This document shows, one piece after another, positions 1 through 34,442 of a stretch of 34,442 bases of DNA (position 1 is its first letter; each line of letters starts with the position of its first letter). The stretch spans positions 1 to 34,442 of the forward strand of contig JANJWS010000096.1 in NCBI GenBank assembly GCA_024709425.1, given 5' to 3'. Made by a program: the position numbers and the translations under genes. The stretch is from Thiobacillus sp. (lineage in GTDB: Bacteria > Pseudomonadota > Gammaproteobacteria > Burkholderiales > Thiobacillaceae). Below the pieces are notes generated by a model that saw only the letters and a program-made list of their open reading frames with translations, was not told where the DNA came from and ran no database searches.

Positions 1-1
1 G

Positions 2-1036
2 ATCCGTAGCCTGCACAAAACCTATTGGCCGGGCATCCTGGTGCGCCTGAAGGTGATGTCCGGGATGAACATCGCAGAGACGCGCGCGCCGCAGGACGGC
101 CGCATGTCGCTGACGCTGAACGGGCGCCCGATCGACTTCCGTGTCTCCTCGCAGCCCGGCATCCACGGCGAGAACCTGGTGCTGCGCATCCTCGACCGCG
201 AGAAATCCATCATGCCGCTGGAGCAGATGGGCTTCACCACCGATGCCCTGCGCGAGCTGCAGCTGATGATGGCACGGCCCGAAGGCATCCTCGTCGTCAC
301 CGGTCCGACGGGCTCGGGCAAAACCACCACGCTGTACTCGATGCTCTCGCATCTCAACAACGAGACCGTCAACATCATGACGCTGGAAGACCCGGTCGAA
401 TATCCGGTCACCCTGATGCGCCAGAGCTCGGTCAACGAAACCTTGAAGCTCGACTTCGCCAACGGCATCCGCTCGATCATGCGGCAAGATCCGGACATCA
501 TCCTGGTCGGCGAAATCCGCGACAAGGACACTGCCGAGATGGCCTTCCGCGCCGCGATGACCGGCCACCAGGTGTTCACCACGCTGCACACCAACTCCGC
601 GCTCGGCGTGTTTCCGCGTCTCGCCGACATCGGCATCCAGCCCGGCATCCTCTCCGGCAACATCATCGGCGTCATCGCCCAGCGCCTGGTGCGGAAGCTG
701 TGCCCGCACTGCCGCGAAGCCTATACGCCCGACGAGCACGAAGCACGCATCCTCGGCGTCGATCCCACACGCGCACCGACGGTCTATCGCCCCGCCGGCT
801 GTCCATCATGCGGCCAGAAGGGCTACAAGGGGCGCCTGGCGCTGATCGAACTGTTGCGCATGGACCCCGAGCTCGACGAACTGGTGGCCAACCACGCGCC
901 GCTACCCGACATCCGCCGCGCCGCCCTGGCGCACGGCTACCGCCCGCTGGCGGAAGACGGCGTGCAGCGCGTGCTGGATGGCGCGACTTCACTGGCCGAG
1001 GTGGCGCGCGTGGTGGATTTGACGGGGCGGGTGTAA
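2..1036 (+). CDS. Type II secretion / type IV pilus assembly ATPase (GspE/PilB family), 5' end cut off
   Basis: Cytoplasmic hexameric ATPase that powers pilus or pseudopilus assembly. The reading frame is open from base 2, so the N-terminal domain lies outside the window; 344 residues are visible. Counting from base 2, the Walker A motif GPTGSGKTTT begins near residue 101, and the Walker B region DPDIILVGEIRD spans about 163-174. The Asp and His boxes typical of secretion ATPases lie between and after them. A zinc-binding tetracysteine follows (CPHC at 234-237 and CPSC at 267-270), which is typical of GspE/PilB and absent from PilT retraction ATPases. It is the first visible gene of a six-gene assembly operon, separated from the GspF-like gene only by an inverted-repeat element. 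GspE, PilB and MshE cannot be told apart without the N-terminus. Confidence 0.95.
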   Translation: MRSLHKTYWPGILVRLKVMSGMNIAETRAPQDGRMSLTLNGRPIDFRVSSQPGIHGENLVLRILDREKSIMPLEQMGFTTDALRELQLMMARPEGILVVTGPTGSGKTTTLYSMLSHLNNETVNIMTLEDPVEYPVTLMRQSSVNETLKLDFANGIRSIMRQDPDIILVGEIRDKDTAEMAFRAAMTGHQVFTTLHTNSALGVFPRLADIGIQPGILSGNIIGVIAQRLVRKLCPHCREAYTPDEHEARILGVDPTRAPTVYRPAGCPSCGQKGYKGRLALIELLRMDPELDELVANHAPLPDIRRAALAHGYRPLAEDGVQRVLDGATSLAEVARVVDLTGRV

Positions 1037-1040
1037 TGAA

Positions 1041-1171
1041 GGGATCAGGGATCAGGGGTCAGGATTCAGGGGTCAGGGGAAGTGCGGCTATGCCGCGTCC
1101 GATGAATTCGTGCTGCGCGGCGCAGCCGCACGAGCCCCCCCGACCCCTGAATCCTGAATCCTGACCCCTAT
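1041..1171. repeat. Long two-tier inverted repeat between pilus ATPase and platform genes
   Basis: The outer arms are built from tandem TCAGGATTCAGGGGTCAGG-like units. The left arm lies at about 1041-1079. The right arm, at about 1137-1170, reads as its near-perfect reverse complement. An inner inverted repeat lies at 1082-1097 (GTGCGGCTATGCCGCG) and 1116-1131 (CGCGGCGCAGCCGCAC), with 14 of 16 positions pairing. The whole piece can fold into one long interrupted hairpin. The same outer unit recurs at 27371-27462 in this window, so it is a dispersed genomic repeat. It reaches to six bases from the ATG of the next gene. Confidence 0.85.
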
Positions 1172-1175
1172 AATC

Positions 1176-2381
1176 ATGCCGTTCTTCGACTACCGCGCCA
1201 TCGACCAATCCGGACGCACCGTCCGCGGCACGCTGTCGGCGGTCAACGACATAGACCTCGAACTGCGCCTGAAGCGCATGGGGCTCGATCTCGTCACGCT
1301 CGCGGAGCTGTCGCGCCAGTACGCCCCGCGCGGCCGCGAACGCATCACGCGGCGCGACCTTATCACCTTCTGCATCCACATGCGCTACATCACGCGCGCC
1401 GGGATCCCGCTGCTCGACGGCCTGCGCGACCTGCGCGACAGCATGGAGAAGCCCGGCTTCCGTGATGTGCTGACCGCGCTGCTGGAAGATCTCGAAGGCG
1501 GCAAGGTGTTGTCGCAGGCGCTCTCGGCGCACCCTGCGGTGTTCGGCGCGGTGTTCGTGCACAGCGTCAAGGCCGGCGAACAGACGGGGCTGCTGGACAC
1601 GGTGTTCGAGCGTCTGGCGGATACCCTGAAGTGGCAGGAGGAAGTCGCCTCCAAGGCACGCCGCCTGATGATCTATCCGGCGCTGGTGCTGGCGGTAGTG
1701 GGCGTCGCCATCGTTTTTCTGCTGGTCTACCTGGTGCCGCAGGTGCTCGCCCTGGTCGAGACCATGGGCGTCGCACTGCCGCTACCGACCCTGATCCTCA
1801 TGGCGGTGTCGGACGCATTGCGCTCGTACTGGCTGCTCTTCCTGCTGGCGGCGATCGCATTGGGCGCGGGACTCCCGCTCTGGGTGCGCCAGACCGAAAC
1901 AGGACGCGACTGGTGGGACCGCACGCAATTACGCCTGCCGGTGCTGGGGCCGATCGTGCAAAAAATCGTCCTGTCACGCTTCACCAGCACGCTTTCGATG
2001 ATGTACCGATCGGGCGTGAGCGTGCTCGATGCCCTGCGCGCAGGCGAGGCCGTCGCCGGCAACCGTGCCATGGCGGGGAGCATTCACCGTGCGGCACAGC
2101 AGATCGCGGACGGACACGGCCTCTCGGAGAGCTTCCAGACGCAGGGGCTGTTCCCGCCGCTGGTGATCCGCATGCTGCGTGTCGGCGAAACCACCGGCGC
2201 GCTTGACGAAGCGCTCGACAATGTGACGTTCTTCTACAATCGCGAAGTGCTCGATTCGATCGAGGGCGGCCTCAAGGTTCTGGAGCCCCTGCTCACCGCC
2301 ATCCTCGGCCTGGTACTCGGTGGCATCCTGGTATCGGTGCTGCTGCCGATCTACGATTTGATCGGAAACCTGCCGTTATGA
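1176..2381 (+). CDS. Type II secretion / type IV pilus inner-membrane platform protein (GspF/PilC family)
   Basis: Inner-membrane platform protein that couples the assembly ATPase to pilin polymerisation. The protein has 401 residues, the usual length. It starts with the family pattern (FFDYRAIDQSGRTVRGTL) and carries two T2SSF repeats, roughly 60-190 and 265-390. Three hydrophobic segments lie near 168-192, 215-237 and 370-392. The ATG at 1176 is chosen because the family's N-terminal FxYxAxD motif starts at once. No Shine-Dalgarno sequence is visible: the bases just upstream belong to the inverted repeat, and the junction creates a TATAAT hexamer at 1169-1174. The stop overlaps a 17-codon ORF (2378-2428), which may only couple translation to the next gene. 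Confidence 0.95.
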   Translation: MPFFDYRAIDQSGRTVRGTLSAVNDIDLELRLKRMGLDLVTLAELSRQYAPRGRERITRRDLITFCIHMRYITRAGIPLLDGLRDLRDSMEKPGFRDVLTALLEDLEGGKVLSQALSAHPAVFGAVFVHSVKAGEQTGLLDTVFERLADTLKWQEEVASKARRLMIYPALVLAVVGVAIVFLLVYLVPQVLALVETMGVALPLPTLILMAVSDALRSYWLLFLLAAIALGAGLPLWVRQTETGRDWWDRTQLRLPVLGPIVQKIVLSRFTSTLSMMYRSGVSVLDALRAGEAVAGNRAMAGSIHRAAQQIADGHGLSESFQTQGLFPPLVIRMLRVGETTGALDEALDNVTFFYNREVLDSIEGGLKVLEPLLTAILGLVLGGILVSVLLPIYDLIGNLPL

Positions 2382-2409
2382 AAATCCATCTGCCCAGCAC
2401 CCCGGGAAC

Positions 2410-3909
2410 ATGTTCAATCGCCAGTTGATCCTGCTCGCCACCCCCCGCCAGATCGGCGTACTCGACTGGCGCCCCGGCCGGCTGCGCTGGCTGGGCGAGC
2501 ATCCCGCCACAGGTACCGGGCTAGCCGCCTTTGCGGCGGTCATTGCGCGACATGCCCACCTGCCCGCCACCGTGCTGGTCGACAGCGTCGATGAAGATTA
2601 CCGGACTGAAAGCCTGCCGCATGTACAAGGTCCCGCCCGCGCGGCCCTGGTGATGCGCAAGCTAAGGCAGGCGTTCCGCAACGCACAATTTGCCGGTGCC
2701 TGGCGGCAGACGCGCGACACCGCGGGCCGTCGCGACGACCGCTACCTCTTCGCCGCACTCACCGACCACGAATGGCTGGTGCCCTGGCTCAGCGTGCTGC
2801 AGCGCGAGCGGGTTCCTCTGGTGGGCGTCACCCCCATGGCCATGGCCTGTCAACACCTGCTTGCGCGTCTGCGCGCGCCGGAGGCACATGTGTTGATGGC
2901 CTGCCGCCTGCACAACAGCCTGCGCCTGTCCTACTACCAGGATGGCATGCTGCGTTTCTCGCGCCTGATCGCCGGCGAGACCCCGACCCAGTTGCCGGGC
3001 GGCGCGGCGGACGAAATCGCCAAGACCCAGCTCTATCTCATCGGCCAACGCATTCTTCCGCGCGACGTGCGGCTCCACGTGCTGCTCCTCGATCCCACCG
3101 CCCAGCTCGATCCCGCGTTCACCGCGTTGGGCGCCGACCCGGCGTTCAGCGTGCGCCGGGTCGACGTTGCGGAAGTCGCGCGCGCCTTGCGCATCCCTGA
3201 CGACTTCCTGCTCGCGACCCCGGACATCGTGCCGCTGGCTGCCATCGCCGGCAAACCACTGCGGCTCAATCTGGCGCCGGCCGCGGCCCTGCAGCGCTAT
3301 TCACTCTTCCGCTGGCAACGCAGCCTGCAGGCCGTCGCGGGTGGCATCGCCCTCGCCGGTCTGGTCGCCACCGCCGTCCTCTGGCTGCACGCGGAGTCGC
3401 TTCGCGAGCGCACCCACCAGCTCGATCTGGAGACGCGCCAGATAAACGCGCGCTATGAGGCCATCGCGCGGACCTTTCCGCGGCAGGACATCGCACCGGA
3501 GCAGCTTGCGCAGACCGTCGCCGTCGCACGCACGCTGGAAGCCCCCGGCTCCGATCCCCTGACGATGATGACCCGGGTCAGCGCAGCCCTCGATGCGGCC
3601 CCCGATATCGCGCTGGAAAGTCTCGCCTGGACCGCCGGCGCGCCGACGTCGACGGTTGCCGATGCCGCCATCCGGCTGGATGCCGCCCTCGCGCCCTTCG
3701 ATGGCAACTACCGCGTCGCCATGCAGCGCATCGAGGGGTTCATGCAAACCCTCGGCCGGGAGCCTTCCCTGCACGACGTGCGCCTAAATGCGAGCCCGGT
3801 CGACACCGATCCCGGCAGCAGCCTGAGCGGCAAGTCCCACAATGCCGCAGCGGTACCGCAGCGCGCACGCTTCAGCGTCGAAGTGCGCTACAGTGAGCCC
3901 GCGCCATGA
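2410..3909 (+). CDS. PilM/PilN-like fused pilus assembly protein (GspL-like layout)
   Basis: A 499-residue protein that I place by context and layout, not by a clear family match. The N-terminal part (about 1-290) is soluble and would be cytoplasmic. A single hydrophobic segment at about 304-327 is followed by a helical, probably coiled-coil stretch (about 328-350) and a periplasmic domain. This is the topology of GspL and of a PilM-PilN fusion (MshI+MshJ-like). It sits between the platform gene and a PilO-like gene, where pilM-pilN-pilO would be expected. Its stop overlaps the next start by four bases (ATGA). The ATG at 2410 has only a weak upstream purine stretch. Motifs for ATP binding as in true PilM are not obvious. 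Confidence 0.7.
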   Translation: MFNRQLILLATPRQIGVLDWRPGRLRWLGEHPATGTGLAAFAAVIARHAHLPATVLVDSVDEDYRTESLPHVQGPARAALVMRKLRQAFRNAQFAGAWRQTRDTAGRRDDRYLFAALTDHEWLVPWLSVLQRERVPLVGVTPMAMACQHLLARLRAPEAHVLMACRLHNSLRLSYYQDGMLRFSRLIAGETPTQLPGGAADEIAKTQLYLIGQRILPRDVRLHVLLLDPTAQLDPAFTALGADPAFSVRRVDVAEVARALRIPDDFLLATPDIVPLAAIAGKPLRLNLAPAAALQRYSLFRWQRSLQAVAGGIALAGLVATAVLWLHAESLRERTHQLDLETRQINARYEAIARTFPRQDIAPEQLAQTVAVARTLEAPGSDPLTMMTRVSAALDAAPDIALESLAWTAGAPTSTVADAAIRLDAALAPFDGNYRVAMQRIEGFMQTLGREPSLHDVRLNASPVDTDPGSSLSGKSHNAAAVPQRARFSVEVRYSEPAP

Positions 3910-4505
3910 ACCTGCCGCCACTTGCCGCCCTCAAATGGCCACTGGCTCTCGTCGTCGGCGCCACCCTGCTCGCGGGCGCCGGCGTGCTGTGGAGCTGGAA
4001 CAAGACCCATGCCGCCACAGCGGCACATGGCCAGGCTCAGGACACGCTCGTCACCGCGCAATCGCGGCTCGGTCGCAGCCGCCAGCAGCAGCAGCTCATC
4101 GCTGCCCACCTGGGAGACTACGAGGCCCTCGTCGCACACGGGTTCGTCGGCGCGGAAGACCGGCTTGGCTGGATCGAGGCCGCGCAACTGGCCGGGCAGG
4201 ATGCCGGCCTGACCGGAATCGAGTATCGCCTTGCCCCGCGCGCCGATGCGCCGGCTGCGCTGGCGCAGGGCCTGCCGCTGAAACAGACGCCGATGACACT
4301 CACCCTGCCGCTTCTGGTCGAAACCGACCTCGTGCATTTCCTCGTCGCGCTGAAACAGCGCGCACCAGGCCTGCATCGCGTGGGCGGCTGCACCCTCCTG
4401 CGCACCGACGACACCCCGTTCGAGGCCACCAACCAGCCCCGCCTCAAGGCCGAATGCGAGATCGTGTGGTACACCGTGGCCATCCCGCCGGGAGGTGCAG
4501 CATGA
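3906..4505 (+). CDS. PilO-like (MshJ/GspM-like) bitopic pilus assembly protein
   Basis: A 199-residue protein with a short cytoplasmic N-terminus, one membrane segment at about 14-31 (a PLALVVGATLLAGAGVLW stretch) and a periplasmic remainder. A helical region (about 35-75) precedes an alpha/beta domain. PilO, MshJ and GspM share this shape and form the inner-membrane alignment complex with PilN/GspL. The assignment rests on topology, length and operon order; sequence identity to PilO cannot be judged here. It overlaps the preceding stop (ATGA, 3906-3909) and the next start (ATGA, 4502-4505), so all three genes are probably translationally coupled. Confidence 0.65.
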   Translation: MNLPPLAALKWPLALVVGATLLAGAGVLWSWNKTHAATAAHGQAQDTLVTAQSRLGRSRQQQQLIAAHLGDYEALVAHGFVGAEDRLGWIEAAQLAGQDAGLTGIEYRLAPRADAPAALAQGLPLKQTPMTLTLPLLVETDLVHFLVALKQRAPGLHRVGGCTLLRTDDTPFEATNQPRLKAECEIVWYTVAIPPGGAA

Positions 4506-4864
4506 AACTCGTGAGGCCGCTGTGCTACGTCCTCATCGCCGTCGCCGCCGTCGGCGCCGCGCCGGCACCCGCCGAGACAGGCCGCCTGTTCTACACGCCG
4601 TCCCAGCGCGCCCAGCTCGAAGCCGCGCGCAGCCGGGGAACCCGGCCGGCGGCGGTTCGCGCCGCGGCCGAGGACGCCGCTCAGCGCTACGATGGCGTAT
4701 TGATCCGCTCCGACGGCGAGATCACCCGCTGGGTCGACGGCAGAGCCACCACCGCGGCGCCACGCGGCCTGCAACCGGGCCAGACGCGGGCCGGCGGCAA
4801 GGTGTTCGAACCCTACCAGCTGCTGCCTCCCGCGCCAACGCCCCCCGAGGAACGGACGCCATGA
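4502..4864 (+). CDS. Small exported pilus-associated protein (PilP/MshK/GspC-like)
   Basis: A 120-residue protein with a probable Sec signal peptide: KLVR followed by a hydrophobic run, with likely cleavage after the Ala/Pro-rich stretch near residues 22-26. The mature part contains a YDGVLIRSDGEITRWVDGR segment. This resembles the 'inner loop' homology found in PilP, MshK and GspC periplasmic proteins, where such proteins link the inner-membrane complex to the secretin. Position after the PilO-like gene supports that role. Family membership is an inference from context and this short motif. ATGA overlaps with both neighbours. Confidence 0.55.
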   Translation: MKLVRPLCYVLIAVAAVGAAPAPAETGRLFYTPSQRAQLEAARSRGTRPAAVRAAAEDAAQRYDGVLIRSDGEITRWVDGRATTAAPRGLQPGQTRAGGKVFEPYQLLPPAPTPPEERTP

Positions 4865-5703
4865 CCCGATCGCGTGGCTTCACCCTGATCGAACTGGCCG
4901 TCGTGCTGGTGATCATCACCATCCTGATCGGTGGGCTGGCGGTACCGCTGACGGCGCAGATCCAGGCAAGGCGGATATCCGAGACGAAAAAGGCGCTGGA
5001 CGAGGCGCGCGAGGCCATTCTTGGTTATGCGATGACCCACTCTTGCAGCTGCACCTATCACGCTGTGGGCGCGGCCGGCGACCTCCTGTCCTCCACTTGT
5101 AGTGCTGGCGCTTGCCCCGCAAAAAACCCCAGTTCGACGACCACAACACTTCGCCGCCCCTACCTGCCCTGCCCGGATACCAGCGGTGATGGACGCGAAG
5201 ACCGGAATCTCTCGACCAATGCCTGCATCGAACAGGTTGTCGGCAGCGGCCTGTCCCACGGCCGGCTCCCCTGGGTCGACCTGGGTGTCGGGCAGCAGGA
5301 CGCCTGGGGCAATCGTCTCCTCTATGCCGTCAGTCTGAGCTTTTCGAACAAGACGCAAGGTTTTTCAAGCGGCACCTCACTGGCCAATCCGCTTCAGGTT
5401 TGCAGCGCAGGCACCTGTGCCACGCCCGACATCGCATCGAACATCGTATTCCTGCTGGTTTCCCACGGTCCGAACGGCTGGGGGGCGCTGAACGTCAGCG
5501 GCACGACCCTGGCATCACCCGACGGCCTGGACGAGAAGGAAAACCTGGATGCCGACACGATCTACGTCAGCCGCGCCCCCTACCAGCCGGTCGACAACAC
5601 TGAGGCAGAGGTGGAGAAAGCGTTCGACGATCTCCTCATCTGGATGCCCTTGCCGCAACTCGTCGCCAAGCTATGCCCTACGGGCTCGGACTGCAATCCC
5701 TAG
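4861..5703 (+). CDS. Cysteine-rich type IV prepilin-like protein
   Basis: A 280-residue protein with a short positively charged leader (MTRSRG) and the prepilin peptidase site G/FTLIEL, including the Glu at +5. The hydrophobic N-terminal helix runs to about residue 32. After cleavage by PilD it would be assembled into a pilus or pseudopilus. The globular part has ten cysteines, two of them in a CSC motif and others in two near-identical CSAGAC / CSAGTC motifs, plus a C-terminal CPTGSDC. This is many more than the usual single pair. It lies at the end of the assembly operon (ATGA overlap with the preceding gene), so it is probably a substrate of that machine. Its last 26 bases overlap the convergent kinase gene. 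Confidence 0.85.
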   Translation: MTRSRGFTLIELAVVLVIITILIGGLAVPLTAQIQARRISETKKALDEAREAILGYAMTHSCSCTYHAVGAAGDLLSSTCSAGACPAKNPSSTTTTLRRPYLPCPDTSGDGREDRNLSTNACIEQVVGSGLSHGRLPWVDLGVGQQDAWGNRLLYAVSLSFSNKTQGFSSGTSLANPLQVCSAGTCATPDIASNIVFLLVSHGPNGWGALNVSGTTLASPDGLDEKENLDADTIYVSRAPYQPVDNTEAEVEKAFDDLLIWMPLPQLVAKLCPTGSDCNP

Positions 5704-7414
5704 CCTGAAGCCTGAACACGACCCGTCCCGCCCCGTTCTCCGGCAGTTCCAGCCTGAACCCCGCGCGGGCGGCCTGCCGCGCGGCCTGATAGAGCCCCAC
5801 GCCCAGCCCGAAATCGGACGCCACCGGGCTCAGGAACAGGTTGCGTGCGACATGATCCGGTGCCGGCGCGCCGCTGTCGCTGACCTCCAGACTCACCAGC
5901 GGATGCAGCGTCAGCCGCACCGCCACTTTCACACCCGGCTCCGCCTGGCGCTTGCGCAGGGCGTTCGTCAGCAGGTTGTCCGCCACGCTGTCGAACAGGT
6001 CCTGCGGCAGCGGGGTGTCGTCGACGGCGTCCGCGAGGAAGCTCACATCGTCATGCTCGTAGCGAACCTGCAAGGCGGTCCACCACGCTTGCGCCGACAG
6101 ATGCGCAACGTCCATTTCGGAGGGTTGCTTCAATTTGTCGACCGTCTGCGACAGGCGCGCCGCGAGTTGCGGCAGCTGGCGCTTCATCAGCGCCAGCAGC
6201 CGCTCGCTGTCCTCGGGCGCGCTGACGTCCACCGCAGCCAACAGGGTCTTCATCGACTGCAGGATGTTCTTGACATCATGGGTGAGGCGCGCGCCGGTGT
6301 CGTGAATCGCTTGGCTGTAAGCCTGCTCACGCAGCGTCTGCTCGCGTACCTTCGCAGCGTAGAAATACCCCAGTAGCTGCGACAGCAGCCGCACGTGCAG
6401 CGCCAGCGCCGGAGTCAGCGGCCGCGTGCTGTACCAGGTCAGGGCGAGGCCATGAAAAGTGTGATCGACGCGGTGCGCAGCCGGCCCCCCAAAGCTGCCA
6501 TCACCACGTGCGGCCTGCCAGTGGCCGCCCCGGATCCAGTCAAGTTCGTGCAGATCGGCCAGCGCGTCGCGCACGAACGATTCGGGGTCGCGCTCGCGCT
6601 CGGCGAGCGTCGCCAGGCGCTGCGCCCAGCTTTCGAACGGCAGACCCACCGACAGCAGGTAGCGCGAGGTCACCTGCCCCAGACCCGCAAAGCCGGCGCG
6701 TGGATTCCACAGCCACGCCAGCGCCAGCAACAGCGCCGCCATGCCCAGCAGGGTCTGTACCAGCGCCCAAGCATAGCTCACCTGCGCGACCGCCACCACG
6801 GCAAACACGCCCAGCGCCATGACGATCACCAGCAGCGACAGCATCAGGCCGTAGACGAAATCGAGTGTCGAGGACGCACTGCCGCGCCGCGTCGCGGGCA
6901 GGAACAGCACCGCCAGCGGCAGCAGCGGCAGACCATAGCGCACCGTCGCCTGCAGTTCGACAGGCAGCGCGCCGCTGTCCAGGGTCTGTGGCAGCACCCA
7001 GGCGAGCAACAGCGCGAGCACGTAGGCGAGCGCCAGCAGATAGGCGAGCCGCGCGGCGCGCGCGTTCTGCGAAGCCGCGACCGCCCCCACAAGGCCCGCC
7101 AGGATCGCCAGCCACAGCGCCATCACCCAAGTGCTGTCCACCAGCACCAGCAAGGCCGCCATGGCGAACACCGGCAGCGCCAGGCGCGGCTCGATGCGCG
7201 CCTCGCTGCGCACCAGCGGCTGCCACAGCAGGAAGAGGCCGTAATGCGCCAGCAGGAAGCCGCGCGTCACCGCCGCGTCGGCATCCAGCACCACCGCCGC
7301 GTGCAGGGCGAGCAGCATGAAGCCAAGCCAGCGCCCCGGTGCCACCCGCGCGATGCGGTCGGCCGGGGCGGCAAGCCAGGACAGGCGCGGGGCGGTTCCG
7401 CCGGATTCGTTCAT
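5678..7414 (-). CDS. Polytopic membrane sensor histidine kinase
   Basis: A 578-residue histidine kinase with no response regulator beside it. The N-terminal 240 residues are strongly hydrophobic and could form about seven or eight membrane helices with little periplasmic loop, so the signal is probably sensed in or at the membrane. A region at about 260-350 may be GAF-like. The H-box THDVKN places the phospho-accepting His at about 379. N-box (DNLLTNALRKR), G1-like (DSGAP) and G2 (GLGVGLYQ) motifs follow in the ATPase domain. The layout and the short HDVKN box recall PrsK-type kinases of PEP-CTERM systems, but the protein is shorter and no such system is visible here. It is transcribed towards the pilus operon and overlaps its last gene by 26 bases. 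Confidence 0.9.
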   Translation of the reverse strand: MNESGGTAPRLSWLAAPADRIARVAPGRWLGFMLLALHAAVVLDADAAVTRGFLLAHYGLFLLWQPLVRSEARIEPRLALPVFAMAALLVLVDSTWVMALWLAILAGLVGAVAASQNARAARLAYLLALAYVLALLLAWVLPQTLDSGALPVELQATVRYGLPLLPLAVLFLPATRRGSASSTLDFVYGLMLSLLVIVMALGVFAVVAVAQVSYAWALVQTLLGMAALLLALAWLWNPRAGFAGLGQVTSRYLLSVGLPFESWAQRLATLAERERDPESFVRDALADLHELDWIRGGHWQAARGDGSFGGPAAHRVDHTFHGLALTWYSTRPLTPALALHVRLLSQLLGYFYAAKVREQTLREQAYSQAIHDTGARLTHDVKNILQSMKTLLAAVDVSAPEDSERLLALMKRQLPQLAARLSQTVDKLKQPSEMDVAHLSAQAWWTALQVRYEHDDVSFLADAVDDTPLPQDLFDSVADNLLTNALRKRQAEPGVKVAVRLTLHPLVSLEVSDSGAPAPDHVARNLFLSPVASDFGLGVGLYQAARQAARAGFRLELPENGAGRVVFRLQARDCSPSP

Positions 7415-7661
7415 GGACGGGTGTTGCGGGCAGCGAGCAGGAGCGACATGTCCATGCTATCGGCATTCCGCCCGGAAAATGGAGCGCCCGCGCCCCTGAC
7501 GGAAGTCCGCCAGCGGTGTCGGTCTTTCGTCAAATCCGACACGGCCCGGGCCGATTATTTTCTGAATTCATCTTGCAAATCATACTCTTGTTAGATCCGC
7601 TCACATGGAACGCATCTTGCATAGCCAACAGAACGCCAACCATAATATGGAGACTCCCGTC

Positions 7662-8327
7662 ATGTCCCAGACCCCTCTGCCGCGCCGGCAGTCAGGCTTC
7701 ACCCTGATCGAGATCGCGATCGTGCTGGTCATCATCGGCTTGCTGCTCGGCGGCATCCTGAAGGGACAGGAACTCATCACGCAAGGCCGCATTCGCAACG
7801 TCTCCAACGATTTTCAGTCGGTGACCGCCGCCATCAACCTGTACCAGGACCGTTACAGGGCATTGCCTGGGGACGACCCAAGTGCGGCAACACGGTGGAC
7901 CGCCACGGGTAGTACCACGACGAGCGGGAGCGGGGATGGCACAATCGGCACAGGGACTGCTGGAAGCCCCGCCTATAATTCCACGACAGCTACCGACGAA
8001 TCCCGGCTCTTCTGGCAGCACTTGCGCCTCGCAGGTCTTGTCGGCGGCCCCACAACCACGGGGGCGGTAGGTACTGCAAACCCTCCCAACGCGGCATCCG
8101 GCATTACCGGAGTACAAAATGGTGCATTCGGCATTAATGGAATTGTGATTTGCTCCAACAATCTACCAGCAAAAATTGCACAGGCAATCGATACCCAGTT
8201 TGACGACGGTATCGCCTCAACGGGCACAGTGCGCGGGACGACAGGAACAACCGCAGGTACTACTGCCCCAACGGATAATTACATTGATGATGGAGCCAAT
8301 TTTTATGTCGTGTGCAAGGCACCATAG
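7662..8327 (+). CDS. Type IV prepilin-like protein, stand-alone
   Basis: A 221-residue prepilin. The leader MSQTPLPRRQSG is followed by FTLIEIAIVLVIIGLLLGG, with the conserved Glu at +5. The ATG at 7662 is chosen because a GGAG at 7649-7652 lies nine bases upstream; ATGs at 7605 and 7647 would give unusually long leaders. The mature domain holds a QDRYRALPGDD segment, common in betaproteobacterial pilins, then a Ser/Thr/Gly-rich low-complexity stretch (about 75-110). Two cysteines (VICSN and VVCKAP, the latter near the C-terminus) could close the usual disulfide loop. The 3' third of the gene is clearly richer in A/T than its neighbours. No assembly genes adjoin it on either side; it could use the machine at 2-4864. 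Confidence 0.88.
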   Translation: MSQTPLPRRQSGFTLIEIAIVLVIIGLLLGGILKGQELITQGRIRNVSNDFQSVTAAINLYQDRYRALPGDDPSAATRWTATGSTTTSGSGDGTIGTGTAGSPAYNSTTATDESRLFWQHLRLAGLVGGPTTTGAVGTANPPNAASGITGVQNGAFGINGIVICSNNLPAKIAQAIDTQFDDGIASTGTVRGTTGTTAGTTAPTDNYIDDGANFYVVCKAP

Positions 8328-8350
8328 CGAAGCCTTCCCCTATACGAAAA

Positions 8351-10324
8351 TTAGCCCTGCAATAACCTGATCTCCGCCGCCGCCAGCCCGTCGGCGGCGC
8401 CGCGCAGCACCAGCACGTCGCCGGCCTCGAGGCGCGCGTCGGGCTGGGGGTCGACGCCCTGGATCCCCTTGCGGCGCAGCGACACCACTTCCACCAGCAG
8501 CGTACCCAGCGCGACCTCCGCCAGCGTGCGGCCGACCGCCGCGGTGCCGGCCGTCAGGACGACGGTATGCAGCCGCGGCTGCGCTTCCTGGTCGAGATCG
8601 TCGTCGGCGTCGCTGGCGCCGCGGAAGAAGCCGCGCATCAGGGCGTAGCGTGATTCGCGCACGTCGCGAATGCGCTTCAATACCTGCGAGAGGGGCACGC
8701 CGAGCAGCATCAGCGCATGGGAAGCCAGCATCAACGAGCCTTCCATCACCTCGGACACGACCTCGGCGGCGCCCGCGGCCTTCAGCGCATCGATGTGGGT
8801 GTCGTCGATGGTGCGCACGACCACCGGGAGTTCCGGCTTGAGTTCGCGCACGTGGCGCAGAATCGCCATGCTCGAATGCACGTCAGCGTAGGTCACCACC
8901 ACGGCCTGCGCGCGTGACAACCCCGCGGCGACCAGCACCTCGCGCCGGCTGGCGTCGCCGTACACGACCGAAACACCGGCGGCCGCCACTGCGCGGATGC
9001 GCTCGGGATCGGCATCGAGGGCGACGAAGCTGATGCCCTCGGCTTCCAGCAGGCGCGCGAGGTTCTGCCCGCTGCGGCCATAGCCGCACACAATCACGTG
9101 CTGCGTCTTGCCGAAGGTCTTCACCGCGATGTTGTGGACCTCCTTGGCGCGCCCCGCCCATTCGCTGCCGCCGATCAGGCGGGTGAGGGAATCCATGCGG
9201 TGGATCAGCAGCGGAGCGATCAGCATCGACAGCACCATTGCCGCCAGCACCGGCTGGGTGATCTCGGCACCGAGCAGTCGCAGATCGGCCGCCTGCGCCA
9301 GCAGCACGAAGCCGAATTCACCCGCCTGCGCAAGGCCCAGCGCAGTGCGCACGGCGGTCGGCCGCGTGCTGCCGAAGAGCATGGCCAGCCCCGCCACCAG
9401 TGCACCCTTCCCGACCACGATCGCCACCACGAGGAGCAACACGTCGCCCCAGTTGATCAGCACCTGCATGAGGTCGAGCCGCATGCCGATGGTGACGAAG
9501 AACAGCCCCAGCAGCACGTCGCGGAAGGGCTTGATGTCGTCCTCCACCTGGTAGCGGTATTCGGTTTCCGACACCAGCATGCCGGCGAGGAACGCCCCCA
9601 GGGCGAGCGACAGGCCGGCGCTCTCGGTGAGGAAGGCGAGCCCCAGGGTGAACAGCAGCAGGTTCAGCGTGAAGAGTTCCGGCGACTTGCGCGCCGCCAC
9701 CCACTGGAACCACGGGCGCATGATGCGCTGACCGACGAACAGCAGAAAGCCCAGCACCACCACGGCCTTCAGCACCGCCAGGCCGAGCACGACCCCCATG
9801 TCGTCCGCATCTTTGGCAAACGCCGGAATCAGGATCAGGAGCGGCACCACGGCCAGATCCTGGAACAGCAGCGCGCCGAAGATCTGGCGGCCGTGCGGTG
9901 TCTGGATCTCCAGACGTTCGGCCAGAAGCTTCGACACGATGGCAGTGGACGACATCGCCATGATGCCGCCCAGCGCCACTGCGGGAAGCAGCGACAGATC
10001 GAGCAGCCAGGCGATCAGTGCCGTGAACGCGATGGTGAGCACGACCTGCGCGCCACCAAAGCCGAATACCGTCAGGCGCATCGTCATCAGCCGCGGCAGG
10101 CTGAATTCCAGCCCGATGGAGAACATCAGGAACACCACGCCGAACTCGGCCAGATAGCTCGCTTCGTCGCTCTCCGGAATCCAGCCCAGCGCATAGGGAC
10201 CGATGGCGATGCCGGTCAGCAGATAGCCGAGCATGGTGGGCAGGCGCAACGCGCGCGCAGCGGCGGTCACCAGCACGGCCACCGCAAGCAGGACGAGGAC
10301 GAGCTGGAGACTGCTGTGCATCAA
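8351..10324 (-). CDS. CPA2-family monovalent cation:proton antiporter with RCK domains (KefB/KefC/YbaL-like)
   Basis: A 657-residue inner-membrane protein. Residues about 1-390 form a dozen hydrophobic segments of the Na+/H+ exchanger (CPA2) fold, with family motifs such as LGYLLTGIAIGP and the ALLFQDLAVVPLL stretch holding the conserved Asp. A TrkA-N/RCK nucleotide-binding domain follows (VIVCGYGRSGQNLARLLE, about 415 onward), then a TrkA-C domain at about 570-655. KefC lacks the TrkA-C part, so YbaL-like or generic antiporter is a safer label. The likely role is K+ or Na+ efflux against protons, gated by nucleotide or thiol ligands. It is divergent from kdsD, with 42 bases between start codons. 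The start could be either of two adjacent ATGs. Confidence 0.92.
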   Translation of the reverse strand: MMHSSLQLVLVLLAVAVLVTAAARALRLPTMLGYLLTGIAIGPYALGWIPESDEASYLAEFGVVFLMFSIGLEFSLPRLMTMRLTVFGFGGAQVVLTIAFTALIAWLLDLSLLPAVALGGIMAMSSTAIVSKLLAERLEIQTPHGRQIFGALLFQDLAVVPLLILIPAFAKDADDMGVVLGLAVLKAVVVLGFLLFVGQRIMRPWFQWVAARKSPELFTLNLLLFTLGLAFLTESAGLSLALGAFLAGMLVSETEYRYQVEDDIKPFRDVLLGLFFVTIGMRLDLMQVLINWGDVLLLVVAIVVGKGALVAGLAMLFGSTRPTAVRTALGLAQAGEFGFVLLAQAADLRLLGAEITQPVLAAMVLSMLIAPLLIHRMDSLTRLIGGSEWAGRAKEVHNIAVKTFGKTQHVIVCGYGRSGQNLARLLEAEGISFVALDADPERIRAVAAAGVSVVYGDASRREVLVAAGLSRAQAVVVTYADVHSSMAILRHVRELKPELPVVVRTIDDTHIDALKAAGAAEVVSEVMEGSLMLASHALMLLGVPLSQVLKRIRDVRESRYALMRGFFRGASDADDDLDQEAQPRLHTVVLTAGTAAVGRTLAEVALGTLLVEVVSLRRKGIQGVDPQPDARLEAGDVLVLRGAADGLAAAEIRLLQG

Positions 10325-10366
10325 AGGAAACGGGGAGAAGGTCAGGCTTTAGTATACTTGCGCTCC

Positions 10367-11353
10367 ATGCAGCTCCCGCAACCCCATCCTGAACACGCGG
10401 TCACCCTGGCGCGCCAGGTGCTCGGCATCGAGGCCGACGCCCTGCGTGCGCTCGCCGACCGGCTCGACCATGCCTTCGCCGATGCGGTCGGCGTCATGCT
10501 CGCATGCACCGGCCGCGTGGTAGTGTCCGGCATGGGCAAGTCGGGCCACGTCGGCAGCAAGATCGCCGCTACGCTGGCCTCCACCGGCACGCCGGCATTC
10601 TTCATGCATCCCGGCGAAGCCAGCCACGGCGACCTCGGCATGATCACCCACGACGACGTCGTGCTCGCCCTGTCCAACTCGGGCGAGAGCAGCGAGCTGG
10701 TCAGCATCGTGCCGCTGATCAAGCGCCGCGGCGCCCGCCTCGTGGCAATGACCGGCAACCCCGCCTCCACGCTGGCACGGGAAGCCGACGTCCATCTTGA
10801 CGCGGGTGTCGCCAAGGAAGCCTGCCCGCTCAACCTCGCGCCCACCGCCAGCACGACCGCGGCGCTTGCGCTCGGCGATGCGCTGGCGGTCGCCCTGCTC
10901 GATGCACGCGGCTTCTCCGCCGACGACTTTGCGCGTACCCACCCCGGCGGCAGCCTCGGCCGTCGCCTGCTGGTGCATGTGCGCGACGTCATGCACGCAG
11001 GCGACGACCTGCCGCGCGTGCGGCGGGACGCCACGCTCAAGGAGGCGCTGTTCGAAATGACGCAAAAGGGGCTTGGCATGACCGCGGTGGTCGATGCCGC
11101 CGGCAAGGTGGCCGGCCTCTTCACCGACGGCGACCTGCGGCGCGCGCTGGAACATCCGCTTGACCTGCAGCAGGCGAAAATCGCCGACCTCATGACCCGC
11201 AACCCGAAAACGATCCGCGCGGAAGAGCTCGCCGTCGCGGCGGTGGAAAAAATGGAAACCCTGCACATCAACGGCCTCCTGGTGGTCGACCCGGACAACG
11301 CCCTGGTGGGCGCCCTCAACATGCACGACCTGCTGCGCGCGGGGGTGGTGTGA
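10367..11353 (+). CDS. kdsD: D-arabinose 5-phosphate isomerase
   Basis: Converts ribulose 5-phosphate to arabinose 5-phosphate, the first step of Kdo synthesis for lipid A-core LPS. 328 residues. The SIS sugar isomerase domain covers about 30-165 (GRVVVSGMGKSGHVGSKIA, SNSGESSEL). The hinge THPGGSLGRRLL is typical of KdsD, and two CBS domains lie at about 205-325. The ATG at 10367 matches the family N-terminus. A TATACT hexamer at 10353-10358 lies so close that a transcript from it would be nearly leaderless. The gene heads an operon with kdsC and lptCAB and overlaps kdsC by one base (TGATG). Confidence 0.96.
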   Translation: MQLPQPHPEHAVTLARQVLGIEADALRALADRLDHAFADAVGVMLACTGRVVVSGMGKSGHVGSKIAATLASTGTPAFFMHPGEASHGDLGMITHDDVVLALSNSGESSELVSIVPLIKRRGARLVAMTGNPASTLAREADVHLDAGVAKEACPLNLAPTASTTAALALGDALAVALLDARGFSADDFARTHPGGSLGRRLLVHVRDVMHAGDDLPRVRRDATLKEALFEMTQKGLGMTAVVDAAGKVAGLFTDGDLRRALEHPLDLQQAKIADLMTRNPKTIRAEELAVAAVEKMETLHINGLLVVDPDNALVGALNMHDLLRAGVV

Positions 11354-11880
11354 TGACCGATGATCTCATTGCCCGTGCCCGCAAGATCAAGCTCATCGCC
11401 TTCGACGTCGACGGCGTAATGACGGACGGCACCCTGTTCCTCGGTGACGACGGCGAGGAATACAAGGGCTTCAATTCGCTCGATGGCCACGGCCTGAAAA
11501 TGCTCAAGGGCAGCGGCATCGAACTGGCCATCATCACCGGACGCAGCTCGCGCGTGGTCGAATACCGCGCGAAGAACCTTGGTATCGAGATCGTGCACCA
11601 GGGTGCGCACGACAAGCTGGTGGTCTACGAAGCGCTGTGCCGCGAGCTGAACCTCGCCTGCGAGGACACCGCCTACATGGGCGACGACGTCGTCGATCTG
11701 CCGGTCATGCGACGTGCGGGACTGGCGATCACCGTACCGGCGGCGCCGGAACTGGTGAAGGCATACAGTCACTTCACCACCGTGCGAGAAGCGGGGCGTG
11801 GCGCAGTGCGCGAGGCGTGCGAGTTCATCATGCGCGCGCAAGGCACCCTGGATGCCGCGCTCGCACCCTATCTGAAATGA
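11353..11880 (+). CDS. kdsC: 3-deoxy-D-manno-octulosonate 8-phosphate phosphatase
   Basis: Dephosphorylates Kdo 8-phosphate to Kdo. 175 residues, the usual size of the cap-less HAD C0 subfamily, which works as a tetramer. HAD motif I is FDVDGVMTDG (nucleophile Asp near residue 17). Motif II is IITGRSS. The lysine and motif III/IV region is YMGDDVVDLPVM. It starts on the last base of the kdsD stop codon, so the two are translationally coupled. An in-frame GTG one codon upstream is also possible. Confidence 0.96.
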   Translation: MTDDLIARARKIKLIAFDVDGVMTDGTLFLGDDGEEYKGFNSLDGHGLKMLKGSGIELAIITGRSSRVVEYRAKNLGIEIVHQGAHDKLVVYEALCRELNLACEDTAYMGDDVVDLPVMRRAGLAITVPAAPELVKAYSHFTTVREAGRGAVREACEFIMRAQGTLDAALAPYLK

Positions 11881-11893
11881 GCCCGCTGGCCAA

Positions 11894-12466
11894 ATGATCT
11901 CGCGTGGATCATTGTGGCTGCCGCTGGCGATTCTGCTGGTGCTGGCGGCACTCAGTTTCTGGATCGAGCGTGCGGTGCACCTGCCCGTCAACGGTGGTGC
12001 GTCCGCGCAACTCGAACCGGAGGGCATCATGGAAAATTTCGAGGCACTGCGCACCGCCCCCGATGGCCGGCCCCAATACCGCCTGTCGGCCAGGCGGCTG
12101 CAGCACTACAGCGGCAACAAGCGGACCGAGATGGAAGCCCCGCGTTTCGTCCACATCGATCCGAGCGCCGGCGAGGTCCGGGCCGAAGCAGTGCGCGCCA
12201 CGGTTTCACCCGGCGGCGACGAAGTGGATCTGCGTGGCGAGGTCGTGCTGGCACGTGCCGCACAGCCCGGCCAGAGCGAGATGACCCTGCGAACGGAACG
12301 CCTGCTGGTGTTTCCCGAGCGCGACCTGCTGCGTGCCCCGGGTCCGGTGAGTCTCGACGACGGCACGCTGGCCGCGAAGGCGGGCGCAATGGAATACGAT
12401 GCCAAGCGGCGCGTCGTCAAACTGAGCGGGCGGGTGAACGCGCGCTTTCAACCAGTGAAAAGATGA
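11894..12466 (+). CDS. lptC: LPS export ABC transporter periplasmic protein LptC
   Basis: Bitopic inner-membrane component of the Lpt bridge that passes LPS from LptBFG to LptA. 190 residues: one N-terminal membrane helix (about 8-24), then a periplasmic beta-jellyroll of the OstA/LptC type (EALRTAPDGRPQYRLSARRLQHY, and a C-terminal KLSGRVNARF strand). The length matches E. coli LptC. The ATG at 11894 follows kdsC by 13 bases, and the stop overlaps the lptA start (ATGA at 12463). Confidence 0.93.
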   Translation: MISRGSLWLPLAILLVLAALSFWIERAVHLPVNGGASAQLEPEGIMENFEALRTAPDGRPQYRLSARRLQHYSGNKRTEMEAPRFVHIDPSAGEVRAEAVRATVSPGGDEVDLRGEVVLARAAQPGQSEMTLRTERLLVFPERDLLRAPGPVSLDDGTLAAKAGAMEYDAKRRVVKLSGRVNARFQPVKR

Positions 12467-12996
12467 GCATCATGCAGACCATCCGAATCGCGGTACTCAC
12501 CGCGCTATGTGCGAGCCTGCTGGCCACGCCCGTTCAGGCCGAAAAGGCCGACCGCGACAAGCCGGTGAACCTCGAAGCCGACCTGGTGACGCTCGACGAC
12601 ATCCGCAAGCTCAGCATCTACCAGGGCAACGTCATCCTCAGTCAGGGGACGCTCATGCTGCGCGCGGATCGCGTGCAGGTGACCCAGAATGCCGAAGGCC
12701 TCGAACGCATCAGCGCCACGGGCCGGCCGGTGGCGTTCCGGCAAAAGCTGGACGGCCGCGACGAGTTCATCGAGGGTTTCGCCGAGCGCATCGAATACAA
12801 CGGCATCAGCAGTCAGCTCGAACTGATTGGCCAGGCCAGGCTGCGGCGTGGCGGCGATGAATTGCGCGGTGCGCAGATCTCGTACAACGCCGACACCGAA
12901 TTCTACAAGATCGTCGGCGAACCCGGCGCACAAACCCCGTCCGGTCGGGTGCGTGCCGTCATCCGCCCGAAACCACGCAGCGAGCCGACGCAATGA
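12463..12996 (+). CDS. lptA: LPS transport periplasmic protein LptA
   Basis: Periplasmic LPS-binding bridge protein. 177 residues with a Sec signal peptide cleaved near VQAEKA (about residue 26). The OstA domain follows, with the conserved INLEADLVTLDD-like start (here VNLEADLVTLDD), a YQGNVILSQGTLMLRADRV strand and ATGRPVAFRQ. The ATG at 12463 gives perfect ATGA coupling with lptC; a second ATG at 12472 is possible. Its stop overlaps the lptB start (ATGA at 12993). Confidence 0.95.
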   Translation: MSIMQTIRIAVLTALCASLLATPVQAEKADRDKPVNLEADLVTLDDIRKLSIYQGNVILSQGTLMLRADRVQVTQNAEGLERISATGRPVAFRQKLDGRDEFIEGFAERIEYNGISSQLELIGQARLRRGGDELRGAQISYNADTEFYKIVGEPGAQTPSGRVRAVIRPKPRSEPTQ

Positions 12997-13715
12997 GCCG
13001 TATCGTCGCCCGGGGGCTGCGCAAGACCTACGGCCAGCGCACCGTGGTTCACGATGTCTCGTTCGAGGTCGGCAGTGGCGAGGTAGTCGGGTTGCTTGGG
13101 CCCAATGGTGCTGGCAAGACCACCTGCTTCTACATGGTGGTGGGCCTCGTCGCGGCCGACGGCGGCGAAGTGCAGATGGACGCGCACGATCTCACTCACA
13201 TGCCGATTCACCAGCGTGCGCGCCTCGGGCTGGCCTATCTGCCGCAGGAGCCGTCGATCTTCCGCAAGCTGACGGTGGAGGAGAACATCCGCGCCATCCT
13301 TGAACTCAAGCGATACGGGCGCGACGAGCTGGAGGCACACCTCGACAACCTGCTCGACGACCTGCACATTGGCCATCTGCGCGACGCGCAGGCACTCAGC
13401 CTTTCCGGAGGGGAGCGCCGGCGTGTCGAGATCGCGCGTGCGCTCGCACTCAACCCGCGCTTCGTCCTGCTCGATGAGCCTTTCGCCGGGGTCGATCCCA
13501 TTGCCGTGCTGGACATCCAGAAGCTGGTGCGCTTCCTGGTGGAGCGTGACATCGGGGTCCTCATCACCGACCACAATGTCCGCGAGACCCTGGGCATCTG
13601 TAATCACGCCTACATCATCAACGAGGGCCGGGTACTAGTCAGCGGCAATCCGGAAGTGATCATCCAGGACGAAAGTGCCCGGAAGGTCTATCTGGGGGAG
13701 AACTTCCGCCTCTAG
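12993..13715 (+). CDS. lptB: LPS export ABC transporter ATP-binding protein LptB
   Basis: Cytoplasmic ATPase of the LptB2FGC LPS extractor. 240 residues. Walker A is GPNGAGKTT (36-44), the Q-loop is LPQEPSIF, and the ABC signature is LSGGERRRVEIARAL. Walker B is VLLDEPFAGVDP, and the H-loop is ITDHNVRETL. The C-terminal KVYLGENFRL is the typical LptB tail. It closes the kdsD-lptB operon. lptF and lptG are not in the window, as usual for an unlinked pair. Confidence 0.97.
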   Translation: MSRIVARGLRKTYGQRTVVHDVSFEVGSGEVVGLLGPNGAGKTTCFYMVVGLVAADGGEVQMDAHDLTHMPIHQRARLGLAYLPQEPSIFRKLTVEENIRAILELKRYGRDELEAHLDNLLDDLHIGHLRDAQALSLSGGERRRVEIARALALNPRFVLLDEPFAGVDPIAVLDIQKLVRFLVERDIGVLITDHNVRETLGICNHAYIINEGRVLVSGNPEVIIQDESARKVYLGENFRL

Positions 13716-13795
13716 GTAGCGGTCAAACCAGCGCTACTTGCTGAAAGCATCCCGAAAATCACCGTTGAATGGGCCCGATGAGGCGTCCGGGCCCA
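13716..13795 (+). terminator. Hairpins after lptB, possible terminator
   Basis: Two inverted repeats follow the lptB stop: GTAGCG (13716-13721) with CGCTAC (13732-13737), and a perfect 8-bp GC-rich stem TGGGCCCG (13770-13777) with CGGGCCCA (13788-13795). Neither is directly followed by a clean T-run; a GGTTTTGGG stretch comes about ten bases after the second. They may end the lpt transcript, with or without Rho. Confidence 0.4.
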
Positions 13796-13834
13796 AGGCT
13801 GCTGCGGTTTTGGGTTCAACCTGACCCGTGGCGG

Positions 13835-13862
13835 TCGACCGTGGTTTTCAGGATGATAGAAT
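13835..13862 (+). promoter_or_regulatory. Candidate sigma-70 promoter for rpoN
   Basis: TCGACC (13835-13840), a 16-base spacer and TAGAAT (13857-13862), the latter preceded by TG at the extended -10 position. It lies in the 346-base gap between lptB and rpoN, about 200 bases before the rpoN ATG. Apart from the hairpins and this candidate I see no gene in that gap. Confidence 0.4.
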
Positions 13863-14061
13863 CGGCCGCGCCAACACGACGTCGCCGAAGGCGGTTCCGC
13901 GGTTCCCGGCCGCAGTGCTTGTCACGGCGGCGTGCCATCGAATATTTCCGGGCTGCAGCGAATCCCGCCCCCACCCCTGAACGTCCCATGAACATCCGCA
14001 CCTGTTCCTGCCGCTTGCGTGCCGACTCAAGTCGCCGCGCAAACTTCCGTTATCAGGACCA

Positions 14062-15492
14062 ATGAAACACAGCCTCCAACTCAAGCTTGGTCAGCATCTG
14101 ACCCTGACGCCCCAGCTGCAACAGTCGATCCGGCTGCTGCAGCTGTCGACGCTGGAACTGAACCAGGAACTGGAGCAGATGCTGCAGGACAACCCGTTGC
14201 TGGAACGCGAAGACGAAGAAAGCGCGGCCGCCGCCGCAACCGATGCCCCGGCATCCGCCAACGACGACCGAGCGACCGAAGCGGGAGCCGACCATGCCGA
14301 CGAGCCCGCACGCGAAGCAGCGACCCTCGACGAAGCCGACTGGAACGACTACGGCGGCGCCCCGGGTGAGGACGAGGACAGCGATTTTGCGCAGGGTCCC
14401 GTTTCCGGTGCGACCCTGCGCGAGCACCTGCTCAACCAGCTGATCGTCAGCCCGCTGTCGGTGCGTGACCGTATCCTCGTGGCGGCGCTGATCGATGATC
14501 TCGATGAGTCCGGCTTCCTTACCCAGCCACTGGAAGACATCACCGCCGCCCTCGGGATGGAAATCGAGGAGCTCGAGCCCGAGGAAGTCGAGACGGCGTT
14601 GAAGCACCTGCAGAACATGGAACCGACCGGCGTCGGCGCCCGCAATCTCGCCGAATGTCTGACCCTGCAACTGCGCGCACTGCCGCCCGAGACCCCCGCG
14701 CGCGACGCCGCCATGCGTTTGACCGCAGACCATCTCGACCTGCTCGCGGCGCGCGATGTCGGCAAGCTGAAGAAGATGCTCGGCATCGACGACGCCACCC
14801 TGCGCACCGCACGCGCACTCATTCTCTCCATGAATCCCCGTCCCGGCGCCGCCTTCGGCGCCGACGAGACGCACTACGTCATTCCCGACGTCTACGTGCG
14901 CAAGGTCAAGGGCATGTGGATCGCCAGCCTCAATGCCGAGGCCATGCCGCGCCTGCGCGTCAACCGCGTGTACGCCGACATCCTGGCGCGGCACCGCGAG
15001 TCCGGCGGCCACCAGCTTGCCACGCAGCTTCAGGAGGCACGTTGGCTGATCAAGAACGTGCAGCAGCGCTTCGACACCATCCTGCGTGTCTCGCAAGCCA
15101 TCGTCGACCGCCAGAAACACTTCTTCGAACATGGCGAAGTGGCGATGCGCCCCCTGGTGCTGCGCGAGATCGCCGAAGCGGTCGACTTGCACGAATCGAC
15201 GATTTCCCGTGTCACCACGCAGAAGTACATGATGACGCCGCGCGGCCTGTTCGAGCTGAAATATTTCTTTGGCAGCCACGTCGCCACCGAAAATGGTGGC
15301 GCCTGCTCGTCGACCGCCATCCGTGCGCTGATCAAGCAACTGGTAGCCGCCGAGAGCGTCAGGAAACCCCTTTCCGACGGGCAGCTCGCCGAAGTGCTCG
15401 GCCAGCAGGGTATCGTGGTGGCGCGGCGCACAGTCGCCAAGTACCGCGAATCGATGCAGATCCCGCCGGCGAACATGCGCCGCTCGCTTTGA
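14062..15492 (+). CDS. rpoN: RNA polymerase sigma-54 factor
   Basis: Alternative sigma factor for -24/-12 promoters that need AAA+ activators. 476 residues. Region I is Gln/Leu-rich (LKLGQHLTLTPQLQQSIRLL), and region II is an acidic Ala-rich linker (about 50-115). The core-binding domain follows, then the helix-turn-helix (about 360-400, VDLHESTISRVTTQKYM). The RpoN box ARRTVAKYRE sits at 454-463. The ATG at 14062 opens with the usual MKxSLQLKL. It lies between lptB and hpf as in most betaproteobacteria. I saw no clear -24/-12 promoter elsewhere in the window. Confidence 0.98.
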   Translation: MKHSLQLKLGQHLTLTPQLQQSIRLLQLSTLELNQELEQMLQDNPLLEREDEESAAAAATDAPASANDDRATEAGADHADEPAREAATLDEADWNDYGGAPGEDEDSDFAQGPVSGATLREHLLNQLIVSPLSVRDRILVAALIDDLDESGFLTQPLEDITAALGMEIEELEPEEVETALKHLQNMEPTGVGARNLAECLTLQLRALPPETPARDAAMRLTADHLDLLAARDVGKLKKMLGIDDATLRTARALILSMNPRPGAAFGADETHYVIPDVYVRKVKGMWIASLNAEAMPRLRVNRVYADILARHRESGGHQLATQLQEARWLIKNVQQRFDTILRVSQAIVDRQKHFFEHGEVAMRPLVLREIAEAVDLHESTISRVTTQKYMMTPRGLFELKYFFGSHVATENGGACSSTAIRALIKQLVAAESVRKPLSDGQLAEVLGQQGIVVARRTVAKYRESMQIPPANMRRSL

Positions 15493-15538
15493 TTGCGGCG
15501 CCGCATCCTGGCGTGGCCGGAGAGGCGACGACGGGAGC

Positions 15539-15589
15539 TTGAATGTCCCCCGCTTTCAGCCGACAATGAAACCGAGTGCATGTGCACTC
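15539..15589 (+). promoter_or_regulatory. Candidate hpf promoter with adjoining palindrome
   Basis: TTGAAT (15539-15544), a 17-base spacer and GACAAT (15562-15567) form a plausible sigma-70 promoter. Directly downstream is the near-perfect palindrome GAGTGCA-TG-TGCACTC (15574-15589), around the likely transcription start, where an operator would act. The factor is unknown. Confidence 0.4.
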
Positions 15590-15645
15590 AGGGCATTCGG
15601 CTCGCAGCCGGGGCCCGCTTAATTTCCTCAGAACCAGGAGGCTGT

Positions 15646-15981
15646 ATGAATTTGACGATTTCCGGTCATCATCTGGAAGTGACCCCTGCCATCCGTGACT
15701 ACGTCTCGGAGAAGCTCGACCGCGTCAAACGCCACTTCGACCATGTCATCAACATCAGCGTGATCATGCAGGTCGAGAAACTCGTGCACAAGGTGGAAGC
15801 CACGCTGCACGTGAAGGGCCACGATTTCCACGCCCACAGCGAGGATGGCAACATGTACGCTGCAATCGACCTCCTCGCCGACAAGCTCGATCGCCAGATC
15901 GTGAAGTACAAGGAGAAGATTTCCGACGTCCACCAGAGTGCTGGCGGCCTGAAGCACCAGTCCGCCGAAAGCCCTGCCTGA
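15646..15981 (+). CDS. hpf: Ribosome hibernation promoting factor, short form
   Basis: Binds the 30S subunit at the mRNA/tRNA channel and promotes 100S dimers in starving cells. 111 residues, the short (HPF/YfiA-type) form without the C-terminal dimerisation domain of long HPF. Begins MNLTISGHHLEVTPAIRDYV and carries the KVEATLHVKGHDFHAHSEDGN segment typical of the family. The ATG at 15646 has a strong AGGAGG at 15636-15641. It lies between rpoN and ptsN as in other proteobacteria, and has its own candidate promoter. Confidence 0.95.
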   Translation: MNLTISGHHLEVTPAIRDYVSEKLDRVKRHFDHVINISVIMQVEKLVHKVEATLHVKGHDFHAHSEDGNMYAAIDLLADKLDRQIVKYKEKISDVHQSAGGLKHQSAESPA

Positions 15982-15992
15982 TTGGCTGAACC

Positions 15993-16015
15993 GGCCGGGC
16001 ACGATACGCCCGGCC
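15993..16015 (+). terminator. Hairpin after hpf
   Basis: Perfect 8-bp stem GGCCGGGC (15993-16000) and GCCCGGCC (16008-16015) with a 7-base loop, just after the hpf stop. There is no T-run, so a partial or Rho-assisted stop is more likely than a classical intrinsic terminator. Confidence 0.4.
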
Positions 16016-16033
16016 ACGCCCCGCAAGCGGGCG

Positions 16034-16039
16034 TATAAT
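16034..16039 (+). promoter_or_regulatory. -10 box upstream of ptsN
   Basis: A consensus TATAAT lies 40 bases before the ptsN ATG, preceded by the small GC palindrome CCGCAAGCGG. No good -35 hexamer is found at 16-18 bases. It probably starts a ptsN-hprK-rapZ transcript. Confidence 0.45.
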
Positions 16040-16079
16040 TCGTTTGCAGGATCGGCATCCCGCCCGTTTCTGCCTGAGC

Positions 16080-16535
16080 ATGAACCTGATCGCCCCCCTT
16101 CTTTCCCCGGAAACCACTCTGCTGGATCTCGATTTTTCCAGCAAGAAGAAGCTGTTCGAGCACGCAGCTGAACTGCTCGCGACACGCCATGCGCTCAAAA
16201 CCACGGACGTCTTCACCAGCCTGTTCGAACGCGAACGCCTGGGCTCCACGGCGCTCGGTCACGGCATCGCCATCCCGCATGGCCGCATCAAGGGCCTCGA
16301 CGATGCGTGTGGGGCGCTCTACCGACTGAAAAACCCGCTGGAATTCGATGCACCGGACAGCCAGCCGGTGTCGCTGTGCTTCGTCCTGCTGGTCCCCAAG
16401 AACGCGAACGAACGGCACCTGCAGATCCTCGGCGAACTCGCGCAAATGTTCGGCGACGAGGCCATGCGTGCCCGCATGCTGGCAGCGCCCACCCCGACCG
16501 AACTGGTGGGGCTGATCGGCGCATGGACCAGCTGA
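16080..16535 (+). CDS. ptsN: Nitrogen-PTS EIIA component
   Basis: EIIA-Ntr phosphocarrier protein, a regulator of potassium, phosphate and nitrogen responses and not a sugar transporter. 151 residues, a single PTS EIIA type-2 domain. The phosphorylated His is residue 67 in AIPHGRIKG. The ATG at 16080 begins the normal MNLIAPLLSPE. Its end overlaps hprK by 13 bases. The usual Ntr partners (PtsP and NPr, or EI and HPr) are not in the window. Confidence 0.96.
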   Translation: MNLIAPLLSPETTLLDLDFSSKKKLFEHAAELLATRHALKTTDVFTSLFERERLGSTALGHGIAIPHGRIKGLDDACGALYRLKNPLEFDAPDSQPVSLCFVLLVPKNANERHLQILGELAQMFGDEAMRARMLAAPTPTELVGLIGAWTS

Positions 16536-17473
16536 GCCAGGTTTCCGTCGAGACCCTGTTTCGCGACATGGCGGAACAGCTGCAACTGCGATGGGTGGGC
16601 GGACGCGATGGCGGTGGCCGTACCCTGTCCTCCGAAACCGTCCAGAAACCCACGCTGGCCCTCATCGGCCACCTGAATTTCGTGCATCCCAATCGCGTGC
16701 AGGTGCTCGGCTGTGCCGAGATGGACTACCTGCGCGCACTGCCGCCGGATGGACTTGCCGAAGCGATCCGGCACCTGTTCTCGACCGAGCTGGCTGCAAT
16801 CATGATCTCCAATGGCGAGGCCGTTCCGGAGATCCTGCGTGAGACTGCGGAGCGGACCTCGACGCCGCTGTTTTCTTCTCCGCTCGCCAGTCCCGTACTG
16901 ATGTCCTATCTGGGGCATTACCTGACACAGCACCTGGCCGAGGCCACTGCGCTGCACGGCGTCTATCTGGAGGTGCTCGGCATCGGTGTTCTCATCAAGG
17001 GCAACGCGGGCGTCGGCAAGAGCGAGCTGGCACTAGAGCTGGTCACCCGCGGCCACCGCCTGGTCGCCGACGACTACGTCGAACTCAAGCGCGTCGCCCC
17101 ACAGACGCTGGAGGGCAACTGTCCGCCCCTGCTGCGCGATTTTCTCGAGGTGCGCGGTCTGGGCATTCTCGACATCCGCACCCTGTTCGGCGAAACCGCC
17201 GTCAAGCGAAGCAAGAACCTCAAACTCATCGTCGAACTGGTGCATCCGGAAGAAATCGGCGAAGTCGGTCTGAATCGCCTGGACATGGTGGCCTCGACCG
17301 AGACGATCATCGGCGTCGACATTCCCAAGGTGCGCATCCCGGTTGCCGCGGGGCGCAACCTCGCGGTGCTGGTGGAGGTCGCCGTGCGCAACCACATTCT
17401 CAAGAGTCGCGGCATCAATCCGCTCGACCGGTTCATCCAGCGCCAGCAGGCGGCGATCGACGGGCAGAACTGA
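16523..17473 (+). CDS. hprK: HPr kinase/phosphorylase
   Basis: Phosphorylates and dephosphorylates a serine on HPr. 316 residues. The N-terminal domain covers about 1-130, and the P-loop GNAGVGKS is at 160-167. A further conserved block is DDYVELKRV, and the family signature is FLEVRGLGILDIRTLFG (the site of phosphatase control). The ATG at 16523 lies inside the ptsN end. In betaproteobacteria HprK usually goes with a ManX/HPr/EI set; none is adjacent here. Confidence 0.96.
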   Translation: MDQLSQVSVETLFRDMAEQLQLRWVGGRDGGGRTLSSETVQKPTLALIGHLNFVHPNRVQVLGCAEMDYLRALPPDGLAEAIRHLFSTELAAIMISNGEAVPEILRETAERTSTPLFSSPLASPVLMSYLGHYLTQHLAEATALHGVYLEVLGIGVLIKGNAGVGKSELALELVTRGHRLVADDYVELKRVAPQTLEGNCPPLLRDFLEVRGLGILDIRTLFGETAVKRSKNLKLIVELVHPEEIGEVGLNRLDMVASTETIIGVDIPKVRIPVAAGRNLAVLVEVAVRNHILKSRGINPLDRFIQRQQAAIDGQN

Positions 17474-18316
17474 ATGCAGATCGTGCTCGTTTCCGGCCTG
17501 TCCGGTTCCGGCAAGAGCATCGCCATCGCGGTGCTGGAGGACATCGGCTATTACTGTGTCGACAACCTGCCGCTCGCGCTGTTGCCGACCCTGATCGAAT
17601 ACCTCGCACGCGAAGGCCAGACACGTGTCGCCATCGCGATCGACGCGCGCAGCGGCGCGAGCCTTGCACAGCTGCCACAGATCGTCGACGGCCTGCGTGG
17701 CGAGGGGGCCGACCTCCGCGTGATCTTCCTCGAAGCGAAGACGCTCACGCTGGTCAAACGCTTCTCCGAAACGCGGCGGCGCCACCCGCTTTCCAGCGAC
17801 ACAGTGTCGCTGCAGGAAGCGATCCAGCTGGAGCGCGAAAGGCTCGCGGATGTGGCGCCCCTGGCGCACCGCATCGATACCAGCGACCTGTCCGCCTCGG
17901 CCTTGCGCCTGTGGATCAAGGACCTGACCGGTCAGGACCGCTCGCGCATCACGCTGCTGTTCCAGTCCTTTGGATTCAAGCACGGCATCCCGCTGGATGC
18001 CGATCTGGTATTCGACGTGCGCTGCCTGCCCAATCCTCATTATGTCGCCGAACTGCGGCCGCTTACCGGCCGTGACCAACCCGTAAAGGACTATCTCGAA
18101 GCCAGTCCGAACGCAATGGCCTTGCTCGCCGACATCCGCAGCTTCGTCGAAAACTGGCTGCCCTGCTTCATCCGCGACCACCGTGCCTATCTCACCGTCG
18201 CCATCGGCTGTACCGGCGGCCAGCACCGCAGCGTGTATTTCGCCGAGAGTCTCGCCGCCGCCTTCCGCGAACGCGAGCAGGTGTTGGTACGCCACCGCGA
18301 GCTTTCCGCATCGTGA
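17474..18316 (+). CDS. rapZ: RNase adapter protein RapZ
   Basis: Nucleotide-binding RNase E adapter. In E. coli it directs GlmZ sRNA decay and so controls GlcN6P synthesis. 280 residues. Walker A GLSGSGKS is at 8-15. The C-terminal domain has the conserved [14 protein letters not shown] motif. It starts right after the hprK stop with no gap, and its own stop overlaps the next GTG start (GTGA). Whether a GlmZ/GlmY-type pathway exists in this organism cannot be seen. Confidence 0.96.
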
Positions 18317-18675
18317 TCCTGCGCACAGGCGACATCGGCATACTCGCCGCCGGTACTGCGGCGGTGGTTGCACTTGCCGTTTCCGGCTGGGGCGACGGAC
18401 CGGGCGACACCGTGATCATCCGCGCCGCCGGACAAGTCGTCGAGACCACCACGCTGACGCGCCCGCAGACCTTCGCCATTCCCGGCCCGCTCGGTACCAC
18501 GCACATCGAGATCACGCCGGGCCGTGCCCGCGTCGCCGCCGATCCCTCGCCGCGCCAGCTGTGCGTGAAACAGGGCTGGCTCACGCGCGCCGGCGAGGCC
18601 GCACTGTGCCTGCCCAACCAGGTCAGCGTCGAGATCCGCGGCCGAAATCCCGCCTATGACACCCTCGGCTATTGA
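18313..18675 (+). CDS. NusG domain II-containing membrane-anchored protein (EetA-like)
   Basis: A 120-residue protein with one N-terminal hydrophobic segment (about 7-24) and an exported NusG domain II-like beta domain (about 30-112). That domain ends in the conserved [25 protein letters not shown] block, whose two cysteines are typical of this family. It has no NGN or KOW transcription-factor part, so it is not a NusG. The GTG start overlaps the rapZ stop, and its end overlaps the next gene by 20 bases. The pair NusG_II + Gx protein matches eetA/eetB of Gram-positive flavin-based extracellular electron transfer loci, from memory. Function here is unknown. Confidence 0.8.
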
Positions 18676-19192
18676 ACTGCCGGTCACGCCCGACGATCGC
18701 CGCATCGCCCGGCTGGCTGCGCTGGCGATCGGCCTGACCTTCGCCGAGGCCGCACTGCCCAGCCCCGTTCCCGGCATCAAGCCAGGGCTTGCCAACATCG
18801 TCGTGCTCATGGTGCTCCTGCAGTACGGCTGGCGCGCCGCGGCCTGGGTCTCTGCACTGCGTGTGCTGGGCGGCGGACTGCTGCTGGGTACCCTGTTCGC
18901 GCCCGGCTTCTGGCTGTCGGCCGCCGGCGCATTCTGCAGCCTCATGGTGCTGGGGCTTGCGCGTCATCTGCCGCGGGGGCAATTCGGCCCGGTGAGCCTG
19001 TCCGTCCTCGCGGCATTCGGCCACGTCGGCGGCCAGCTCGCGCTCGCGGCCGGCTGGTTGCTGCCGGGGCCTGCGATCACCACGCTGCTGCCGCTGTTCG
19101 CGGCGGCAGCATTGATTTTTGGCGCGGTGAACGGTGTTGTCGTCGCCCGCATCCTCACCCACTCAACCAGCCTGGACGTCGCGCCAGAGTAG
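18656..19192 (+). CDS. Gx transporter family / heptaprenyl diphosphate synthase component I-like membrane protein (EetB-like)
   Basis: A 178-residue polytopic membrane protein with about five or six hydrophobic segments and the family pattern PSPVPGIKPGLANIVVLMVLLQYGWRAA. Older annotation calls it heptaprenyl diphosphate synthase component I, but it has no prenyl synthase motifs; it resembles small ECF-type S components. It begins 20 bases before the end of the NusG_II gene, so the two are almost surely coupled. The substrate is unknown. Confidence 0.82.
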   Translation: MTPSAIELPVTPDDRRIARLAALAIGLTFAEAALPSPVPGIKPGLANIVVLMVLLQYGWRAAAWVSALRVLGGGLLLGTLFAPGFWLSAAGAFCSLMVLGLARHLPRGQFGPVSLSVLAAFGHVGGQLALAAGWLLPGPAITTLLPLFAAAALIFGAVNGVVVARILTHSTSLDVAPE

Positions 19193-19225
19193 ATTATTCG
19201 CGGCATCCGGGCGACAATCCGCCCC

Positions 19226-19843
19226 ATGCAAACACCCTTGAACACTGTCACCCTCGCCCTCACCGGGGCCTCCGGCATGGCCTACGGGCTGCGCCTGCTC
19301 GAATGCCTGATCGCCGCCAACCTCGATGTCCAGCTCCTGATCTCTCAGGCCGCCCACCTCGTCGCCAAGCAGGAACTCGGCATCACGCTGCCCGCGCGCG
19401 CCGGTGACCTCGAACGTCAGCTCACCGACAGCCTCGCCACGCGCGACGGCCAGTTGCGGGTCTACGGCCGCGAGGACTGGAATGCGCCGGTCGCCTCCGG
19501 ATCCAATCCCGCCGATGCCATGGTCGTGTGCCCCTGCTCGATGGGGACACTTGCCGCCATCGCCCACGGCATGTCGGATTCACTCATCGAACGCGCCGCC
19601 GACGTCATGCTGAAGGAGCACCGGAAGCTCATCCTGGTGCCGCGTGAAACCCCATTCTCGGCCCTGCACTTGGAGAACATGCTGACCCTGACACGGATGA
19701 ACGCGGTGATCCTGCCGGCCAACCCCGGCTTCTATCATCATCCGCAGAGCGTCGAGTCACTGGTCGATTTCGTTGTTGCGCGCATCCTCGACCAGTTGGG
19801 CGTTGCACACGCGCTCTTCACGCGCTGGGGTGACGCCGCGTGA
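19226..19843 (+). CDS. ubiX: Flavin prenyltransferase UbiX
   Basis: Makes prenylated FMN, the cofactor of UbiD decarboxylase in ubiquinone synthesis, from FMN and dimethylallyl phosphate. 205 residues. Motifs: [18 protein letters not shown] at the N-terminus, the FMN/phosphate site [13 protein letters not shown], then [19 protein letters not shown] and [16 protein letters not shown]. The stop overlaps the next GTG start. ubiD is not in the window. Confidence 0.96.
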
Positions 19844-20436
19844 GCACTGCGCTTCGGCAGAGCCAGCTTCCGCTGATTCCGCTCAATACCGTGCTGTTTC
19901 CGGGTGGCCGCTTGCCCTTGCGGATCTTCGAGCAGCGCTACATCGACATGGTGAAACAGGCCATCGCCGAGAACACCCCCTTCGGTGTCTGCGCCATCCG
20001 CGAGGGCCAAGAAACCGGCACCCCCGCAATCCCGCATGCCGTCGGCACGCTGGTGCGCATCACCGACTGGGACATGCCCCAAACCGGCATCCTGCACATC
20101 GATACCCAGGCGGAGGAACGCTTCGTCATCCGCAGCACCGAGACGCTCCCGAGCGGGCTCCTGGTCGGCACCGTTGACAGCATCAGCGCGGAGCCGCCCT
20201 GCGCGGTACCGGAAGAGCTCGAACTGGCGGTGGAAATCCTGCGCGGCATCATCGACGAACTGGGCGCGGCCCGTTTCCCGGCCCCGCTCGCCTTCGACGA
20301 CGCGGCCTGGGTCGGCTTTCGCCTCTCCGAGATCCTTCCGCTCAAGCTCGGCGTGCGGCAGGACCTGCTGGAAATGAACGACAGCGTGACGCGGCTGCGC
20401 ATTCTTACCGAATTCCTCAAGAAGCAGATCAACTGA
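19840..20436 (+). CDS. LON substrate-binding-domain protein (no protease domain)
   Basis: A 198-residue stand-alone LON N-terminal (PUA-like) domain: [28 protein letters not shown] at the start and a helical C-terminal part. The AAA+ and Ser/Lys protease domains are absent, and the length is normal for this widespread family, so it is not a truncated Lon. It starts with GTG, overlapping the ubiX stop (GTGA), and its stop overlaps the next ATG. Its biological role is poorly known. Confidence 0.9.
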
Positions 20437-20987
20437 TGGCACGCTTCTATCCGGCACTCGAAGACCGGCACCGCGCCTTCATCGCTGCGCAGCATGTCTT
20501 CTTCACCGCCAGCGGCACGGCGGACAGCCGGCTCAACCTGTCGCCCAAGGGCATGGACAGTCTGCGCGTGCTGTCCGACACCCGCGTGGCCTGGCTTGAT
20601 CTCACCGGCAGCGGCAACGAGACCGCGGCGCACCTGCGCCACGACGGCCGCCTGACGCTGATGTGGTGCAGCTTCGACACCGATCCGCTGATCCTGCGTC
20701 TGTATGGCCGCGGCCGCACGGTGCGGCGGCAGGACGCGGCATGGGCGGAACTGCGGGGGCATTTCCCGCAATTGCCGGGCGAACGCCAGATCATCGTGCT
20801 TGACGTCGAATCGGTGCAGACCTCGTGCGGTTATGGCGTGCCGCGCTACACCTACGCGGGCGAACGCGATACCTTGGCACGCTGGGCCGAAAAGAAGGGC
20901 GCCGCCGGACTCGTCGACTACTGGCGCGAAAAGAACCAGGTCAGCATCGACGGCCTGCCGAGTGGTCTGTTGGAGGACACGAAATGA
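20436..20987 (+). CDS. Pyridoxamine 5'-phosphate oxidase-related FMN-binding protein
   Basis: A 183-residue split-barrel protein of the PNPOx-like family (FFTASGTADSRLNLSPKGMDSLRVL near the N-terminus, and a TSCGYGVPRYTYAGER segment). Such proteins bind FMN, heme or F420 and are usually of unknown substrate. It differs from true PdxH in length and motifs. It overlaps the LON-domain gene by one base and the following lipoprotein gene by four (ATGA). Confidence 0.88.
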   Translation: MARFYPALEDRHRAFIAAQHVFFTASGTADSRLNLSPKGMDSLRVLSDTRVAWLDLTGSGNETAAHLRHDGRLTLMWCSFDTDPLILRLYGRGRTVRRQDAAWAELRGHFPQLPGERQIIVLDVESVQTSCGYGVPRYTYAGERDTLARWAEKKGAAGLVDYWREKNQVSIDGLPSGLLEDTK

Positions 20988-21187
20988 AACCTACCCTGCT
21001 GCCCCTGCTGCTCGTCCTCGCCGGCTGCGACCCGACGCCACCCCCGCAGCCCGAAACCGAGCGCCAGCCCAACCCGGTATTCGAAACGCAGATCCAGGCG
21101 GTCGAAAAGGCGCGCGCCGTGGAGGGCCAGCTACAGGAGGCCGCCAAGGCGCAGCGCCGCCAGATCGAAGCCGCGGAGCAGCCCTGA
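20984..21187 (+). CDS. Small lipoprotein
   Basis: A 67-residue protein with a type II signal peptide: MKPTLLPLLLVLAGC, lipobox LAGC with the acylated Cys at 15. Asp follows at +2, which would favour inner-membrane retention under the E. coli rule. The mature part is Pro-rich, then a charged Gln/Glu/Ala helix that could form a short coiled coil. A GGAGG at 20972-20976 lies seven bases before the ATG. Function unknown. Confidence 0.8.
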   Translation: MKPTLLPLLLVLAGCDPTPPPQPETERQPNPVFETQIQAVEKARAVEGQLQEAAKAQRRQIEAAEQP

Positions 21188-21230
21188 GCGTTCGCGCACC
21201 CCGCGCCCGCGGACGGATTACAATCCCGGC

Positions 21231-21431
21231 ATGCTGAAATGGTTGATCACGCTCGTCGCGATCCTGCTCGTACTGGGGCTCGCCACGCCCTGGCTGCAGC
21301 GCCTGGGGCTGGGACGCCTGCCGGGGGACGTGCATCTCCGGCGCGGCCGGCGCAGCTTCTACTTCCCGTTTGCCAGCGTCGTCCTGCTGTCGCTGGCACT
21401 CACCCTGCTGATGCGGCTGTTCGGGCGATGA
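21231..21431 (+). CDS. DUF2905 family small membrane protein
   Basis: A 66-residue protein with two membrane segments (about 4-20 and 44-62) flanking the family's conserved RLPGDVHLRRGRRSFYFPF. A TACAAT hexamer at 21219-21224 just upstream is a weak promoter candidate, very near the start. It overlaps greB by four bases (ATGA). Function unknown. Confidence 0.88.
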   Translation: MLKWLITLVAILLVLGLATPWLQRLGLGRLPGDVHLRRGRRSFYFPFASVVLLSLALTLLMRLFGR

Positions 21432-21985
21432 ACAAGGCGTTCGTGAAGGAATCCGACGTCGATGACGACGCGGACGACATCGCCGCGCCCGCCTTGCCTG
21501 CGGGCTCGAAGAACTACCTCACCCCCGCCGGCTACGCGCGGCTGGATGCCGAATTCAACCAGTTGTGGAAGGTCGAGCGCCCGAAGCTGGTCGAGACCAT
21601 CGCGTGGGCAGCGAGCAATGGCGACCGCTCCGAAAACGGCGACTACATCTACGGCAAGAAACGTCTGCGCGAGGTCGATCGCCGTATCCGCTTTCTCTCC
21701 AAGCGGCTGGAACACGCCGAAGTCGTCGATCCGGCGACGCGCGAGCCCACCGATCAGGTATTTTTCGGTGCCACCGTCACGGTGGCCGACGCCGATGGCG
21801 AAGAAAACACCTACGCCATCGTCGGCATCGACGAGGCGGACGCGGCGCGTGGGCGCATCGCATGGATTTCGCCGATGGCGCGCGCCCTCATGAAAGCGCG
21901 CGAAGGCGACACGGTGAGCGTGCAGACGCCGCACGGACGCCGCGACGTCGAGATCGTCGAGGTAAATTACCTGCCTCTGGACTGA
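21428..21985 (+). CDS. greB: Transcription elongation factor GreB
   Basis: Stimulates transcript cleavage in backtracked RNA polymerase. 185 residues: an N-terminal coiled coil with the acidic tip typical of Gre factors (about 40-105, holding ASNGDRSENGDYIYGKKRLREVDRR, which in GreB is YIYGKKRLR) and a C-terminal FKBP-like domain (ISPMARALMKAREGDTV). An extra acidic tail of about 25 residues precedes the usual start (ESDVDDDADDIAAP). The length beyond E. coli GreB comes from that tail. Confidence 0.95.
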   Translation: MNKAFVKESDVDDDADDIAAPALPAGSKNYLTPAGYARLDAEFNQLWKVERPKLVETIAWAASNGDRSENGDYIYGKKRLREVDRRIRFLSKRLEHAEVVDPATREPTDQVFFGATVTVADADGEENTYAIVGIDEADAARGRIAWISPMARALMKAREGDTVSVQTPHGRRDVEIVEVNYLPLD

Positions 21986-21988
21986 AGA

Positions 21989-22005
21989 TGTGACACAATT
22001 GTGAC
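21989..22005. promoter_or_regulatory. Direct repeat TGTGAC upstream of the cytochrome c gene
   Basis: TGTGAC at 21989-21994 and again at 22000-22005, 11 bases apart, which is one helical turn. It lies about 70 bases before the cytochrome c start and just after greB. It could be a tandem binding site; no regulator is identified. Confidence 0.3.
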
Positions 22006-22075
22006 TGCTGGTCCGGCCGTTTGCCGCGATTTGTCCCCTGCTGCATCCCATCGACACACACACACCAGAAGAACC

Positions 22076-22462
22076 ATGCAGACTTTTTACCTTGGCACAG
22101 GCCTGTTGTTGTCCGCACTGCTCGTTGCATGCGGCGACAGCGACAAACCGAATGGAACCCCTGCCAGCGACAACGCCGCGACCGGTCTGCCGCATCCCGC
22201 CGAAATCGTGTCCGCGCTCCCCCCCGAGGCCCAACCTTACGGCCTCGATGTCTACACGGAAAAATGCCTCGCCTGCCACGGCAAGCTCGGCGAGGGCGCG
22301 GAGGGCGGCCCGGCGATCACAGGCATCAAGCAGGCCGACATGTATCACAAATTGCTGCCCTACCGCACCGGCACCGTGCAGGGGACGCCGGCCAAGATGA
22401 AGGCCATGGCGGCCCTGAGCGAAGCCGAAATCGCCGCCGCGTCTATTTACGCGGGAGAGTGA
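22076..22462 (+). CDS. Monoheme cytochrome c lipoprotein
   Basis: A 128-residue class I cytochrome c. The signal peptide ends in a lipobox (LLVAC, Cys 19), so it is probably membrane-anchored. The heme site is CLACHG at 64-69, with His 68 as axial ligand; the second ligand is likely a Met in the PAKMKAM stretch. The likely role is periplasmic electron transfer, partner unknown. The ATG at 22076 is chosen because it gives a proper lipoprotein signal. It ends nine bases before the convergent thioredoxin gene. Confidence 0.9.
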   Translation: MQTFYLGTGLLLSALLVACGDSDKPNGTPASDNAATGLPHPAEIVSALPPEAQPYGLDVYTEKCLACHGKLGEGAEGGPAITGIKQADMYHKLLPYRTGTVQGTPAKMKAMAALSEAEIAAASIYAGE

Positions 22463-22467
22463 ACGAC

Positions 22468-22483
22468 GCGCTCAGTAGAGCGC
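22468..22483. terminator. Small hairpin at a convergent gene junction
   Basis: GCGCTC (22468-22473), loop AGTA, GAGCGC (22478-22483). It overlaps the end of the thioredoxin gene and follows the cytochrome stop. It could act on both strands but has no T-run. Confidence 0.3.
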
Positions 22484-23314
22484 GCTTGCCAGCATGCGCC
22501 GGTAGCGGCTGACCACCTCGCCGCCACCCAGCAGATCGAACACTGACAGCAGGGTCTTGCGCCCGATGTCGTCGCCGAAAGTGCGGTCGCGCCGCACGAT
22601 TTCCAGCAGTTCATCCATCGCGGGCTCGTACTGCCCGGCAGCGACAAGCACGGTCGCCAGCTTGAGTCGTGCATCGAGGTCGCTGCCATCCGCGGCCACC
22701 CGCGCACGCAACGCGGCCACGTCCTCGCCCGCGGCGCCGGCAAACTGCAGGCGCGCGCGCAACTGTGCTGCGCGCGGATCGGCGGCGTCCGCAACATTTT
22801 CCAGCAGGCGTCGGGCCTCTTCGTTCTCGTTGAGATCGAGCATGATTTCCGCCGCATCCAGGCGCACGCCGACATGCGCGGGGTCGAGCTTCGAGGCTTC
22901 CGCAAGCCGCTGCAGCGCGCCCGGCAGGTCGCCTGCGACCCGCGCCGCGTCGGCCTGTCCGCGCAATTCATCCACCGGGCTCGGCACAAGGCGATCGAGG
23001 AAGGTACGCACCTCGCCTTCCGGCAGGGCACCGGAAAATTCGTCGACCACCTCGCCGTCGACGAACGCCTTCACGCTGGGAATGCCGCGCACGCCGTAGC
23101 GCGCGGCGAGCGCCTGGTTTTCGTCGGAGTTGATCTTGGCGAGCAGGAACTTGCCGCCGTATTCGGCGGCGAGCTTTTCCAGCAACGGTTTCAGCACCTT
23201 GCAGGGGCCGCACCACGGCGCCCAGAAATCGACCACGACCGGACGCTGTCGCGATTCCTCGACCACGTTCCGGTTGAAGTCGGCAACGCCGACGTCGAGC
23301 GCGTGTTCGGCCAT
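22472..23314 (-). CDS. cnoX: Thioredoxin with TPR-like tail (CnoX/YbbN/TrxSC family)
   Basis: 280 residues: a thioredoxin domain (1-108) followed by tetratricopeptide-like helices (about 110-280). In E. coli CnoX is a chaperedoxin that protects and hands over proteins to GroEL/DnaK. Here the active site is WCGPC (Cys 35 and Cys 38), a normal redox motif, while E. coli CnoX has lost it. This form should therefore also reduce disulfides. The ATG has a GGAGG six bases upstream. It runs in the same direction as purB and may share its transcript. Confidence 0.93.
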   Translation of the reverse strand: MAEHALDVGVADFNRNVVEESRQRPVVVDFWAPWCGPCKVLKPLLEKLAAEYGGKFLLAKINSDENQALAARYGVRGIPSVKAFVDGEVVDEFSGALPEGEVRTFLDRLVPSPVDELRGQADAARVAGDLPGALQRLAEASKLDPAHVGVRLDAAEIMLDLNENEEARRLLENVADAADPRAAQLRARLQFAGAAGEDVAALRARVAADGSDLDARLKLATVLVAAGQYEPAMDELLEIVRRDRTFGDDIGRKTLLSVFDLLGGGEVVSRYRRMLASALY

Positions 23315-23326
23315 GCAAGCCTCCGT

Positions 23327-25322
<1,996 letters not shown>

Positions 25323-25338
25323 GGTGCCGTCTCGCAGG

Positions 25339-25665
25339 TCAGAACGGCAGCTTCATGCCGGGCGGAATCGGCAGCCCGGCGGTCACGCTGCCCATTTTTT
25401 CCTGCACCGTCGATTCGACCTTGCGTACCGCGTCGTTCATCGCCGCGGCAACCAGGTCCTCCAGCATTTCCTTGTCGTCGCCCATCAGGCTGGGATCAAT
25501 GCTGACGCGGCGCACGTCGTATTTGCAGGTCATCACCACCTTGACCATGCCGGCACCGCTCTGGCCTTCGATTTCCACTTCAGCCAGCTTCTGCTGCATC
25601 TTGGCCATGTTGTCCTGCACCTGCTGCACCTGCTTCATCAGGTTGCCTATGCCGCCCTTCATCAT
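25339..25665 (-). CDS. ybaB: YbaB/EbfC family nucleoid-associated protein
   Basis: Small dimeric DNA-binding protein. 108 residues, beginning [24 protein letters not shown], with the beta-sheet core and the IPPGMKLPF tail typical of the family. An AGGAGA lies nine bases before the start. It overlaps the dnaX stop by four bases (ATGA). Confidence 0.96.
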
Positions 25666-27359
25666 GAGTGTTCTCCTAGAGGTTGTATGGTGTTGGGGTC
25701 GATGCGCCCGTCGAAACGCTCGACCAGTTCGCGCACGAACGGGTCCGCCTCGATCGCCGCCACGGCCTCGCTCTGGCGCGCTTCACGGGCGCGCGTACGT
25801 ACCTGCTGCGGCGTCTGTTCGGCGGCCTCGCCCACCTCGAAGCTTACCGCGAGCGCCGCACCGAATCTGTCGCGCAGTGCCGCCACCAGCTTGTCCTGGT
25901 AAGCGCGATCGAGCAAATGCCTTTGTGCCGCCCCGACACGCAGGGTCACCGACGCGCCATCCTGTGCCGCGAGTTCGCAATGGTCTGCGAGCATCTTGGC
26001 CATGCCACCCAGGCGCAACTGGGCGACCACCTGCGGCCAATCCCAGGCTTCGACTGGCGCAGGCTCGCGCGCGGTCATCACGGGGGCGCAGGCGACGGGT
26101 TCGGCGGGCGCCATCGCGGCCGCCGGACGCGCCACCACGGGTGCTGGCGGCGCCGAGACCGCCTCCGCGGCAGACGTCGATGCAGGCGCGGCCGGGCGCA
26201 TGGCCGTCTCCGTGCGCGATGCAGGGCCCGGGCGCGGCGCACCCCCGGCCGCCCCGGGGGCGAAGGCCAGCATGCGCAGCAGCGTCATGCAGAAACCGGA
26301 CAATTCGTCCGGCGCGAAGGCCAGGTCGCGCCGGCCATTGAGTGCGATCTGGTAATACAGCTGCACGGTTTCGGCATCGAGTCGCGCAGCGGCGGCCTGC
26401 ACTCGTTCCGTCTCCATGCCGGCCTCGATTGCAGCTGGCGCATGCAGCGCCAGCGCGAGCTGCGCGAGCAGGCTGCCCAGGTCCTGCAGCGCGGCGTCGA
26501 AGGCGAGGCCGCGCTCGGCCAGCCCGTGCGCCTGCGCCATCAGGGCGTCGCCGTCGTGCGCCGCCAGCGCGTCGAGCAGATCGAACAGATAATCGCGCCG
26601 CACCGTGCCAAGCATGGCCTCGACCGCCGCGGCCTCGACCTTGCCGCCCCCGTAGGCGATCGCCTGGTCGGTGAGCGACAGCGCATCGCGCATGCTGCCC
26701 GCGGCGGCACGCGCCAGCAGGTTGAGCGCGGCCGGTTCGGCCGCAACGTTCTCCTGTTCGAGCACTTCGCCGAGGTGCTGCGCAACCAGCGCGGGGGGCA
26801 TCGGCTTCAGGTTGAACTGCAGGCAGCGCGAAAGCACCGTCACCGGAATTTTCTGCGGGTCGGTGGTGGCGAGGATGAATTTCACATGCGCCGGCGGCTC
26901 TTCCAGCGTTTTCAGCATGGAGTTGAACGCCGGCTTCGACAGCATGTGCACTTCGTCGATGATGTACACCTTGTAGCGACCTAGCGTCGGGGCGTACTGC
27001 GCGTTGTCGAGCACCTCGCGCATGTTGTCGACGCCGGTGTTCGACGCGGCGTCGAGTTCGAGCAGGTCGACGAAACGGCCGGCGTCGATCTGCGTGCAGG
27101 CCGAGCAGGTGCCGCACGGAGTCGCGGTGACGCCGGTCTCGCAGTTGAGGCACTTGGCGAGGATGCGCGCCAGCGTGGTCTTGCCCACGCCGCGCGTGCC
27201 GGTAAGCAGGTAGGCATGATGCAGGCGGCCCTGGGTGAGCGCATTCGACAGCGCGCGCACCACGTGCTCCTGCCCCTTGAGGTCGGCAAATTCGCGCGGC
27301 CGCCACTTGCGTGCCAGCGCCAGTGCGGGAGAAGCGGAGTCGCCGAAGAGATCAGTCAT
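25662..27359 (-). CDS. dnaX: DNA polymerase III subunits gamma and tau
   Basis: Clamp-loader ATPase and replisome organiser. 565 residues. Walker A GTRGVGKT is at 54-61, and the zinc module cysteines are 73, 82, 85 and 88. DEVHMLS is Walker B, and LSRCLQF is the SRC/sensor region. After about residue 375 there is an Ala/Pro-rich linker, then the tau-specific C-terminal domain. I saw no A-rich slippery heptamer like the E. coli gamma site. A perfect 7-bp GC stem with a 5-base loop (26242-26260) lies in the linker start but has no slippery partner. The ATG at 27359 fits the family start. Confidence 0.96.
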
Positions 27360-27370
27360 GTGCGTAGGGT

Positions 27371-27462
27371 CTAGGGGCCAGGATTCAGGATTCAGGAAAA
27401 ACCCGACGACGCTGCCACTGCCGCCTTTCCCTGATCCCTGAATCCTGACCCCTGAACCCTGG
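27371..27462. repeat. Second copy of the TCAGGATTCAGGGGTCAGG-type inverted repeat
   Basis: The left arm at about 27371-27396 (CCAGGATTCAGGATTCAGG core) and the right arm at about 27428-27462 (GAATCCTGACCCCTGAACCC core) are inverted copies around a 31-base centre. The arm units match those at 1041-1171, while the centre differs. It fills the space between the dnaX start and the 3' end of the 4.5S RNA gene. Confidence 0.8.
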
Positions 27463-27469
27463 AAAAAGT

Positions 27470-27564
27470 GGCGAGCCAGAACCCCGGCACTGGCATGGAT
27501 CGCTGGGGCTGCTTCCTTCCGGACCTGACCCGGTTCACGATTTGGCCATGCGGGGAGGCCCGCC
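27470..27564 (-). ncRNA. ffs: Signal recognition particle 4.5S RNA
   Basis: The minus strand carries GTCAGGTCCGGAAGGAAGCA, the universal SRP RNA apical domain that binds Ffh. The flanks pair as a long hairpin: GGCGGGCC at the 5' end with GGCTCGCC at the 3' end, and CATGG and CCCCG segments with CCATG and CGGGG. Ends are set from this pairing and may be off by a few bases. A five-T run (minus strand, 27463-27467) follows the 3' end and can end transcription. The place beside dnaX is common in bacteria. Confidence 0.95.
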
Positions 27565-27570
27565 ATGGGC

Positions 27571-27576
27571 ATTTTA
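27571..27576 (-). promoter_or_regulatory. -10 box of ffs
   Basis: TAAAAT on the minus strand ends seven bases before the inferred 5' end of the 4.5S RNA. No good -35 hexamer is seen. Confidence 0.45.
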
Positions 27577-27590
27577 CCCCGGAAGCGGAC

Positions 27591-28667
27591 CTATTCCTCA
27601 TCCGCCGGCGCGGTCAGTCGGCGTTTTTTCACGGCGTCCGCCAGGAGACGCAACAGCGGCTCGGTGTCCCCCCAGCCGAGGCAGGGATCGGTAATCGACT
27701 TCGCGTATTCCAGCGGCTGTCCCGGCATCAGATCCTGGCGCCCCGGGTTGAGGTGGCTTTCGATCATGACCCCGATGATGCGGCTGTCTCCACCCGCGAC
27801 TTGTCCGGCCACGTCGGCGCCAACGTCCATCTGACGCTGATACTGCTTGCTCGAATTGGCGTGAGAGAAGTCGATCATGAGTTGCTGACGCAAGCCCGCC
27901 GCAGCGAGTTCGGCGCAGGCCTGGTTGACGCTGGGCGCATCGTAGTTGGGGGTCTTGCCACCACGCAGGATGACATGGGTATCTTCATTGCCGGATGTGC
28001 TGAACACGCCGACGTGCCCCGACTTGGTGATCGAAATGAAGTGATGGCGCGCAGCGGCCGCCTTGATGGCATCGACCGCGATCCTGAGGCTGCCGTCGGT
28101 GCCGTTCTTGAACCCGACCGGGCACGACAGGCCGGAGGCGAGCTGACGATGCGACTGCGACTCGGTGGTGCGCGCGCCGATTGCCCCCCAGCTCACAAGA
28201 TCCGCAATGTATTGCGGCGAGATCAGGTCGAGGAATTCCGTCGCGCACGGCAGGCCGATCTCGTTGATTTCGAGCAGAAGCTTGCGTGCGAGACGCAAGC
28301 CCTCGTTGATGTCGAAGCTTTCGTCCAGGTGCGGGTCGTTGATCAGCCCCTTCCAGCCTACCGTGGTACGCGGCTTCTCGAAGTACACCCGCATGATCAC
28401 GATGAGATCGTGCATCAGTTCATCGGCGAGCGGCTTGAGCTTCCTGGCGTAATCGAGTGCAGCAGCGGGATCGTGGATCGAGCAGGGGCCGACGACGATG
28501 AACATGCGGTCGTCGGCGCCGCGAAGCACGTCATGGATCGCGGTTCGCGCATGCGCCACGTGGGAGAGCACGGCCTCGCTGGCGCGCAATTCGCGCATGA
28601 TCTGCATCGGAGCGAGCAGTTCGCCGCTTTGCTCGATGCGGGTGTCGTCGGTTCGGGTGGCGTGCAT
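27591..28667 (-). CDS. aroG: 3-deoxy-7-phosphoheptulonate (DAHP) synthase, class I
   Basis: First enzyme of the shikimate pathway: phosphoenolpyruvate plus erythrose 4-phosphate to DAHP. 358 residues, the size of E. coli AroG/AroF/AroH. Motifs: VVGPCSIHDPAAALDYA, the MRVYFEKPRTTVGWKGLINDP loop, GFKNGTDGSLRIAVDAI and DFSHANSSK. The metal ligands Cys, His, Glu and Asp appear in the expected contexts. Which amino acid inhibits it cannot be read safely. Upstream lie a leader peptide gene and a terminator (28711-28832), so transcription is very likely controlled by attenuation through Phe and/or Tyr supply. Confidence 0.96.
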   Translation of the reverse strand: MHATRTDDTRIEQSGELLAPMQIMRELRASEAVLSHVAHARTAIHDVLRGADDRMFIVVGPCSIHDPAAALDYARKLKPLADELMHDLIVIMRVYFEKPRTTVGWKGLINDPHLDESFDINEGLRLARKLLLEINEIGLPCATEFLDLISPQYIADLVSWGAIGARTTESQSHRQLASGLSCPVGFKNGTDGSLRIAVDAIKAAAARHHFISITKSGHVGVFSTSGNEDTHVILRGGKTPNYDAPSVNQACAELAAAGLRQQLMIDFSHANSSKQYQRQMDVGADVAGQVAGGDSRIIGVMIESHLNPGRQDLMPGQPLEYAKSITDPCLGWGDTEPLLRLLADAVKKRRLTAPADEE

Positions 28668-28710
28668 GGTCAGGCTCCGTTCGTTGGATCGGCCCGTGGC
28701 AGCAATACCA

Positions 28711-28744
28711 AAACGAAAAAACCGCCAGCGGACTGGCGGTTTCG
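28711..28744 (-). terminator. Attenuator terminator in the aroG leader
   Basis: On the minus strand the stem AAACCGCCAG/CTGGCGGTTT (plus-strand arms about 28721-28729 and 28734-28742, loop of 4) is followed by a TTTTTTCGTTTT tract (28711-28720). This is a strong rho-independent terminator located between the leader peptide and aroG. Its 5' arm can instead pair with GGCGGT inside the leader ORF (28777-28782). Confidence 0.85.
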
Positions 28745-28763
28745 TTAGGCTATGCTACGTACT

Positions 28764-28832
28764 TCAGTGCCTCCCGACCGCCTGTGGCGTGGGATAAAAA
28801 AAACGGTCAAAGAAGTATGCGGCACGGTTCAT
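28764..28832 (-). CDS. Aromatic-rich leader peptide of aroG
   Basis: A 22-codon ORF starting MNRAAYFFDRFFYP and ending at 28764, about 96 bases before aroG. Six of eight consecutive codons (residues 6-13) are Phe or Tyr, as in the pheL-type leaders that stall ribosomes when charged tRNA is short. GACCG within the run (28804-28808) can pair with CGGTC (28776-28780), and that second segment overlaps the one that competes for the terminator arm. So the four-segment logic of classical attenuation is present. The Shine-Dalgarno is weak (GGTAGA). The promoter is not clear. Confidence 0.75.
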   Translation of the reverse strand: MNRAAYFFDRFFYPTPQAVGRH

Positions 28833-28941
28833 GCGTGGCAGTCTACCAAAACCCGGCGGATGCTGCCAGGCATGCCCGCACGTGGCTGGTCGCGCCTCGG
28901 CGGCACGGCACCCGACGCACCATGCGAACATGGAGAATAGT

Positions 28942-31900
28942 GTGGAAATGACGGCAAACCTGACAGGGAATCGGCAGACGGGCGAGGAGCAGCGTCGTGA
29001 CATGCGCTTCCAGGTGTCGCAGCCGGCCCTCATCACACAGCCGGGTTACGCGGAGATCCCCTGTGAGATCCGTGACTTCTGCCTCGGTGGTCTGTTCCTG
29101 AAGTTCACTCATCCCGAATCCGCGATCGCGGCGCTCGCCCAGCGCGCGGGTGCAGAGGTCGAGATTGTCTTCACCTCCGCGACGCTTTCGCCGCCGACCA
29201 CATTTCGCATGGCGGCGCTGCTCAAGCGTCTCGGCCCACTCGGTATCGGTGTTGCCTTCGTTCGGCAGCCCACCGAAGCCTTGCGTTCGCTGCAGAAACT
29301 GCGCATGGCGAGCCACCGGCAGAAGCTCGCGGCACTGCCGTCCGGCGACGCGTCTCCCCATCTGCGCGACGCCAGCACGGCACTTCTGAACGAGGCCCTT
29401 TTGCAGGCCCACGAACAGTCCCAGCGCCAGCTGACCGATCGGCTCAACAACGCCGCGCTTCATGCTGCCGGCATCTCCGAGCACAGCGGCCTGCTGGCCG
29501 CCGTCCCGGAATTCGCCCGGTACGCCGGACAGGTCAGGGAGCGTTTCGCCAAACAGGTCATGGATGCCGTGAAACATGTCCGCCCCGTTCGCACCCAGGC
29601 GACCCGCGACCACACATCCGGCGGGCTCGCCTTGGTCGACGAAACGGATTTCGAGGACTGGCTCGCCACGTCGTCGGAGGCATCACGTCTGGAGGAACAG
29701 TTCCAGGAACAGCTCATGGACCTCGAACCACGCATTGGCCAGCTGTTCGCCTTTGCCTGCGACCATGGCAACAATCCGTTCGGACCGGCCGTGATCCTCC
29801 ATGCGTACCGTGCCGCACTGGAAGACGTCCCGGTACTCCCGCGGGCGCGCCAGGTCGCCTACGTGACATTGCGCGAAGTACTGGGCTCGCAACTGGCGCC
29901 GCTCTACGCCGAACTGCTCGCGATGCTGCCGGTCTCCGAGGCCGAGACGCTGCAGCGCCATCCTGACGTCGCCAGCGCGCCTGGGCGGCCCGAGCAGACT
30001 CCCGACCAGCCCGCTCCGGACATATCCGTGGCCCCCGGTTCCCCGGCGGCGCCCACGGGACAGCGCGGGGCGCTCGGCCGGCTGGCAAGTACATTGTTCG
30101 ATTTCTTTCGCAGCCAGCCGCCTGCGGCAGGCGCGCCCGCCCACGCGGGTCCTGCGGACAGGGTGCACCCGGCCGCTCCGGCAACCACTGGCCATGCACC
30201 CCAGTCCCGGAGTGCGCCCATCTCCGCAGCCGCGACACAAGGCGTCGCCGCGACTTCCGGATCGCCCGTGCTCGAACGCCTCGCCCGATCGGGTGCACTG
30301 CCCGCCGCACTCACCCAGGACATGCAGCGTTCGGTCGACATGTTCGGCGCACTGTTCGACACCATGCACGCGGAGCGATCGGTCGACGCCGGCATGCGCC
30401 CGCTCTTCCAACAATTGGAGAGCAGCCTCGCCCGGCTGGCGCTGTCCGACCCGCAATTCCTCAGCTCCCCTTCGCACCCGGCGCACAAGGTGCTGAATAC
30501 GCTCGACCGCATCAGCATGGTCGCCGACGACGACGGGAGGATCACCGACCAGCGCCTGTTGCGGCTGATGCAGCGCTGGACCGACCGCATCAACACCGAA
30601 GCCGACAAGAATCCAGGGGTGTTCGACGAAGCACGCATCCAGCTCGAACGCGTCGTAAAGCCACTGATGCATGAGCGCAGCGCGCGTATTTTCCGCTTGC
30701 AGGAAATGTGCGAAGGCCGTCAGCGCGCGGAAGTTGCAAAACACGGCATCCTGCAGGCATTGCTGCGGCGGCTGGGTGAACGCCCGGCCCCCAACGCGGT
30801 GATCGAACTCCTGAATGGGGGTTGGCGAAACGTGCTGCTGATGGCCGAATTGCGCCACGGGGCGGACAGTGATTCCGCGCGCGATGCCTGGCAGGTGCTC
30901 GAACAGCTGAGCGCCTGGCTGGATCCGGCACATCCGGCACCCTCGGCCGCGCAGGTGCAGACTCTGCTGCAGCGCATCGATGAGGCGCTAACCCACGTGT
31001 GCGCCGACAAGCTCGCCCAGGACCGCATCATCGACCAGCTCGCCGCACTGCTGTTCGATGAGGACAAGTCGCGGCACCCGCGTACGCCGGTCGCCGCGCG
31101 CCTCGACGATGCCGCGGACGACAGCCTGACCGGAATCCAGGACGAACTGGCCGAGCGCCTGCGTGTCGGCGACTGGCTTCAGTTCAAATCGCCGGACGCG
31201 CCGCTCAACCTGATCTGGATCGGTGACCAGCCGCCCGTCTATGTTTTCGCCAACTACCGGGGCATCAAGAAGCTCGACCTCAGGCGCCAGGAACTGCTGC
31301 AGGCACTGGAGGAAGGTCGTGCGCAGTGGACCGAGGATCTCGAGCTGCCGCTGATGGATCGCTCCTACAGCGCCATGATCCAGAAGATGCAGCGTGACCT
31401 GTTGTGGCGCTCGACGCACGACACCGGCACCGGCCTGCTCAACCGCAAGAGCTTTTTCCGCGCCATCCGCCGCCACTGGCTGCGCAGCCGGCGCCCGGAT
31501 AGCGGCTTCGCCGTGGTCGTGATCCAGCTCGACATCGCCAGTCCGGCCAACGAACCCGCAAACGCCGACATCCGCACCGCCATCCTGCGTGAGCTTGCGC
31601 AGTGGCTGCCCGAAAGCCTGCTGCCGCGCGTGCCCCTCGCCCGCGCGGGCGAATCCGGCCTCGCCTTCTGGATCGAGGTCTCGGACCGCAGTGTCGCCGA
31701 AACCCAGGTCCACGCCCTGCTCCAGGCCATTGCGGCTCGTCCCCACGAAATCGCCGGCGTACGCTATCGCGTCCAGGGTGCGGCAGGCCTCATGTGGGTC
31801 CCCGATGCGCTCGACCCTGAAGGTTATTACGACAACGCCAACGCTGCCTGCGCCCGCGCGCGCGAGTCCGGCACGCACGTCATGGGCTACGGCCAGGAAA

Positions 31901-32676
31901 CCGAAGATCGCAGCGTGGAGGCGCTCGCCGAGCAGGCGCACCGACTCACCGCCATCCTCACCAACAACGAACTGAGCCTGAACTGCCAGCCGGTCATCAC
32001 CCTGGGCGACGACACCCGTTCACCGGTGTACCACGAGGTGCTGCTCCATCCCGACACCCGCAGCGAGCTGCCTATCGCCACGCGCGACCTGATCGCCGTC
32101 GCCGAGCGCCTGCAGCGCATCACCGAGATCGACCGCTGGGTGACGCGAAGCGTGCTGCACTGGATGCGCGCGCACCCCGAGCAGACCGCCCGCCTCGGCG
32201 GCCTGTCGATCAACCTTTCGGGGCAGTCCGTCACCAACCCGCTGTTCCTCAAGTTCCTGCTCGCCGAACTGGTCCAGGGTGACATTCCAGGCAACAAGCT
32301 GATTTTCGAGATCAGCGAAGCCGACGCGGTCGAAGGCCACGCGCAGACGCAGCTGTTCATGCGCCAGTTGCAGCGTCACGGCTGCCGCTTCACACTGGAC
32401 GAGTTCGGCACCGGCGCCAGTTCCTATACGCGCCTGAAGAGCATGAAACTCGATTTCCTCAAGATCGACCGTGCCCTGGTGCGCGAACTCGGCACCAGCA
32501 TGATCGACGAGGCGCTGGTGCGCTCGATCCTGGAAACCGGCAACTTCCTAGGCATCCGCACCGTCGCCGGATTTGTCGAGGACGCGGATACGCTCGCCAA
32601 GCTGGGCGAGATCGGAGTCGACTGCGTGCAGGGATATTTTATCGAGGAGCCGAAGCCGCTGGAGAGTCTGGCCTGA
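28942..32676 (+). CDS. PilZ-DUF1631-degenerate GGDEF-degenerate EAL protein
   Basis: About 1244 residues, with no membrane segment seen. PilZ-like domain at about 17-115 (RRDMRFQVSQPALI, then a CLGGLFLKF strand), a long helical DUF1631 region (about 120-800), a GGDEF-like domain (about 815-975, THDTGTGLLNRKSFF) and an EAL domain (about 1003-1240). The GGDEF motif is AGESG (902-906). EAL reads EVL (E1032). The DDFGTG block is DEFGTG (1153-1158), and the AEGVE block is AGFVE with Gly 1210 in place of the usual Glu. Synthase activity is therefore unlikely and phosphodiesterase activity doubtful; c-di-GMP binding, as in FimX or LapD, is more likely. The GTG at 28942 has a GGAG six bases upstream; ATGs at 28930 and 28948 are alternatives. 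It is divergent from aroG. Confidence 0.88.
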   Translation: MEMTANLTGNRQTGEEQRRDMRFQVSQPALITQPGYAEIPCEIRDFCLGGLFLKFTHPESAIAALAQRAGAEVEIVFTSATLSPPTTFRMAALLKRLGPLGIGVAFVRQPTEALRSLQKLRMASHRQKLAALPSGDASPHLRDASTALLNEALLQAHEQSQRQLTDRLNNAALHAAGISEHSGLLAAVPEFARYAGQVRERFAKQVMDAVKHVRPVRTQATRDHTSGGLALVDETDFEDWLATSSEASRLEEQFQEQLMDLEPRIGQLFAFACDHGNNPFGPAVILHAYRAALEDVPVLPRARQVAYVTLREVLGSQLAPLYAELLAMLPVSEAETLQRHPDVASAPGRPEQTPDQPAPDISVAPGSPAAPTGQRGALGRLASTLFDFFRSQPPAAGAPAHAGPADRVHPAAPATTGHAPQSRSAPISAAATQGVAATSGSPVLERLARSGALPAALTQDMQRSVDMFGALFDTMHAERSVDAGMRPLFQQLESSLARLALSDPQFLSSPSHPAHKVLNTLDRISMVADDDGRITDQRLLRLMQRWTDRINTEADKNPGVFDEARIQLERVVKPLMHERSARIFRLQEMCEGRQRAEVAKHGILQALLRRLGERPAPNAVIELLNGGWRNVLLMAELRHGADSDSARDAWQVLEQLSAWLDPAHPAPSAAQVQTLLQRIDEALTHVCADKLAQDRIIDQLAALLFDEDKSRHPRTPVAARLDDAADDSLTGIQDELAERLRVGDWLQFKSPDAPLNLIWIGDQPPVYVFANYRGIKKLDLRRQELLQALEEGRAQWTEDLELPLMDRSYSAMIQKMQRDLLWRSTHDTGTGLLNRKSFFRAIRRHWLRSRRPDSGFAVVVIQLDIASPANEPANADIRTAILRELAQWLPESLLPRVPLARAGESGLAFWIEVSDRSVAETQVHALLQAIAARPHEIAGVRYRVQGAAGLMWVPDALDPEGYYDNANAACARARESGTHVMGYGQETEDRSVEALAEQAHRLTAILTNNELSLNCQPVITLGDDTRSPVYHEVLLHPDTRSELPIATRDLIAVAERLQRITEIDRWVTRSVLHWMRAHPEQTARLGGLSINLSGQSVTNPLFLKFLLAELVQGDIPGNKLIFEISEADAVEGHAQTQLFMRQLQRHGCRFTLDEFGTGASSYTRLKSMKLDFLKIDRALVRELGTSMIDEALVRSILETGNFLGIRTVAGFVEDADTLAKLGEIGVDCVQGYFIEEPKPLESLA

Positions 32677-32687
32677 GGTTTTGCCCC

Positions 32688-32721
32688 GTCATTGCGAGGG
32701 CAACGCAGCAAAGCAATCCAG
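32688..32721. repeat. REP-like palindromic unit
   Basis: CGTCATTGCGAGG...AAGCAATCCAG with the inverted pair ATTGC (32691-32695) / GCAAT (32713-32717). This resembles a widespread bacterial intergenic repeat (CGTCATTGCGAG...GCAATCC), recalled from general knowledge. It follows the stop of the EAL protein closely. Confidence 0.5.
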
Positions 32722-32777
32722 TTGGATCCGTCGCGAAGCACGCTTGTAGTTAAATTTTCGCAGCGCGGCTGACCGTT

Positions 32778-33001
32778 GGCCGGGGGTTGCCCGGCGGCAA
32801 GTTCCTTTTCTTGCTTGCCCAAGAAAAGGAACCCAAAGAAGGGCACCCCGACATCCCCGAAACCCCGAAAATCGAGCCCGCCGGACGGGCGGCGAAGAAC
32901 TCGCCCCGCCTTGCTGTTTTCTGTTTATTTCTTGTGGGCGGCGCTCAAACACCTTCGCCGCTGATCCGCCCGGCAGGCTCGATTTTCGGCGGGGCTGTAA
33001 G
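32778..33001. repeat. MITE-like palindromic intergenic element
   Basis: Contains a perfect 12-bp inverted repeat, GTTCCTTTTCTT (32801-32812) and AAGAAAAGGAAC (32821-32832), with an 8-base loop. A second, perfect 14-bp pair is CCGAAAATCGAGCC (32865-32878) and GGCTCGATTTTCGG (32976-32989). No real gene lies in the 402-base gap 32677-33078: short ORFs here run through the repeat. Similar sequence (a palindromic 'CTTTTCTTGCTTGCCCAAGAAAAG' type core) is common in proteobacterial intergenic DNA, from memory. Confidence 0.65.
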
Positions 33002-33078
33002 GGGAGGAAAGTCAAAACCAGAACGGTGATGACTGGCCGAATCGCGTACTCATCAGATTCATCTGAAATTCGGCTTGA

Positions 33079-33375
<297 letters not shown>

Positions 33376-33406
33376 TTACCGAACAATCGATATATGCGCA
33401 GAGTAC

Positions 33407-34442
33407 TTAGGCCGTGCCGCCCACCGTCAACCCATCGATCCGCAGCGTCGGCTGCCCGACGCCGACCGGTACGCTCTGCCCTTCCTTGCCGCAGGTGCCG
33501 ACGCCCGGATCCATCTCCATGTCGTTGCCGATCATCGACACGCGGGTGAGCGCGTCGGGGCCGTTGCCGATGAGGGTGGCGCCTTTCACCGGGTAGGTGA
33601 TCTTGCCGTTTTCGATCATGTAGGCTTCGGCGGCGGAGAAGACGAACTTGCCGCTGGTGATGTCGACCTGGCCGCCGCCGAAGTTGACGGCGTAGAGGCC
33701 GTTCTTCACCGAAGCGATGATCTCGTGCGGGGACTTGTCGCCACCCAGCATGAGGGTGTTGGTCATGCGCGGCATGGTGAGATGGGCGAACGATTCGCGG
33801 CGTGCGTTGCCGGTGGTCGCCACGCCCATCAGGCGCGCGTTCATCATGTCCTGCATGTAGCCGGTGAGGATGCCGTCCTCGATCAGCACGGTGCGCTGCG
33901 TAGGGTTGCCTTCGTCGTCGATATTCAGCGAGCCACGCCGCAGCGGGATGGTGCCGTCGTCGATGACGGTGACGCCGGGTGCGGCGACGCGTTCGCCGAT
34001 GCGCCCGGAAAACGCCGAACTGCCCTTGCGGTTGAAATCGCCTTCGAGGCCATGGCCGATGGCTTCGTGCAGCAGGATGCCGGGCCAGCCGGCGCCGAGG
34101 ACGACGGTCATGGTGCCGGCGGGCGCGGGGCGCGCGTCGAGGTTGACGCTGGCCTGGTGCACGGCCTGGCGCGCGTACTGCTCGAGGATATCGTCGGTGA
34201 AGTAGCGGTAGTCGAAGCGCCCGCCGCCGCCACCGGTGCCCTGCTCGCGGCGGCCGTCCTGCTCGGCGATGACCTGCAGCGACAGGCGCACCAGCGGACG
34301 CACGTCGGCGGCGAGGTGGCCGTCGGAGCGGGCGACGAAGATGACTTCGTATTCGGAGGCGAGGCTCGCCATGACCTGGATGACGCGCGGGTCCATGGCG
34401 CGCGCCTTCTTTTCCAGCCGCTCCAGCAGCGCGACCTTGGCC
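33407..34442 (-). CDS. tldD: Metalloprotease TldD, N-terminal part outside window
   Basis: TldD works with TldE (PmbA) as a heterodimeric zinc protease acting on unfolded peptides and on microcin/CcdA-type substrates. 344 C-terminal residues are visible; the reading frame stays open to base 34442. The zinc motif [11 protein letters not shown] lies in the typical context [21 protein letters not shown]-terminal blocks [20 protein letters not shown] and [22 protein letters not shown] are characteristic. pmbA is not in the window. Confidence 0.97.

Follow-up and report, generated by a model that had tools for sequence, protein, structure and literature searches.

Escherichia coli aroG is under TyrR control, and the enterobacterial pheL and pheM leaders encode leader peptides. 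Attenuation at these two leaders, which belong to pheA and pheST, responds to charged tRNA-Phe according to the part of PMC11802643 that is available. Here we describe an aromatic-codon leader and an intrinsic terminator which precede a type I DAHP synthase gene in a Thiobacillus-like beta-proteobacterium and which would follow the same leader-peptide and attenuation logic. It differs from pheL and pheM in that the enzyme under control would be DAHP synthase, the common first step, in that Tyr and Trp codons are mixed in, and in that the leader mRNA is predicted to be leaderless.

Among tested systems, the closest to a leader of this kind on a DAHP synthase gene is aroR-aroF of Corynebacterium glutamicum, where a Phe-Tyr-Phe leader before the gene acts through ribosome stalling (PMC4046766 and PMC11802643, accessible passages); AroR is reported in the latter to respond to Phe limitation only. 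That host is an actinobacterium with a Phe-Tyr-Phe leader, whereas the leaders described here typically have five to seven aromatic codons out of 12, the two systems being likened by description. Aromatic-codon uORFs before shikimate genes have likewise been predicted in other lineages: the uORFC-13-1 motif before aroF in Acholeplasma, which has a ribosome-binding site (PMC8632094, in part), and a pair of Phe- and Tyr-containing uORFs on shikimate genes that came from a screen of five genomes, which according to the passages of PMC6429828 at hand include no beta-proteobacterium. As here, attenuation of aromatic genes has been predicted in proteobacteria, for Shewanella aroF and Vibrio aroA-tyrA (PMC2659441 and PMC1173090, in part), but these cases concern other genes or classes. 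Table 7 of PMC1173090 gives a putative attenuator for the tyrA supraoperon of Bordetella parapertussis, a member of the same order; the cluster concerned runs from gyrA to himD and contains tyrA, not a DAHP synthase gene. The accessible passages of PMC2659441 and PMC1173090 hold no leader description for any of these predictions. A word search of the main text of the Naville and Gautheret terminator survey (PMC2965389) returned no aroG, DAHP or phenylalanine.

Among the matches listed in our search of open-access main texts, several of them available in part, no attenuator of a beta-proteobacterial aroG was found. In our judgement the principle is known from pheL-type systems, and what is new is the family on a new lineage, the mixed aromatic codons and the predicted leaderless start. 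As regards the last of these, the mycobacterial polycysteine ORFs are reportedly leaderless attenuators, going by the title of a reference. The attenuator RNA of Sinorhizobium meliloti trpL (rnTrpL) begins with the leader ATG (PMC7298713, accessible part). These examples involve other amino acids and other classes, and leaderlessness is a prediction in the present case.

Sequence sets and searches

Loci were taken from two overlapping protein-search sets of 30 loci and 80 named loci; L030 and L071, in which the match or the contig is cut, were excluded from the 110. A 90% identity cut gave 111 non-redundant upstream regions, of which 110 have a leader with a start codon and a stop close by (L088 does not). 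The automatic frame choice was wrong in L092, L102, L103, L107 and L201, and counts were redone with a proper ORF demanded. Alignment A1 contains the window and 41 of 46 representatives; L007, L037, L052, L063 and L070 were omitted, L081 and L095 were trimmed by hand and 12 further loci were left unplaced by the script. Covariance model R1 was built from the leader only (42 sequences, no aroG sequence) and was run against 399 whole genomes of the order; the broader model R2 was built from 100 sequences. All p values ignore kinship.

The locus in the window

The window is the whole stretch of DNA analysed, 34,442 nucleotides in length. On its minus strand a predicted extended -10 element, a 22-codon ORF and an intrinsic terminator follow one another between 28848 and 28716, with the DAHP synthase gene 48 nt further on (Table 1). 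The aromatic-codon leader that the first-pass annotation had placed before aroG is confirmed: the 22-residue ORF reads through to its stop codon as described, and the pairing segments lie where they had been put, with GACCG at 28808-28804, CGGTC at 28780-28776, GGCGGT at 28782-28777 and ACCGCC at 28740-28735. The terminator (28743-28718) is the sole one detected by scanning the minus strand within 27500-30000. A scan of the window for the TyrR palindrome, allowing up to three mismatches, gave no site near aroG; the two matches in the window, at 7840 and 19227, are at chance level.

Table 1. Features of the leader region and the gene that follows it (window coordinates).
Feature	Positions	Strand	Remarks
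Candidate -35 hexamer CTGGCA	28864..28869	-	18 nt before the -10; TTGGCG in many Thiobacillus relatives
Extended -10 TGGTAGACT	28840..28848	-	Predicted; 7 nt before the leader ATG
Leader ORF, 22 codons and stop, MNRAAYFFDRFFYPTPQAVGRH	28764..28832	-	Predicted leaderless start
Aromatic codon run TAC TTC TTT GAC CGT TTT TTT TAT (Y F F D R F F Y)	28794..28817	-	Proposed stall site
Segment 1 CCCACGCC (Pro-Thr-Pro codons)	28786..28793	-	From the 42-sequence alignment; pairs with GGCG..GGG of segment 2
Segment 1 of the first-pass annotation, GACCG	28804..28808	-	Can pair with 28776-28780; pairing not conserved
Segment 2 GGCGGTCGGGAGG, antiterminator 5' side	28770..28782	-	Ends 3 nt before the stop codon
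Segment 3 AAACCGCCAG, terminator 5' arm	28733..28742	-	Common to terminator and antiterminator
Segment 4 CTGGCGGTTT, terminator 3' arm	28719..28728	-	
Terminator T tract	28716..28721	-	
Type I DAHP synthase gene (aroG-like), 358 aa, proposed to be controlled	27591..28667	-	PF00793, TIGR00034

The product of the aroG-like gene scores 320.5 bits with PF00793 and 533.4 bits with TIGR00034 (aroFGH), the latter over the cut-off. With NCBI's models it scores 562 for the AroG equivalog, just short of the cut-off of 568, and 509 for the AroH subfamily, where 463 suffices, so that the feedback class of this DAHP synthase is not settled by name.

We note that a bacterial small SRP RNA (27467-27564, minus strand, 76.8 bits) lies between aroG and an ORF that we take to be dnaX-like. 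A divergent gene on the plus strand (28831-32676) has DUF1631, GGDEF and EAL domains, and its start region faces the aroG leader promoter.

Occurrence in relatives

Named relatives include Thiobacillus, Parasulfuritortus, Hydrogenophilus, Tepidiphilus and Gallionellaceae. In 77 of the 80 named loci a terminator is present with a GGCGG-like segment upstream; when frames are assigned by the initial automatic procedure, 65 of these have at least four aromatic codons in the 12 preceding that segment and 74 have at least three. The element is lacking in two of 196 upstream regions (L101 and L108). The ORF and the terminator pairings are conserved in relatives, which speaks for the first-pass reading of the leader.

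At E ≤ 0.01, R1 matched 129 of the 399 genomes of the order, and its loci stand before a DAHP synthase gene in all 30 that were fetched automatically and in all 84 that were examined (24 are common to both groups). The corresponding figures for R2 are 137 genomes with a match and 262 without. At E ≤ 6.4e-6, R2 retains 103 genomes from 14 families (f1, f3, f4, f8, f10, f11, f12, f13, f20, f23, f30, f32, f40 and f49), and the matched place adjoins DAHP synthase in 103 of 103. The first R2 match away from DAHP synthase is that in G342 (L308), with an E value of 1.0e-5; among 20 further loci, five are without DAHP synthase (L308 together with L291, L292, L295 and L297) and L293 holds a paralogue without the leader. 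Of the two gene associations that of R1 is the cleaner, because R2 was built partly from the same matches.

In a sample of the class, 30 of 369 genomes match at E ≤ 0.01, and the seven matches below 1e-4 all adjoin DAHP synthase. The 23 weaker loci of this sample that were fetched contain no DAHP synthase, two weaker matches having no locus, and matches above an E value of about 1e-4 were therefore discarded. Beyond the order, the class sample adds four matches that adjoin DAHP synthase, three in f63 and one in f68.

Predicted leader peptide and the amino acids it may sense

Over the 111 upstream regions the leader frame has 5.80 aromatic codons per 12, compared with 1.68 and 2.15 in the other two frames. 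The value for the 110 proper-ORF leaders is 5.81, with at least four in 99 of them, and shuffled sequences subjected to the same frame choice give 3.29 (s.d. 1.26). The ratio of in-frame TTY to TTR codons is 427:5 in the leaders versus 5585:1019 in the shuffles. The leader is a short, presumably translated ORF that is rich in codons for end products of the pathway; a frequent form in Thiobacillus is xxFFFSRFYPTPQAVGRR. Fewer than four aromatic codons per 12 are found in 11 of the 110 leaders. Four of these (L102 with its duplicate L135, L107, L129 and L103) retain the terminator and segment 2, but the 12 codons ahead of segment 2 include just one or two that are aromatic. We also note that the Phe run of Thiobacillus thioparus DSM 505 (L037:1334-1400) is one T longer than in the close relatives L005 and L040. 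The reading frame of the leader is thereby lost after Phe-Phe-Phe, with TAG next; the extra T is either a real variant or an assembly error.

Phe codons are present in all 110 leaders, Tyr codons in 93 and Trp codons in 42, with codon totals of 427:165:47 in which Phe dominates. The first-pass annotation had suggested from a mix of Phe and Tyr codons that both amino acids are sensed; both are indeed represented, but the codons are mainly those of Phe, Tyr is not found in every leader and Trp occurs as well. It is a serious possibility, if short of a probable one, that the attenuator senses Phe only and carries the Tyr and Trp codons as tolerated filler, which is what has been reported for the Tyr of C. 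glutamicum AroR. The dominance of Phe would agree with this, as would the statement in the available part of PMC11802643 that C. glutamicum aroF is unaffected by Tyr availability, and no link was found between Trp codons and the possession of a single DAHP synthase (16/39 versus 23/41, p = 0.19). Against the filler explanation, Tyr and Trp make up 18% and 5.3% of the non-Phe core residues, compared with 1.4% and 0.8% in five proteins of the window (2423 residues), and Trp codons occur in ten of ten sampled genomes in each of the families f23 and f49.

We tentatively suggest that one leaderless mini-ORF may read the charging of the Phe, Tyr and, in several families, Trp tRNAs and so set the level of the common first enzyme. 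Among 80 genomes surveyed, 39 contain a single type I-alpha copy (E ≤ 1e-20) and three contain PF01474 (type II; G333, G595 and G704), two of the three being among the 39; no type I-alpha or type II DAHP synthase other than the attenuated gene was therefore found in 37 of the 80, some of the assemblies being incomplete. If the suggestion is correct, the ribosome would, on account of these 37 genomes, stand in for the split into three isozymes and for repression by TyrR and TrpR.

RNA pairing

The local folding energies are -17.5 kcal/mol for the terminator and -20.1 kcal/mol for the antiterminator stretch, and the 221-nt region is more stable than 198 of its 200 dinucleotide shuffles (z = -2.48). 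The conserved feature is the triad GGCGG/CCGCC/GGCGG, in which the leader GGCGG can pair with the 5' arm of the terminator. The intrinsic terminator core CCGCC/GGCGG pairs in 110 to 111 of the 111 upstream regions and the mutually exclusive antiterminator core GGCGG:CCGCC in 108 to 111, in line with the competing helices proposed in the first-pass annotation. The GGCGG of segment 2 is found in all three codon phases (86, 15 and 9 of 110), and it is therefore the RNA and not the peptide that is conserved at this position.

Two pairs of the terminator covary from A-U to G-C (65/31 and 90/8 of 99), and the pair beside the core changes from A-U (76) to G-C (29). The flank of segment 2 tends to follow the terminator pair (41/17 against 4/22; Fisher 3e-6, uncorrected for kinship). 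In the model-fitted alignment, changes on both sides are seen in 9 of 17 pairs, compared with 5.2 in shuffles.

Each of the seven pairs between CCCACGCC and segment 2 is kept in 35 to 41 of the 42 sequences aligned. Order-wide, no upstream partner of segment 2 performs better than shuffled sequence (0.81 versus 0.80, p = 0.10). A general 1:2 hairpin for the order is thus not supported above shuffled upstream sequence, despite the changes on both sides of its columns in the model-fitted alignment; in the window itself, folding in the absence of a ribosome gives an antiterminator probability of 0.05, as expected of a protective 1:2 hairpin. The first-pass annotation had taken GACCG, within the aromatic run, as segment 1. 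This pairing is possible in the window, but its five column pairs match in 2, 11, 24, 24 and 19 of the 42 sequences; GACCG was dropped as the general partner of segment 2, being neither conserved in these sequences nor above shuffles order-wide.

It is very improbable that the element is a plain terminator, or a terminator yielding a stand-alone small RNA, with a T-rich ORF ahead of it by chance. The aromatic run is T-rich, so that shuffled sequences also give some 3.3 aromatic codons per 12, and the terminated leader alone would be an RNA of roughly 115 nt; on the other hand, the upstream neighbour in the window is divergent, which leaves no gene transcript to end, and the purity of the TTY:TTR ratio, the occurrence of GGCGG in three phases and the unbroken association with one enzyme family all argue against chance. 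A metabolite-binding riboswitch or a protein-bound leader with an incidental ORF, to which the near-invariance of the GGCGG/CCGCC/GGCGG core across the order might point, is likewise very improbable, since the model has no conserved structured domain beyond the triad and a weak 1:2 hairpin, no family of Rfam 15 reaches its gathering score at the leader (Phe_leader RF01859, 17.1 bits against 55; Leu_leader, 21.4 against 50), the invariant bases are exactly those common to the two alternative helices, and the Tyr codons vary synonymously (TAT 89, TAC 76).

Predicted promoter and proposed mechanism

In our view a ribosome-mediated transcription attenuator very probably controls the DAHP synthase gene. 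The first-pass annotation had reached this reading for the window, and the conserved aromatic run, terminator and competing antiterminator all point to it.

In 67 of the 111 upstream regions the best -10 element precedes a leader start codon by 6-8 nt, and in 77 it does so by 4-11 nt, the control for the wider interval being 12% in shuffled upstreams; TGnTAnnnT is exact in 69. The spacing is unfit in 34 upstreams, and some leaders have alternative start codons. Because the extended -10 sits 6-8 nt before the start in those 67, the leader mRNA is predicted to be leaderless, and transcription would start at or beside the leader start codon. For the transcript to start downstream of the leader would count against the first-pass reading; the promoter prediction favours a start at or near the leader AUG.

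From the position of the -10, RNA polymerase would start at, or a base or two from, the leader AUG, and the leaderless or near-leaderless 5' end would load a ribosome that translates the leader while the polymerase proceeds. When aromatic aminoacyl-tRNA is scarce (Phe in the first place, probably also Tyr and, in other families, Trp), the ribosome would stall in the aromatic run with its front edge just short of segment 2, and segment 2 could then pair with segment 3 and allow DAHP synthase to be transcribed. With charged tRNAs the ribosome would reach the stop codon and cover segment 2, upon which segments 3 and 4 would pair and transcription would end.

In E. coli the ribosome covers 12 nt ahead of the A-site codon. 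In 84 of the 110 leaders, 8-11 nt separate the last aromatic codon from segment 2, and a median of 11 nt lies between segment 2 and the stop codon; given these spacings and an assumed 12-nt front footprint, segment 2 would be just free on stalling and covered when the ribosome is at the stop. In masked-ribosome folding of the window leader, the nascent antiterminator probability is 1.0 with the ribosome on the last aromatic codon, falls to 0.0 with it at the stop, and is 0.05 in its absence. For 107 of the 111 leaders (the other four have no stop near segment 2) the mean values are 0.59 stalled, 0.17 at the stop and 0.40 without a ribosome. With the same assumed footprint, the stalled value exceeds 0.5 in 63 of the 107 and the value at the stop is below 0.1 in 84, and some leaders, L136 and L137 among them, do not switch in the manner that the model requires. 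As these means are mixed, the simple switching model does not fit all leaders.

The element is the likely regulator of the enzyme with which aromatic synthesis begins across much of a large bacterial order; it would yield a family for Rfam and account for short transcripts upstream of aroG. The leaders form a natural series (mainly Phe, Phe with Tyr, Phe with Tyr and Trp, and decayed) with which to test how many amino acids one leader senses, and the predicted leaderless leader mRNAs would provide a test set for initiation without a Shine-Dalgarno sequence in proteobacteria.

Paralogues and losses

R2 found no such leader at 37 non-attenuated DAHP synthase copies, which come from the same genomes or from sister genomes; this control excludes five tandem second copies in f23 and the second copy in G335, which is itself attenuated (L290). 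The sole R2 match among the 37 (L261, 21.4 bits, E = 0.01) is on the strand opposite to the gene. Short ORFs upstream of the paralogues reach top aromatic scores of 6 (L247) and 5 (L249 and L272) by chance, and a terminator-like string is present in four of the 37 upstreams; in L249 such a string lies right before the gene with no aromatic run ahead of it. The genome of the window has a second DAHP synthase (G000:C105), 63% identical and without the element, and searching the window assembly gave no other credible copy of the element. A tree of 137 proteins places the attenuated copies in groups of 77, 12 and 10 with one single, and the other copies in their own groups of 19, 13 and 3 with two singles.

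Two genomes represent decayed states of the element. In G164 (L289, identical to L088; 25.7 bits, E = 4e-4) the promoter and terminator are kept with no proper leader, and in G036 (L275), the enzyme of which is 78% identical, the promoter-like motif TGCTAGCAT is kept and no leader or terminator is seen. No element was seen, by eye or with R2, in twelve further upstreams from genomes that lack a good match; the best score there is 18.6 bits (L282). In view of these two genomes and twelve upstreams, the element is patchy, common in the order but not universal. In five genomes of f23 (G057, G187, G284, G343 and G372), two tandem DAHP synthase genes stand directly after the attenuator and both may be controlled by it.
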